In this document: positions 1-64,000 of the stretch, in pieces | How the letters are laid out: every line of letters starts with the position of its first letter | Numbering within the stretch: position 1 is the stretch's first letter | Origin: Rhizodiscina lignyota | Taxonomy: Eukaryota; Ascomycota; Dothideomycetes; Aulographales; Rhizodiscinaceae | Length of the DNA: 64,000 nt | Direction of reading: 5' to 3' | NCBI GenBank assembly: GCA_010015805.1 | Contig: ML978121.1 | Location: forward strand, 1,736,001-1,800,000 | Position numbers and translations under genes: made by a program | Notes under the pieces: model-generated | The model's database searches: none | What the model was told of the DNA's origin: nothing | Seen by the model: the letters and a program-made list of their open reading frames with translations, nothing else

Positions 1-123
1 TCATTGACGGATGATTTCGAACCGAACATGTTGGTCCCTGTGGGTTTCGATTTGGACCGAGCCTTTCGGCAGCAGAGTTGCCAGCTAGGCAAGGTTGACG
101 ATGAATATGAAGAAGCTATCTAA
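1..123 (+). CDS. 3' end of an unidentified gene (partial)
   Basis: Reading from base 1 in frame 1 gives 40 codons without a stop, closed by TAA at 121-123. The residues are ordinary for a protein C-terminus, with an acidic end (DDEYEEAI). I do not recognise a family. An open stretch of 40 codons can arise by chance, so the main argument is its position at the window edge and its protein-like composition. The remainder of the gene would lie to the left of the window. No function is proposed. Confidence 0.35.
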   Translation, partial: SLTDDFEPNMLVPVGFDLDRAFRQQSCQLGKVDDEYEEAI

Positions 124-883
124 CGTAGAAAGATCGAGGAGGAAGATGTGTTCTTTTCTCTTTCTGGCTTTACGTGATATCTTTTGGTTCGGCACAAACG
201 AGTCATTACTCTGGACTGTTCAATCAGCCCATCAATCGAGCACACAGTCAACGGCCGAAGCTCTGGAGCGTTCTGACTCGAGCATAGAGAGCCGATTACT
301 GCTCCACCTCTTCAAGGATTTATGGCAGACGGTATATAAAACAGTGGGCTTCTCCTGGTGGAGACTCATGGCCGCCGGCCAAGCTATTGATATAGCATCG
401 GTGATGGTTTGTTGAATGGACCACACAGGCTGAGCGCGTTCAGCATGCTGGAGGCCGTCGACATGTTGAAAGTTGTTATTATGCAACACTGATCTAGCAA
501 CATACCTAGCGCTGACAATTGTTTGAGGCTATCTCCACGTGCTCTTATGTTATGGATGCGCGTCACGATAGTCATGGCGCATGCGAAATCTCGTACCTGA
601 GCCAGGTACCTGAATATCGGCAGCGTAGCGGGGCTCGGAACCCGCCAATCCCCCGTCGCGAGAGCCTCACGTTCCACGCGCCGGGGACCTTCCCACCTTC
701 CTGATTGCAGTCTATCCCACAACGTGCATCTGTCGTTCACGATGCATCGTCCACCATCGCGGTACGATTACCCAGAAAGCGGGCACATATAAGCCAGCGA
801 TGCGCCATGGCTCCGACATCTTCGCCCTCATCCTCTTCGTTGGAGTTGCCTTTGTCCTGTTTACCAGCTTCACGGATCTTCCA
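124..883. other. Gene-free stretch upstream of the acid phosphatase
   Basis: No convincing coding region on either strand. Short open frames here overlap each other in several frames and show no family features. The right end must hold the promoter and 5' leader of the phosphatase gene. An in-frame ATG at 800 would add 28 hydrophobic-rich residues to that protein, but the ATG at 884 gives a cleaner signal peptide. Confidence 0.5.
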
Positions 884-2387
884 ATGCTTCTCTCCAGACA
901 AGCTCCAGCCTTTGTGCTCGCGCTGGGATTGAGCGTGAGTGTTACGGCAAAGAATCTCACGGACGAGATCAATGCGCAATGGCGCAAGCCTGCCAAGTTT
1001 TGGGACACTGACTTGGATGCTACGATCAATGCCAAAGGCACATATAACTTCATCTTCAACTCGTCTACTCTGCCTAAGGGCATCAAGTACGGGTCCTACG
1101 ACTACTGCAATATGCCTCATGTGAGGAAGCCAGAGTACAGGATCCCATCAAAGGAGTATAAACTGGAATACGTTGAGATCATCCACCGACACCACAAGAG
1201 AACCCCTTATGCTTCGAACTTGGTGAGCTGGAGGTCCGTACTTTACCAATCACGGATATCTAACCTCTCGACAGTGGCCTGAGGAGAAGCCTCCATATGA
1301 CTGCAGCAATACCGAGCTTTTCACGTACGGAGAAGGCAAAGGCGTCCCTTCCGTTCCACTGTATTGGACACCTCTCTGGACCAGTGAGAATCCGTTCACC
1401 ACCGTCGGCGAAGGATCGAATTGCCAGTTTCCTCAGCTCACCCAGGGCGGCTTCCAGGACTCGTGGCAGCATGGCAATGATCTTTTTGGCGTCTATCATG
1501 ACTTGCTGCACTTCTTGCCCAACCAGCCAAATGGAAAACAGATGAAGTTCAGAGTTACAAACAACGTCATTACCTCCCAAGTCGCCAGTGCTCTTATTGC
1601 TGGAATGTATCCTGCTCTGGCAAGGAAGGATATCCCATTGAGCGTCTTTATCGAGAACTCGGCCATTGACAGCCTGGAGCCAACATACTCTTGTAACGCA
1701 GCGAATACTCTTTCTTCTGCCTACGGCGTTGGAAGCACTGACCCTGCATGGACACCACATCTTAATGCCAGCCAGGATCTCCGTGAGGCTCTCAACAAGA
1801 TCAGCGGCGTCGATCCAACGGACTCGGGCTGGTCTCAGAGCTGGGACCACTACTTCGACAACCTGTCTTCAAGGCAGTGCCACGGGATCCCGCTGCCGTG
1901 CAACGGGACTTGCGTCACCCAGGACCAAGTGAATGAGGTCTATCGCCTCGGCATGTACGAGTACGCGTACTTGTACCGCGTTGCGCCTGAGTCTCTCCTC
2001 TACGGTGTCGAAGAGTACGGCGTTTGGATTGCGGAGTTCCTCGGCAATGTCCGCGCTGCGACGAGCGGCACATCGACAGTCAAGTACACGCACAACGTTG
2101 CCCACGACGGATCGATGTCGCGTCTTCTGGCCGCGCTACAGACCGAGGTGATGTTCTGGCCGGGAATGGGATGTGAGCTGTCCTTTGAGATTTACAGCAA
2201 GCAGGGCTTTGGCTATGAAAAGAAGGAATGGTACGCGAGGATCTTGTTCGGTGGCCAGGTATTCAAGAGCTCGACGCCTGAGATTGGAGTTGCAGATATG
2301 ATACCGTTGGATAAGTTGACAGGATATCTGAATGGGCTCGTGGGCAACAAGGCAGCGAATGTTGTAACGCTTTGCAATAGCTCATAG
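884..2387 (+). CDS. Secreted histidine acid phosphatase family protein
   Basis: Two exons, 884-1222 and 1275-2387, joined across a 52-nt intron (1223-1274, GTGAGC...CGACAG), phase 0, give 483 residues. Residues 1-22 form a signal peptide ending SVTA. The histidine phosphatase signature appears as RHHKRTP at about 102-108 (the family pattern is RHGxRxP, the first His being the phospho-acceptor), and the second catalytic pair HD is at about 390-391 in AHDGSMS. Many Cys residues and N-x-S/T sequons fit a secreted glycoprotein. The family hydrolyses phosphomonoesters in the wall or medium; the RHHKRTP variant resembles fungal counting-factor-60-like members, whose substrates are not well defined. 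The start at 884 is chosen for the signal peptide; 800 is an alternative. Confidence 0.88.
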
Positions 2388-2547
2388 AAAGACTTTGGAG
2401 GGGCACAAGTGGTTGTCTAATCAATAAAACATGTGAATGTGTAATATTATGCTTGATTCAATGAGTACGGATTTTGAAGATGCAATCTGATGGTACCTGA
2501 ATGTGAGAGAAAAGGGGAAACGCCAGAGACCCTGCTGCCAATTTAAT

Positions 2548-3483
2548 CTACCAGAGGTCGGAATAACACGGATATGCGTCGATAGGTGCAGGGAGTGGAT
2601 GTGTGAGGCTACTTGGAAGCCCAGAGAGTTCTCCCGCACTTGCGTCTCCCCGTATTCCCTCGATGCCCTCATGTGGCTCGAAGGTTCGAAGCACCAAACT
2701 GACCAAGCTTTGTCCACTTGCCCTTGCCTTTTGCGTCTCAGGCAAATTCTTCACCCATTCGAACATCCCATGACTGTTGCTTTCATGTGCCAACCACGTA
2801 TCCTCCATGGATATCCGAACATCCCCTTCTCCATGCTCCACTATGCTCTCGAGAAAGTTACGAAGCGAGCGTGCCACTTCTCTGATCTTGTGAAGCGCTC
2901 TATGAGCCATGCTGAGTAGACGCTGCGCTTCTTGAGCCGCAAGGATATCTCTCTGCAGTTCCCTTCGCTGGTCGGCACTCCAGGGTTCACTTCGCGGCGC
3001 TCTTGGAAGCGGCAGCTTGCGAATGGATTGTCTCGTCAAGGTGTCCACGTTCTCTAATTCCTTCCAAAAGCTTCGTGAGAACGGTTGTTCGCCGAGGAGT
3101 AAATCCAAATCCTCACATCTTGACGGAGCGAAATGTCCCAGCATAAAGCGACGGGTGGGGCTGGTGCGGTAATACACGATGGCTATGTCTCGGATCAAGT
3201 CCTCCAGTTTTTCCCTCCCGACTCTAAATCGATTGACGACCTCGAGGTGAGCTGCCTTTGCCTCTTCAGTGAAGCAGAGACGGCCAACGGAGTAATCTTC
3301 GATTTTCCAGCTGCAGGAGAAGCAATAGAATTCAGTTCGGATGGGTGTTGTTACGTAATTATAGTGACGGCAAATTGGAATGTCTGGATAGAGAGGAGAA
3401 GCGTAGGTCAGAGGGCTGCACGGCTCCACGATGAACTCGTGGACGCAGCCGCAAGAATGCTGATATGAGATCTGCCTGCACAT
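2548..3483 (-). CDS. Hypothetical fungal protein with Cys-rich N-terminus
   Basis: A single open frame of about 311 residues from an ATG at 3483; the frame stays open 20 codons further upstream (3543), but the start MCRQISYQHSCGC looks like the conserved opening of many small ascomycete proteins, so 3483 is preferred. Cys pairs in the first 60 residues (CGC, CRH, CFSC) could bind metal. The centre (roughly residues 75-240) is charged and helical with repeated Arg/Glu, and the C-terminus is low complexity. No catalytic motif, signal peptide or membrane segment is visible. I do not recognise a named family. Length, helical composition and lack of stops over 300 codons support a real gene. Confidence 0.6.
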   Translation of the reverse strand: MCRQISYQHSCGCVHEFIVEPCSPLTYASPLYPDIPICRHYNYVTTPIRTEFYCFSCSWKIEDYSVGRLCFTEEAKAAHLEVVNRFRVGREKLEDLIRDIAIVYYRTSPTRRFMLGHFAPSRCEDLDLLLGEQPFSRSFWKELENVDTLTRQSIRKLPLPRAPRSEPWSADQRRELQRDILAAQEAQRLLSMAHRALHKIREVARSLRNFLESIVEHGEGDVRISMEDTWLAHESNSHGMFEWVKNLPETQKARASGQSLVSLVLRTFEPHEGIEGIRGDASAGELSGLPSSLTHPLPAPIDAYPCYSDLW

Positions 3484-4555
3484 GTTTGGTTCGATGCTTT
3501 GATAAGAAGAGTGAAGAGAGATCTCTGCAATAAATAAAGTCAATCCGTGTTGAGAGTGAACGTGAGTTTACCAATTTCGAGTACATTAGCACTTAGTGAA
3601 ATTGGCAGTTAGCCGTTGTTCGAATGGAGGACATTGCAAAACAAAGAAAACAAAAGCAATTTGAAAGGACAATGGTATTGTTCCTATTGTTGAGGTCCTA
3701 TTGTGAAGGTCCTATTGTGAAGGTCGTATGGACGAACAAGTGTAATTGTCTAATGCGGAAGCATAGCGTCTTCGAGCCAATGCGCTTTGCCTCGAGTCGA
3801 TGATATAGAATAAAGCAACAAAATACATGTCATCAAACAGGACAGTACAGAAGATATCATGCTAAGAAATATTTGGCTAAAGAATCGACTTATCCTGCGT
3901 GGACGGGATTGTTTCGCAAGCATAGAACAAAGGCGCAACGAGGACGCCTCTGAGCCAACTTTTGTACAATGAAATTTCATCAGCATCAGGTTGCTTGGGT
4001 ATCTAGCAAAGCTGCAACTGTTGTTAGCGCATCTGCAATGGTACCCTCCTCAGTTCCGGAATGCCTTCAAGGCTCGCCGACCATCCTTCGCTCATGCGTG
4101 AAATCCAGCTTCGATCAATGAGGCTTGGGGTGGAAAGATGAGAGCGGTGTCAAATCCACAGCGATAAAGCAAGGTAGATGGTGGCGGGCATGTATTTAGG
4201 GGATGCGAGTTCATACAGGTTCCGACGAGCCGTGGGAACGACTCGGAGATGCTCCAGGAACGCCGCATTGTGCCGTGTCACATGGGTAAATCTTATCCTA
4301 CTCCGTAAAATCGCACAAGATGAAAAATACCTGGCGTCCGAATCGTTAATTGCTTCCGCAATGGGTATCGGGCTGATCTTCGACTTGCAGAGCCTGCATG
4401 TTCATGCTTCTGACCCCCGCATTCAGAGCCGTAGGCAGCCAAGCCCAAGAATTGAGAATTGAACAAAACTTCATCCGAGTCTCCAATTGAACAGAACATT
4501 GAAGCATACCGTACCTGTGTAGAGAGTTTTGACATCTCGCTGCTCGAACTCGAAA
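3484..4555. other. Gene-free stretch between hypothetical gene and MetE-like gene
   Basis: About 1.07 kb with no supported gene. It holds a short minisatellite (3682-3723, listed separately) and the presumed promoters of the leftward hypothetical gene and the rightward MetE-like gene. The open frames here, including one of 78 codons at 3750-3986 on the minus strand, have no family features. Confidence 0.5.
3682..3723. repeat. 14-bp minisatellite, three tandem copies
   Basis: Three head-to-tail copies of a 14-bp unit (TCCTATTGTGAAGG) at 3682-3695, 3696-3709 and 3710-3723. The last two copies are identical and the first differs at two positions; a partial fourth unit (TCGTATGG) follows. Intergenic; no function is evident. 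Confidence 0.85.
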
Positions 4556-5810
4556 ATGCCTGGAATTCCTGTAGAAGTCGTCGGGTCGCTTCCCCGGCCA
4601 ATGTGTTCGTTAAATGCAAATCGTCACTGCTTCGGACATTCACAACGCTGAACTTTGACAGATCTCCAGGAAGCGATTAACCAATATGATTCTGACAAAA
4701 TCACTCTGGAGGACCTCCAGGCGGCTCAAGACAAAGCGGCGCGCGACTCGGTGGAACGAATGGAGGAAACAGGTCATCCGGTGGTAACCGATGGAGAACA
4801 GAGAGCCTCATCGTTTGCTACCTATCCCATTATCGACACTCTGGGCGGCAAAGGTCTTGCCTCGAACCTTGTCGCAGATGGACAGTATTTTGCCATCTTC
4901 GACGATGGTCATCACCGACAATTGCCTCGTCTCGTGAGCGGACCGTTCAAGTACAGGACTTATGCCGCGGATTACCTGAAGAAGAGCAAGCCGTATGCAT
5001 CAAAGCCTGTGAAGCAAGCCGTCATTGCCCCATCAATGCTGTACTTGCTATATCCTCTCAATGGAGAAATAGAAGGGTATCCAAAAAGCCAGTTCGAAAG
5101 TGATCTGATTGACGAGTGTGAGAAGGATATTCGGCAATGTTTCGATGCTGGGGCCGTGCGGGTGTCGATTGACTTTACGGAGGGCAGGCTGGCTAAGAAG
5201 AAAGACAAGAGGAATCCATGGACCGGCGCGGATCTTCTTCAGACATTCGTCGACTTGAACAACAAGGTACTGGATCGATTCTCTCCAGAGGAGAGAAAGA
5301 ACATAGGGATCCACACATGTCCAGGTGGCGATTGTGACAGCGTGCATAGTGGAGACGTCGATTACCATGAGCTGTTGCCGAGCTTGTTCCAAATGAACGC
5401 TGGGTATTTCCTTATCCAATGCGCCAGCGAGAAGGAGAAGGAGAAGGTATACAAGGATATTGGCGCCAATATCCGGAAGGACGCAAATGGTGTCAAGCAG
5501 GTAAATGCTGGATTAATATCAACGCCGTGGACCTGCTGACTCAGTTTGAAAGGTTGCATTCATTGGAGTTGTGAATCCATTGAACCCAGAAGTCGAAACG
5601 CCTGAACAGATCCGTGACGCTGTGCTCGCAGCAGCGAAACATATCCCTACCGACCAGCTTGGGGCCACCGACGACTGTGGCTTCTCGCCATTTTCGATAG
5701 ATGTCAAGCCAAAGCACGGAAGTCCAGACTTTGCAAGAGATGTGGCGTTTCAGAAGATTGCAAGTCGTGTCAAGGGGGTACAGCTGGCGAATGAGGCGCT
5801 AGGACTGTGA
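4556..5810 (+). CDS. MetE-like (cobalamin-independent methionine synthase C-terminal domain) protein
   Basis: Three exons: 4556-4604, 4662-5500, 5553-5810 (introns 57 and 52 nt), 381 residues. The first junction (donor GTTCGT at 4605, acceptor at 4661) is fixed by homology: it joins GSLPRPM to YLQEAI, the standard opening of this family. The TIM-barrel domain of UROD/MetE type fills the protein. VVTDGEQ near residue 50 and IHTCPGGD near 240 are family motifs; the latter carries His and Cys at the positions used for zinc in true MetE. At 381 residues it lacks the N-terminal half of full-length MetE (about 760 residues), so it is a stand-alone C-terminal-domain protein. In fungi such proteins are usually annotated as methionine-synthase-like; the substrate is unknown. 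It is an accessory paralogue, not the housekeeping Met6. Confidence 0.87.
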
Positions 5811-6447
5811 ACGGGTTCGTGGGTAATATCATATATCGTCCTTCGACTTCAACATAGAACGTAGGAGCTCACAAGCAAATTCAACAGTTTGCATGAGATG
5901 TGCGAAATGATAGATTTATGGGGGACTGCGGTGCGGACTTATATCTAATCATCTTTGCTATTTCGGCAGTTGAACGACGATATCGTACGCGCTAGTCTGT
6001 TTCTTATGTTACATTTCAAGATAACAGTTGGTAAACGCTGTATCCGGCTTAGTCTCATTACTGTTTCGCGCTAGCAGGCTAATCCCTGCTTAGATTCGGC
6101 ATATGTTGGGGCAAACCGTGGGCGTGGGTAGAACGAGAATAATAACGAGGAGATTATAAGAGGTACGAAATAAGTAAAGAGGTAAAAGAAAGAAGAAATA
6201 CGGACGTAATATATAGAAGGAAGCGACGTATAAGTTAAATTTGTGAACTTATCACAATACGGAATTGGTATTAAACTTATCGATTATCCGGCACCTATCC
6301 CCCTTTTTATAGGCTCCGCGCTAGGAAGCCTTAGCAGTTGCCCTACAGAAGGGCCCGATGTTTTCCCGGCGCTGTGTGTGCACGGTTTTTTTCCTTTTTT
6401 CCTCTACACAAACCGAGCAGCTCTTTCTTCCTTCAATCCACCGAACA
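5811..6447. other. AT- and purine-rich intergenic stretch
   Basis: No gene supported. Bases about 6120-6240 are strongly purine-biased (runs of A and G with few pyrimidines on the plus strand), unlike the flanks. An ATG at 6359 opens a 30-codon frame that reaches the first clear intron donor of the next gene (6448), but its phase does not agree with the downstream exons. Confidence 0.45.
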
Positions 6448-6505
6448 GTAAGTAAATTCTGTATACGCTTGATATATATTAATAAAACTGACAATTGTTG
6501 CGTAG

Positions 6506-7916
6506 TACACGCCCGACGTATTCTGTGCTGAACACCAGCACACCCACGCTCAGCCTTATTACCGAGAAACCGTGTTAGCGCATGTGCTAAGCATATGCGG
6601 GATGGCGCACAACTACAGCGGCCCCAACGTGACTAACGCGACCAATCCGGTCAATGGGGTTTGGTTCCATGGTTGGTATACGCAAAATACCTGCGAAACT
6701 AAAGCACACTAAACATGTACAGGCCCTATACCAAACCACAACCCCGGCTGGCAGCCGACTGGTAGGTGTTTCTGTGCAAACACTACGCATAGCTGACAGG
6801 ATACACAGTGATCCAGAATTGGGTTGCCAACGGCCGAGCCGGCTGTGAGTTAACCTTTCGTTATAGGATACGCTATACATAGGCTAACGAAATGCAGCCC
6901 GCCCGAACATCGCTGTAGCCGACCACGCCCATCAATACTGTAAGGCTTTTTTTCTGCTAGCGTAGCGCACATCCTGAACCCATGCATAGTCCCGAACCCT
7001 GCTGAGGTGGTCAGTAAGGCCACAGTAGGAGTGTGAGTAAATACGTTCAAATGCATTGTGCTTGTACTGAGTATACATTCCAGGTGCATGATTGACGTTG
7101 GTGATAACGTTATGTGTGGAGTTGTCTTTGAGAACGGTCAAGCAAACGCTGCTGTGAGTATACTGAGCACGTATTGAGCGTATCGTATACTGAGAATTGA
7201 TACAGCTTCGCCGTCACTTTCGCACCGCGCATCCTGGTGCTGGTTAGTATGTCCTCTAAATATGCTTGCGTATGCTGAAAGCGAAAACAGTTCAGAATGC
7301 GACCACACAGAATGTCACCAACCAGGAAATGCTTGAGGCACAAAAGTCAGTACACATCGAGCATGTGCATACACATATCGAGCATATACTGACCGCTTAT
7401 AGTGCGCTCAAGCTGTTCGTGAGGTCCGGAACCTGGCGCGATGCGCTGTTCGGCTCTGAACCGGGGTGAGTATATCCCAATCAGACATTGAGCCAATGCT
7501 AATTGTGTACAAAGACGGGGCCCAGTGGGCGGACTAATCGATGTCTATGCCACTGAGATGGAAGCAATTGCGTAAGTCTGCCTGTGCTGGAAACATGCTA
7601 AGTATACGATATGCTGATCATGAACAGGGCAGCAGATGCGACATTTGCCGCTGCGTACGGCACTCGCTTCCACCGAGATGTAGGTATATGGTAATTGTCT
7701 TTTGATCATGTGCTGATCATGTACACAGCGACTCTGCCAAACCCGTGGCATCGGCAAAAGAAAGGTAAGTTTGCATATTTTCTGTGTGGACACATACTGA
7801 GCATGTGTATAGCGCGGCCCATCCCCGCCCGCAAGAAACCTAAAAATGACCATCACTTTACAGCTATAATTAGATGGCTGCTTGACAATGCTGGTGTCTC
7901 TTTTTTGGGGCGCTAG
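6506..7916 (+). CDS. Unidentified intron-saturated gene (5' end unresolved)
   Basis: No long open frame exists here, but a regular series of splice-like signals divides the region into about 13 exons of roughly 23-90 nt. Proposed introns: 6448-6505, 6572-6618, 6672-6722, 6762-6808, 6845-6897, 6940-6989, 7033-7083, 7154-7205, 7243-7290, 7346-7402, 7466-7514, 7572-7627, 7684-7728, 7765-7812. With these removed, one frame stays open from 6506 to TAG at 7914-7916, about 250 residues or more. It has several N-x-T sequons in the first half and a basic tail near the C-terminus (RQKK, RKKPK). I recognise no domain. The start codon was not found: the frame runs into 6506 in a phase that no nearby ATG matches, and the donor at 6672 (GTTGGT) is weak. 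Splice sites were chosen by eye, which inflates apparent openness. Confidence 0.5.
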
Positions 7917-8250
7917 AGTATGCTCATGACCAGCGCCTTGCATTATCAGTAATGTCGAATAGCGACAAGCCTCTACTGGCTCGTGGCCATGCTGAAGACA
8001 AGACTGATCTTATAGCACGATAGCGGGAAATGACTCTCAGGCATACAGCAAGACGAGACAGTCAAGGAATGTCCATACCCAAAAGCGTAAGCGTCTGTAG
8101 TTATCCTCGACGATAAATCACTATCAATTAAAGGCCTTTTGCCATGCACCAGGAGAGTATCTCAATTTGTCCTCTACCTGGCGCTATATCCTGTGACATT
8201 TCCTCCGCATTTGGACGAATTTGATACAATTTCCGCATTGCTCATTGCTC
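7917..8250. other. Short intergenic stretch between convergent genes
   Basis: About 330 bases between the 3' ends of the intron-saturated gene and the leftward transporter gene. I see no gene, RNA or repeat here. Confidence 0.5.
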
Positions 8251-10123
8251 TCAAATCATATACCGATAGTCTTTCGCCTGCCTCCTTGCCAATGCAATGT
8301 CAATCCCTTCCATCTCTGCCGTCTTCCTCAGTTTCGCAAGGTCCTCCTCTCTGAGCGGCACGTCCTCATTCTGCAGCGCCGAAAGATACTTGTTTTGGCG
8401 TTGAAGATACCATCGTAAGATAACCGCACAAATCAATGCAACGACTTGTAGCCCGATGCAAGCTCCCAGGGCGGGCCTATAGTCCGGGGGGTCGATGTAA
8501 GTGAACGGTGTCCAGATACTGGCAGCATTTCCGACCGAGTTGACGAAAGCGAGTGCAGCGGCACGCTTGGCAGGTGGACGAGGAATAGCATTCGCAATCC
8601 AAGCGTATATAATGCCGTTTTGTGCAAAGACGAAGATCATAAGGAACATGGAGAAGTATCGGGGGCCGAAAGAGCTTGTTGTCATGAATACAACAAAGCC
8701 GACGATCGTGATCGGGATCGGATAGACGAAGAACCAGAAGCGATGGTTAAGCTTGTCGGATGCCCAGGAATTGACCTAGAGACCTCAGCAATAAGAACCG
8801 AGATGTGTTAACAAGTTACTTACGAATGAGTAAATGACCATGAAGATGTAAGGGGGCGCCACGAGTAAGAGAGAGTCGATGTGATTGAAACCAAGCGTCG
8901 CAGTTAGGGTTGGGAAGAAGTTCTGGAATCCGGATGCGCCAGTAATGCCATGATAAGCAATGGCGAGCAAATATGTCTTAGGGTCTTTAAATGCCAGTTT
9001 ACATCCCGTCCATTGCGACATGCCACCCGGGAGGTCGACGTCGGCTTCCGCTGCGTCGAGGGCCAGACGACGGTTTGCAACGTGCTTCATTTCTGGAGAG
9101 AGACGACTCCAGGTATCAGGGAAGTCTGGAAGAATGAAACAGATGACGATTCCGATAAACATGGTGATGGCTCCTTCGATGACATAGAGCCATTGCCACG
9201 CAGACATCCCTAGGGATCCAGCGAGTCCGCTCAAGATACCAGCAGCAATGCTACACCAATATCAGAAATTGCTCATGGGAAGTGGTGGTGTTCACTCACA
9301 GATTACCGAAGGCACCGCTAAGCAATGAACCCGAGTAGAAAACTGCCATTCTGAATGAAAGTTCGCCTTTCGTGTACCATTTCGAAAGATAGAACAGCAC
9401 GCCTGCGAAGAATGGAGCCTCTTAAAGATTGTTAGTATCGCGAAACGCATTTGCTCAAACAATCTCAACTTACCAACGAGACCCAGAATAAATCGACATG
9501 CTACGATACCTCCATAACTCTTTACCTGGCTCGTCAGGCACGACACCAGGCCCCAGGCTATCACGAAAAAGCCAATGTACCAAGATGGCTTTCCGCAGTA
9601 ATTAAGCAGCAAGTTCGAAGGCACTTGCATCAGAACCTGGCCTCGGTGAGAAGTTGATTAGGATTCGAAAGGATTAGACTTACATAAGCCACGAAAAGGA
9701 TGGACAGACCAACTTGGTACTGAGTATTGTTCAGTCCAAGGTCCTCAACCAGTCCCTGCAATTTCGCCGCTGGCAAAAATATCAGCACCCTGGAATCCAG
9801 AAAATTTCAGTTTCGACGGTTATGGAGCTCATACCAGCATAGTTGTTCCTAGTATCGCACAGTTAGCGAATAGTTCAACACTCGGTTCTCGGGTTCGATA
9901 ATGAGACGTACCGATCAATATAGTTCATCAGATACACCAAGATAACCAGCGGCATAATGAGGCAGTCAATCTTGAAGCGAAGCTTTTTCTCCACCCCGAG
10001 CTCATGCTCTGAAAGCGCCATCATATGCAACGGCTCTCTCGACGGCGAGCCATTCTCGACCTGCGCCATATCAAGCTTCTCCCCACCAAGAATGTCGGAG
10101 TCGTGGACGATTCTGTCTGCCAT
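8251..10123 (-). CDS. Dal5-family MFS anion:cation symporter
   Basis: Seven exons on the minus strand: 10123-9912, 9848-9835, 9769-9684, 9636-9474, 9420-9300, 9250-8824 and 8775-8251, giving 515 residues. Exon 2 is a 14-nt micro-exon that completes the family motif YIDRNNYA after the first membrane helix. The protein has about 12 hydrophobic helices, a hydrophilic N-terminus of about 50 residues, and the ACS-family features MNYIDR, CRFILGLVEAPFFAG and WQWLYVIEG. These are typical of the allantoate/nicotinate/vitamin transporters (Dal5, Tna1, Vht1 relatives), plasma-membrane proton symporters for small organic anions. The precise substrate cannot be read from sequence. The ATG at 10123 is preferred to one six codons upstream. 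It is a stand-alone gene beside no obvious pathway partner. Confidence 0.9.
9835..9848 (-). other. 14-nt micro-exon of the Dal5-like gene
   Basis: The exon reads GAACAACTATGCTG on the minus strand and is flanked by AG at 9850-9849 and GT at 9834-9833. It contributes NNYA between the end of exon 1 (YIDR) and exon 3 (AAKLQGL), restoring a motif conserved in the family. Skipping it would shift the frame, since 14 is not a multiple of three. Confidence 0.82.
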
Positions 10124-11681
10124 CGTGAATTGCCTTTGCACAACGACTTGCAGAGGGAAACCGGCAGCGGGTCAGACCCTGGAGAACTGCGACTCTTTAA
10201 AGGGCACCGAAGATCCCGAGTGCCGTTGTCGCGCGCCTTCGCTACAAATCAGACCCATGGTCTTGTGGATCATTCAACTTACAACGCTTGACAAAGCTTC
10301 TTGGGGTTCTGTCCGTGTGGTCTGGGGTTGGATGGTTTGAGGAGTCCCATGTGCGGGGAACAGCCGATTTGCGTTGGATTTGATGCTGACCGGGTGAAAG
10401 AGGCGTGCATGGCCTGCAGCACTGGCACTCGGCAAGCCATTTTGCCATTTTACCAACCAGTGGGAGCTCGTCGCCGAAGCACAGAAGCTCCACGGAAGCT
10501 CCACTTGGCAATTCTTCCCCTTGATGCTTGCCGTTGAGGCATCTTCGGCGCGTTGAGGCTCTCAGCATGGGAATCCGAAATACGCGTCTGACCGGGGAGC
10601 CCTCCCATCCGTCCGCCAACACGGTATCGCGCGACCGATAAATTTGAAAGCATTTGCGCCGCAGTGACAGCTTCGGCGTGCACTGTTGGCAACGGGCGGC
10701 ACGCCGTAGCGGTTGTGCTGTGGTGCTCCACGTGCCATCTCCATGACCTCATGCCGCCGTTGGATCGCTCCACTAAAAGCGGCAAAGGAAGGTGTGGAGA
10801 AGAAGAGCGTGGAGATCTGCCCGTTGGCCTGTGGCGGCCAAGACGGGCTTAATTCCCCGCCAAGACAGCACAGGAGATAGGCCTGGTATCCGAAGCCTGT
10901 CGCTCGCGTCGCCGCTTTTCCGACGTCATCTCGTGATATTCAACTTTCCACCTGCGAGAATTAGACCTGATACGAACGAGTGAAGGTGGTTCGAGCCTCT
11001 CACCCGATCACATTTACCAGCCAGACCTCGCCTATTATGCAAATTTCGCTAATGCTCTTGGCGACGCAGGGTAGCCCAGGGACGGCAGTACTCCATATCC
11101 GACGCCCCGGTTGATAGACAAACAACACATGGAAGAGAAGGCTTGAAACACACAGATGTTCCGTTCTATTGGAATTTTCAGTCTGGGGTATTTGCACAAT
11201 AATTCCAACATTTATCCCCGTCCTGGCTCACTTCTCGAACCTTTACGTCAATTGAATCCCGAAACTGTCCATATAAGGCTCAATAACATCCGCTCATAAC
11301 TACGCATGTCTCGTTGAACAGCTGTTTTCATCGCTCCGCTCAAAATACATCTTTCCTTAAAGCACATCAGCTCATAGCGCAATAGTCGACTCTGAAACAT
11401 GACATGACCCGCTGGCAAACCTAACGTTGGCTTTATTGGCATTGAGAAGTATGGAAACAAACTCATTGCACATGGCTTCTCGTTTGATGTTCGAACATAA
11501 TATGACAGATCTGATTCTATATTCCACTACTGAAGAGCTGAAATGCAGGCTCGTCTATTCGTATACTGTGGGCAAGCTCCATGGACTGTAAGCATTAGAA
11601 CTTATGCTCTCTTTCGAACTTCTCTAGTTCACAGTCTGCCGTAAGACCACCTACTTCGTATTTCCTTCCAACTCTCTTCAC
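10124..11681. other. Gene-free 1.5-kb stretch
   Basis: Open frames up to about 126 codons occur on both strands near 10240-10850 but overlap in competing frames and are Arg/Ser/Pro-rich in the manner of non-coding GC-rich DNA. The left end holds the transporter promoter. Nothing else is supported. Confidence 0.45.
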
Positions 11682-12203
11682 CTACTCTCCAATTTGCCTT
11701 TCCTTCAGAATCTCTCCAGTCTCCTCCACCTTCACAGGCTCCGCCGGCAAAATCACAAATATCATCCTGGCATTCTCCGCCGTCCGATTATGCCACGCAT
11801 GCACCGTGCCCCTCTGCACAACTCCATCCTGCTCCTTTAGAACTGTTTCCACTCCATCTTCAAGCTCAATTACCACCTCCCCTTTTATTACGACGCCGAA
11901 ATCGACGCTCAACGTCCGATGAAACGGAGCCGTGGAGTTCGGCGGGAAGTCGATGATGCGCCAGTTGGAGGAAACGGCTTCAGAGATGGGCTGCGATTTG
12001 TTTGCGGGGTCCTCGAAAGGAGCGTTGTTGGACTCAGGAGCCGCGGTTGTGCGGAAGAGGAATGTTGCCCCAAAAGCACCTTCTTGAGCACGCTCAGAAG
12101 GAACGAAGAAGTCGCCGGGATACAGCGTATCGTCGTTCGTTATAATGGCGCGGCCTGAGGAGGAGTGTCCCGTCACAACACGGCGGAATGATGGATATGC
12201 CAT
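11682..12203 (-). CDS. Small cupin-domain protein
   Basis: One exon, 173 residues from the ATG at 12203 (MAYPSFRRVV); the frame stays open 24 codons further upstream. A single RmlC-like cupin barrel occupies about residues 70-160: motif 1 region PFHRTLSVDFGVVIKGEV and motif 2 region DGVVQRGTVHAWHN. It shares this architecture with the cupin at 34018-34617, so the two are paralogues. The canonical HxH pair of motif 1 is reduced to one His, so metal binding is uncertain. Such small cupins occur as accessory enzymes or isomerases in fungal aromatic and polyketide metabolism, but no partner genes are adjacent here. No signal peptide, so cytosolic. Confidence 0.82.
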   Translation of the reverse strand: MAYPSFRRVVTGHSSSGRAIITNDDTLYPGDFFVPSERAQEGAFGATFLFRTTAAPESNNAPFEDPANKSQPISEAVSSNWRIIDFPPNSTAPFHRTLSVDFGVVIKGEVVIELEDGVETVLKEQDGVVQRGTVHAWHNRTAENARMIFVILPAEPVKVEETGEILKERQIGE

Positions 12204-13398
12204 GGCTTGTGTACGTTGTGGTCCCAGAAGGCAGTACAACAGCCGCTGACAACGTTTGGAAATAGTGGGAGTCACTGTATTTGAGAGTACGGGAGTAGAA
12301 ACAACGCACTGGTATTATATTGATTTCATTATATCTCCGAAACGACCTGTCTAATCAACATTGACTACCGAAATACACGCTCATGCAGAGCTCCCTCATC
12401 GGGGTAAGCGGTCGCCGATATTGTCCGGGTCGGACAGGCTTAGAAGCTCTCGCACGACAGTTAATAATAATAGTTGTTCATCAAATCCCAAGAATACAAG
12501 CTGCTTAAACAAAGGTCTAAGGTCTAAGCTTACTTCGAGGTTAGGTTCCGTGTAAGCCAACCACGGCCACTCGTTCAGAAAAAGAGTTCGTGAAATAGCG
12601 CCATGAACTTGTTCCTTAGGTACGTTCGTCCGGATTACAGATTGAGGCTGAAAAGCCAATTATTAATCTCGCAAGATACCCGCTACTTTCTTCCACTATC
12701 TACAACCCCGTCATATCTAACAAGATATGAACCTAAGCAGCTAAAGAAGTGGTGCAGCCGTAGCGAAAGCTGACTTATCGTAGAAGGCCGCCGATATCAG
12801 CGTTCGGCGGGCAGCTTTCACTATTGTAGGCTATGTTCATCAGCACTTGCCTGAGTCTTAACGCTGGTGAAGATTTTAATGCAGATGGCGAAATGAACTC
12901 AGCGGGATTCAAAGTGTGCTTGACACGGTACTCCCGTATTGTCGTCCGAACGAAAAAGAGGTGAGCAAGCTGAAACCGCACTGCTGGATGCATGTTGCAT
13001 CTACGCAATACTTCTGTGCGTTCCGAATAAATTCCATCTGAAGCATATTAAATTAAGCTTTCAGAGATGCTCTCGCACATGCTGAAGAGCAAAGCTCACT
13101 TACCCTACACCCGTTCGACTTTATCAAGCTGAATTATCTCGTCAACCTCGCGCTGGAGGTTCGGATGGATGTTGGCCATGACAAGGGAATAGTAATTTTC
13201 CGACACATGATTAAAAATTAACATTTGCGAGCGAGGCTAGCTACGTATTCTCGCAATAAAATGGATATCAAATACATATGACGTCCGTGTCTTTGTGCAT
13301 TTTGCAGCATCAGAACAAAGGAAACGCTGCAAGATCCGCCAATCTTGGGCCAAAGTAGCAGAAAATAATCTACATGGAATCGCTTTCGGGTATTAGTC
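12204..13398. other. Gene-free 1.2-kb stretch
   Basis: Contains the cupin promoter at the left and the 3' flank of the large minus-strand gene at the right. An 87-codon minus-strand frame at 12396-12659 is Leu-rich and protein-like in composition but has no splice context or family match that I can see. Confidence 0.45.
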
Positions 13399-16300
13399 CT
13401 AGTCGTCCAACTTAAACGCCCTCCTCAGAGCCCCAAACTTCTTTTTCTTCTTGCTGCCGACCGACGGCCCAGCACCTTCCCCAAGCACGCTGTCATTCTC
13501 CGCGAATCTCAAACCAACGCCAGAGCCATCGACCGTACTCCTCCTCTGCCCTACATCCGGTCTATCATTGTCCGGCGCTGCTGCTGCATCCACCGAGCTT
13601 GCCTTTCCCAAGGCATCGTCACCGATTGTTTGTGGCGGGTGTAGTGGCCACGAGCCGCTGCCAACGCGTTGGGGAGACTGCGGTGTAGTTCTACGCTGAA
13701 GTTTGGGGCTTTTAGCTCTCTCGGATGGTTTCGCTGCTGTTTGTTTCGTGTCGACATTGGCAGCACTCATTGGGGGCAGTGTGGGTTGCGGCGGCAGTGA
13801 ATTAGTCTTCTTCTTCCTACCAATCCCAAAGAAGCTGCGCTTTTCTTTCTTGGGCTGAACACCAGTAATGGCAGAGGTTTGTCCATCAGGTGCTCCGGAT
13901 GCGTGCTTACTCGAATCTAGCCCCCGCATCGATCCCGCAGCCAATGTGCTTCCCTCAGTCTTCGCTCCAGTGTTACCATTCGTCATATTGCCACCTTTGG
14001 GACTTGACAACGCACCAGCCTCACCACCGCTCTCGTCCTCCAGATCGGTGGAGTCGCCATCTTCATGACCTGGTTTTCGAGGGATGCCTCTTACAGGAGT
14101 AAGATCTTGGAGCGCCGTCGGACTGTCGTCCTCGTCATCCGAATCTGCAAACCGAGAGCGGAACGTTGGTCGGAGCATTTGTGGAGAATCATCATCCGAG
14201 TCGTCTGCATAGCGTGACTTGTACAGACCTTCTGTTCTTAGAGTAGGTTTGGGTGGGGCAGGTACTGGCATAGGTGCCGGCATAGGTACCGGAGCTTTGC
14301 CTTTTGTCTCTTTGTTGAACATTGAGAAGCGTGTAGGCGATTTTGCAGTTCGTAGCGTCTCGCGATGTGTAGGTTGAGCGGTAGAGGGACGGGATAGATG
14401 CCCATCGTCAAGAGATGAGCGCATCGGGCTCCGTTTTGCCGTCGATGTGCCCGGTGGTGATAAAGATCGTAGACTAAATCGCTTTCCTCTCCCTGTGCTA
14501 GTCTCAATACCGCTAGACGTTGCTGGCCGAACTTCTGGCGGAGACGCCGAGCGTAACGTTCTCACTTCCCTTATAGGCTGTGGCTCCGCTCCCCTCATGC
14601 TATGCCTCATGGTGTATCGCTCGCCATCGGACATGATAGTTTTTGATAATCGTGCACGCTTGAAGCTGCTATCACTTGCATCGGAGTCGCTCCTGAGTAG
14701 GAGCGGCATTGCATAGGGTTTGGAGGTAGACTTTGCAACGACCCGGGAAGGCTCAGATGGTGCGGTAGCTGGGCGCGCCGATGCTGCGGCAGATGCCGAG
14801 GCCATGGGGAGAGTGTTCTTCCGAAGTGTGCTTCTAGGCTCATAAGCGGGTACGTTGCTGTAGCGAGATGTTTGCAAGCCACCGCCCTGGGCGCCACGCA
14901 TTGAAGATGGCATATTTCCACCTGTGCGTAAGGACTGGCGAAGATGAGTTTCGGGCCTCTGCGGCTCTTCCTGGGGAACTCTGTTGCGCAGCGAAGTTCT
15001 GAGATGATACTCTTCTCTTGGCAGATCTGGGGAGCGAGTATGTCTTGATTCCATCGCCAAGCGTGCGGTTTCTGGTTGAGCTGGTGGTCGAGCAGCCTTC
15101 TTTTTCTTCCCTTTCGGTGGCCTCGGTCGTTCAGGCGTAATAGTGCGCTCCTTTTCTCCCTCTTCTTTCGCTTGCTTTTCAAGCTCCTCCCTTTGTCGCA
15201 CACTCAACCCGCTCCAATAAGCCTTCGTTTTGTTCCAGTCAGTGAGGTCTTCGTCAACATGCGATCCACTCCTGAGAGGTGAGCTTTCTGGCAAGACACG
15301 GGATGGACTCGCAGGCCCTCCAATGGGGCTCTCGACAATCGCATCCAGAGAAGCATAGGGCTCCAGATCTGACAGCTCTTCTTCTGCGTCACTGTAAATG
15401 CTTTCGTCTGACGAATTTTCCGCAACTGGCTCCAAAGCTTGTCGTTGCACCGGAGGTTCGGTAGCAGGCGCTGGTGGTTGGTGTTCAGCAGGAACCTCTT
15501 CAGGCTTCGCAATCGAGACTTCTGGTTTCGATGGAAGTTCATTACCATCATCATCGTCGTCGTCGTCATCATCAAGCCAAGAGCCCGCGAAACCTCCCGG
15601 CATGACCAATGGGTACGCGTCTTCCTTTTCTTTCTCTGACTCAGTCGCACCAGGCGTTGCAGGCTGAATCTCAATGACAGGAACGTCCATAACTGGCTTT
15701 GATTCGGTGATCTTGGCCTTGTCTATCTCGGATTCTGATGCCTCTGGCTCTGGGAGAGGTTCGCTGGGCGGGACTTCTTGAACTACTTCAACTGGCTTGA
15801 TAACTGGCTCTTCTGGTACTGGCAGGGTTCGCTCGTCTTCGCTCGCATCCGAATCGGAAACGTAGCCTGTACCCTCCACAGAAGTGACTTCTGGAGGCAG
15901 TGGTTCATTTGGATCCAGCTTCGGTTCAGCAAGAGCCGAGTCCTGAGTGGGCTTGCGGTTCTCTAGATGCTTTGCAAGGATGCCACCAACAGCATGATCG
16001 CTCGAGTGCTCCAAGGACTCAGGAGCGATCGTGCTTACGCTGGTGGACATGCTGGACGGAATACTCTCTGTCACTTTTATTGGTGGCTCAATCTCTTGTG
16101 GTGCCTGCCGAGACCTACCTCGGATGCTGCCAAACGACGGCAGGACGGGTCTTGGAGACATTTCAAAGCCGTCATCGTCATCAAATACGTCGTGAGTAGC
16201 ATATCTTGACGACATCATGCCAGATTGAGTAGCAGTGGTGTCAGGGATGATTTCAACTGCATCATCGCCGAAACTGACTCGCGCGCTCTTCTTCTTCTGC

Positions 16301-17962
16301 CTCGTGACAGACCCCTCCTCACTTCCGGAAACAGATACGTCCCTTGAAGCAGGTTTGGGGAGAGCTGGTACGAAACTCGTAATTGGCGAGCCGGTTCGTA
16401 CAGAAGAAGCTGGTGATTGCTTCAGTGCAGGCTTAGCCGGTGATAAGGATCGTGGTGGAGGCGAATGTAGAACACCATTCAAAATAGTTACCGGTGCAGC
16501 AGAAAAGTGCGCGGTCCGTGAAGGGCTAAGTGAGGAGGAACGACCAATGGTCGCAACATTGTCACCAGGATTAAGGCTTGCTGCACGATGGTCCTGAGGC
16601 GTGGGTCGTGTGGGTGTTGGCTGAGCCAGTGCGGCAGAGGCCTCACGAAGATGCTCTGCCCGAAGGTGTTGTTTGGATGCTTCGGTTTCCACTTGTTCAT
16701 CCTCTTCCGTCTCTTCTCGCACAATAGAGGGCTGTTTGGTTAGTACAGCTGTCGCCTTCCCGTGCAACGGATGAGCCCTCTCGACAGTTGGAGATGCACC
16801 CTTCTGGACTTTTGCGGCTAGGGCCGAGGTCACCTCAGGTACAAGTTCTGGCTCTGGTTCTGGTTCTGACTGCGGAATAGCCACAGGCGCTGCAGAAGCT
16901 GGAACCACGGTACGCGTATTTGGATCGTATATTACGGTTGGTTTACGAGGGTCCACCACGGTGCTCGGTGGAGAAGCTGGCACCATTTTCCGCGTGTTCG
17001 GATCATAAACCATTGTTGGCTTATGTGAATCCATCGCATTTATGGCCTGGGAAAGTCGCATCCCTTCTGGAGCTGCGGGAGTCCTCTTCTTCTTTTTCGC
17101 AACGGGCATGTTAGCCGTGCTCTGAAGTGACTGCTGTACATGTCCAGTTTCGACAGCGGGAGGGGCCACCGCAGTTTTGACGCGATCATTGATATCTTGC
17201 CGAAACTGCGCATTTGTCCCTACAGGTGCGGTGAACCAACCACTTCGGCCAGATTTTGGCTGGGCAGGGCTGTTACTTTGCGAAGGACTTTGCCCAGGGC
17301 TCATAGGTCTTGAGAAATTGACTGAACGCCTTCCACCGTTCGTAGTATCTAGCTCTGGCAGCTGTGAGAGACTTGCGACTCTCGGGTGCTGTGTTCGAGT
17401 TATCGCGTCGACGCTCCTTCCTCGTCCACCGGGCCGAGAAAGGCGCGGTGATGAGGGATTCTGAGGTGTCTCCACGCTTGCGGAGCGTACATGAGGCCCG
17501 TCTCGACCAGACTGTATTGAGTTCGGAAGCGCTGGAACAGGAGGCGCACTGGGGTCTGCCTTGACGGCCACATCTTTGCGATTAGGCGAGGGTGATCGAA
17601 ATGACCTTTCCGTCATCGACCCATTGCTGTTTGTCCTCTGAAGCGGCGACCCTGCTGGAGATCTTGCGCGACCTGCCGCGCTTCCCTTAGATGAGCTTGA
17701 GTCTCTTCTGACCATGCGCTTCGTCTGTATGTCAGCCGGGTTCGTCGGAGGCGGCGTGTGAGAGCGGAGCGCCGCAGCTGCTGCGGCGGAGGAGAGGGAA
17801 ACATTTGAATTTTGACTGTTGATGAACGCTTGGGTGGCGGCGCTGGCAGCGGAGGGATCAGGAGCGGAGTTCTTGAGCTACGAACAGTTAGCATATGCCA
17901 CCCAATATTATATCGTTGCATTTCGTATGTACCGGATTCGACGCCTTCCGCCGATGGAACAT
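13399..17962 (-). CDS. Large disordered protein, possibly Seg1-like eisosome factor
   Basis: Two exons: 17962-17933 (10 codons, MFHRRKASNP) and 17877-13399, 1,502 residues. The first exon is inferred from the branch point and acceptor GCTAACTGTTCGTAG just before 17877 and from the conserved-looking N-terminal block (SLSSAAAAAALRSH, then IQTKRMVRR), which lies upstream of the first ATG of the long frame at 17715. The chain is Ser/Pro/Arg-rich and largely disordered. It has a duplicated segment with YDPNTR (about residues 297-345), a run of nine Asp (about 779-787), repeated SRxAD-SDD acidic motifs near the C-terminal third, and a basic end (KKKKFGALRRAFKLDD). The layout recalls ascomycete Seg1-type eisosome or cortical scaffold proteins; this is an impression, not a demonstrated match. 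Plasma-membrane association through the basic tail is an inference. Confidence 0.72.
15547..15573 (-). repeat. GAY trinucleotide tract encoding nine Asp
   Basis: Nine consecutive GAT/GAC codons on the minus strand inside the large disordered protein. Mixed GAT and GAC codons suggest selection on the acidic run rather than a fresh slippage expansion. Confidence 0.85.
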
Positions 17963-19063
17963 GTTGACAGGCGTCAAATCATTCAAGGCGCGCGTTACCG
18001 CGCCATATGTGAAGGTGGGTTGATATGCGCGAAGTTCGGGAATGTGGCGTGAACGGGTACTGATGTAATGAAGCGGGAAGCTTTAGAGTCGTGGTACAAG
18101 GAGTGACGGGGCGGTTGTGCGACGAATGGCGCGTCGCAAAAGAGTAGAAGGTTCAAGTCGCTCAAGAACTGAGAGAAGGGAGTGGTATGAAGGAGAGAAA
18201 AGTGGTCGGCGTGAAGAAAAGAAAAGGCAGCGGATGGGATTCACTTGGAAAAGGGCCGACTTTCCATCAGGTTGTTTGCTTGTTGTTTCTCGGCCTAGCC
18301 AGTGGCCCGATCGTCGTCATGGTCATGGATCGGTGCCGCACCGCCACATATAAAACCTCGAGATCAGCCATGCGTTGGAACTTCCAGATGCAAAACTGCC
18401 TTCGAGTGAGTGTGCCCGCTATCCTCAAGAACACAATGCTACATATGATTTATGCCGTCGTCAGAGGGCAATAGGAGCAAGTCGAATGAGGTCTGGAGAA
18501 TGCGCCTAGAATCCTCATCCTGTGATCTCCTCGATACACATCTGTACTTGGATAATGGCTTTCAATGTTCTCTCGATCGAGGATCCACATAAACATCGCT
18601 CTCGCCAAACCCTAGAATCAACCACAGACTTCGCATGATGCTATGCTGTGAGGACGGTGGAGAACAAATACTTAGCCGTAACCCTAACCCTGCCGGGGAA
18701 ATTAAGAGTAACTCATCTCAGACCTGCCAACCTCCTCTACGTCGCCAGCAAGGCTCGAAATAAGGTCGAAGGACTTTCGGCCGCCTGGTGGCTAACCTCG
18801 TCTCTCTAGGACGGACCTGACAGCTTCACCGGGTAATGAAAGTGCGCTGTAGATAGAACTCGGAGACTCTAAGTCCGCAAATAAGGCATTTGCCGAGCAC
18901 TCTGACGATGGTTTGTAATTCTTTGATTTGACCTCATCTCCACGGCTCTGGTGTCTAGTACATTCTATAGTTTCATCTCTTTTATTCCTGTTCCTTCTTA
19001 CAGAACCGTTGTCGCCGCTCCCTTGTTACACCTATTCATCCAAGTTGCAATATATCCGTCACG
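17963..19063. other. Divergent promoter region, 1.1 kb
   Basis: Lies between the leftward disordered-protein gene and the rightward epoxide hydrolase. No gene is supported; the 78- and 95-codon plus-strand frames at 18117-18474 overlap each other. A two-copy telomere-like motif sits at 18681-18690 (listed separately). Confidence 0.5.
18681..18690. promoter_or_regulatory. Telobox-like motif (ACCCTAACCC)
   Basis: About one and a half copies of the telomere unit CCCTAA, 380 bases upstream of the epoxide hydrolase start and 720 bases upstream of the disordered-protein start. In fungi such motifs can be bound by Tbf1/Taz1-type Myb factors. Ten bases can match by chance, so this is a candidate only. 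Confidence 0.3.
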
Positions 19064-20257
19064 ATGACTACGCTATTCAAAGGTCAACAGTTACCACCCA
19101 TCCCGCTCCCTAGCGGTCTCACAGAGCGCCAAGTAGAAGTTGAGCTAGCTGGCATGTCATATCATGTTATCGAGGCAGGAGGCACTCCAGCGCGTGATCG
19201 GCCACTGGTACTGTTGTGTCACGGCTATCCTGAATTGGCCTACTCCTGGCGCAAGATCATGCCGACTCTTGCCTCAGCTGGCTACTACTGCGTCGCGATG
19301 GACCAACGCGGATACGGCAGAACCATCGGCTGGGATACCTCTAGCTACTACCAGGTCAACATGTCACAGTTCACCATGACAACTCTCGTCCGAGATACAG
19401 CAGCCCTTGTCAACTGCCTCGGTTACAAGAAAGTCCATTGCATCATCGGTCATGACTTTGGCGCCGTAACAGCAGCAATGTCTGCGCTCATGCGTCCTGA
19501 CATCTTTACTGCCGTTATAACGATGAGCCACCCCTTCACAGGCATGCCAGAGTTCCCATTCAATACTGCCAACAACGCTCCAGGTCCAAGGACGCCGAAG
19601 TACGATATCCAAGCTGAGCTAGCCAAGTGTAATCCTCCACGGAAGCACTACAAGTGGTACAATTCTACTTACCCAGCAAACGGGGATTGGACCAATCCAG
19701 CGCAAGGAATGCATGCTTTCCTCCGTGGATACTTCCACACGAAATCTGCAGACTTCACCCTCAATAAGCCGCATCCGCTCGAAGAGTGGAGTGCTTCAGA
19801 ACTAGCTAAAATGCCGCATTACTACATCTTGCCACTGGATGCTACCATGCCCGAGGCTATTGCACTGGACATGCGCACTGAAGACGCGGACAAGACAAAG
19901 CGCTGGCTCTCTGACGAGGAGCTTGACGTATACGTGGGAGAGTGGTCCCGCACAGGATTCTCAGGAGGCCTCAACTGGTATCGCAATGGTTCGCAAACAG
20001 GTCGTGTAAACGATGTTGCGCTCTTTTCTGGTAAGACCATCGACGTGCCCGCGAAATTCATCTCTGGAGCACAGGACTGGGGTAACTATCAAGAGCCGGG
20101 AGCAATTGAGAATCTATCAAAGACATGCACCGACTTCAGAGGAACTGTTTTCGTTGACGGGGCAGGACACTGGCCACAGCAAGAGCAGCCCGAGAAAGTG
20201 GGCGAGGAGATCCTGAAATTCCTCAAAAGCCTCGAGAGCGCGCCGTCCAAGCTATAG
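19064..20257 (+). CDS. Alpha/beta-hydrolase, epoxide hydrolase family
   Basis: Intronless, 397 residues. The alpha/beta-hydrolase core shows the oxyanion motif HGYP (53-56), the strand-turn MDQRGYG, and the nucleophile elbow GHDFGA with Asp131 at the nucleophile position. Asp in place of Ser, together with HGYP, is diagnostic of soluble epoxide hydrolases and haloalkane-dehalogenase relatives. The catalytic His is His369 in AGHWPQQEQPE. The reaction would be hydrolysis of an epoxide to a diol, in detoxification or secondary metabolism; the substrate is unknown. No signal peptide or membrane segment is visible, so the protein is probably cytosolic or peroxisomal. The gene ends 109 bases from the 3' end of the convergent SDR gene, which could act on related compounds, but shared function is only an inference. 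Confidence 0.9.
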   Translation: MTTLFKGQQLPPIPLPSGLTERQVEVELAGMSYHVIEAGGTPARDRPLVLLCHGYPELAYSWRKIMPTLASAGYYCVAMDQRGYGRTIGWDTSSYYQVNMSQFTMTTLVRDTAALVNCLGYKKVHCIIGHDFGAVTAAMSALMRPDIFTAVITMSHPFTGMPEFPFNTANNAPGPRTPKYDIQAELAKCNPPRKHYKWYNSTYPANGDWTNPAQGMHAFLRGYFHTKSADFTLNKPHPLEEWSASELAKMPHYYILPLDATMPEAIALDMRTEDADKTKRWLSDEELDVYVGEWSRTGFSGGLNWYRNGSQTGRVNDVALFSGKTIDVPAKFISGAQDWGNYQEPGAIENLSKTCTDFRGTVFVDGAGHWPQQEQPEKVGEEILKFLKSLESAPSKL

Positions 20258-20366
20258 CAGACGAAATGATCACCTTTCGGCCTTTAGGTTGGCAGAATGC
20301 CCGCTGCATATTATCTGTGCAATGTGAAATTTTCTGACTAATTCCGAGTGCTCTTTTCGGTCCCGT

Positions 20367-21265
20367 TCAGAACAAGAGCGTGCCACCATTTGTGTGCACC
20401 TCCGTGCCGGTCATGTTCGCATCTCGCATGCAACATAAATAACTCTCTGCCACATCCTCCGGCTTCCCAATTATTTTCGTCAACATCGTGTCTTTTGCTT
20501 TCGCCTTAAGCACTGCTCCGATACCCCCCGGTAGCGCATCCCAGAGCGGCGTGTCCACCGCACCCGGCAGGACCAGATTAACTCTCAGTGGCGCCAGGTC
20601 CACTGCAAGCCCTTTCGTCATGCCGAGCGAGCTTGCTGCATTTCCCGTCATGGGCCCTGCGAAACCGGTGCCATGTAGAGGGCGTATAGCAAGAACGCCA
20701 GACGTGAGGGTGATGGAGGAGCTGGGCCCAGGGTTCATATATTTTGGCGCATGTTTCCCAAACATGAGCGGCGAGAAGAAGCGAAGGTTTACTACAAAGT
20801 GTGGTCAGCGTCCTTCATTCGAATGGCCGCTGTTCCCTTCATCAGCAGCACTAAGATCAACTCCGACTCACCCGAATTGCGATCTGTCATGTCCTTCACG
20901 CCCAACGCACTCAATGGCACTGGATCGACTCCGGTACCTGAAAGGTGCACAATATGATCGAGCTTCTTCCCAGTATCCTGTACCACTTTCTCCAAGATGC
21001 TGACTGTATTCTTCTCCATCGTGTCCTGGTTCCCCAAATCGCACTGGTATCCCCTGATATTGTCCTTCTTACTCGGATAAGCCTTCTGGAGCTTTGCTAC
21101 AGCTTGATGCACGCGTTCTGGATTGGATGACGCGACTGACACCAAGGCGCCAAACTCAAGTGAAGCCTCGGCCACACACAAGCCAATTCCCGAAGTCCCA
21201 CCCAGAATGAGGACGTTGGCATCTTGAAGCTTGTTGGCGTACTTGGTTTGATCTTGACCAGACAT
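20367..21265 (-). CDS. Atypical short-chain dehydrogenase/reductase lacking YxxxK
   Basis: Two exons, 21265-20872 and 20791-20367, joined over an 80-nt intron, 272 residues. A Rossmann fold is clear: GGTSGIG near residue 23 binds the dinucleotide, and DLAPLRVNLVLPGAVDTPL is the normal SDR C-terminal signature. The catalytic Tyr and Lys of YxxxK are not present: aligning on GMTKGLAVDL, the expected Tyr and Lys fall on Met and Ala (MTGNA). A class of fungal SDR-fold proteins shares this loss, so it may be a cofactor-binding protein or use other residues. The exon junction restores the frame (GVNLRFFSPL). The gene is convergent with the epoxide hydrolase. Confidence 0.87.
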
Positions 21266-21762
21266 GGTGATGAAGAATCGTGCGAAGATCCAAGGTTGAA
21301 AGAAGTAAAGTGACTCGAGGTTGAGTTAAGAGATCACAGGAGAGAACAAGATATCAATCGAATTCAATTGAGCATAAGAACCAAGGACAGGGGCAGAAAC
21401 TCTTTATATAACGTCTACATCAGGTCGCAGCTGCCATGGAATGCAAAGTCTACTGTACAATTATTGCACAAATGGTGCCGGATTTAATCGGCCTTAACGC
21501 ACGACCAATAGCTCGAGCAACTCCGCTCAAGCAGCGCGACCTCAATACTGATCGCCTTAGTATCCATTCGCACAAAACAATTCGGGAGGCGGAAATATTT
21601 TATGCTCCGCGTCAAGCAGCGGAACATTCGATACTCGGCGATAATTCGGTCACGTGTCCATTAATTGGCCGGAGGCGGGACTGACAATCGCTCCGGACTC
21701 GGGGTTGGGGCTGAGGTTTCGCGCTGGCCTCTCCGAATTGCACTTTGTGCAAGCCACTTGGA
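21266..21762. other. Promoter of SDR gene and 3' flank of EMC1
   Basis: About 500 bases with no gene. The sequence just upstream of the SDR start includes a TATA-like CTTTATATAA block near 21402-21411 on the plus strand. The remainder is unremarkable. Confidence 0.45.
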
Positions 21763-24684
21763 TCATGACGATATCTGCCATCTCTGATTGATCTGCTTCC
21801 TGCGTACCTGCGTGATATTAGCATTAGCGTCTCGCAAGATCCAGGTACCTAATAGACCGAGGTAAACTCACAAGAGGTGCAACAACAATAACGCCGACAC
21901 CCAATGCTGCCACTGTCGCCAGCATTTGCAGCTTGTTGAAGCCCTTGCCCAAAACATCGAATGTGAAACTAGGCGCAACTCGGGTCCCGAAGATGTCTAG
22001 TCCGTATGCGAAGACCAAGCTTGTGCTTTCCAAATTCGAGGGGGACGTAATAGCCTCCTTAACACCTAACACCTCACGCTGATGGTTCAAGTACCATTTT
22101 GGGTCGAATTCTAATGTGGGATGATATCGTACCAGACCTTCTGCAACCTCATCGGCGGTTGGATCACGTCCAACCGGGCGGCGAGCATCCAGCAATTGAC
22201 GTGGTATTGCGACGATGCCGTGAGAATCTGCAAGAGTAACAAGCAGCTCGCGAGAGGTGATGCCTTGACGCGTACGTGTGACGGTCATGTACTGGATTTC
22301 CTCTGGAATGTGAAAAGTCTGAGAGATAACATGCGGAACCACCGGTTGAGACCCCCCATCTATACCGAGACTAGAGTAATTGCTTGCATCGCCGAGTGGA
22401 CCACGATCATTTGGAACTGGTGATTCGTACATCTCTGAAATGACGATTTGATGTCCACGCGATGAGCCTGACGCGGAATCGTCGAGCGTAAAAGAGTATG
22501 CGAACCAGTTTTCTGCAACCGTCGAGGCGATTGTTCTTGTGGTATCGACGCCAAGATAAGAGACAGAATGGAGCGTTGTTCCAGAGACCGTATCGAGAAG
22601 GTGGACAGTGAGACTGCCTGTAGCATCGTTCACTGAAGAGACAAGCGCAATGTTTGGATCCAGGTACTTGTACAGTACTCTTCTGTCTCCGAGTACCTTT
22701 CCAATCGATGCAACAGGGTCGTTGACAGGCCTTGCAGCAACTCCGACAATTCTGTCGCCAGTGCGTACCATGAACTTCCAGGTAGAGCTGGAGACTGCCC
22801 CATTGGAGTGACCCGACGGGCTGAAGGCATGAATGGTATTGTCCGCGAGCTCAAAGGTGAAGCCCTGGTGTTCACCAAGTACTGGTGAATCAGGCAGCTC
22901 AGCCTCTATGCCAGTTTCGACCTCAAGCTCAATGGGTCGGCCTGCAGCTTTATCCCATACCTCAACTATGCCTGGTTTGCGACTGCTTGCACGGAGTTCA
23001 GGTGGTGCACTCCATCTCTCTCCAGGGCCTAATTTCAAAACTCGCTTGCTCCAGAGAACTGAAGTTGGATTTGTCGTATCGAGCGCAGCGATTCGGCCAT
23101 CTTCAAGAGCCAGGATAATGTATTTCCTGAAGCCAAACTTGTCTTTTTGAGGGCTGTCCGCAATGCCGCTCTTGGAGCCCATGAAAGTCTTCGGAAGACT
23201 CTGAAGCCAAGACGGTAGTGCTTTCAAGTCATTCACGTGCCTTGTGAGACGATGAACGTATGCTGCCAATGCATTTTGATGCCCTTCTAGCTCAAGCTCA
23301 TGAACCAGGCCCTGTTCCTCCGGCAAGTCAACAAAAGTAGCCGTGATAACACCAGTAAGATACTCTGGACGAGTCCAACTGACATCGCCATTCCTTAAGA
23401 GGGTCCATTCTCCATTGGAAGAAAGAACAGCTGCGCGTGTAGGGTAAGAACTCGATGACAGTGCTGCTACTTCGGCAGTCACCCGAAGTGGGAGTAGAGG
23501 TGATTGTGTCTTTGCCAATGGCCATCGCCCGAGTACTCCATGTGAGGCAGAAGAGACAAGAATCATCTCAGATTCGGTAACGCGAGTAAAGAAAACATTT
23601 GCATCAACCGTGCTGCAAGAGAAGGCTCCCTGGCCAGCAAGTTTTGGAAGCGAGTATGCCTTTGAAATTGTCGACTTGGCCAAGTTGACATGATAGACAT
23701 CTGCCCAGTGGCTCCTGGCTGATTGGTAATGAACCAAGAAATGCGTCAGAGCTGTCGAACGGTGGGGAGCGTGTAATGTTATGGCTGGACTATCGTCCTC
23801 ATCAGAATTGTTGATTGGCAAGTTTACTATCGTCTTCGTTCCCAGTATGTTAACCTTCAAAGCCTTATTCGCCTTGTCTGTCCAGGCAATCAGCGGGGAA
23901 GCAGAATTTGCGCCGACATAAAGGATCTGCTCAGGAGAGGTAACGTCACTTTCCGAACTAAGACTTTGTGCGTCCGTCTCTCGACCGGTAAGTTGATCCA
24001 GTGATGTAACTCTGATCTTGAGTCCGCTCATGATAGCTTTGTGAAAGCTGATGAGGTATACGTGTGCTGAAGAGGTGGAGACTTGAAAGGCATTGTCGCC
24101 ACTGTTCGAAAATATCAGCAATCTGGAGCTTATTTTCTTTGCACTGAGACTGACGTCTTGTCAATATATTCCCACTTCACATTACCACTACCGCCATCCA
24201 ACCTTTGAACGACTGGATGGCCATCATTGTACAGAATCAAAACGTCGCCGTTGCCTTTGGCATCGGGCAGCTCTATGATCTCCAGATCATGTACGAGCGC
24301 ATTCCCAAGATTTCTCGACCAGATAAGTCGGCCATCTGAAGCTGCCCATGCCGCAATGTTGTTGTTGACACCGCTCACAACCACATCCTGACCATCCCCG
24401 GCTCTTAGAAAGATATTAGAGCTATTCGCCGGCCCTGCCAACGCCTGTCTCCAAACGATAGCTCCATCTCTTGGGTTGATAGCTCCCAACACTGCTTTGT
24501 CGGATAGCGTGTACAGTAACGACGCCTTCGATTTCGCGTAAGGCTGGTGGAAAAAGGTGGTATGTGACTGCGGTAGGCCTAGAAGAGGTACGTGGTGGTC
24601 AATTTGGAAGGCATCGTCGGCAAAGACAGCAAGTGCTGGTTCGACAAGCCATGCTCCCGATAGAAGCAGTGCTAACCAGCGCAT
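21763..24684 (-). CDS. EMC1: ER membrane protein complex subunit 1
   Basis: Three exons: 24684-24155, 24101-21872 and 21807-21763 (introns 53 and 64 nt), 934 residues. The last 15 codons form a separate tiny exon that ends RRKQINQRWQISS, replacing a readthrough tail that would otherwise end in the intron. The protein starts with a signal peptide (about 1-19), has a long lumenal beta-propeller rich in Trp and Gly (DGAIVWRQAL, DGRLIWSRNL are PQQ-like blades), the C-terminal EMC1 domain (SRELLVTLADSHGIVAIP; DPTADE...LVRYHP), and one membrane helix near 900. EMC1 is the largest subunit of the complex that inserts tail-anchored and multipass proteins into the ER membrane. Length matches the family. 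It is a single-copy housekeeping gene. Confidence 0.95.
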
Positions 24685-26892
24685 TGCGCAAGATGTTTCG
24701 GTGATGTGGTTGCGCTACAGGCAAACCCTCTCACTTTATCAAATTGAAGCTCAACTGAAGCTCTGTTGTCTCGTTGCGCGGCCAGTTGCGACCGAAGAAA
24801 AGCCGACACCCAGCGCGACTTCAACCCGACAGCGCTGGAAGTTGGCTTTAGCTCTCTACACATATTGCCTACCAAGACATGTCGCCTATTCAACTGAGAC
24901 GCTTGTACTAACCTCGACGGATCACAGGATAACGATTGATCATCCAGGCAGAAGATTCCATCGTCAATGACTCTCCAATGTTGGCAAGACCAATTCATCC
25001 TATATCTTTTCCTTTGTCGTTTGTCTTAAACTCTGCATTTATACCTTCGTAGCTTGACGAGTATGTCAGGATGTTTGAACGGCCAGTTTCAACATCGCGT
25101 ACTTCCAGTTGTAATATTCATTGAACTCGAGCTCCATTTCATTGCACCGAACTTTCGTCTCGCATCTCACAACTGAATACGAACTTCGTTTTCAATCTCA
25201 GTCCCTATTCATCTACTAACGCCCTGGGATATTATGCCATACGATGCTTCTGCTTACTGTGGCATAGGGACCCAGTCCAGCTTTGCTCTTGTGCATTCCC
25301 ACGTTTGGACGCAGCTGAGCAAGGATTACAACAGGGACACAGGATCATGATAGCCCTGCGTAAAGTCAATTTGTTTTCCAGGCTATGCTGTATACCAGCG
25401 CGTCTTCGCGGGCCCATTGGTTTCCATGACCTTGGAAGGATTTCTACAGTAAATCGGAGGCTAATTTCATCGACGTACCTGAAGTTCCTGCAAAGTCAGG
25501 CATTCTGACACACGAGCACACACCTGCGATCACACAGTCTCTCGATGTACGGCCAAACAGACGCTTGCGCGTCACTGCGGAATGGACTGGAGACTAGTTC
25601 TATCCGGCCACACATCGAGTCGCGCATTCGTTCGACCATCTCTGAAGGATGCTTCCGCACCAGCCCGGCACGCGTGTTGATACACTGTGTTTGCTGAACC
25701 TAGTTACCTGGTATAGAATCCCACGTGTGCTCAGAGTCACAATCCATCAAGTGGGCGACCTATTTTAATGCTGTTCGCGAACCGAATGAACCTAATATGG
25801 TTTATACTAGCGCTTCGGTCGCTAAAGTAGGCGTTCGAACATGTGCCGTAAGATATAACCAGCTCTTGTCAGGTACCGCAAGTCCCTAGACCGCACACGA
25901 GCGGGCTCTGTCGGCTAAGAGTCAGTGCGGAATAGCATATAATATCGGTGTTCGAGCAAGACATTATCCCTGACCTCGTGCGTCTGGTGGAGGACACGCG
26001 TATGATTTTCGCTCGCGGTGTAAAAGAAAAGAGTTCCACGCACCAGATCAATACTACTGCACGCTGAGCCTGCTCATCTTAGACAGAAGCTTGCGCAATC
26101 CGACAGAGGATTATCGAAGAAAGATTCTGCATTGTGATATTAGATGTGAACCTTCCATGCAACCTCCACTGAATTGGCATCCTGTGCCAATGAAGAGATG
26201 CTCGGGTTACGTGCACAAGAAATGGGAAAGCAGGTTTTCTTCCTTGAACAGCTACTACTCGCTGTTAAGGCGATAATCTAAAAAGTGACACTACGCAGTT
26301 CATACGAATGCGGAATGTCCTTGTCGGCGGCGTCGAAGTCGCTTATCACACAATCCTATGTAAGCTCGCTTTGCGGCGCGCAACTGGTGGAAGAACTTAC
26401 TCGAAAAGGATAACGTCGAACACTTTCCCAAAAGGCATTACGCGCGTTACCATTGTTACGAGGAAATCATTCCCCTCCCGTCCAAAGTGAGGGTTCTTGA
26501 TTTTATCGACGGGGTTTTATATGTACACGCACACAACCTCGTTTGAGACCACCCTGCGTCGTCGTACGCATACGTCACACAGTCCTACAACATCAGGTCA
26601 ACCGTCAGACCCGAAACGATGTTTTAAACGTGGTAGCGGGGGGCTTCCAATAGATGCACGGAGACGCATTCTTCTATTTGAGGCTTTTCGTCCGAGTCTA
26701 TGATACGCCGATACAGCCTCCAAGGTCTATGGTATCCTTCGCTTCCATAATTTACAGTTGGCAAGGGAATATTTACAGTATCAAACCAAGCGCCGGAAGT
26801 TCCCTATCCAGATAATCAATAAAATATGTACAACATCATTTACCAGAGTGGTTTAACCAATTCATAACGACTTGAAACAGCCAGAGGTGATT
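24685..26892. other. Gene-poor 2.2-kb stretch
   Basis: The left part holds the EMC1 promoter; the right end is the 3' flank of a leftward transporter gene. No open frame exceeds about 140 codons and none shows family features or consistent splicing. I found no tRNA-like cloverleaf or repeat by eye. It could contain a non-coding RNA or an old decayed element that I cannot recognise. Confidence 0.4.
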
Positions 26893-28071
26893 TCAACCAA
26901 CAACCTTCACCTTTTCGTCGTTCTCTTCATCCTTGATCCTTTCTCTCGGATCTCCTTCTTCCGCAGGCACCTGCTTGTACGCAGCTTGGCCTGTACCGGG
27001 ACCTTTGCCGTGAGCGAAACGATCCCTCGCCCATCCATACAAGGCACTACCACTCAAAATCAATGCCATGCTCGCCACCCTGCCAGAAGTGACAGGCTCG
27101 TGTAGAATGACGACGGCCAGCGCACTCTGCGCAACACCTCTCGCAGCAGTGACAATCATGTGTGTCGTGGGGCTCGTGACTTCGATTTGCATGAACGTCG
27201 CAATAGTGAGCAGGAAGCCCGCCAGGCCAGTCAGAGAGGCGAGGCGGAGGAACTCCACGCCATTGATCGGAGCGGCGGCGCCTTGACCAACAGTCGAAGG
27301 GTCGATCGGGTTGGAGACGGACGCAATGACAGCGAAGAACGTATTGCTCTCGCCGGACAGCACCAGCAGAGGAATGAAGAAGAAGACCGACATAACGTTG
27401 CTCATCCATACCATCTGCCACACGCCCATTCCATCGTCCTTTCCCTTTCCAGGGGAGAGATACTTCTTCACCACCACGCTCTCCACTGCTGTTGTGAAGC
27501 TGCTGCCCACTCCTAGAAGCAGGCCCTTTCCACCTGTGAGTTTTCCTCTCATATCCGTCGCCATACCCGCAACAAAGCCAAGCATGACGGCACCGGCACC
27601 GGCCAGGGAGATCGGAGGGAAGTAGGGTAGCGGTCGGAGGATAACGAGCGACAGGAGAAGGGTGAATGGGAGAAGGAGGCCACGTGCGATCTGGTAGAAG
27701 GAGGCGTCGATGCTAGCAAGACAGAAGGTCTTCGCGAGGATGCCAACCATGCGGGCAGCTGTGAGGGGAAGGATAGACTTCCATGTCTACGACAATGTAT
27801 AAGCTCGGGCGCTAGATGACAGTTTTGAACAAGATGTACGTACCGACAACGGCTTAATAGGCTGGATCCACCCAAGTGGCACACCGATGGCTGTGAGAAG
27901 CACAACTTGGACCGAAAATTGGAGAGTTAAGAGGAGGATGGGCGATTCAATGCTGTTGAGCGCGGATTTGGAGACGAGGGTGCTCCAGATAGCGCAGGAC
28001 GAGTGGAAGAGGATGGTCAAGGTGACCTTTAAGCGGCTCTGAGGCCTCGGTGCCTCGAACTCGACTGCCAT
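26893..28071 (-). CDS. Nucleotide-sugar / triose-phosphate-type transporter (DMT superfamily)
   Basis: Two exons, 28071-27844 and 27786-26893, 373 residues. About ten hydrophobic helices are spread evenly, starting with TLTILFHSSCAIWSTLVSKSAL, and the duplicated drug/metabolite-transporter layout is visible. The second half has the block SPTTHMIVTAARGVAQS with the following ILHEPVT, which is typical of the TPT/nucleotide-sugar group (SLC35C/E-like; GDP-fucose-transporter-like). The C-terminal tail is charged and cytosolic. Likely Golgi or ER location, bringing activated sugars into the lumen for glycosylation. The exact sugar cannot be assigned. A pyruvyltransferase gene lies 1.5 kb to the right, transcribed away; both could serve Golgi glycan synthesis. 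Confidence 0.85.
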
Positions 28072-29614
28072 GGTGCTGTATTATCAAGAATGAAATTTCA
28101 AGAGTCGAAAGGGGTTGTCGCCAAACGCCCAAGTGCGATCAGTAAGCTATAAATGATAAGAAAGGAGCGGCTATGGCTTCATCAAGCCAAAGAGAAAGTG
28201 GTCCGCGGCAGCTGAGTTGAATGTCTGTCGAGAACAGACGAGCTGCTGCGAGACGTTGGTGATCGATGCACAATAGTGGTGCGGTGGGCGAAAGACGTGT
28301 TGAGAGGCTCTTCAGCCGCTCTCAAAATAAAGTAGTAACTGATAGGTCGGGAATAGGGTAAGGGTCCCGACCGGCAGGCGACGTCAAATTCGCGACATTC
28401 AGCTAACTCCTATCCCTCCCTACTTCAAAAGGGAGGTGAGGAGGCAACATTTCTGTCCCCGCCTTAACGCTTGAGCCAGGTCGAAAAGGGGGTTAATGAA
28501 GGTTTGACCGTTTGCGCACTCTCTCCTACACTACGCACACGCCATCTTCAAAATTGTTGCACGATTACCCCGTACCTAAGCCAACTCAGGTAAATGCAGA
28601 CTCTATTTCATGCCCTCGAAGGGCCATGAGACTGAGAGTTCGGCGATCGAAAGCTTGCATGGTTCTTTTGATCTGCGAGCATGAGTGGCTTTCCAAGACC
28701 TGCTTCCTACTCTGGACAATTATAATCTGGGAGAAAGGGGACGATCCAGCTCTCCCTGGAGGATGATTGCAGTGTTCCATGCCACAATGGAATGCCAAGC
28801 AGCGGTCAATATGAGCCTTATGACCCGCCCCGCCACTGCCGAGACTGAAAAGTCTTGGGCCGTAATAATCAGCACTTCAAACCTCCAAGCGATCCGGCTG
28901 AGGGCTAAGATCGACGCCTCTTCACCGGCTCCATCTGGCGGATGGCTCCGCTGTGCAGACACAGACCTCGATTCACAGAGGTCCAGATACGATTCGATCG
29001 TGAATCGACATAGGTAGCTCTGCGGCTGTCTTCGAGATGCCACCTCGTGCCAGGTAGCATGAAATATAAGATGACATATCAGTGTCGCAAGCCACCGAAT
29101 GGGACAAAGCGCATTATATTACTGTCTCGTCTATATCTCCGCGAAAGCTCTGCTCCATGTACATGTAAGGAACAGCTCCTATGTAATCATCCCACTCTCA
29201 GAGCGCCGGGTTACATAGAACAGTGCCAAGCCCGGCTGTGGTGCCAACAAGCGTAGCTCAATAACGCCGCGAACCACACGCGCGGCTTTTACTGGATCCT
29301 CTCAGGGGTACCCAGGGTCCTGTTTGGAGGGAACCCAACAACTCATTGCTCTTCGCTCGCGGTTCGCCTCAAAATGCCACGCGGTGATTACCTCGTTTTC
29401 GCTGCAAGACCTTGTCCTCTTAGCCTCCTGTTTGATTAGTTTTAATGCCACTGCCGAACCCGGTGGCACCCAGGTACATATTCGCGCTCAAGCCTCTTTC
29501 TCTCACTTCTGTCCGTTGGCCTTGGTCCTGTAGCTCTGCGTCTTCCATTCGTTACGCTCCTTATCTTTCTTGTGTTGACTTCCTTTCAAAGTCGGATCAA
29601 GATCACCGGGAGTC
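28072..29614. other. Divergent 1.5-kb intergenic region
   Basis: Between the start codons of the transporter (leftward) and pyruvyltransferase (rightward). Only short overlapping frames are present. It must carry both promoters. Confidence 0.5.
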
Positions 29615-31374
29615 ATGATGGGCGCGTGGGCAAACCGACCTCTTGGTCGTATCGCCGTCGGCGCATTCATTCTTCTGTGGATAATTTTCGCATTTGCTTT
29701 CCTTGGTGGCCGTTACAGCGATCAAGAGTGGTATAGCCAGTCCGTGGATAGATTTAAGGCCTGGACTTCTTCAAACTACACGGAAGTCCTCGAATCAGCG
29801 CAGCAAGAGATCGAAGACGAGAATGTGGAGCCGATCCCCATCTCATACAACCTCGAGATCGCGCCGAAGGTTGGATGCGAGGTTCTAGTAAGCGACCTCC
29901 AATTACGGCTTCTCGAGGAGTATTCGCAGTTGTTGAAAGGTATTCGACACGTGAACATTTGGGGCTATTTGGGTGCGTTTTATTTTCTCCCTCCATGCTC
30001 ATCCAGCAACTAACCCCTTACAGAAACGGAAAATAAGGGTGACGCAGCGATATGGGCAGCTCAGCAGATGCTTTTGAGCGAGATGGGGATCGAGTCGCAT
30101 GAGTCCTGCCGGTCAGTATGATACTCAGTACAACGTCAGATGCAAGGATGCTTTGTGCTGCCCTGTGCAACACCTCGACGACGACCCTTTCATAACGGGC
30201 AAGCACAATTTCCAGAATATCAAATTGTCTGACGTATACTAGTTTCCTTGACAAGGGCTGCAACGCCGAACAGTTCAGAGCTGCACTCGAACATTACAAG
30301 CCCCACTCTGCGGTCGTCATGGCAGGCGGCGGGAACTTCAACGACTATTATTGGGAGGACCAACCGTCTAGAATCAACATGATCAACAACTTCCCGGACG
30401 TACCCATCCGTGCATTCCCACAGAGTATTCACATGACCAAGGCGGACCGCATTAACGCGACAAGAGAAAGCTTCGGAAAGCACCCGGACTTGCAAGTCGC
30501 TGCTCGCGACCAACCCAGCTACGACTGGTTGCGTGACAATCTCGGCCAGAAGGTTCTGGGAGACGGAAAGGAGGTAAAGAGCGTTCTTGTGCCGGATATC
30601 GCGTTCATGTGGGGCAACAGACCGGATTTCAGACGAAACACTAAGAAAACGTATGTTCTTGCTCCACTATCCTCTCATTAAATACAGACGTGATCCAGCC
30701 TGTAGTTGGACACTCATTGATAATGATGGTTTAGGCATGATATCCTCATTCTAGCCCGAGACGACAAGGAGATTTCAGCCGGCGGCAGCAAACAAATACC
30801 TTTCGGCACTGGCGTCCTCGATCTCGGCGGCCGCATTGGCAACGTGACCTACCAAAAAGTCGACTGGAAGTTTACACACACGCCCGGCATTGACAGAGAG
30901 CTCCCAGGTTTCCTTCGCACAAAGCTCCAAGGCGGATCAAGTGATGACAAGGGTGGATATTACAAACACGAGGGGGATCAGAACTCCCAAGAGGAAACCG
31001 CAGTGGAGAACTCAGACGAGGGAAATGAAGAAAAGCATGACAACGACAAACGTGGATTCAAAATCCCCGATACCCCAGAGTTTGTCGACCAGGACGAGCC
31101 AGGCAAGAACCAGCGTGCATGGGCGAAGGCAGTCGCGGGTTTTGAGTTGCTCGGCAGCGCAAAGTTCGTCATTACGGATCGACTCCACGGACACATCATG
31201 AGCACGATCATAGGAGTACCGCATGTTCTTATGGATAGCAAGCTGGGGAAGAACTTGAACTTTCACGATACCTGGACACAGGACTGCGAATGTACGAGAA
31301 TCACGGATGACTTTGAGAAATCATTGGAGGTGGCACGGCTGTACTTTGAAAGTATTGACGATGGCCTGCAATGA
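29615..31374 (+). CDS. Polysaccharide pyruvyltransferase family protein, type II membrane
   Basis: Four exons: 29615-29972, 30024-30111, 30243-30650 and 30735-31374; introns 51, 131 and 84 nt; 497 residues. A short cytosolic tail and one membrane helix (about residues 10-31, IAVGAFILLWIIFAFAFLGG) give Golgi type II topology. The catalytic domain has the family features NKGDAAIW, MAGGGNFND, FPQSIHM and the C-terminal TDRLHGHIMSTIIGVPH. Relatives include bacterial exopolysaccharide pyruvyltransferases and fission-yeast Pvg1, which adds pyruvate ketals to Golgi galactose residues using phosphoenolpyruvate. An acidic, low-complexity insertion of about 45 residues (roughly 365-410) interrupts the domain. 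The gene points to negatively charged, pyruvylated surface glycans. Double ATG at 29615 and 29618; either may start. Confidence 0.9.
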
Positions 31375-32310
31375 GTGGGGGATTTCGAGATCTGTACATG
31401 TGGTTTGGCACGATGCATTGCGAGGCGTTAAGGGAAGGGTTATAAAAGGCACTCCACACGTGAGTTGGTTTCAATCGTAAAGATCTAGGGCATTTTATAG
31501 GTGGTCTTACGACTATTTCTCTCCATTGTAACATATTATAGCTGGAGACACTATATTACAGTGTACATACGAACGTATATGGCGAATCATGCCATACAGG
31601 ATATTCCAATGCTAATTCAATTTCTAACTGACGCGTCCGCTGTCCATACCGTCAGGTCCCTATGAAGCAGCTTAGAAGAGCATCGCTGGCTGACTGCTGA
31701 CTGCTCATCATGCGGAGTGCAGGGGAAGAGTGATTTCAGACTCACTCCTTCTCTCGACGCGCAGAACCATTCTGCAGTGTAACATCCAAATGTCCGTTCC
31801 CTCTCCGGAACTGGTAGAAAATGTCTTTTCGTCTTCTGACACTTATCCTTTCTAATGGCAAGAGGGCAGCATCATCGGCAAGGGTCGCGTAACACAGCTT
31901 CCATTCGATTCGTGGAATCCAACCTCTTAATTCGACGGGAGCATCTCTTTAGGTTACGGCAATCGGGCTTTGGGTGCAGAACTTTCATCATTGCGTCAGT
32001 TTTAAACCAGACTTTTCTAAGCGGGTCCTTACACCGGTATTCGGGATTTTTAGGCCATCGATGTGGTCCTCTGGGCACAAACGCGTTATCATCACTAAAG
32101 ACCGGCATGAAGCCCGATGTGGGTTGGACGATTTGAGTCACAGCTTTCGAATGGCCACCAATCAGTTCTCACCGATCTTGCCGATTTTCTCTCCTAATGC
32201 TTACCTCCATAAAGATATCGTATTTCTTTAACTCGTTTCTACATCTATTGAATCGCATTCAGTCCAACATTCCGTCAGTATTTAAGCCTCACAGGGACTC
32301 TGGATGAAGA
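31375..32310. other. Gene-free 0.94-kb stretch
   Basis: 3' flank of the pyruvyltransferase and promoter of the MFS gene, both on the plus strand. Short frames near 31855-32231 occur on both strands in competing phases. Nothing else is seen. Confidence 0.5.
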
Positions 32311-33714
32311 ATGGCAAACATATCCGACGTCCCACTCGACAATATGTCTCCAGGAACCGCTGTCACCAATAGACACTTTCAAGAAGATGAACCAAATACC
32401 TACAGTTCATTTGAGCTTGGAACTGAACTACAGTCCATCCCCGAACCCGACGGTGGAAGACAGGCATGGCTGGTACTCGCAGGCTGCGCTGTCATTCAGG
32501 CCCCCGTTTGGGGTACGCTTCTCAAATATGTTAACAACTTCAGACGCTCACCAATAACAGGATTCGGGCTCGCGTTCGGAGTGTTGCAACAGTACTATGC
32601 TTCTCATTCCGATGAGCTTCGTGGGGACGTGAAAAGCGTACCAATCATTGGAACCACGGCAACTGGGATACTCTACTGTTGCTCGCCCTTGACTTTTGCT
32701 GTCCTCTCCCGCTGGCCCAAGCTCCGAAGGTTCTTTGGTCCCGTCGGACTTGCTATATCCACAGCGAGTCTTATTGCGTCGACATTCGTGTCATCAGTCT
32801 CAGCGTTAATCGCCACGCAGGGTGTCCTCAATGCCATTGGGTGCGGCCTCTTGTTCGCTCCAACCACGCTTTACCTTGACGAATGGTTCATCAGACGGAA
32901 GGGCATCGCGTATGGCTTGATGTGGGCTGGCAAGAGCTTGGACGGTGCCGTATTCCCGTTCATCATGGACTTCATGCTTCGGTCTTTGGGTTGGAAGAAC
33001 ACGCTCAGGATCTGGGCAGCTGCCATGTTTGCTCTCACGGCACCGCTGCTCTTTTTCCTGCGGCCTCGGATTCCAATTTCCCAATCAACAAGACCCAGGC
33101 CCTTGAGCCTCACCTTCTTACGCCACAAAGACTTCTGGATGCTCGAAGTCGGCAACATCATGCAAAGTTTCGGGTATTTCCTGCCCCAAACATTTCTCTC
33201 TTCATACGCTGTCTCATTAGGCACCTCACCCATGGTTGGAGCAGCCATACTGGCCATTTTCAATGCTACCTCCATATGTGGGAACATTGGGATAGGCATC
33301 TTGAATGACCATATGGCGGTCACTTCGGTGGTCCTCTTCTCGAGCATCGGGTCCGCGATAGCAGTGTTCTTGCTCTGGGGCTTCACTTCTCAGGTTGCAC
33401 TCCTCATCATGTATGCCATCGTCTATGGCGTCTTTGCCGGCGGGTACAGCTCGACTTGGTCTGGCATTCAGACGCACCTCAAGCGAAAGTCCTCCTCTAC
33501 CGACACTGGATTGGTCTTCGGGCTTCTTGCCGGAGGCAGGGGAATAGGGAACGTTATCAGCGGACCGCTCAGCGTTGCACTCCTCACCAGCGACAATTGG
33601 ATGCACACAGGACGCAGCTGGGCTTTTAACTCGGAGTATGGTCCTTTGATTCTGTTCACGGGAGCCACAGCTCTGTGTGGCGCCTGCGGATCTTTGCTAT
33701 CCCTTGGGCGATGA
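32311..33714 (+). CDS. Monocarboxylate-type MFS transporter
   Basis: The frame is open for 467 codons, but a 48-nt segment at 32513-32560 (GTACGC...TAACAG) is an intron whose length is divisible by three. Removing it joins APVWG to FGLAFGVLQQYY, the normal first-helix junction, giving 451 residues. PDGGRQAWLVL before helix 1 is a hallmark of fungal monocarboxylate-porter (MCP/SLC16-like) proteins. About 12 helices follow, with the cytosolic loop RRKGIAYG between helices 4 and 5. Such proteins carry small organic acids or act as efflux pumps beside metabolic genes; the substrate is unknown. A cupin gene starts 300 bases downstream on the same strand, which hints at a small metabolic pair. Confidence 0.88.
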   Translation: MANISDVPLDNMSPGTAVTNRHFQEDEPNTYSSFELGTELQSIPEPDGGRQAWLVLAGCAVIQAPVWGTLLKYVNNFRRSPITGFGLAFGVLQQYYASHSDELRGDVKSVPIIGTTATGILYCCSPLTFAVLSRWPKLRRFFGPVGLAISTASLIASTFVSSVSALIATQGVLNAIGCGLLFAPTTLYLDEWFIRRKGIAYGLMWAGKSLDGAVFPFIMDFMLRSLGWKNTLRIWAAAMFALTAPLLFFLRPRIPISQSTRPRPLSLTFLRHKDFWMLEVGNIMQSFGYFLPQTFLSSYAVSLGTSPMVGAAILAIFNATSICGNIGIGILNDHMAVTSVVLFSSIGSAIAVFLLWGFTSQVALLIMYAIVYGVFAGGYSSTWSGIQTHLKRKSSSTDTGLVFGLLAGGRGIGNVISGPLSVALLTSDNWMHTGRSWAFNSEYGPLILFTGATALCGACGSLLSLGR

Positions 33715-34017
33715 AGAGTTATATGCGGGAAACGGAAAGCCAGAGTGCTGCGTAGGACTTTGGTTCACAGCAATTGTGGGGCTAACTGCCCCGCGCGACT
33801 GGACCCCTTTGCGGTGCAGCAGGAGTACCCCGCAATCCGAAATCGGGGGTACCTGCCTGAACTCCAGAAGTCCGAACTTCATCTGGGGAGCCGTGACCTT
33901 TGTCCACATTGAATTTGCATAACTCTCCCTCGATCAGACGTCTATACCTCTTATCTAGCTTCTAATATTGAACTTCTACAGGCAAACAATCAATCAAACG
34001 AACCTGAACGATTGACA

Positions 34018-34617
34018 ATGGCACACGAGGGCAAGCTTCGAAAGGTCAATCGTCTGATCACAACCCACAATGCTGAAGGAAAGGCCATCTTCTCGGACGC
34101 TCTGCCAGAGGAGTCCAAAATGGAGCCATTGCCAGATAATATGGGCTTTGCTTTGAGGTAGTTCTAGAACTTTGAATCGGCCTGTAGAAGCTGACTGAAA
34201 TGCCACAGCTACATCACCAAAGGATTTCCGGTGGACCTCAACGGTGACAAAGATATCGAGACGTACAGACCCTTTATTAATAACGCTCCTGGTCTCACTG
34301 TCTCCGGGGGAACGGTTCTCAGACACGTCGACTTCCCACCGAACATGACATGCGCCATGCACAGGACAGTCTCACTGGATTATGGCGTCGTGCTTGAGGG
34401 AGAGGTCGACCTCCTTTTGGACAGCGGGGAGGTGAAGCGGATGAAAAGAGGGGACGTCGCAATTCAGAGAGGAACAATGCACGCGTGGAAGAACCCACAT
34501 CCGACAGAGTGGGCGAGGATGATGTTCGTGCTACAGGAGTGCAAACCGTTGGAGCTCGGAGGGAAGAAGTTGGACGAAAACTTGGGGACGGCGGTCGGAA
34601 TCAGGAAATCGGACTGA
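34018..34617 (+). CDS. Small cupin-domain protein, second copy
   Basis: Two exons, 34018-34157 and 34209-34617, with a 51-nt intron, 182 residues. The cupin barrel runs from about residue 85 to 170 with HVDFPPNMTCAMHRTVSLD, LEGEVDLLLDSGEV and QRGTMHAWKN. These blocks match the cupin at 11682-12203 almost motif for motif, though overall identity looks moderate, so duplication is old. The single His in motif 1 and the His in motif 2 are kept in both copies. It follows the MFS transporter on the same strand at 300 bases. No signal peptide is seen. A role in isomerisation or oxidation of a small molecule is possible but not shown. Confidence 0.87.
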
Positions 34618-34716
34618 TAGATGATTCTAGAATGTTTATGAATTTGAAGGTAGACCTAGATGGGAATCAAAAAGCCTCAGCCACGCTTCAGTAAAGTTAG
34701 ATTTTGAAACGGAGGC

Positions 34717-35430
34717 TCAGTCTTGCAGTAATTTCAGCACAGTCTCTTTCAAAACAGAATTCTTACGCAGGTTTTCGTTCTCTGCGTGCAAGCGAGCAAT
34801 CTCAGCATCTCGCTCGGCTAAGGTGGCATTTAGCGAGACAACTCGCGCTCCTAGGCTATCCACACGGTCATCACGCAGGTTTTCGTTCTCTGCGCGCAAG
34901 CGAGCAATCTCAGGGTCTCGCTCGGCCAAGGTGGCCTTCAACGAGGCAACTCGCGCCCGAAGGCTGGCCACACTCTCCACATCGTTATCCGCCTCTTCCA
35001 GTGTATCTGCACGAGCGCGCTTTTTGGCCTTAGAACAGGCCGAAGATTTCCAAAGACAGCGGGCACAAGCACCACCAAGCTTCTCGCCCCTAGTATTGGC
35101 AGCAGCAACCGCTGCTGCTGTGAAGACCTCACAAACTTGACCAGCAGTGTTGCATTTATCACAGGGCTCTGCTGCTACCTCCCCTTCTCCTCCCTCACTA
35201 ATTCGGCCGGAGTGAGAGACCTTGCGGCGGCGATCGTTGCTTGCATAACCCTCCCACGCGCCCTGGGACACGAAGGAGGGCTTGACGAGCGGCGCAGGAT
35301 GCGGGCCCTTGCGGGAAGAGGGCTTTGAGGGCTTCTTCGGTGCTGCTGGTACTGGTGCTGCTCGCAGCGGGATTGTCGTAGGGTTGATGGTGGTGATGTT
35401 GGCGGTAGCTCGTTTACACGCCCCACACGT
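34717..35430 (-). CDS. Coiled-coil protein with CxxC clusters (5' end unresolved)
   Basis: Open for 238 codons from an apparent splice acceptor (TTAG before 35430) to TAG at 34717-34719. No in-frame ATG was found near the 5' end; a GTG at 35271 is the first conventional-looking start, but the frame and a Cys pair (TCGACKR) extend upstream, so a first exon is probably missing from this model. Three Cys clusters follow in order: CGAC, CDKC-x5-C and CARC-x5-C, suggesting zinc binding, with basic KKRAR after the last. The C-terminal 80 residues are a coiled coil built from two 36-residue copies around SLxATLAERDxEIARLxAENENLR. Arrangement resembles a DNA- or RNA-binding head with a dimerising tail, but no named family is recognised. 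A TATA-like box lies at 35575-35581 on the minus strand. Confidence 0.6.
   Translation of the reverse strand, partial: TCGACKRATANITTINPTTIPLRAAPVPAAPKKPSKPSSRKGPHPAPLVKPSFVSQGAWEGYASNDRRRKVSHSGRISEGGEGEVAAEPCDKCNTAGQVCEVFTAAAVAAANTRGEKLGGACARCLWKSSACSKAKKRARADTLEEADNDVESVASLRARVASLKATLAERDPEIARLRAENENLRDDRVDSLGARVVSLNATLAERDAEIARLHAENENLRKNSVLKETVLKLLQD
34768..34983. repeat. Tandem duplication, 108-bp unit, two copies
   Basis: Copies at 34768-34875 and 34876-34983 share long identical runs (CAGGTTTTCGTTCTCTGCG, AGCGAGCAATCTCAG) and encode the two 36-residue coiled-coil repeats. The 108-bp period is exactly 36 codons, so the frame is kept. The high similarity suggests a recent event. Confidence 0.88.
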
Positions 35431-36127
35431 CTAATCCATATGTAAGTCAATGTAAATCTGCTAGAGAATGCATAGTTATACTTTAGCTGGGCAAGTCCGT
35501 AATCTTCCTCCTTGACAGAGCACGAATGTTGAAATGAGTTGATTAAGGAAGGATGCTCTCTGGGATGTGCTAGGTTATATACAGGAGAGCACTAATTACG
35601 CCACAATCACCCCCTAACACTCCTGTTCTCAAAATCATACTGGAGGTGCTGGAGGCGCTGAAGGTGCTGCTGGCGACGACAGCGGATTGATTGGAGTCCA
35701 TTGCGGCGCGATTACTTTATAAATATGTAGGAGGACATGGGGCGTGAGCGTGACACGGATAGACCCTGAAATGCACCTTTGAAGCTTTATCCCAGCAACT
35801 GATCACTCAGCGTCATAACCATTCACACGCCCTTAAACACTTCATACCTTCTGCCAAGATATGGTAGATCGCTTTTGGGTGCGGCAAGAGTCTTTGAGCG
35901 CTCCATTCACTTGTTCGTAAGAACAACAATGCCCAAGCCTCCCATAACAAAACACTCAGTCGGAGTGCGTCCGCGAACGGCGACTACTCCACGAATATCA
36001 AAGAAACGGTATCATACGTATGTCTTCTCGTAAACCGTACATGAAGTTGCGAAGAAAAGTTATTATTCCGTCTGCCAGGAAATCAACCTCGCGAAAAGAA
36101 CAAAAGGCGCAGCTTGCAGCCTCGAAG
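35431..36127. other. Intergenic region between coiled-coil gene and farnesyltransferase gene
   Basis: Divergent promoters. The TATA-like block at 35575-35581 faces the coiled-coil gene. The frame of the farnesyltransferase gene is open back to an ATG at 36020, so 36020-36127 may be coding. Confidence 0.5.
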
Positions 36128-37714
36128 ATGGCAGATCTCGATATTGACGACGATGCCCGCTTCGAAGAGCTCTCCGACGACGATGAAGCTTCCGGCCTTG
36201 TAGAAGCGCCACACGCAGAGACTCCACGGTCTCCCGCAGTACCTGCACTGTACACCAGCCTTCCGCCGCTCCGCGATTCTCTCGTCACCGAATCCTCGAG
36301 GCTGTTGGATCAGACTGCAGCAGAATGCATGCCCTACCTCACACTCACCAAGTTCAAAACCAGAGATCTGAATTCTCATGGCCTTCAGAAGTTGCGACGG
36401 GCGAGGCATATTGAGTTCGCCAATGACAGTTTGGAGGAATTGCCAGGTTACATGGTCGTGTTGGACGCGAGCAGACCTTGGATGGGATACTGGGGGATAG
36501 CCGCTCTGAGCATGCTTAGAGTGGATCTTGTAGAGGAGGGGTATCGAGAGAGAACGGTCGACACGTTCAGAGCATGCCAGAACGAGAGCGGAGGCTTTGG
36601 CGGAGGCCACGGTCAATACTCCCACCTGGCTTGCTCGTACGCGGCGGTGCTCAGTCTCGTTGCTGTCGGCGGGGAAGCGGCATACGAGACGATCGATCGA
36701 AGGGCGATGTGGCGTTGGCTGGGCCGCATGAAGCAGCCCGATGGAGGATTCACGGTGTGCGAAGGAGCTGAAGAGGACGTGCGTGGAGCTTTCTGCGCCA
36801 TGGTCCTTTGTTCACTGCTTAATTTGCCTCTCGAACTTCCACCTGAAGAGATGGATAGAGTGGGAGGCGATGGAACACTGCTGAGTGGACTCGGCGAGTG
36901 GATATCAAGATGTAAGGGATCTCATATAACGGTAATCGTCCGCATTTAACTCACAGATGCCAGGCCAGACGTTCGAGGGCGGCTTATCCGATGCACCTAA
37001 TCACGAAGCACACGGAGCGTATGCGTTTTGTGCTCTTGGATGTTTGTGCATACTTGGTCCTCCCCATGAAACGATCCCGAGGTAGCACATGCCTATACTA
37101 CCCTCTTCTTACCGTAACTAACTAGCCGTAGATACCTAAACGTTGACAATCTCCTTTCGTGGCTGTCCCACCGACAGGCAGTTCCAGAAGGTGGCTTTGC
37201 AGGCCGCACGAACAAGCTGGTTGATGGCTGCTACAGCCATTGGGACGGTGGCTGCTGGGCATTGGTTGAAGCAGCCCTTGCATCTCGTGGATTCGGAGGC
37301 AGCAGCTCTTTAGATAGCCTATGGGACAGGGAAGGCTTGCTGCGGTATATCCTATGCTGCGCCCAAAATGAGTGGGGGGGTCTAAGAGACAAGCCCAGCA
37401 AGTCCGTCAACACTTCAAACCTCACCGCTCAAGCAACTAGCTGACATGTTTACAGAAACCCAGATGGGTATCACACATGCTACAACCTTGCTGGCCTCAG
37501 CTGGGCACAAAACTACCATGTATGGAATGCAGAAAAGGAGGACATCGATATGACGGCGCCGTTATCTGCACCGTTTAGCTGGAGCACAACGGAGAAGCCG
37601 GATTTGCCATGTGACGAGGAGGACCGCGTCGCTCCTATGCATCCGATCTACGTCATTCCGCACGAGAAGGCGACAGAGGCGAGGAATTATTTCCTGAATA
37701 GGGTGGGATTCTGA
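36128..37714 (+). CDS. RAM1: Protein farnesyltransferase subunit beta
   Basis: Four exons: 36128-36911, 36964-37081, 37132-37401 and 37456-37714; introns 50-54 nt; 476 residues (512 if the ATG at 36020 is used). The alpha-alpha barrel shows repeated prenyltransferase QxxxGGF-type motifs: CQNESGGFGGGHGQ, KQPDGGFTVC, CQTFEGGLSDAPNHEAHGAYAFC, and VDGCYSHWDGGCW. The zinc ligands of the beta subunit are present: Asp and Cys of VDGCYS and His of YHTCYNLAGLS. The enzyme, with the alpha subunit Ram2, transfers farnesyl to CaaX proteins such as Ras, Rho3 and mating pheromones, in the cytosol. The acceptor at 36963 rather than the AG at 36957 is set by the need to form RCQTFEGG. The acidic N-terminal extension before the catalytic domain is variable in fungi. 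Confidence 0.94.
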
Positions 37715-37992
37715 TGCGGCACGAAAAGGGGTTGTATTAGGAGAGAATAAGCAGATGTCGGAGCGAAAATGGATATGTCCTTGACTAATCTTGAACGGTT
37801 AGGCTGCGCCTATTGGTTTTCCAAGAGCCATCCGGCAGTAAGCGGAGTTTGACTCCAATGGCACCACTTATCACGTTCCAGCAGTGAGATTGTAGCTTCA
37901 TCTTGATATTCCAAAAGCCGACGGCTCGTTTCTTCCTAAGATTTACGACAACGGTCTCGTGGCCGGTAATGGGCAGACTCGAGGTCGAGGGT

Positions 37993-38460
37993 CTAAGAAT
38001 CCCAATAGACTGTCATCGGGGGCCCCTTCACCAGTGGCTTCACAACCTGCCTCAGCGCATCGTGTGCTGCGTCACCCTCGTCGTAGTATTTCATGTCCTC
38101 CAAATTTGCAAAGGTCGTATGGGATGCGAGCGTGAAACCTTGGTTGCGCGGGTCGTCGTAAATTCTCCTGGCATTCACGGAGACCATGTACGGCTTGCCA
38201 TCCTGTGAGCAGGCCTTGTCAGCTTCATTCTACCCGTCATTGAATCTCAAGATGATCACCTTTGCGCTGTCGGCTTTCATTACTTCGTACTGCGCCAGGA
38301 CCTTTTCGATGTCCTCCTCGTTCAGCTTAAACATAGTAACGCGAGTGATGGTCATTTTGGCGGATGTGAACGAAAATGCACGATTGAGATGGCAAGGCCG
38401 AAGGAGTCTGAGATGGCTCGAGGCTCGCAATCTCAATTGAAGCACAGAGCTGCCGAACAT
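37993..38460 (-). CDS. Dabb-domain (stress-responsive A/B barrel) protein with probable mitochondrial presequence
   Basis: Two exons, 38460-38260 and 38202-37993 (intron 56 nt), 137 codons including the stop. The last 101 residues, from MTITRVTMFK to the C-terminus, match the Dabb fold: VTMFKL start, central HTTFANLEDMKYYDEGDAAH and the final KPLVKGPPMTVYW. The 35 residues before this begin MFGSSVLQLRLR and end RAFSFTS, are Arg/Leu/Ser-rich and lack acids, which is how mitochondrial targeting peptides look. The shorter start at 38355 gives a cytosolic 101-residue protein, so alternative starts could give dual location. Dabb proteins form dimeric ferredoxin-like barrels with varied roles including stress response and small-molecule cyclisation; the role here is unknown. 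Confidence 0.8.
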
Positions 38461-40835
38461 GTAATCACAAGCAATTGGGGGTAAGCATTGCTCCCGGAAA
38501 GCGATGGCAGCTTGTGAAGTGCCCGTCTGGACTCTGGTGGGGGCAGCAGAAGCTCCAGCCCTCGGCGAAAGCAAACGCCGACGAACAATCAAGGCGCTCC
38601 TCCCGGTGCTGGGCTGGCAACTGTTAATTACTATCCCCAACTTGACGACACGGAGAGCACGACAATTTCATCTGGGCTTCCTGGAGATTACCCTTTCACG
38701 TGCCATTTTGACGCTGGAAGGCATCTGACTCTCTGGTTTTGTTACGAGATCATCTCAGAAGCCAAGTTAGCCGCCCTCTCGTCGCCCTCTCACCGCCATT
38801 GCACCTTTTGCAAGGGACCCCAGAACTACAGCGGCTCTCAGCATGAGCAACACAACATCCTCACCTCCCAAATGGTCCCGAGTTGCCGTCTCGGGGTTAG
38901 AAGAGACGTCGGCATCGACAAAATTCGGCTTTGAGAGCGACAGCTCTGGCGCGGCCTATATCGGCGGGGCGTACATTCATCCAGCGGAATGACTCGTGAT
39001 GCTGCCCATCTGCATACTGCAGCTTGTAGGCTCCGTCGCTGCTCGAGCGTCCAAGCGCAGAGAAGAGACAGACATGTTTGCTGCTCATACCTCACCGGTC
39101 GATGCGTCGACTGCGGGGACGGCAAGGATGGTATGCGGGTGATTTGGGACCGTTTTTATGGTGGCTTCCTATGCGTCCGAAGCGGCGTTGATGTCTCAAA
39201 AAGCGTGCCTGAGATGCTCCCATCTTGGGATGAACATTCGACTTCCAGCCAGCAGCGATCAGCCAGCTTGTTTTTGACCTTTTCTTGACCGGCCGGAGGT
39301 TCTTCAGATAATCAATCCAGCGACTGCTGCTGCTTGACCCATTCTGGTTGAGGTGGCCGGCGACAGCACGTCAAGCGGGAGTTGACAACGCAGAGGTGCA
39401 TAAAGCATGGGCTGGCCAGGGTTGTTGTCATACACAACACACTTCGCTCCATCGCAAGTGTACGCAACAAGATCCAACGATGCCAATCCGGCGGGCGACT
39501 AAGCGTGCTAATTACGTCGCACCATTCAACCGTCATCAAGCCACCGCTTGCTGCAACTCCCTAGGCCTTGGGGACACCTGTCAACCTCCCCTCCACTTAA
39601 TCCACCCTTCAAGCGCGATGGCCGCGTCTCGAGAGCCACGAAAACGGAATAGCCGGATGGCGCTGATGAGATTGCTCTTCTACTCCTCCGTCGTGATTCG
39701 ACACGGCTCAACGGCGTGCATCTGAAGTCTGTGGGCTGTTGGTACAGCCGTAGCTCGTCTGCAATCTTATGCTCGCTACAGATGTCCTTTTTCGCATATC
39801 ACCCAGCCCGATATTGGAGATCTTCTGAGCAGTTGCATATCTGAAAGACTGACGTGCGTTAGCAGCCGGGAGGATGAGAGCATCCTACGCCTGGATTCGA
39901 CATCTCTAGGCAGATCTCGGCCTGGCAAAATGTCTATCAGCGTTGGATATCATTGAGTTACATCATATGCAAGAAAATTCCGCAGGGCTAGCGAAGAGTT
40001 CGCCATCTGCATCCGCCACTCGCTTGCATGGGCTAGCGTACCCTTGCGCAGCAGTTGTCGGGAAAATTGTCTGGAAGCTCGTACCTCACATTTCGTTGGA
40101 CATCTGGATCGGCGGCCTTGTCCTGTGCCTTGCGGAGTATGCGGAGCCTGCTATCAAAGTAGCTTCCATTCTGGACCTCTCTCCACTGGTCAAAATGGAC
40201 GCCAGCGCATCAATGTGTGGGCCATCCTCGGAGAGCCTCAGCTTTGCTTGCATGATTTCCCAGTGTACTGGCCAATGTCTCTCCACTTCAACGTCCCAAT
40301 CTCAGTTTCGTTTTCCATTGCTGTTACTATCTGACTCTAACCTCCCGCGATAAATTGTTGTAGGACATCCCCTACATTCCAGTCTCTTCAGCAGCATATC
40401 CATTTTCATCTCCGCTTGCAGCCCTAGAATCTCCGGCATTGCCTTGCCACCTCCCCGGAACATCTCATCCCACATACCATTGACCAGGTCCACCACTGCC
40501 CAAAGGTCGATCAGCAATATTCCAGCACGAGCATTGAGTCGTACAACAGCAACCACGGCTCGGGCCGCCAATATCAGGCCTCAACGTTGAAGAGCGTGCC
40601 CGAACCTGTCATCGCCGACAAATATACCGTCGCCATTCGCACCACTCACACTTCCATATCCATATTCTTTCCATCCTGGGTAACCAATTGCGTTGCAATC
40701 ATGTTCTACATCATGTACCTGACGAGTAAGGACCCAATTTCCTCCATTGGACTTCTTACACATGCGTTGGAATCATGTACAGACATGTCGTGCGAGCGTG
40801 TCGTCTTCAAGGCCTCTTAAAATTTTCGTTCTGCA
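38461..40835. other. Gene-poor 2.4-kb stretch
   Basis: No gene can be built with confidence. Protein-like fragments occur on the minus strand at 40302-40571 (Leu/Met-rich, helix-like) and 40581-40763 and a 63-codon frame at 38897-39088, but I could not join them with credible splice sites. The Dabb promoter lies at the left end and the dsRBD-like gene promoter at the right. Confidence 0.4.
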
Positions 40836-41493
40836 ATGCAGACAACAACTGGGACCACTGAACATGATTTTCGCACACTGCTTCTTGAGGTCATCACATC
40901 ATCATCTGCTCGCCGTACCAATTAATTCTCCTGTCATCCCAATCTAACAATGGCGTTCCACAGGTCTCTGCCAGCGTCGGCACTGGCCAGAACCAATATT
41001 CGAATGCTCTCGCTCGCGACGCGGTTGGGTATGCACAGTACGTGTCAATAACCGCGAATACACGTCAGACACTGGATATGAGAGCGAATCGTTAGCCCGT
41101 GAGGCTGCTGCCACCCGAGCCTACGCCATCTGCCGCGACTTCTCAGTCAACGACGGCATGTACCCAGGTCAACGTCAGGGACAACCGGGCGTCGTACAGG
41201 GGCTTCCGGTGGCCATTGGTACAGGCAGGAGAAGCAGAAAGAGTTCGCAGCAATACTATGATTCTCCGACACCCGAATACCACGAGTCACCGTCATCAAG
41301 CATGTACGTGGACAGTGGTAGCCGAGGCAGTAGTCCCAGGAGCAGTGACAGTGGCCTTGAAACAAGCAGTAGGAGGTCAAGCAAGTCGTCTGCTTCACCA
41401 ACATACTATATGTGTGGCTGTGGCAGAGGCACATCTCGGTCGGCCTATGAGCGATGCTCATACTGCGCTCAAGAGACAGGACGTTGGTATTAG
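40836..41493 (+). CDS. Small protein with dsRBD-like N-terminal domain
   Basis: Two exons, 40836-40914 and 40964-41493, joined over a 49-nt intron whose end (CTAACAATGGCGTTCCACAG) has a branch point and acceptor; 202 residues. The intron contains an ATG that would start a different frame, which hides the gene. The N-terminal 90 residues (LLLEVITSS, CQRRHWPEPIFE, GWVCTVRVNNREYTSD, SESLAREAAATRAY) have the order and helix-strand pattern of a double-stranded RNA-binding domain, ending with the conserved A-rich helix. The middle is Ser/Arg-rich and disordered; the end carries a small Cys cluster (YYMCGCGRG, ERCSYC) that may bind zinc. I infer RNA binding from fold resemblance; no function is known. 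Compact conserved layout and phase-true splicing support a real gene. Confidence 0.7.
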
Positions 41494-42489
41494 CCGAGGA
41501 TCCGTTACCGGATTGGAAGCCTGCCAATCAAAATGCTTGGAAACTTACGTACGCGATTCATCAGAGGTTCATACGCCACATGTCTTATCTGCCGCATCCT
41601 ATTATCTGCGAGGACTCATATTCGGCCCAATACGATTCACGAATAACGACTAATGCCTGGCCACGACTTACCGATTCATTTTTGGGTGGCCGTCTGTAAA
41701 TTCGGACAACTCGATTTCTCTGTATGGATTTCCTCATCATAGCGATGGCTGTCGGGTTGCGTTTCATCGCCCTTCGTCCGCACTAAGGGCATTCATTCAT
41801 CATTCTTCAAAAAGGAGGTCTTTTGCTTCATTCCAACTTCTGTAGTTGGCTCGTAATGACTGCTCATCGGTGACATCCTGAGCAATGGAAGTGTAAACGT
41901 GTTTAACGAAACCATAGAAAATAAATCGACGAGTCGTACATGCAAGCGGGCCTGCTGGTATTTTTTTCTCTGTGCTATATGGATTCACCTGTTCCAAATC
42001 AAAGCAGTGATAGCCATTTGTCTCCAGGGTTTCAGCACTTTGTGTCTTTCACTGGCAGTGTCGTTCCAATGTCCTGCATTCTACCACCCCATCTCCGCAT
42101 ATGGGTTTCTTACGACGGAGCTAGTTTCTAACAGGGGAACAGTCTATTGGCCCACTCTATCATAATCATCTCCAGCACTTCTAAGAAGCTTCTGCCTATC
42201 TGTGAGTTTATATTCGAGGTTGTCGGAGAGCCTGCCTTGAAACATTTGCTTCTTATTGCGAATTTATCTCAGAAAAGAGACGACGTTATAGATCTCATTC
42301 GCTCACGAGAACCTAGCTCCATCCTATTCAGAAGCGCAGGTTGAATCTATGAAGGGGTCCAGAAAGGTGATCGAGCACCGACTCACCATGCAACGAGGAT
42401 TTTTGGAGTGTCATAGCGGCTTCTGTCCATAAACAACAGGTCTACCACCACAGGTCAGCCCAAACGAAGCCGAAGCGTATACAATTTAC
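41494..42489. other. Gene-free 1-kb stretch between convergent genes
   Basis: Holds only the 3' flanks of the dsRBD-like gene and the leftward methyltransferase. Open frames are short and mutually overlapping. Confidence 0.5.
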
Positions 42490-43819
42490 TCACATCCTGA
42501 AGTACGCGTGGATTCTTCTGTCGCGCATGTCAGCCCGCACCTTCGCCACAAAAACATCAACCTCGTCCTTGCTCCATGCAAGGCCTCGCGTCATCAGTGC
42601 CAAACTAAACCCCGCCAATCCTTGCAACATGTTCACCTCGTTCCATTTTCCAATCTCCTTGAGCTTGGGATCCCTCGGCCATGTATTCGTGGGCCAGATA
42701 AACTGCCTTTCCGTAACCTCGGTGAAGCCTACTTTACCCATCCACTCTGCGTAGTGATCCGCAACGTCCATTGGCCTACCAAGAGCAGCGGCAGCGCGGA
42801 GCATGACTTGGTTCCACTGTTCAAGACTTGTACCAGCGTAACTCTCGTCTGGTGCCTCACACGGGAGTATGTAATCCTGTAGCTCAAGCCAACCGCCAGG
42901 TGCTAGAGCGTCATAGCAGGATTGGATCACAGTTGGCCAGTTCTTGAATGACCCGGCGAGGAGCCGCACGTGAATGAAATCGAATTTCTGACGAAAAAGC
43001 CAAGGATCCTCAGCATCATCGATGACGAATTCCAGATTCGGTGGCACGAATGCTGGCTGAGTCGGCGATAGATCAGTCCCGATTACTCTGCAAGACGGGT
43101 GCAGGTCGGCAAAGTCGATCGCCCATATGCCTGTGCCAGTTCCGATGTCTAGGGCATTCTGCAAATTGGGATTGATTGGAGCGAAGTACAACCTGTTGTC
43201 AAAGGTCATGTTGAATATGTGATGTTGGAGATCCAGCCTGTCGATTTCTCGCTCGTCGTCTAGGAATACAGACCGTTAGCATGCTGCCAATTTGAAAATC
43301 AGAACGATTCTCTTTAGCAATCAACAGTCACAATTGGATGTTGCATAGCTTCGAATTGCTCGACTTACTCGGCAGAAAATACGCGCCATCTTTATACGCT
43401 TCTTGAGCATTAGCCTTGGTGTCGGTCTGCAGTGGCTTTTCTTTGATTTACCATGATATGTCCGCCCATGCTCCCTGCGATACGAGAAGATGCTCGACGC
43501 CAGAGATGTGGTCGTCGTCCGACTGAGGTAGGACAGTTAGTCCATAGAATTGCAATGTAGTTTGTAGACCAACGCACGCATCGTCGTCCCCAAACGCAGA
43601 ATCACTCTCAGTCTGCAATGTCAATCAGTTCTCCAGACAAAAAGGAAAGATGCCTGCCAAATAACTGGCGCAGATGGCTCGTGGAAGTGGCGTAATGTGT
43701 CGCGAGTCATTTTACGCCAATCGGGGCAAGCGTGACTTACTTACATCGATCTCCAAGGGATTTGGTCCTTCCACAGCAGCTTGTGTTTGCTCTCCTTCTC
43801 CCGCCTGTACATCTGCCAT
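42490..43819 (-). CDS. LaeA-like SAM-dependent methyltransferase
   Basis: Five exons: 43819-43745, 43612-43578, 43522-43452, 43398-43369 and 43259-42490; 326 residues. Two exons are only 35 and 30 nt. The model is set by family features: SLASSIFSYRREHGRTYHAYKDGAYFLPND, then LDLQHHIF, then the SAM-binding motif LDIGTGTGIWAIDFA with Asp108 starting motif I, followed by GTDLSP and the late PGGWLELQD. This is the fungal LaeA/methyltransferase-domain group; LaeA itself is a nuclear regulator of secondary metabolism, but most paralogues in this family, probably including this one, are small-molecule or protein methyltransferases of unknown substrate. It is divergently arranged with a cytochrome P450 starting 775 bases away, a setting compatible with a small metabolic locus. 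The acidic N-terminus is disordered. Confidence 0.88.
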
Positions 43820-44594
43820 CGTCGTTATCGTGGCCACACTTGTATCAAGTGCTCGCAAAACACGCTGGCTTGAGCTTGACCTGATCGGCGAGTGGCAGGT
43901 TCAAGTACTGCTCTCACGTACCCAGCAAGGTGGATACGTGCAGGACGCCCAGCCGACTCATCACTGCTCTGTTTGTTCACATACATGATATTTCGTATTA
44001 CCCTCCTTTGTGTCATAAACAGCCAGGAGTTTCCTGCAGATTGTTTCGGTATCTCCCTCCGTCCCGATGTCTTCGGCAGCGTTGGCATTCAGAATGGGAA
44101 TGCCTGCAGCTACGCGAGAATACCCACGATCCGATCAATCATCAGAGAGCGATGTAGAAATCCCTGCTGCAGCTCTCAAATCTCCACTCGGTTTGCTATC
44201 CTGATGGAGTGGTTGAAAATGCCGTCAATACGTCGCACGAAATAGCCACCTTTGTGTACGTGTGCGCCTCAACTCGCCTTGCTTCCGCTCCTGGCCAAGC
44301 AATTCACTTGTAAAACGCCTCAATCCCTTTCCTTGCACCGTGTTGCTTGCCATATCGTTAAGGCCCGCGGGCGATCGAACCTCTCTTCCGCGGCCAAGAA
44401 CGAGCACGTACGCAGCTTTCCTTCACTGATCCCTCCTCAATCGGACCTCTGAAGTATTTGATGCTTCCCAGAACCACCACCTTGGTTCTCAATATTCCAG
44501 CAACCTGGACTCTGGCTCTTTGACGTGTTTCAGCACATTCTCCCTGCATGACTTTCCCTCGAATAGCCAACACGAAAAGCGCTATTGGACCAAA
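43820..44594. promoter_or_regulatory. Divergent intergenic region, methyltransferase / P450
   Basis: 775 bases between two start codons pointing away from each other. No gene is supported. Shared control of the two genes is possible but no specific operator could be recognised. Confidence 0.4.
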
Positions 44595-46265
44595 ATGATG
44601 TCGTATTCGATCCTCTTCCTTTCACTCTTCGTCACTCTCTACTTCATTCATCGGGCCAGGACATACCGTGCTCTCGCTCAATTTGGAGGACCATGGTCAA
44701 CAGGCTGGTCACGCCTTTGGCTCCTTCGAGCCACCGCCTCGGGGATCATGCAGTCTTATTTCAAGGATGTCAATGATCGTTTCGGTAGGACAAAGGCTTA
44801 CCTAGGTTGAACAAGAGCGCGTGTTTGCTTAACATTCATTAGGTTCGACAGCACGAGTCGGTCCCGAGATTCTAATCACATCCGATCCCTTGCTCATCCG
44901 TCGCATGAGTGCCGTGCGCAGCTCGTACACCCGTGCGAAATACTACAAAGCACTCCGCCTCCATCCTACACGGGATAATATTACGACACTTCGAGATGAG
45001 AAAGCCCATGACGAGCTCCGGGCGAAGATGGCTCCTGGGGTGAGCAGCGCGGAAATTTTGTACACTGTATTCAACGTGTGAATTTCTAATGCACCCCACA
45101 GTACTCCGGGAAAGAGAATCAGGGCCTTGAGGCGACCATCGATGTGCGGGTCCGGCGGCTGATTGCCCTCATCAAATACTCCTATGTGACTACCTCGACG
45201 TCGTATCGCCCACTCGACCTTGCTCGCGTTGTGAGCTTCTTCACGCTTGACACCATTTCCGATGTCGCTTTCGGCAAGCCATTCGGTTTCCTCGATCGAG
45301 ACGATGATCCATTCGGCTACATTACACAGCTAAAGAGCATGCTTCCAGCCATGATGTCTTTCAGTGTCTATCCCGAAATGCAAACCATCATGCAGCTTCC
45401 ATGGATGCAGCTCCTCCTGCCAAAAGTGACCGATGCTATCGGCTTTGGCAAAGTTATGGGTTTCGCTCGCGATGTTGTAGCCGAGAGGTTCCCCTTGCCT
45501 GGCTTCGACGAGCCGCAGGTTGTGCGAAAGGACATGCTAGGCTCCTTCAAGGAACACGGCCTTACCCAAGAGCAACTCGAATCAGAGACCTTGACACAAA
45601 TCACTGCGGGCTCCGATTCCACGGCCACGGCCATCCGGATGACGTTATTCCACATCCTCACTTCCCCAGGCTCTTTGAATCGCCTCCTTAACGAATTGGA
45701 CGCGGCAGGCTTCCCGTCACCTTCGATGTCGGCCTCAGACGAGGGGATCTCCATAATCCCTGACAGTGAAGCTCGACGCCTACCATATCTCCAAGCATGC
45801 ATCAGAGAAGGTTTACGACTCTACCCTCCGGTAACTGGACTGATGTCCAAGCAGACGCCACCTTCGGGGGACACCATTCCCGTCCGCTACCCAGACGGCA
45901 CTACAAAGGACGTATTCGTCCCTGGTGGCGTCTCCATCGGCTGGAACACGTATGGCATGCTACGATCTAAGCATCTTTTCGGCGATGACGCGGAAACATG
46001 GCGTCCAGAGCGCTGGCTAGACGGAAACGAGAACCAGGAGCTTATTCAAGCTGTCGATCTTGTGTTTGGCTACGGCAGGTTCGGGTGCTTGGGGAGGTCA
46101 GTGGCAATGTTGGAGCTGAATAAGGCAGTTCCAGAACTGGCGAGGAGATTCAGCTGGCAGGTCGTGAATCCGGAGAAACCGTGGGGAGGAATTTGTGCTG
46201 GATTTTGGCTTCAAGAAGACATGGGCTTTGTGGCGAGGGAACGATGGGCTGATGATGGGCATTAG
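44595..46265 (+). CDS. Cytochrome P450 (pisatin demethylase-like)
   Basis: Three exons: 44595-44784, 44843-45039 and 45102-46265; introns 58 and 62 nt; 516 residues. An N-terminal membrane anchor (SYSILFLSLFVTLYFIH) places it on the ER. All P450 landmarks are present: I-helix AGSDSTATAIR, ExxR within REGLRLYPP, the PERW block, and the haem loop FGYGRFGCLGR with Cys458 as the iron ligand. The early GPWSTGWSRLW stretch and overall layout resemble the benzoate/pisatin-demethylase-like fungal P450s. It would hydroxylate or demethylate a hydrophobic aromatic compound with electrons from the P450 reductase. The substrate is not predictable. The start is the first of two adjacent ATGs, preceded by AAA. 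The neighbouring LaeA-like methyltransferase may act on the same compound. Confidence 0.93.
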
Positions 46266-46786
46266 ATGAAAAGTATACGGCACTGGATGCGGAAATGGAG
46301 TGGATTTTGGTCAAGCTGAAAGGTTGAGTCTAATGGCCGTGGATTTTCTTTTATTTCGCCTTCAAAAGTCTTTAATTCTTGGGATGGGATCGAGGCCAGT
46401 TCGGGGATTTTAATGCGTACGGAGCCACTGGAGCATCGGAATCGGGCGGAAATACACAGTGGCGGACTTTCTTAATATGCAGCAGATTCCTTTGGATGCA
46501 GCAAGCAATTGTACAGCAGCAGTAAAATGACAACTCATGCGATGCTTCATCTTGCAAAATTTAACTCTTTAAACCAAGGACTAAAGGGACGTCCCAAGGT
46601 CGTCTGGCTGCTCATTCACGATTTCGGGAACTTCTCCGCCAAGATTCGGGCCGAGCCGGTTGGCCTGGCAACGAGTTCATTATTTACGCTTCTGGAAATG
46701 CCCCTCCCATCTCCAATTCAACCCGTGTCTGATTTCCGTGGCAGCCGTCTTCACTTCTCTTCACTTCAAATGGTACAAAGGCCAGT
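46266..46786. other. Intergenic stretch, P450 to Rid1-like gene
   Basis: 520 bases with the P450 3' flank and the promoter and leader of the next plus-strand gene. Longer frames crossing its right end (to 47310) run out of phase with the real gene. Confidence 0.5.
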
Positions 46787-49684
46787 ATGGCTCCTCAAGC
46801 TGGCGTTGTTTCCATGCTTCCCCCCGAGCGACAACAGCACAAGCGGACGAAGTCGTCGTCAGTGATCAAATCTATCATCGCTCCGAAAGCGCACAAGAGG
46901 AATCCATCTCAAGACACGTACGGGTCTACTCAAGTATCTCAACAGATAGAGTCCCCGTATGGATATGGCAACAGCTCAACACCAATGCTGCCCGCAGACC
47001 ACCCACACTCTGGGCAGTCTGTGCTGGGAGAGATTGCGAATCACGGCAATGGGCCCGCGACTCCTCGAAAGTCGACCCAAGAGGCCAGAGGCAGACCAGA
47101 CGGACCGTACACGAGGCAGAAAAGCTCAGAGTCGACGGCTATGTTGGAAAAGGATGGTCGGCGTTCACGCCGGCAGAAAGACGACACGAAGCCAAAGAAG
47201 TCGAAGTCCTCTACGAACCTAACGAACCTCTTCTCAAAAAATCGGTCCTCGAAAGACCTTACCCAGCTAGCGAAACAACCGAGAGACAAGGAAAACACCA
47301 CGCCTCCTAGTTCAGCAACCGCAAATACTGCCCCAACTACTCCGATATGGGCTCAATTCGCTTCTCAGCAATTGGGCGTGCAAGAGCATAGCACAACACA
47401 AAAGATACCACTAAATGATGAATGGACGAGAGCTGATACTGAACTATACACCCCACAAGACTATTCTCCGAGCAAACAGAAGGACTATTTTGGTGTGGAA
47501 GAGCCTAGGCTTGCAAAGCGGACTATGAGACCAAAGAGTGTGGAGATGGGTTTGAGTTCGGCGAAGGCCTTTTTCCAACCCATTTCGAGCAAAAGCTCAG
47601 ATGAGCATCGTCAGAAGAATAACCAGGAGGATAAGCCCAAGAGGAGGCCAGAAGTTCCCAAGTTGGATACTCATCAGAACGACAGAACAAAGCTTACGGG
47701 AAATGCAACAACTCCAGCCTCGCCGGCGAAGAAAGGATCACGGGTCATGGCTGCAGTAGCAGCGTTCAATGGCAAGGCAAAGGACGCAGAGGCAGAATTT
47801 GCAATGGACCAAAAGAGTTTAGACGCGGCTTTCGAAGCAGTCCTTGATTCAAGAAACATTCCAGAACCAATGCGGCAGAAAATGCGGACGCTCAAGGCCA
47901 GTGTCAAGATGGATTTCATCCGGTCCGATAAGGTCGACGGCGCCCCGACTCCGACTGAAGCAACATCGCCGGAAAAGATCGCCAACAGAGATGATACACG
48001 CAGTGGATCGAAGAAATTCACAAAATCAAAGGGTTCATCGAAGAATGCGGAGGCTATTGATGATGGAGACCTTGACGATCGCCCTATGACCCCCAAGAGG
48101 GGCAGACCACGAAGCAGGACATTCACATTCAGCAAGGGTGACTCGTCACCATCCAAGAAGCATAAGGGAGGGGAGAGAGATGCCTCCACACACCGTCGGG
48201 ACAAGTCTGTCGACATCCCAAAGTCGCCATCAACGACCAGCCTCTCCGCGAGCCGCCATGCTGAGACCTCAACGAGATCTCAGAAGACTACTGCGCCGAG
48301 CGAGTTTGTACAGTATCTACACAACACGCCGAAGCCTCAGGACATCGAAGTTGGCAGGCTTCATAAACTCCGGTTGCTCCTTCGCAACGAGACTGTTGCT
48401 TGGGTTGACTCATTCATCTGCGAGGGGGGAATGACTGAAATCGTGGCATTGTTGCACCGAATAATGGAGATCGAATGGCGAGAAGAGCACGACGATGCTC
48501 TTCTTCATGAGGCCCTCCTATGCTTGAAAGGCCTGTGCACAACTGCTCTAGCACAGCAGAAGCTCTGCGAAGTTGAGACCACATTGTTTCCTTCGCTGCT
48601 AGGCATGCTTTTCGACAAAGAGCGCAAGGGACCGAGTGAATTCAACACTCGTGGGATCATCGTTAGCTTGCTTTGTAAGTTCATTTTCGACCGTTTGAAG
48701 ATGCCTTTCTCGTGTCTCCATATTGTGATTCCATGCTGACCTTTAGCAGTCACCCATCTCTGCTCGGCCTCATCCGCGCAACTACCCTCTCGTGCTCGAG
48801 CCATATTATCCTATCTCCGTGATCCAGCACCGCCAGAAGGATCAGGCCCGCTGCCTTTCGTACTGGACATGCACCAGCCAAGACCATACCGTGTCTGGTG
48901 CAAGGAGATTGTGGATGTTACCAAGGAGGTCTTTTGGATCTTCTTGCATCAGTTGAACGTCATCTCTCTTCCTTCAAATGCTGCGACGGTGGAACCAAAA
49001 GCCGTCGAGAAGACACCATCGCCAGGATCTACTCTATCCGGCGACAAGCCGTTGCCAAAGGTCCCGGCGACTACGACGTCGGGACTCTCTGACGTCTGGC
49101 TACCAGCTGATCCGTCACAACCTCGGCCAAACAGTTCATACAATGAACTCTCTTACACCAAGCGCCACTTCCCTCCTCCGCGGCCTCCCGTTCCAGCAGC
49201 GCCATATGTAGGTGGTGTCGAATGGGATGCGACAAACTACCTCGCGTCGCATCTCGACCTACTGAACGGCCTGCTCGCTTCACTCCCTGCGCAAGGTGAG
49301 CGAAATGAGCTGCGCAAGCTCACCAGAGATAGCGGGTTCGAAAAGGTTATGGGCGGTAACTTGCGCACATGCAAGGAGAAGTTCTACGGCTCCGTGCATT
49401 GTGCGCTGAGGACGTGGGTCGCTGCTGCTCATGATGATGAATGGGACATCAAAGATGTGAGGTTTGGGCCCAAGCTTGATGAACCAAAAAGCGTGAAGAG
49501 CAGTCCGAAGAAGAAAGCCGGTGAGAAGATGGAGAAGGCGCCGCAGTTGGAAGTTCCCAAGACAGACCTAAGTCCACTCGGGGGAGAATTGGGTCTAGAG
49601 ATTCCAAGTGGGGTTGTGATGATGAAGGAGACAGAGAACCTCCCAGATGGTTTGACAACAGATAATTGGACATTCGAGGTATAA
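46787..49684 (+). CDS. GBD/FH3-domain Rho-GTPase-binding protein, Rid1-like
   Basis: Two exons, 46787-48674 and 48747-49684 (intron 72 nt, phase 1), 941 residues. The N-terminal half is basic and disordered (KRTKSSSVIKSIIAPKAHKRNPS; KSKSSTNLTNLF). Around residues 330-660 lies a formin-type GTPase-binding domain with FH3-like armadillo helices: FNGKAKDAEAEFAMDQKSLDAAFEAVLDSRNIPEPMRQKM, then the block PSEFVQYLHNTPKP and LRLLLRNETVAWVDSFICEGG. There are no FH1 or FH2 domains, so it is not a formin. Ascomycetes have a conserved protein of this design, called Rid1 in Neurospora, thought to bind Rho-family GTPases in polar growth. The C-terminus is Pro/Lys-rich. Function here is by family resemblance. 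Confidence 0.88.
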
Positions 49685-50058
49685 TTGTCGAGGCGTACAC
49701 CGCTTTGAATGAGTAAAAGATTGCTATAACAATTTCCAGGCTTTGAGATTGGAGTAAAACGTTGGACGGCTGCTGATAATATTGTACGATTCGAGGCGCA
49801 TTGGTTCACACTTTCCAGCATGTCGGGTGTTGGCTCGCTGTACATATCTTACGATGCACTATGGGTAACGAGCAACGGCAGTTATCTTGCAGATCTCACG
49901 TTTCCATGCCATCATTTCATTGCTCGATGTGTCAAAGGAGTTTGCTCGTGTAATGCTTCATCTATCTCGTGGCTTTAGCTAGCATTCCAATGGAAAAAGA
50001 AAATCGTGCAATCACTCTACGTGTCGTCTAGATGCTCGACAGCTCGAAGCAGAAACTT
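49685..50058. other. Convergent 3' flanks, Rid1-like gene and TCTP
   Basis: About 370 bases with no gene; the two flanking genes end facing each other. Confidence 0.5.
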
Positions 50059-50828
50059 TTAGACCTTCATCTCGCTGAGGCCGTGCTTCCAGACGGTAAC
50101 GAATGGTGTGACTCCGTCTTCGCGGTAGTTGAGAAGGATGACCCTAAGTTTGAGGTCAGCTGGATCCACCTTGGGGAAGGAGCAAAATTGTAAGAGTGTT
50201 CACATACATTCCATCAGGATCCATGGACTCGCCAATGAGGAATTCGTAGTCCTTGAAGTTGCTCACAATTTTCTTTGCGAAGCTCTGGGCACCGGTTTCG
50301 AAAGCCTTGACCTCGTCGTCGCTCGCGCCCTTTTCCTTCAGCGCAGCCTTGACCTTCTTCATGTAGTCTGTGCAAATTATTGATTAGCCTGATTCACAAA
50401 AACGCAGGCTCAAAATTCCCGCCACAATCCATAATCTGTGATGTCCATCGCTCTCAACGTACCCTTAAGATGTGTCAGATAGCTCTTCTTGTCGAAGCTC
50501 GTCTCGTTCAGGCGGAATGAGTGGACAACGTCAATGACTGTCTGGCTGGTGTCTTCGACGCCTTCCTCGCCTTCCTCAGCTGAGGGATTCGCGCCAATAT
50601 CGATGTTCTCGCCGCCGACGCTGATCTTCTTGCAATCCGCTTCGTAGACACAGCCATCGATTTCCTTGAGGTTGTAGCTGTCCGAGATGATCTCGTCGCC
50701 GGTGATGATGTCCTACATTGCGAAAGGTCAGCGAGCTGCGGCCTTGCGGTGTGTACGGCCGGGTCAAGATGTAACTTGGCCGCTTAATGATTGGGTGATG
50801 GGGATCGGCGCACCTTGTAGATGATCAT
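50059..50828 (-). CDS. TMA19: Translationally controlled tumour protein
   Basis: Four exons: 50828-50814 (only five codons, MIIYK), 50712-50463, 50367-50208 and 50143-50059; 169 residues, the usual length. The sequence follows TCTP throughout: [25 protein letters not shown] with the phospho-tail, then [12 protein letters not shown], the helical hairpin [13 protein letters not shown], and the end [28 protein letters not shown] is an abundant cytosolic protein that associates with ribosomes and the elongation factor eEF1A/B system and moves to mitochondria under stress in yeast (Tma19). The tiny first exon followed by a 101-nt intron is common in this gene in fungi. The promoter is shared with the divergent Sur2 gene. 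Confidence 0.96.
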
Positions 50829-51284
50829 GTTGAAGGGTAGAGAGTGACCGATGTGAGGACGAAGGAGTGGAGACGGAGTCGACGTGGTGGGGGAGAAGTG
50901 AAGATGCGGTTGTGCGCCAACTGGAAATTCTATCAGTCGCGGGGTGCGGCGCCTTCCCTATCGTGGCCTAGTGCATTTTATATTCGCCCTACGCGGAAGC
51001 GTCATATTGAGCGCCCTCAGACCAGGCGCAATTCCATGTCATCCATTTCGCCCTTCTCTAATTCGTTCTTTTCTTCCCTCGCTCCTTCCTTTGTTTAATT
51101 GCTCTCCCCTATATCTTTAAATCCTCCTTCCTCCGGGGCGATCCGCTCCAAGCCGGAATCCAAATCTCCGAGTCGAATGATTCACACGCGACTTGCCACC
51201 GACGTCCGCACCCCTTAAAAGTCCCCGAACTTCGAATTCACGCGCACGCATTTCTTCAAGCGCTTCGCGAGGCGGTTTGCAACC
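50829..51284. promoter_or_regulatory. Divergent promoter, TCTP / Sur2
   Basis: 456 bases between start codons. Pyrimidine-rich tracts near 51040-51120 on the plus strand (CCCTTCTC, TTCTTTTCTTCCC) are typical of strongly expressed fungal genes and lie upstream of the Sur2 start. Confidence 0.45.
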
Positions 51285-52776
51285 ATGAACGCAACCACAT
51301 ACCCTGAGCTGCCGCCTCTCCCATATTACCAGCTCAAACCCGTCCCTCCGCTCATTCCGCCGATCGACGATGCGTACCTCGCCCTCGCCCTGCCCATTAT
51401 CGCGTACTGGGCAGTATCTATGATATTCCACATGATCGATGTATACGACCTCTTTCCGCAGTACCGACTACATACTCCCGCAGAACTCCTGAGCCGGAAT
51501 CACGTCTCGAGATTCGACGTTTTCCGCGATGTCATCCTGCAGCAGATCATCCAAACCGCTGTTGGACTGGTTCTAGCATGGACGGATCCGGAGCAGATGT
51601 TTGGAAGGGAGGATTACGATGTCAAATTGTGGGCGCAGCGGATCCGGATCGCGCAGCGTGCGATTCCTTCTATACTGGCTGCTCTGGGCCTGGATGCCGT
51701 GTCGTTCGCAGACCAAATCAATAGCAAACATCCTTATCCAGCTGGTATTCTGAGGGGAGGACATTATCCAGGTCTTCTGCAGACGGTCAATTTCAATGGA
51801 GTCATCATGTCTGCACCAGCATTCGCGCCTTGGGAACTACTGGTCGCAAAGGCTATCTACTGGGTTTTGATTCCAGCGTTCCAATTCGCATTTGCGGTCT
51901 GCTGCATGGACACATGGCAATACTTCTGGCACAGGGCTATGCATCTTAATAAGTGGATGTATAGTATGTTCATCATCCCTTCATTTCCAAGGTTGATGCT
52001 AACAGGTCACCACAGCAACACTACACTCCCGCCATCACCGTCTATACGTGCCATATGCCTACGGCGCTCTTTACAATCACCCCGTCGAAGGTTTCCTGCT
52101 CGACACGTTAGGTGCAGGCGTCTCGTACATGCTTGCTCGTATGACGACCCGTCAAGCTATGGTCTTCTTCACGTTTAGCACAATCAAGACAGTCGATGAC
52201 CATTGTGGCTATTCGCTGCCATGGGACCCGCTACAGATGATCACAGGCAACAACGCTGGATACCATGATGTACACCACCAGAGCTGGGGCATAAAGACGA
52301 ATTTCTCGCAACCATTCTTCACCATCTGGGATCGTATCATGGGTACCATGTGGACCGGTGGCGATATTTCGGCTCGTTACGAACGTTCGAGGAAAGCTGC
52401 CGAGGCAAAAATGGGCATGAAGAAGGGTCCTATCACAGGGTCGAAGCCATCAGATAGCCTTGATGCCGATGACGACGAGCTAGACCCGATCGCAGCAGGG
52501 CTTGCAGAACTTCCACCTGCCGCTCCTCAAGGCAAGGCGAGATTCCAAGCGGCCGAGTCGAGAAGGCAGGTACTTGGGGATACAGAAGGGGGTGGAGCGG
52601 CTGTATTGGCTGAAGAGGCGGCAGAGGAGGAGCGAGAAGTACGTTTAGTGAGGAGGACGCCGAGAAAGAGGTCGAGCCCTCCTACTGCAGAAGGGAGCTT
52701 AAAGGGGCTAAAAGAAAGGGTTGGCGCAAGCTTGCATGGCAACGTTGGAGGCGTATTAATGGACAAGAGCCGGTAA
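51285..52776 (+). CDS. SUR2: Sphingoid base C4-hydroxylase (Sur2-like fatty acid hydroxylase)
   Basis: Two exons, 51285-51963 and 52016-52776 (intron 52 nt), 479 residues. Several membrane helices (around 28-50, 75-95, 165-200) precede the three iron-binding histidine boxes: WHRAMH (His216 and His220), HSRHH (230-234, formed across the splice junction) and HDVHH (310-314). PPIDDAYLALALPIIAYW and YDLFPQYRLHTPAE are characteristic of the dihydrosphingosine C4-hydroxylase branch. The ER di-iron enzyme hydroxylates dihydrosphingosine to phytosphingosine for ceramides. About 130 residues after the last box form a charged, low-complexity tail (GMKKGPITGSKPSDSLD, AEEAAEEE, RRTPRKR) that the yeast protein lacks, its role unknown. 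Short spacing to TCTP suggests an active divergent promoter. Confidence 0.93.
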
Positions 52777-53549
52777 TCATAGATGCGGAGTCACTTGATG
52801 GGTGGGTTTGTACCTTGTACTAATATGTATGCTTCATTGAGTGTACCACGATTCGCTTCTGCAGGCAGCTGAACGGGCTTAGATTCATCGTTTCTGTGTA
52901 TATATTTTAGCATATAGCGCTGCTCTTGGTAACCGTCTCGTCACTCGCTGTATCATATCTTCTGTTGCACGAAGAAGCCATCTCAACTGCCCAGCCTTTG
53001 AGCGCAATGAACGCTACTTCGTACGTAGCCTAGCTCCAGGAAAAGTGCACGATGATCGTGGGGCGCCCTTGCAGAAGCGGGGCGCACTAGTGCAAGCCAC
53101 CTTTGAGCGACGCGGACGTCAACCGCAGACGATCACCAGAGCTTGCGTAGCCCACTTCCTCTGCACCAGCCCGCTACGTCTTCCGATCTGTTTGCTTCTG
53201 CTCTTTCAAAGCTTCGCGCGTTCAGCAATCTTCTACACGCTCGTTTTATGAAGCATTCGTTTCAATTGAGGATGCGAGGCTACGCACCCTCACTCTCTCC
53301 ATGATGGTCAGTCCTAAAGTTTGCTTAACGTACCTATTCCCACTACCTACAACTGGCAGAGCTTCAAACGGACATGGCTTCAGAAGCTACTGCTCTCCGG
53401 CTTTACCAACTCAGCCTGAAAAGTGTATGGCGCTCTCAAGGCTGAAGCTATTAGAACCCAAGGCTGTGCTCCGCTTCGAGTGGACGCGTCCTCGAAGCAA
53501 ACTCGCTCCCACTCATCATTGTGATATGGCTGGAGCTGACTATCATTAG
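52777..53549. other. Intergenic stretch and probable first exon of the carboxypeptidase
   Basis: 770 bases. The right end terminates in a good branch point and acceptor (GCTGACTATCATTAG, AG at 53548-53549), so a short first exon with the start codon of the next gene must lie here. Several ATGs are available (for example 53300-53440), but none gives the required phase with a canonical donor that I could confirm. Confidence 0.45.
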
Positions 53550-55748
53550 GCCGCCCTTCTATTCTGCCTCGTTTTTCTATTTTCTCTTCGCACCAACGCA
53601 CAATTTCCCCCTCGACCGAAATACACGGCTGTCATCAAATCGCCAGTAGATTCGAACATAACCATCTCTTACCGCACACCCGACCCAGGCACCTGTACTA
53701 CCATCTTTCCGTCGCAGAAGCAATACTCCGGTTATGTCAACATACCACCCCACACTCTTGCCCCAATCCAGCAAGGCTATTCGATTAATACGTTTTTCTG
53801 GTTCTTCGAATCACGCGTAAACCCTGAGACGGCTCCTCTAACAATTTACCTGAATGGAGGCCCCGGCAGCTCCTCCATGGTCGGTTTGTTTCAGGAGGTT
53901 GGGCCATGCGAAGTTGTACAGCTAGCGGATGGTTCATACGGCACACAGGCACGAATGTGGGGATGGGACAGAACCTCTAATCTGCTGTTCTTTGACCAGC
54001 CCGCTCAAGTGGGATTGTCGTATGATCGGATGACGAACGGCTCGTACAATTTGACGGATGGTGAATTCACAACGCCACCTAAGCCCTTGACAGGTGGTCT
54101 TCCTGCGTTCACCTTTCTCAACGGAACGTTCGGATCGGACAATGGAAGCTCTACGGCAAACACGACCCAGATCGCTGCCCACGCTGTTTGGCATTTTCTT
54201 CAAGGATTTCTTTCCGCATTCCCACAATACAATCCAGGAGTTGATGAAAATGCTACTACTGTCAATCCGACGGGCATTAACTTGTTTACGGAGAGTTACG
54301 GCGGCGTCTATGGGCCAGTTTTCTCCGAGCTCTTTGAGGATAAGAATCAGCAACGGCTGGATGGCACCATCTCAGAGAATGCTACGCTTGAGATAGCGTT
54401 GGAGACCTTGGGCATCATCAATGGCCTCGTTGAGCAGGAGGTGCAAAATCCGTTCTATTCACAGTTTGCTTACAACAACACTTTCGGCATCCAAGCGATC
54501 ACACAGACTGAGATGCTCAATACCTTGGCTCAACTCAATGGCGAGGGAGGTTGCCAACAGCAGCTTCAAGACTGTCGAAGGAGAGCTGCCGCCATGGACC
54601 CGGGAGATGAAGGAGACGATATTGACACGAATTTTGCTTGCTACAATGCACAGATGTCATGTCTGGGGATCCAGAGCGTCTACCAAACCAGCAATAGGAG
54701 TGTTTACGACATTCGGCAAGCTAATCCCAACCCTTTTCCCTCTCTGGCCTACATCGAGTACCTTAACAACGCATCTGTGCAGGCCTCGATCGGCGCTGGT
54801 ATCAACTACACGGAGAGCAATGAACTGATTTATCAGGTCTTCTGGTCAACAGGAGACATGATTCGCTCTTCTCAGCTCACATCTTTGGCCGCCCTTCTTG
54901 CTCGCGGCATTCGAATAGCGTTCATATACGGAGATGCAGACTACATCTGCAACTGGATGGGTGGTGAAGCTGTCTCACTCGCACTTGCACAGCAAAACCT
55001 TCCATCGCCGCCAGGAGAGCAGTATCCTGCTTACATAGCTTCTCCCTACGCTACGAAGTTTCCCCAGGCTGGCTATGCCGACGTCGTCACGAACAGCTCA
55101 TATGTTGGCGGCGCTGTGAGGCAATATGGCAACCTCTCGTTCACACGAGTCTACGATGCAGGTCATCTGGTCGCGGCATACCAGCCGGAGACTGCGTTCA
55201 CCCTCTTTACGAGAATCATACAAGGAGTCGACATCAGCACAGGACAGCCGATAGATCCAAATACCTGGTCAAGCCAGGGGCCAGCGAACGCAACGCACGA
55301 CAACAGCAAAACGCACGGCAGCAGCAACCTGGGTGCCCAGCCGACTTGCTGGATCCGTGGCATCAGTTCATCGTGCACGGAAGACCAGCAACAAGCTATC
55401 CTCCAAGGCCAAGGCAGCGTTGTGGCGGGCGTATGGTATCCGGAGCAGGACGACTTCAAAGCTCCCAGCACCACCATACAAGCCGGATCGCCAGGCAGTC
55501 CGGTGAATGTGAGCTTCGGCACCGAAACTGCTGGTGGAACATCCAGTAGTTCCGATTCAAATGAGGGGACGAGCGTTGTCGGTGTCGTGGGCGCGCAGCA
55601 GGGCGACCAACCTACTGGAGTGTATGTGGCGACGGGTACGCCGAAGAGCGATGCTTCGGCTCCCGGAGAGCGAATGGCTAGTATCGCGATAGTCTTGATT
55701 GGATTCTGGACAAGCTTCGCGGTCTTGGTTGGAGTAATGGTAATGTGA
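53550..55748 (+). CDS. Serine carboxypeptidase S1-type, C-terminally anchored (first exon not placed)
   Basis: Open from the acceptor at 53549 for 732 codons. The frame begins with a hydrophobic signal segment (AALLFCLVFLFSLRTNAQ), so only the first residue or few are missing. Family S10 motifs are complete: substrate-binding NGGPGSSSM, nucleophile ESYGG, the Asp of YGDADYIC and the His of DAGHLVAAYQPE. Cys pairs and many N-x-S/T sites fit a secreted glycoprotein. The C-terminal 100 residues are Ser/Gly/Thr-rich and end in a hydrophobic helix (IAIVLIGFWTSFAVLVGVMVM), suggesting a GPI or membrane anchor at the cell surface, as in carboxypeptidase S1 homologues of Aspergillus. It would remove C-terminal residues from peptides in acidic medium. 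The true start is unresolved. Confidence 0.9.
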   Translation, partial: AALLFCLVFLFSLRTNAQFPPRPKYTAVIKSPVDSNITISYRTPDPGTCTTIFPSQKQYSGYVNIPPHTLAPIQQGYSINTFFWFFESRVNPETAPLTIYLNGGPGSSSMVGLFQEVGPCEVVQLADGSYGTQARMWGWDRTSNLLFFDQPAQVGLSYDRMTNGSYNLTDGEFTTPPKPLTGGLPAFTFLNGTFGSDNGSSTANTTQIAAHAVWHFLQGFLSAFPQYNPGVDENATTVNPTGINLFTESYGGVYGPVFSELFEDKNQQRLDGTISENATLEIALETLGIINGLVEQEVQNPFYSQFAYNNTFGIQAITQTEMLNTLAQLNGEGGCQQQLQDCRRRAAAMDPGDEGDDIDTNFACYNAQMSCLGIQSVYQTSNRSVYDIRQANPNPFPSLAYIEYLNNASVQASIGAGINYTESNELIYQVFWSTGDMIRSSQLTSLAALLARGIRIAFIYGDADYICNWMGGEAVSLALAQQNLPSPPGEQYPAYIASPYATKFPQAGYADVVTNSSYVGGAVRQYGNLSFTRVYDAGHLVAAYQPETAFTLFTRIIQGVDISTGQPIDPNTWSSQGPANATHDNSKTHGSSNLGAQPTCWIRGISSSCTEDQQQAILQGQGSVVAGVWYPEQDDFKAPSTTIQAGSPGSPVNVSFGTETAGGTSSSSDSNEGTSVVGVVGAQQGDQPTGVYVATGTPKSDASAPGERMASIAIVLIGFWTSFAVLVGVMVM

Positions 55749-56613
55749 AAATGGCTTTCTAGACTTGATACCCATTGATTAGGCATAGCATGGATAACCA
55801 ATAAAAGTTTCTGGTTCATGAGCATAGCGAATTTGATGAGGAGATCTTGTTAAACTAAGAATCTGATGCTCTGGCACAATGTGTAACTGGCAAAGAAGCC
55901 GAAGACGTCAAACATCTACATACTATAGTCACCTCGCGAAAAGACTGCACCACCGAATGATGATAGTATTCAATTGGATGGCAGTGCTGTACGCAAATGA
56001 GGCACGGAAGTGATAGCATCGTCGACCACCATTTCAGGGCACTGATCGGCTTTGATGTATAGCCTTTGTAGCTTATAAGCCTACAAATATTTCAACGGTA
56101 TGCTACCTCTATACGTACTCCTAATAAAATATAGTCAGGCTGTCTGGGATAGTCTCGATTACTTTGAAATGTAGCAACTGCTGAACCTTCGGCTTTCCAA
56201 CTTTGGCGGCGGCCAATTGTTTGGTAACCCTCAAGAGAAGGAGTGGCAAATTAGACTATGTTCCTCCAGTACCTGTGCGAGCGCTAGAAGACACTGGGGA
56301 CGCTGATTCTTGCGCACTAGACTCATCCTGCTCAGGAGTGGAGGAAGTAAACATCGCAAGTTGTACAGGTCACAACATCTTCCGCCATGGTTGGCAAAGC
56401 GTTTTCGATAGATTGGAATCTATGCACCTCGATCAGAGCGCAGAACGCTAGCTAGCTTCCACCACTACGAGTAAATCTGCGTCTCTGAATCGCAATAAGC
56501 GTACACTTCTTGTCCCATTATCGGCTCAATCGGGCGACAGTTCCTCAGTTCTTGCTAGATCTTCCCAGTCAGCAAAACTGCAAGATTTGGCTGAATTTGC
56601 TCATCCTCTCCAC
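55749..56613. other. Convergent 3' region, 0.86 kb
   Basis: Between the carboxypeptidase and the leftward AHA1 gene. Only one frame longer than 80 codons (56203-56451) is present, with no family features. Confidence 0.5.
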
Positions 56614-57747
56614 TCAAAGCACCGTCCCGAATCCAAATGTCATCTTGATACTTCGCACGTAATACTCTCCCCAATTCCTCCTCGTCACCTCCTCCTCGCC
56701 GGTCGGCACACCCTTCCACTCCACCCTCATCACCGTCACATGATCCACGTTGTTTTGCTCAAATTTGAGGTGCAGATCGCTGTAATGTCCTTCGGGCCAC
56801 TGCCGCAATCGCCACTTCTGCCGTATTTCTGTCAGTGGATTCAGCTCCACGTACTCGCCGCTCACATTGCCGCCAAAGAGGCTGAACTTTCCACCAGGAT
56901 TAGCACCCTCGAATACTGTTGGCGGTGCGCGTGTGAAAGCGGCAAGCCGTTGTGGGTCGGTGAATGTGGCGTATAACTCTTCTGCTGATGTGCGGAATTC
57001 GGTTGAATCTGTGAGCGTTGTGACATTCACCGCGGGGCCTTTGCCGGATTGGGAGGTTGATGTTGTGGTTCCCTCTTTGGAAGGCTCGCTTGACTTGGAG
57101 ACATGCGAGTTGGACAGGTATTTTGGTGTCGAGAAGCCTGATGAAGGGTTGGAGCCGGGCGCGTGCTGGATGTCCTTACCATGCTCCGCGATCAGCGCCG
57201 GTCCCAGAGTCTGGAGCTTTTTGCGTATTTGTGGTGTCAGTTTTGAGCGAACGAGGTCTTTCAAGGGAGCCATTTCCGATGACTCAGAGTAGAGTGCGAT
57301 TTCGAACTGCGGCATATAGTCAGCAGCTGGCCGTGCTTCTTCCTATAACTTTGCGAGAGCCAAGGGAAACGTACAACGTACTCGTCTTCCTCCGTATCAT
57401 GCGCAACCTCTGGAATCGTGATCGAGCCCATCTCTTCCTTCTCCTTGTCTTCGTCGAGCTTTATCTTGCCTAAGCTATTCGTCAGCTCCTCTTGTAACAT
57501 TTGCAAGGCATTTTCGCTGCGCACCTTGATATTCGAGCACCAATCGCACGTCGAATAGTGTGATAACCTTGCCCTTTCTCTGACTCACGTCCACATCTCC
57601 ATCCATTGTCGATATGCGCTCGATCTTCACACTTGTGTCACCTTCCTCTGCCGACAGCCCGACGAGCTCCTTCTCCAGGTACTCCTTCGCCCATCCTGAT
57701 ACATCTTTATTGACCCAATGCCAGTTGTTCGGATTGTGAAGGACCAT
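56614..57747 (-). CDS. AHA1: Hsp90 co-chaperone Aha1
   Basis: Three exons: 57747-57525, 57469-57375 and 57306-56614; introns 55 and 68 nt; 336 residues. The N-terminal Aha1 domain starts NPNNWHWVNKDVSGWAKEYLEKEL, including the conserved NxNNWHW that touches the Hsp90 middle domain. After a flexible Ser/Thr-rich linker (about 155-190) comes the C-terminal AHSA1/START-like domain with SAEELYATFTDPQRLAAFTRAP, GGKFSLFGGNVSGEYVEL and KWRLRQWPEGHYSDL. Aha1 stimulates the ATPase of Hsp90 in the cytosol and is strongly conserved; the length matches yeast Aha1 (about 350). Splice phases agree at both junctions. The telomere-like motif at 58208-58220 lies 460 bases upstream of the start. Confidence 0.95.
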
Positions 57748-58898
57748 CGTGTGTAGGCAGCGCCGCGAAGCGTTCAGGCACAATTGAATGTGGACTGATG
57801 GGGCAATTCTACGAACTGAATGTTAGATTGTGACTTGGTCTTGAGGTCGGCATTCTGATAATTAAGATGACTGATCAGGAAACGCAAATGTTTGCAAAAG
57901 CTATTCCGCAGCAAAAAGAGTACAAGTCTTTCTCGGACTGGTGCCAGCACGATTCTCATCATTCAATTGAGGGTAATCTATACGCAGGATGAATAGTAGC
58001 TTTGTGATTCACTCACCTGGAGTCTATGCGCGTGTGAGATATTCAGCGAGAGAGATTCCGGAATACAGAAACGCCTTGATCGCCAGAAAGAAAGCCGAGA
58101 TGTTGTGGGATGTTTGATGGATTTCCTGGTGGAGGCTGTAGAAAGTGCTAGATTAATTGCATGGATTCCATGCCGGTGCACATCGGTGCGCTTAATGTTC
58201 CGATGCCAGGGTTAGGGTTTGCAAACGAGCTAGCGTGAACAGAAATTCATCCTTCCGTTCAACCTCTTGTTCATTCGCTCTGTCTTCTACAATCGTACCT
58301 GATCTACTCTTAAGACTATCCCTCGATTATTATTATGTTAATGAAAACCTTCCCTTATATACTTAGTATATAGATGTGCCGGAAGATTTAACTTAACAAC
58401 GTAGGAAGGTTCATCTGCCCGTAGAGAGCTCGACGCTTGAAAGGCGAAAGTGAGTAGGAGAGCTGTTAGATGCGAATAGCGCGTATTAAACGTCTCTTCC
58501 CGCGTTCGGCGACAATGTTCCATTTGTGGTCTTGAGCTGGGTATGCACGTTTGCATTTGAGACAAGAACAAACTGACGATATTGAGTGTGGAGACGTTCT
58601 TCGCAATGGCGGCTTCACAATTTTTCAGTCATACATTCAGTAGCATGAGAAACAAACAAGAAAGAAAGAGGAGTCCCAGACAAAGAGTGAAGAAAATCTC
58701 TTAAGTTTGGGTGCAAGCAGCTCTGCCCTGCTCCTGCCTGTCTTTTTCGCTATCACGTCGTAAATGCCAAATCGGGTTGAAATCTGAGATTGCAACCTTT
58801 CTCTCATTACGATTTTCATCTTGATTCAACCATAGGCACTGCCACCGTCGTCTCACTCTGATCTTCTTTCACAGTGGTGTTCCACTTCTGGGTTGGGA
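57748..58898. promoter_or_regulatory. Divergent promoter region, AHA1 / CAS1-type gene
   Basis: 1.15 kb between start codons pointing away from each other. No gene is supported; frames at 58338-58571 and 58637-58819 on the minus strand lack features. Contains a telobox-like motif. Confidence 0.5.
58208..58220. promoter_or_regulatory. Telobox-like motif (AGGGTTAGGGTTT)
   Basis: Two copies of the telomeric unit TTAGGG in one 13-bp block in a divergent promoter. It is a stronger match than the one at 18681-18690 and has the same spacing to start codons (hundreds of bases). Binding by a Tbf1-like Myb protein is possible. Confidence 0.4.
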
Positions 58899-61505
58899 AT
58901 GAGGTCGTCTGTTGCGTCCTCTGGCAATACTTGCATTCTTATTTTATTCATCTCCACTATACTGGTTGCCGCTTTTCGTCATTATTGGCTCGGTCAGTAA
59001 ATATTCATCGTATCCGACTGGCCCTTGATTCTAGCTAACTGGTCTTGACTCCGGATAGAATCAAATGATCCTTTCAAATGCCGCACACTTCTACGACAAG
59101 GCAAATGGCTTCCAGCTGTGCCGACCCTCTTCAGCATATCATCTCAAAGATGGCAACCACCGGGATGTCTCCTCCATGAATATACGGCCAAGGACATACA
59201 ACTCTGCCTTGGGTCGAGAAGCATCCTCTTCGCTGGTGATTCTGCATTACGCCAGACATTCTGGGCGACTGCAAGGAAGCTCGATTCTACGCGGGCAAAG
59301 GCCGAAGAAGCCAAGACGGTGCGACATGAAAACATTGTTTATGACACGGAGTTTGGACGTCTGCAATTCCTGTGGGATCCGTTCCTGAACAGCTCCGATC
59401 TGTGGCAAGTTGTGGAATCTTATTCTGGACCTGTAGAGCCGGCAAATCGTATTGCAGCCATCGTCCTTGGCGGTGGTCTATGGTTTGCACGTCATCTTGA
59501 GAATGGCTCTCCTGATCGATTCGAAGAAGTGATTGGGAAACTTGTTTCCTTTGATCAGGACATGTGGCTCGAGAACATGCCCTGGTACACTTCATTCGAA
59601 GAATCAAGTGACCAGATTCTTATCGTCCCTGTTGAACAGCCACTCTATGACCGGCTCACCCTTGACAGGGCGGTTGATATCATGCCACAAGAAATCAACA
59701 ACATGAACGAGTATTTGGACGTGCTCTCTCTCAAGAGACGGGCAAATGTAGTGAGCGCTTTCACACGAATGACAGAAGGACGCAGCGATGCGTATACGGA
59801 TAGTGGGCTGCATGTTGTCGACAGTGTCGCGGATGACAGGGCAAACATCATTCTCAATCTAAGATGCAATGCAAAGCTGGACCGGATGCTTGGTGCGCCA
59901 TTCAACCGTACATGTTGCTCACCATATCCGCACTTCACGTGGGTGCAACTTCTAGCGCTGGCTACCTTCGTCGTTCTCCTCCCGTACAAGGTTCTTCGCA
60001 TATTCCAGACAAATCGAGGCCTGCACATATCCAAAGCTTTCAATAGAACACAAACGAGCGTCATTCTGATGGCCGCTATCGGATACTGCGTATTGGCGGA
60101 TCGAACACACCTTTTCAACAAGACGCCAAAAGTCTTTGATATCAAGGAACTTCTATTTCTTTGTGGCCTTTCCCTGATCATCGGTGTCCTTACTGTGAGG
60201 CGATCTTATAATCACAGGGAGATCCGGCTGGTCACAGAACCCGGAGCCAGCATTGACGAGAGCACCTTTCTCTCTCGACAACAAACTGAAGAATGGAAGG
60301 GATGGATGCAGCTTTTCATACTTTTCTATCATTACACCGGTGGATCGCGCAATCTCCGTGTGTATATTCTGGTCCGTTTACTGGTTGCTTCGTATCTCTT
60401 CCTCACAGGCTACGGACACGCGATGTATTTTCTCAGCAGCGCGGATTACTCCTTCAAGCGAGTGGCAGCTGTTCTGGTACGATTAAACCTACTCAGCTGC
60501 GTTCTCCCCTACATAATGCAGACGGATTACTTGGATTACTACTTCGCACCTCTCGTCAGCTTTTGGTTCATGTTCGTCTATTTCACCCTGCGTTTCCGGA
60601 GAGGACATAACCAGCACCTACCGTTTCTCATCATGAAGATAATGGTTGCGCACTTCCTCTGCTGGCTGATCCACTACGACGACCGTCTCACAAATATTGT
60701 ATTCCGCAGCCTCGCTCGTACCTGTCGCACCACCTGGGATAGCAGAGAATGGTACTTCCGTGTGACGTTAGATATCCATGTGGTCTGTGTTGGAATGTTC
60801 GTAGCTGCCGTTCAAGCTTCTGTGGCATCGCAACCTACTTCCAGTACCAAGTTCTCGATATGGGGCGCGTTAAGAGTGGTGGCGGCAGGTCTGGTCATCT
60901 CTGCGTATTCGTATTCGGCACAATGGACAGAGACGAAATACGAGTATAACTGGTGGCATGCGAAACTGGCTTGGCTACCCGTGCTCTCATACGTCGTGCT
61001 GCGTAACTCAAATGCGCTCTTCAGATCGACTCACTCAACAGCGTTTGAGTGGATTGGCAAGCGCTCCCTGGAGACTTTTGTTCTCCAATTTCACATTTGG
61101 CTTGCTGCAGACACGAAAGGCTTGCTGAGTCTTGGGATTTGGAGCCATATCGGCCTCGCACGATACGAACGACCACTCGATTTTCTGGTCTTCACAACCA
61201 TTTTCCTGTGGCTAAGCAATTTGGTTTCCAACGCGACCAACCACATCACAACTTTAATCATTCAGTCTGACGGACTCGAGAAGCCTTTCTCCAGCATCGA
61301 GGGCGATGAGGAACGAAGGAAGTCCACAGAATTGAAGCTGCCAGTGTATGCCAGCTACGGCACGCGATATATTCGATCTCGAGGCCGAGGAGTGTTGGCT
61401 TGGCTAAAAGACTTGAAAGTCAAAATTGCTTTGATGTTGATCACTTTGTGGATTCTCAATTTGGTATATGGGCACTCCCAGCTATGTCCCAGCATCGAGT
61501 ACTAA
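58899..61505 (+). CDS. CAS1-type polysaccharide O-acetyltransferase
   Basis: Two exons, 58899-58992 and 59059-61505 (intron 66 nt), 846 residues. A short cytosolic tail and signal anchor (CILILFISTILVAAF) are followed by a lumenal SGNH/PC-esterase-like domain with the GDS motif at 91-93 in LFAGDSALRQTFW and a conserved Trp-rich start (QRWQPPGC). The second half is a 10-13-helix membrane acyltransferase domain (LFILFYHYTGGS, RNLRVYILVRLLVASYLFLTGYGH, LVSFWFMFVYFTLRF), the Cas1p fold. In Cryptococcus, Cas1 O-acetylates capsular glucuronoxylomannan, and relatives in ascomycetes and mammals (CASD1) O-acetylate glycans in the Golgi. The real start is upstream of the open frame's own first ATG, because exon 1 supplies the anchor and joins ESNDPFKC in phase. 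It likely decorates secreted wall glycans. Confidence 0.93.
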
Positions 61506-63346
61506 CAGGTTGGTAGACATATCGATAGAGAACGAGCATGCACAGAGGAAGTACAAAGGAAACATGGCTAATCCATTCAATGGTGGATTGGGAATGTGGG
61601 GATGTGGAGCGAGAATGCCATGTGTTTGCTTTTCGTGCTACCATCGCCAGGGAACACGCATAAGAGGCCGCATCTACCTCGGTTCATAGAAAGAAAGTAA
61701 AGTTATCGGCTGAATTCAGTAATCTGGAAAGACAACAATGGTGAGACGGCGACAGAAAATACTTCACAATGATCCTGTGTACCTCACACTTCCTATCGTG
61801 AATTGACCGGTCCACCCAAGTCGGAGGGCGGACGAGTAGGCGCGTTCCTGCATAAAGCTGTGCGAGCAGGCGACTCGACAGAATCAGTACGTAGATGGCT
61901 GCTGACAGTTTCTGGCAGCGGGCGTCTGCATCGTCAATACTGCGATGTTGGGTTGCCACGTGCTCTGAGTTGGCGTGGCATGTGCATGGGCATACTGTGC
62001 AACTCAAACCTCTTTGATAGTGCCGTATCTTGGTAAGCATCGCCGATCTTCAAGGATAACCATGAATAGATGCTGTCTGTGGCTCAAGTCCAAGGCCGTC
62101 AGAGACTGATTTGTCTCAAGCAGGCATTCTTCTCGAAGCCATGTTGTGAAACATCATGATACACAACAGACGGGAGCGGGAGAATTGCGCCAACGACGAT
62201 GCTCTAGCCACGAGGTGCGAGATGGAATGAGCGAGCATGTTCGATCCACCTTGGGTTTGATGCAATAGGGCATATGAAACACAATAGAGGAGGCGAGGTT
62301 CATGGACGGAAATGCTGTGCAGCAGCGCTTCACCCTGCCTCTCTCGTGGGGTAACTGGACGTCAACCACTCTTCGTTGATCTATTCACTTAAGTTTGGGA
62401 TGTCGGGGTCGGTGCAGAGATCTCCACATAGTTGCCCGTTCTCACTCGAGACAAGAGGCTCCAACTAATAGCTGCAGCGGCTGCTTGTGACATCTCGGCC
62501 TCATGATGAGACACCGAATGGACATCACAGAGAGCCTCCGGGAAGCCCCTCCGCTACCAAGCAGAGCGAAAAAGGGAAAGAAAAAATAGAGTCCAGGTTC
62601 AGGCGACGCAGTGAATTAAAAAGAAGTACAAAGTGAATAAATCGGATATTGAAAGTGTTCGCTGGGCTGAGCAAACAATCGTCACCTCTTCTCTTGCCTA
62701 CGGCGGGGGAAACAGGGTTCGGCCGCTGCGCTGCGGTGTGAGAAGCGGCCACTCCACTCCAGGAATTCCATCACAGCCATCGCGCGCCAAGTTTCGCCTT
62801 CAACACCGTCCACCTACTTTCTTTCTTCACCTCTTGAATCATCAGCGAACCAACACAATCGCGCCGCCTCCTTTGTCTCTGCTCTCCGTTGGCCCACGAA
62901 GCTTCCTTCTCTGCCGTGCTACCGAAGCCTTGGTCTCTGCTACGCAACGTTTTGCTGCACACTTCCGCCCCCCGAACGTGCCCATTGACTGCTGCAAACG
63001 ATTTCATAACGCGTTTTGCGGACCATCTCGCGCGACCACGCCAATTTCGTACTGCCAACATCATGGTGTTGGTGGTACTGGTGTCGTGAGCGCTTCTTTG
63101 TGCGGCATCAAAGGTACCCTAACCGCCGAAAATCGCTATCCGTTCGCGCTTCTGTAATAGTGGGCTGTTTGTTAACTCGTACGATCTCAGAATTACATCT
63201 TAACACCCTCTCGACTCGTGCCTCGTTACGAATCCCAAAGCACCCGACGCCTCGGTCACAGAAATTCGAACTAGTCGCCGCTTTTTGGTGGCGCCGGTGG
63301 CAACGACACACAGCATTTTTGAAGTGCGAGCGCGTCAACCGTCAAG
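61506..63346. other. Gene-free 1.8-kb stretch before the transportin gene
   Basis: Frames up to 174 codons (62633-63157, plus strand) occur, but they lack conserved features, run close to the transportin start, and are probably upstream leader sequence. The region must contain the transportin promoter. No repeats or RNA genes were recognised. Confidence 0.45.
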
Positions 63347-64000
63347 ATGGCCTGGCAACCACAGGAAGAGCCTCTCCGCACGCTCGCCCACTACTTGAGA
63401 GATTCTTTGAGTGGACATGACAAAAACGCGCAGAAGAACGCGGAGCTGGTGAGTGCGGGCGGCTCTCCCCGCAATTAATGTCACTAAGAGGTTTTTCCAC
63501 AGATGCTCAAACAAGGGAAAGCATCTCCAGATTTCCCAAACTACTTAGCATTTCTGTTCTGCAATGAGCAGTCGCCGACAGTGATCGATCTTTCTCCCGA
63601 GAACTACCATCTTGCGCGAAGCGCGGCGGCGATCCTCCTCAAGAACGACATCAAATCCGGCTATAAGAAGATACCGTCTTCAAACAAATCATACATTAAA
63701 TCAGTCATATTGCAAGGCCTGCGCGACCAGAATGGACAGATTCGAAACTATGCAGGTAACGTCATCACCGAGATCGTGCGGCAGGGTGGCATCATGGACT
63801 GGCCTCAGATACTCGCCGAGCTCGTGTCCGTAATTCAGAACAAAAGCGGATCTGAAAGCCAAGTAGCACAAGAAGGTGCAATGTCGGCTTTATTGAAGAT
63901 CTGTGAGGACAACAAACGGGCGTTGGACAAGGTGTACCAAGGCGAACGACCGCTGGCTTTCTTATTTCCACAGCTTCTGGCTTTCACGGCTAGCGAGCAT
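63347..64000 (+). CDS. KAP104: Transportin (karyopherin beta-2), 5' part
   Basis: Exons 63347-63448 and 63503 onwards, running off the window at 64000; 200 residues visible. The N-terminus MAWQPQEEPLRTLAHYLRDSLSG followed by PNYLAFLFCNE, HLARSAAAILLKNDIKSGYK and QIRNYAGNVITEIVRQGG matches HEAT repeats 1-4 of transportin-1/Kap104. The protein imports PY-NLS cargo such as hnRNP proteins into the nucleus and is about 930 residues when complete. The 54-nt intron sits at the same early place as in many ascomycetes. The truncation is only by the window edge. Confidence 0.94.

Follow-up and report, generated by a model that had tools for sequence, protein, structure and literature searches.

Among the closest described systems are the bacterial alpha-amylase genes that moved into Basidiomycetes, for which excerpts of the published report give 13.3 introns per gene on average and up to 22, compared with 3.8-5.7 (PMC3584928). 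The gene described here, from the ascomycete Rhizodiscina lignyota, resembles them in being a single gene with many short introns, far over the genome average. The amylases are a known enzyme for which the same excerpts report intron gain after transfer (PMC3584928), whereas the present gene is small, encodes a protein of no known family, has a native GC3 and was seen in no intron-poor form. Introner-like elements likewise represent introns gained in fungal genes, sometimes two per gene, and in the excerpted reports they form families whose similar members are distributed among many genes (PMC4457414; PMC9860276), whereas no outside relatives of the 13 introns were detected. A repeat expansion in Cryptococcus also added more than one intron to one gene, two in that case, by a mechanism that, according to the excerpted report, needs repeated DNA (PMC2395259); such DNA was not seen in the 13-intron gene but is present at two other loci of the same genome, L051 and L050. 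Aphid bicycle genes likewise have many micro-exons and little detectable sequence homology, but they form an insect family in which, as excerpts of their description state, many members have signal sequences and CYC motifs (PMC9168663), whereas the locus studied here is a single fungal gene with no obvious signal peptide.

The best explanation of this locus, which is considered probable, is a genuine protein gene present in one copy, whose 13 very short introns are spliced by intron definition and would have been acquired by successive gains. An earlier note, made by eye, had described a many-intron gene of exceptional density and of no known family that might be newly acquired; the first three parts of this interpretation have held, and the last is not supported.

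The intron chain

The window, that is the whole stretch of DNA that was analysed, comprises 64,000 nucleotides (C1:1736001-1800000; the genome measures 33.4 Mb in 29 contigs). The locus is flanked by two genes that we label from their translations, one methionine-synthase-like (4652-5810) and one transporter-like (8251-10171, minus strand). A coding and splice-site model trained on 264 kb (the window plus 20 stretches of 10 kb, about 0.8% of the genome), with positions 6400-8000 masked, yielded a chain of 13 introns at 6445-7850 with a score of 81.9, compared with a best score of 13.3 and at most four introns in 300 dinucleotide shuffles of the locus. These introns have GT-AG ends and lengths of 45-58 nt, as had been described by eye, and they leave fourteen mostly tiny exons. 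The features are listed below; introns marked as found blind were also regained by a model that sees neither frame nor coding signal.

6448-6505, plus strand: intron 1, 58 nt, GTAAGT...TAG, score +5.9, found blind; probably in the 5' leader
6602-6671, plus strand: first coding part, beginning with ATG 6602, within exon 6506-6671
6672-6722, plus strand: intron 2, 51 nt, GTTGGT...CAG, score +0.8, found blind
6762-6808, plus strand: intron 3, 47 nt, score +6.0, found blind
6845-6897, plus strand: intron 4, 53 nt, score +5.7, found blind
6940-6989, plus strand: intron 5, 50 nt, GTAAGG...TAG, score -0.1, not found blind
7033-7083, plus strand: intron 6, 51 nt, score +4.7, found blind
7085-7232, plus strand: C2H2-zinc-finger-like motif C-x9-C-x15-H-x4-H, complete only once intron 7 is removed
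7154-7205, plus strand: intron 7, 52 nt, phase 0, within the finger, score +3.1, found blind
7243-7290, plus strand: intron 8, 48 nt, score +2.8, found blind
7346-7402, plus strand: intron 9, 57 nt, score +6.5, found blind; a multiple of three without in-frame stop if retained
7466-7514, plus strand: intron 10, 49 nt, score +6.1, found blind
7572-7627, plus strand: intron 11, 56 nt, score +7.9, found blind
7680-7728, plus strand: intron 12, 49 nt from donor 7680 or 45 nt from donor 7684, donor scores 6.8 and 6.9
7765-7812, plus strand: intron 13, 48 nt, score +7.3, found blind
7813-7869, plus strand: last coding exon of the 218-aa form, stop ending at 7869

All 13 belong to the U2-type short fungal class, with GT-AG ends, a CTRA-type branch site and a length of about 50 nt, as in other genes here (median intron length in the genome sample, 55 nt). 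The branch site lies 11-15 nt upstream of the acceptor; the distances in 97 other introns span these values and peak at 11-13 nt. The model blind to frame and coding regained 12 of the 13 introns with a score of 62.1, compared with a maximum score of 29.2 and a maximum of six introns in 324 other 1481-nt segments covering both strands of the sample. The one intron that it missed, 6940-6989, has the weakest signal of all; its removal fuses two open frames, and it was placed with the frame in view. The intron penalty was set at -16, training without a strong penalty having led to meaningless chains; at -20 the chain shrinks to six introns (7201-7850), and at -24 no chain scoring at least 25 is among those listed at the locus.

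The observation of the intron chain is confirmed, and the description by eye, a gene of small exons separated by 13 very short introns, is supported by the masked recovery, by the 12 introns regained blind and by the 252 codons left open after intron removal. Confidence in the introns is far higher than in the frame alone, because free splice-site choice opens shuffled exons as well and because the 12 blind introns leave only 171 open codons. When splice sites were chosen freely without a coding model, at least 13 introns could be chained in 166 of 300 exon-shuffled versions (score of the real sequence 62.05, compared with at most 61.6 in all 300 versions), and the caution in the earlier note, that openness may partly reflect splice sites picked by eye, was right in so far as it concerns the frame alone.

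Several other readings of the locus were rejected. The minus strand at 6506-7916 contains five stop-to-stop open reading frames of 93-154 aa, and a minus-strand gene was rejected, as the model yields no minus-strand chain scoring at least 15 at the locus. A mobile element was rejected, as a genome search at E-values up to 10, which skips very common words, gave no second copy of the region 5800-8300 and none of 14 inverted-repeat pairs has arms flanking the gene on both sides. A snoRNA host gene was likewise rejected, since no Rfam family is found at the locus at the gathering threshold. Elsewhere in the window, two snoRNA genes of families known from fungi lie about 530 nt apart, Afu_190 (C/D box, 57874-57964, minus strand) and snR36 (H/ACA box, 58490-58638, plus strand), and no tRNA gene was found in the window by ARAGORN.

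Reading frame and predicted protein

The longest stop-free run on the plus strand overlapping 6506-7916 measures 73 codons. Removal of all 13 introns opens 252 codons, in agreement with the approximately 250 counted by eye, a length that 3 of 5000 shuffled spliced sequences also attain; removal of the 12 blind introns only leaves open stretches of 104 and 171 codons, the longer of which is reached by 131 of 5000 shuffles. The best coding segment scores 26.1, as high as none of 2000 shuffles (shuffle maximum 17.6). The coding strength, about 0.033 bits per nt (21.4 bits in 654 nt), is close to the lowest among other genes, which average 0.058 and go down to 0.031, and three coding exons, including the last two, score slightly negative.

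The most likely translation start is ATG 6602. Intron 1 probably sits in the 5' untranslated leader, because the coding score is +4.4 bits in 6602-6671 and negative both in 6506-6601 (-3.2) and in 6358-6447 (-8.5); the in-frame ATG farther upstream, at 6358, whose reading begins with hydrophobic residues, was rejected on the latter score, the segment being in addition pyrimidine-rich. The leader carries at 6581-6594 the sequence CATGTGCTAAGCAT, which agrees at 12 of 14 positions with part of intron 12 (repeat family D8) and is perhaps an intron remnant or a chance likeness. At the other end of the gene, the two donors of intron 12 lie 4 nt apart and lead to two C-termini, one of a 218-aa protein (donor 7680, stop 7869) and one of a 235-aa protein (donor 7684, stop 7916, the gene end given in the earlier note). 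The blind model picks 7680, and the model with frame and coding picks 7684. Coding exons measure 36-70 nt in the 218-aa form, and the last exon of the 235-aa form measures 104 nt.

No match was found for the whole predicted protein in Pfam, NCBIfam or PDB, or for the 235-aa form and pieces of the protein in Pfam (the whole protein and the finger piece up to an E-value of 10), and the finger piece gave one chance-level row in PDB, with an E-value of 2.2. The statement that the protein matches no known family is borne out for these three databases, and a C2H2-like motif can now be added to it. Genome searches with the protein, the finger pattern and the DNA gave no paralogue or second copy, and no relatives were found in the prokaryotic and viral contig collections GTDB and IMG/VR, as expected for non-fungal sets.

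The finger-like motif is formed across the junction between the exon that ends at 7153 and the one that starts at 7206, with hydrophobic F and L in zinc-finger positions. Its loose core pattern, which was defined after the motif had been seen, occurs in 3.5e-5 of 200000 shuffled proteins. The classical C2H2 spacing is shorter than that of the motif, and neither the whole protein nor the finger piece matches a zf-C2H2 profile in Pfam at E-values up to 10. The protein has a net charge of +6, basic stretches near its C-terminus that we take to resemble nuclear-localisation signals, and N-terminal residues that are not hydrophobic, with no obvious signal peptide. A nuclear, nucleic-acid-binding role of the protein may be inferred.

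The frame is supported by its openness, its coding score and the finger motif taken together. A spliced non-coding RNA or a decaying gene, in which the introns would be real and the frame accidental, would accommodate introns that are better supported than the frame, a low coding score and a protein of no Pfam family. This alternative is considered unlikely in view of the shuffles mentioned above (0 of 2000 for coding score, 3 of 5000 for openness), of a finger-like motif that continues in frame over an exon junction, and of the lack of an Rfam family at the locus at the gathering threshold.

Intron density and the origin of the introns

The 13 introns lie in 741 nt, which corresponds to about 17.5 per kb, and 12 of them lie in 654 coding bases. 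For 61 other chains scoring above 50 in the window and the sample, the density is at most 6.3 introns per kb, so that the density of several times that of every other gene in the window, as claimed by eye, extends to the sample as well. Thirteen further loci (39 kb, L036-L048) contain four chains with at least four introns, at 1.6-3.5 per kb. According to excerpts of one survey, mean density in the densest fungal genome is 4.5 introns per kb, and for reconstructed fungal ancestors the values go up to 7.6 per kb (PMC8476143). Among the papers listed by searches of an open-access library, no report of a comparable ascomycete gene was found, which is not proof of absence.

One alternative is that the gene was horizontally acquired, introns included, from a more intron-dense fungus, for instance a basidiomycete. 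The introns are AT-richer than those of 19 other genes (GC 0.38, compared with a mean of 0.471 and a minimum of 0.386), and no paralogue was found, both of which would be consistent with transfer. However, GC3 is the same as in host genes, and since the densest genome in the excerpted survey averages 4.5 introns per kb (PMC8476143), about 17.5 per kb would be unusual in a donor too; this scenario is considered very unlikely. The codon-position GC values are 0.624, 0.491 and 0.596, the last of which compares with a GC3 of 0.603 (sd 0.055) in 61 other modelled genes. As this native GC3 does not indicate a recent foreign origin, the suggestion that the sequence was newly acquired is not supported, and the gene is most likely not a recent foreign arrival.

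The 13 introns are more alike than expected. Their mean pairwise likeness is 7.53, compared with 6.26 (sd 0.21, maximum 7.05) in 500 sets of 13 other introns, with 6.56 (sd 0.22, maximum 7.24) in 1000 sets of AT-rich introns of other genes, none of which reaches the observed value, and with 6.78 in 1000 sets drawn from the 26 introns richest in AT (maximum 7.44). Pairs scoring at least 11 amount to 7 of 78 among the 13 introns, compared with 8 of 325. The likeness is mainly located near the branch point: it is 6.15 in the 3' part, compared with 5.02 (sd 0.22), and near background in the 5' part (5.26, compared with 4.89, sd 0.19). A CATG between branch site and acceptor, a feature chosen post hoc, is present in 5 of the 13 introns and in 1 of 97 others. 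For the 16-base 3' motif CTGAKCATGTRYAYAG, the genome contains two exact matches, both at this locus, and 15 matches with at most one mismatch (including the two exact ones), compared with 11 for reversed-pattern controls. Exons are not mutually alike (6.29, compared with 6.33, sd 0.14), and introns show no clear resemblance to exons (5.87, compared with 5.74, sd 0.10).

This pattern bears on a scenario of intragenic multiplication, in which several introns would be diverged copies of one another and form a gene-private introner, its spread being due, for instance, to reverse splicing into the gene's own transcript followed by conversion. The likeness that tops all composition-matched sets, the excess of high-scoring pairs, the post hoc CATG and the location of both exact matches of CTGAKCATGTRYAYAG inside the gene would be explained by it. 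The likeness is, however, mostly 3', neighbouring introns are barely more alike than distant ones, and selection for a common branch-point context could yield the same signal, so the scenario is regarded as a tentative possibility. Its stronger version, in which all 13 introns were multiplied inside the gene as a locus-private family of one self-copying intron, with neither exon duplication nor spread in the genome, is doubtful. Intragenic multiplication concerns the origin of the introns and is compatible with the best explanation, a real protein gene with 13 introns.

An origin of the introns from a multicopy, genome-wide family of introner-like elements is regarded as extremely unlikely. 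Introner-like elements have a stable predicted secondary structure. Folding of the present introns is on average little more stable than that of other introns (mean z -0.59, compared with -0.08 in 97 other introns), with introns 9, 13 and 10 at z -3.4, -2.8 and -2.0 and the other ten between -1.4 and 1.2. The 2.5-kb region has no second genome match at E-values up to 10, in a search that skips very common words, and the 3' motif occurs elsewhere at control level. In favour of such elements, excerpts of a published description place them in Pezizomycotina and describe them as having neither terminal repeats nor target duplications (PMC9860276).

That an intron-bearing coding repeat expanded in tandem likewise appears hardly credible for this gene, despite the existence of such loci in the genome. 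Its exons are not alike, as noted above, and the protein has no internal repeat (best score 23.0, equalled in 95 of 100 shuffles). Taken together, these results disfavour both repeat expansion and genome-wide introners, and leave independent gains or copying within the gene.

The loci with tandem units were found in a targeted search based on patterns of closely spaced donors, which was insensitive: two patterns missed the 13-intron gene itself, and a third caught only its intron 10-11 pair. Both L051 and L050 consist of tandemly repeated intron-bearing units and are, as modelled, denser than the 13-intron gene. L051 (G000 C4:2470701-2472300, minus strand, about 1342-590) has eight predicted introns in 348 coding nt, or 23 per kb; the short introns are borne by the repeats, and some coding exons measure only about 20 nt. 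Read by eye, it is a multi-core repeat precursor of the Kex2 type with a hydrophobic start and Kex2-like KR sites. Among the matches listed, none to the UstYa family lies within 250 kb of L051 on its contig. The genome as a whole has 76 UstYa (PF11807) matches, counted by exon and not by gene and in several cases clustered, which suggests a large UstYa repertoire. L050 (G000 C12:154801-156400, minus strand, about 922-594) is modelled with six introns of 42-62 nt and 237 coding nt, and a 53-nt tandem unit was detected in it; by eye, with cuts differing from those of the model, it contains six similar intron-like stretches of 38-43 nt in tandem, 10-20 nt apart. It may be a micro-exon array or a single intron with repeated splice signals. 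According to these models, L051 and L050 would show another route to intron-dense loci in this genome, namely tandem intron-bearing units. In addition, three donor-like sites at micro-exon spacing, from overlapping pattern matches, were noted at G000 C7:1417814-1418001 on the minus strand.

Splicing and significance of the 13-intron gene

The pre-mRNA of the 13-intron gene would contain one very short U2-type intron in its 5' leader, and a further 12 would separate coding exons that measure 36-70 nt. Intron definition would act on every intron singly, through a donor close to the consensus, a CTRA branch site 11-15 nt upstream of the acceptor and a total length of 45-58 nt, and such small exons would be tolerable as a consequence. 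Once spliced, the mRNA would encode a small, basic protein (218 or 235 aa) with one C2H2-like motif and a basic C-terminus; expression of the gene is presumed. In the retention test, the 218-aa form acquires an in-frame stop from 11 of its 12 coding introns, and the 235-aa form from 10 of 12. With stops in 11 of 12 retained introns, partly spliced RNA is expected to undergo nonsense-mediated decay, and output of the gene would need complete splicing.

As for origin, the predicted history is one of successive intron gains in a single gene, some of them perhaps by intron copying inside it. Gain in bursts, as had been proposed, is plausible, as the introns are more alike than composition-matched introns, though unproven.

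Spliceosomal intron gain is an old open question, with repeat expansions and genome-wide introner families among its clear cases. This gene, in which 12 introns interrupt 654 coding bases, brings together many putative gains, and comparison with related strains or species could reveal when and in which order they arose. The gene also tests the limits of intron definition with exons of 36-70 nt, as well as possible regulation via splicing efficiency.
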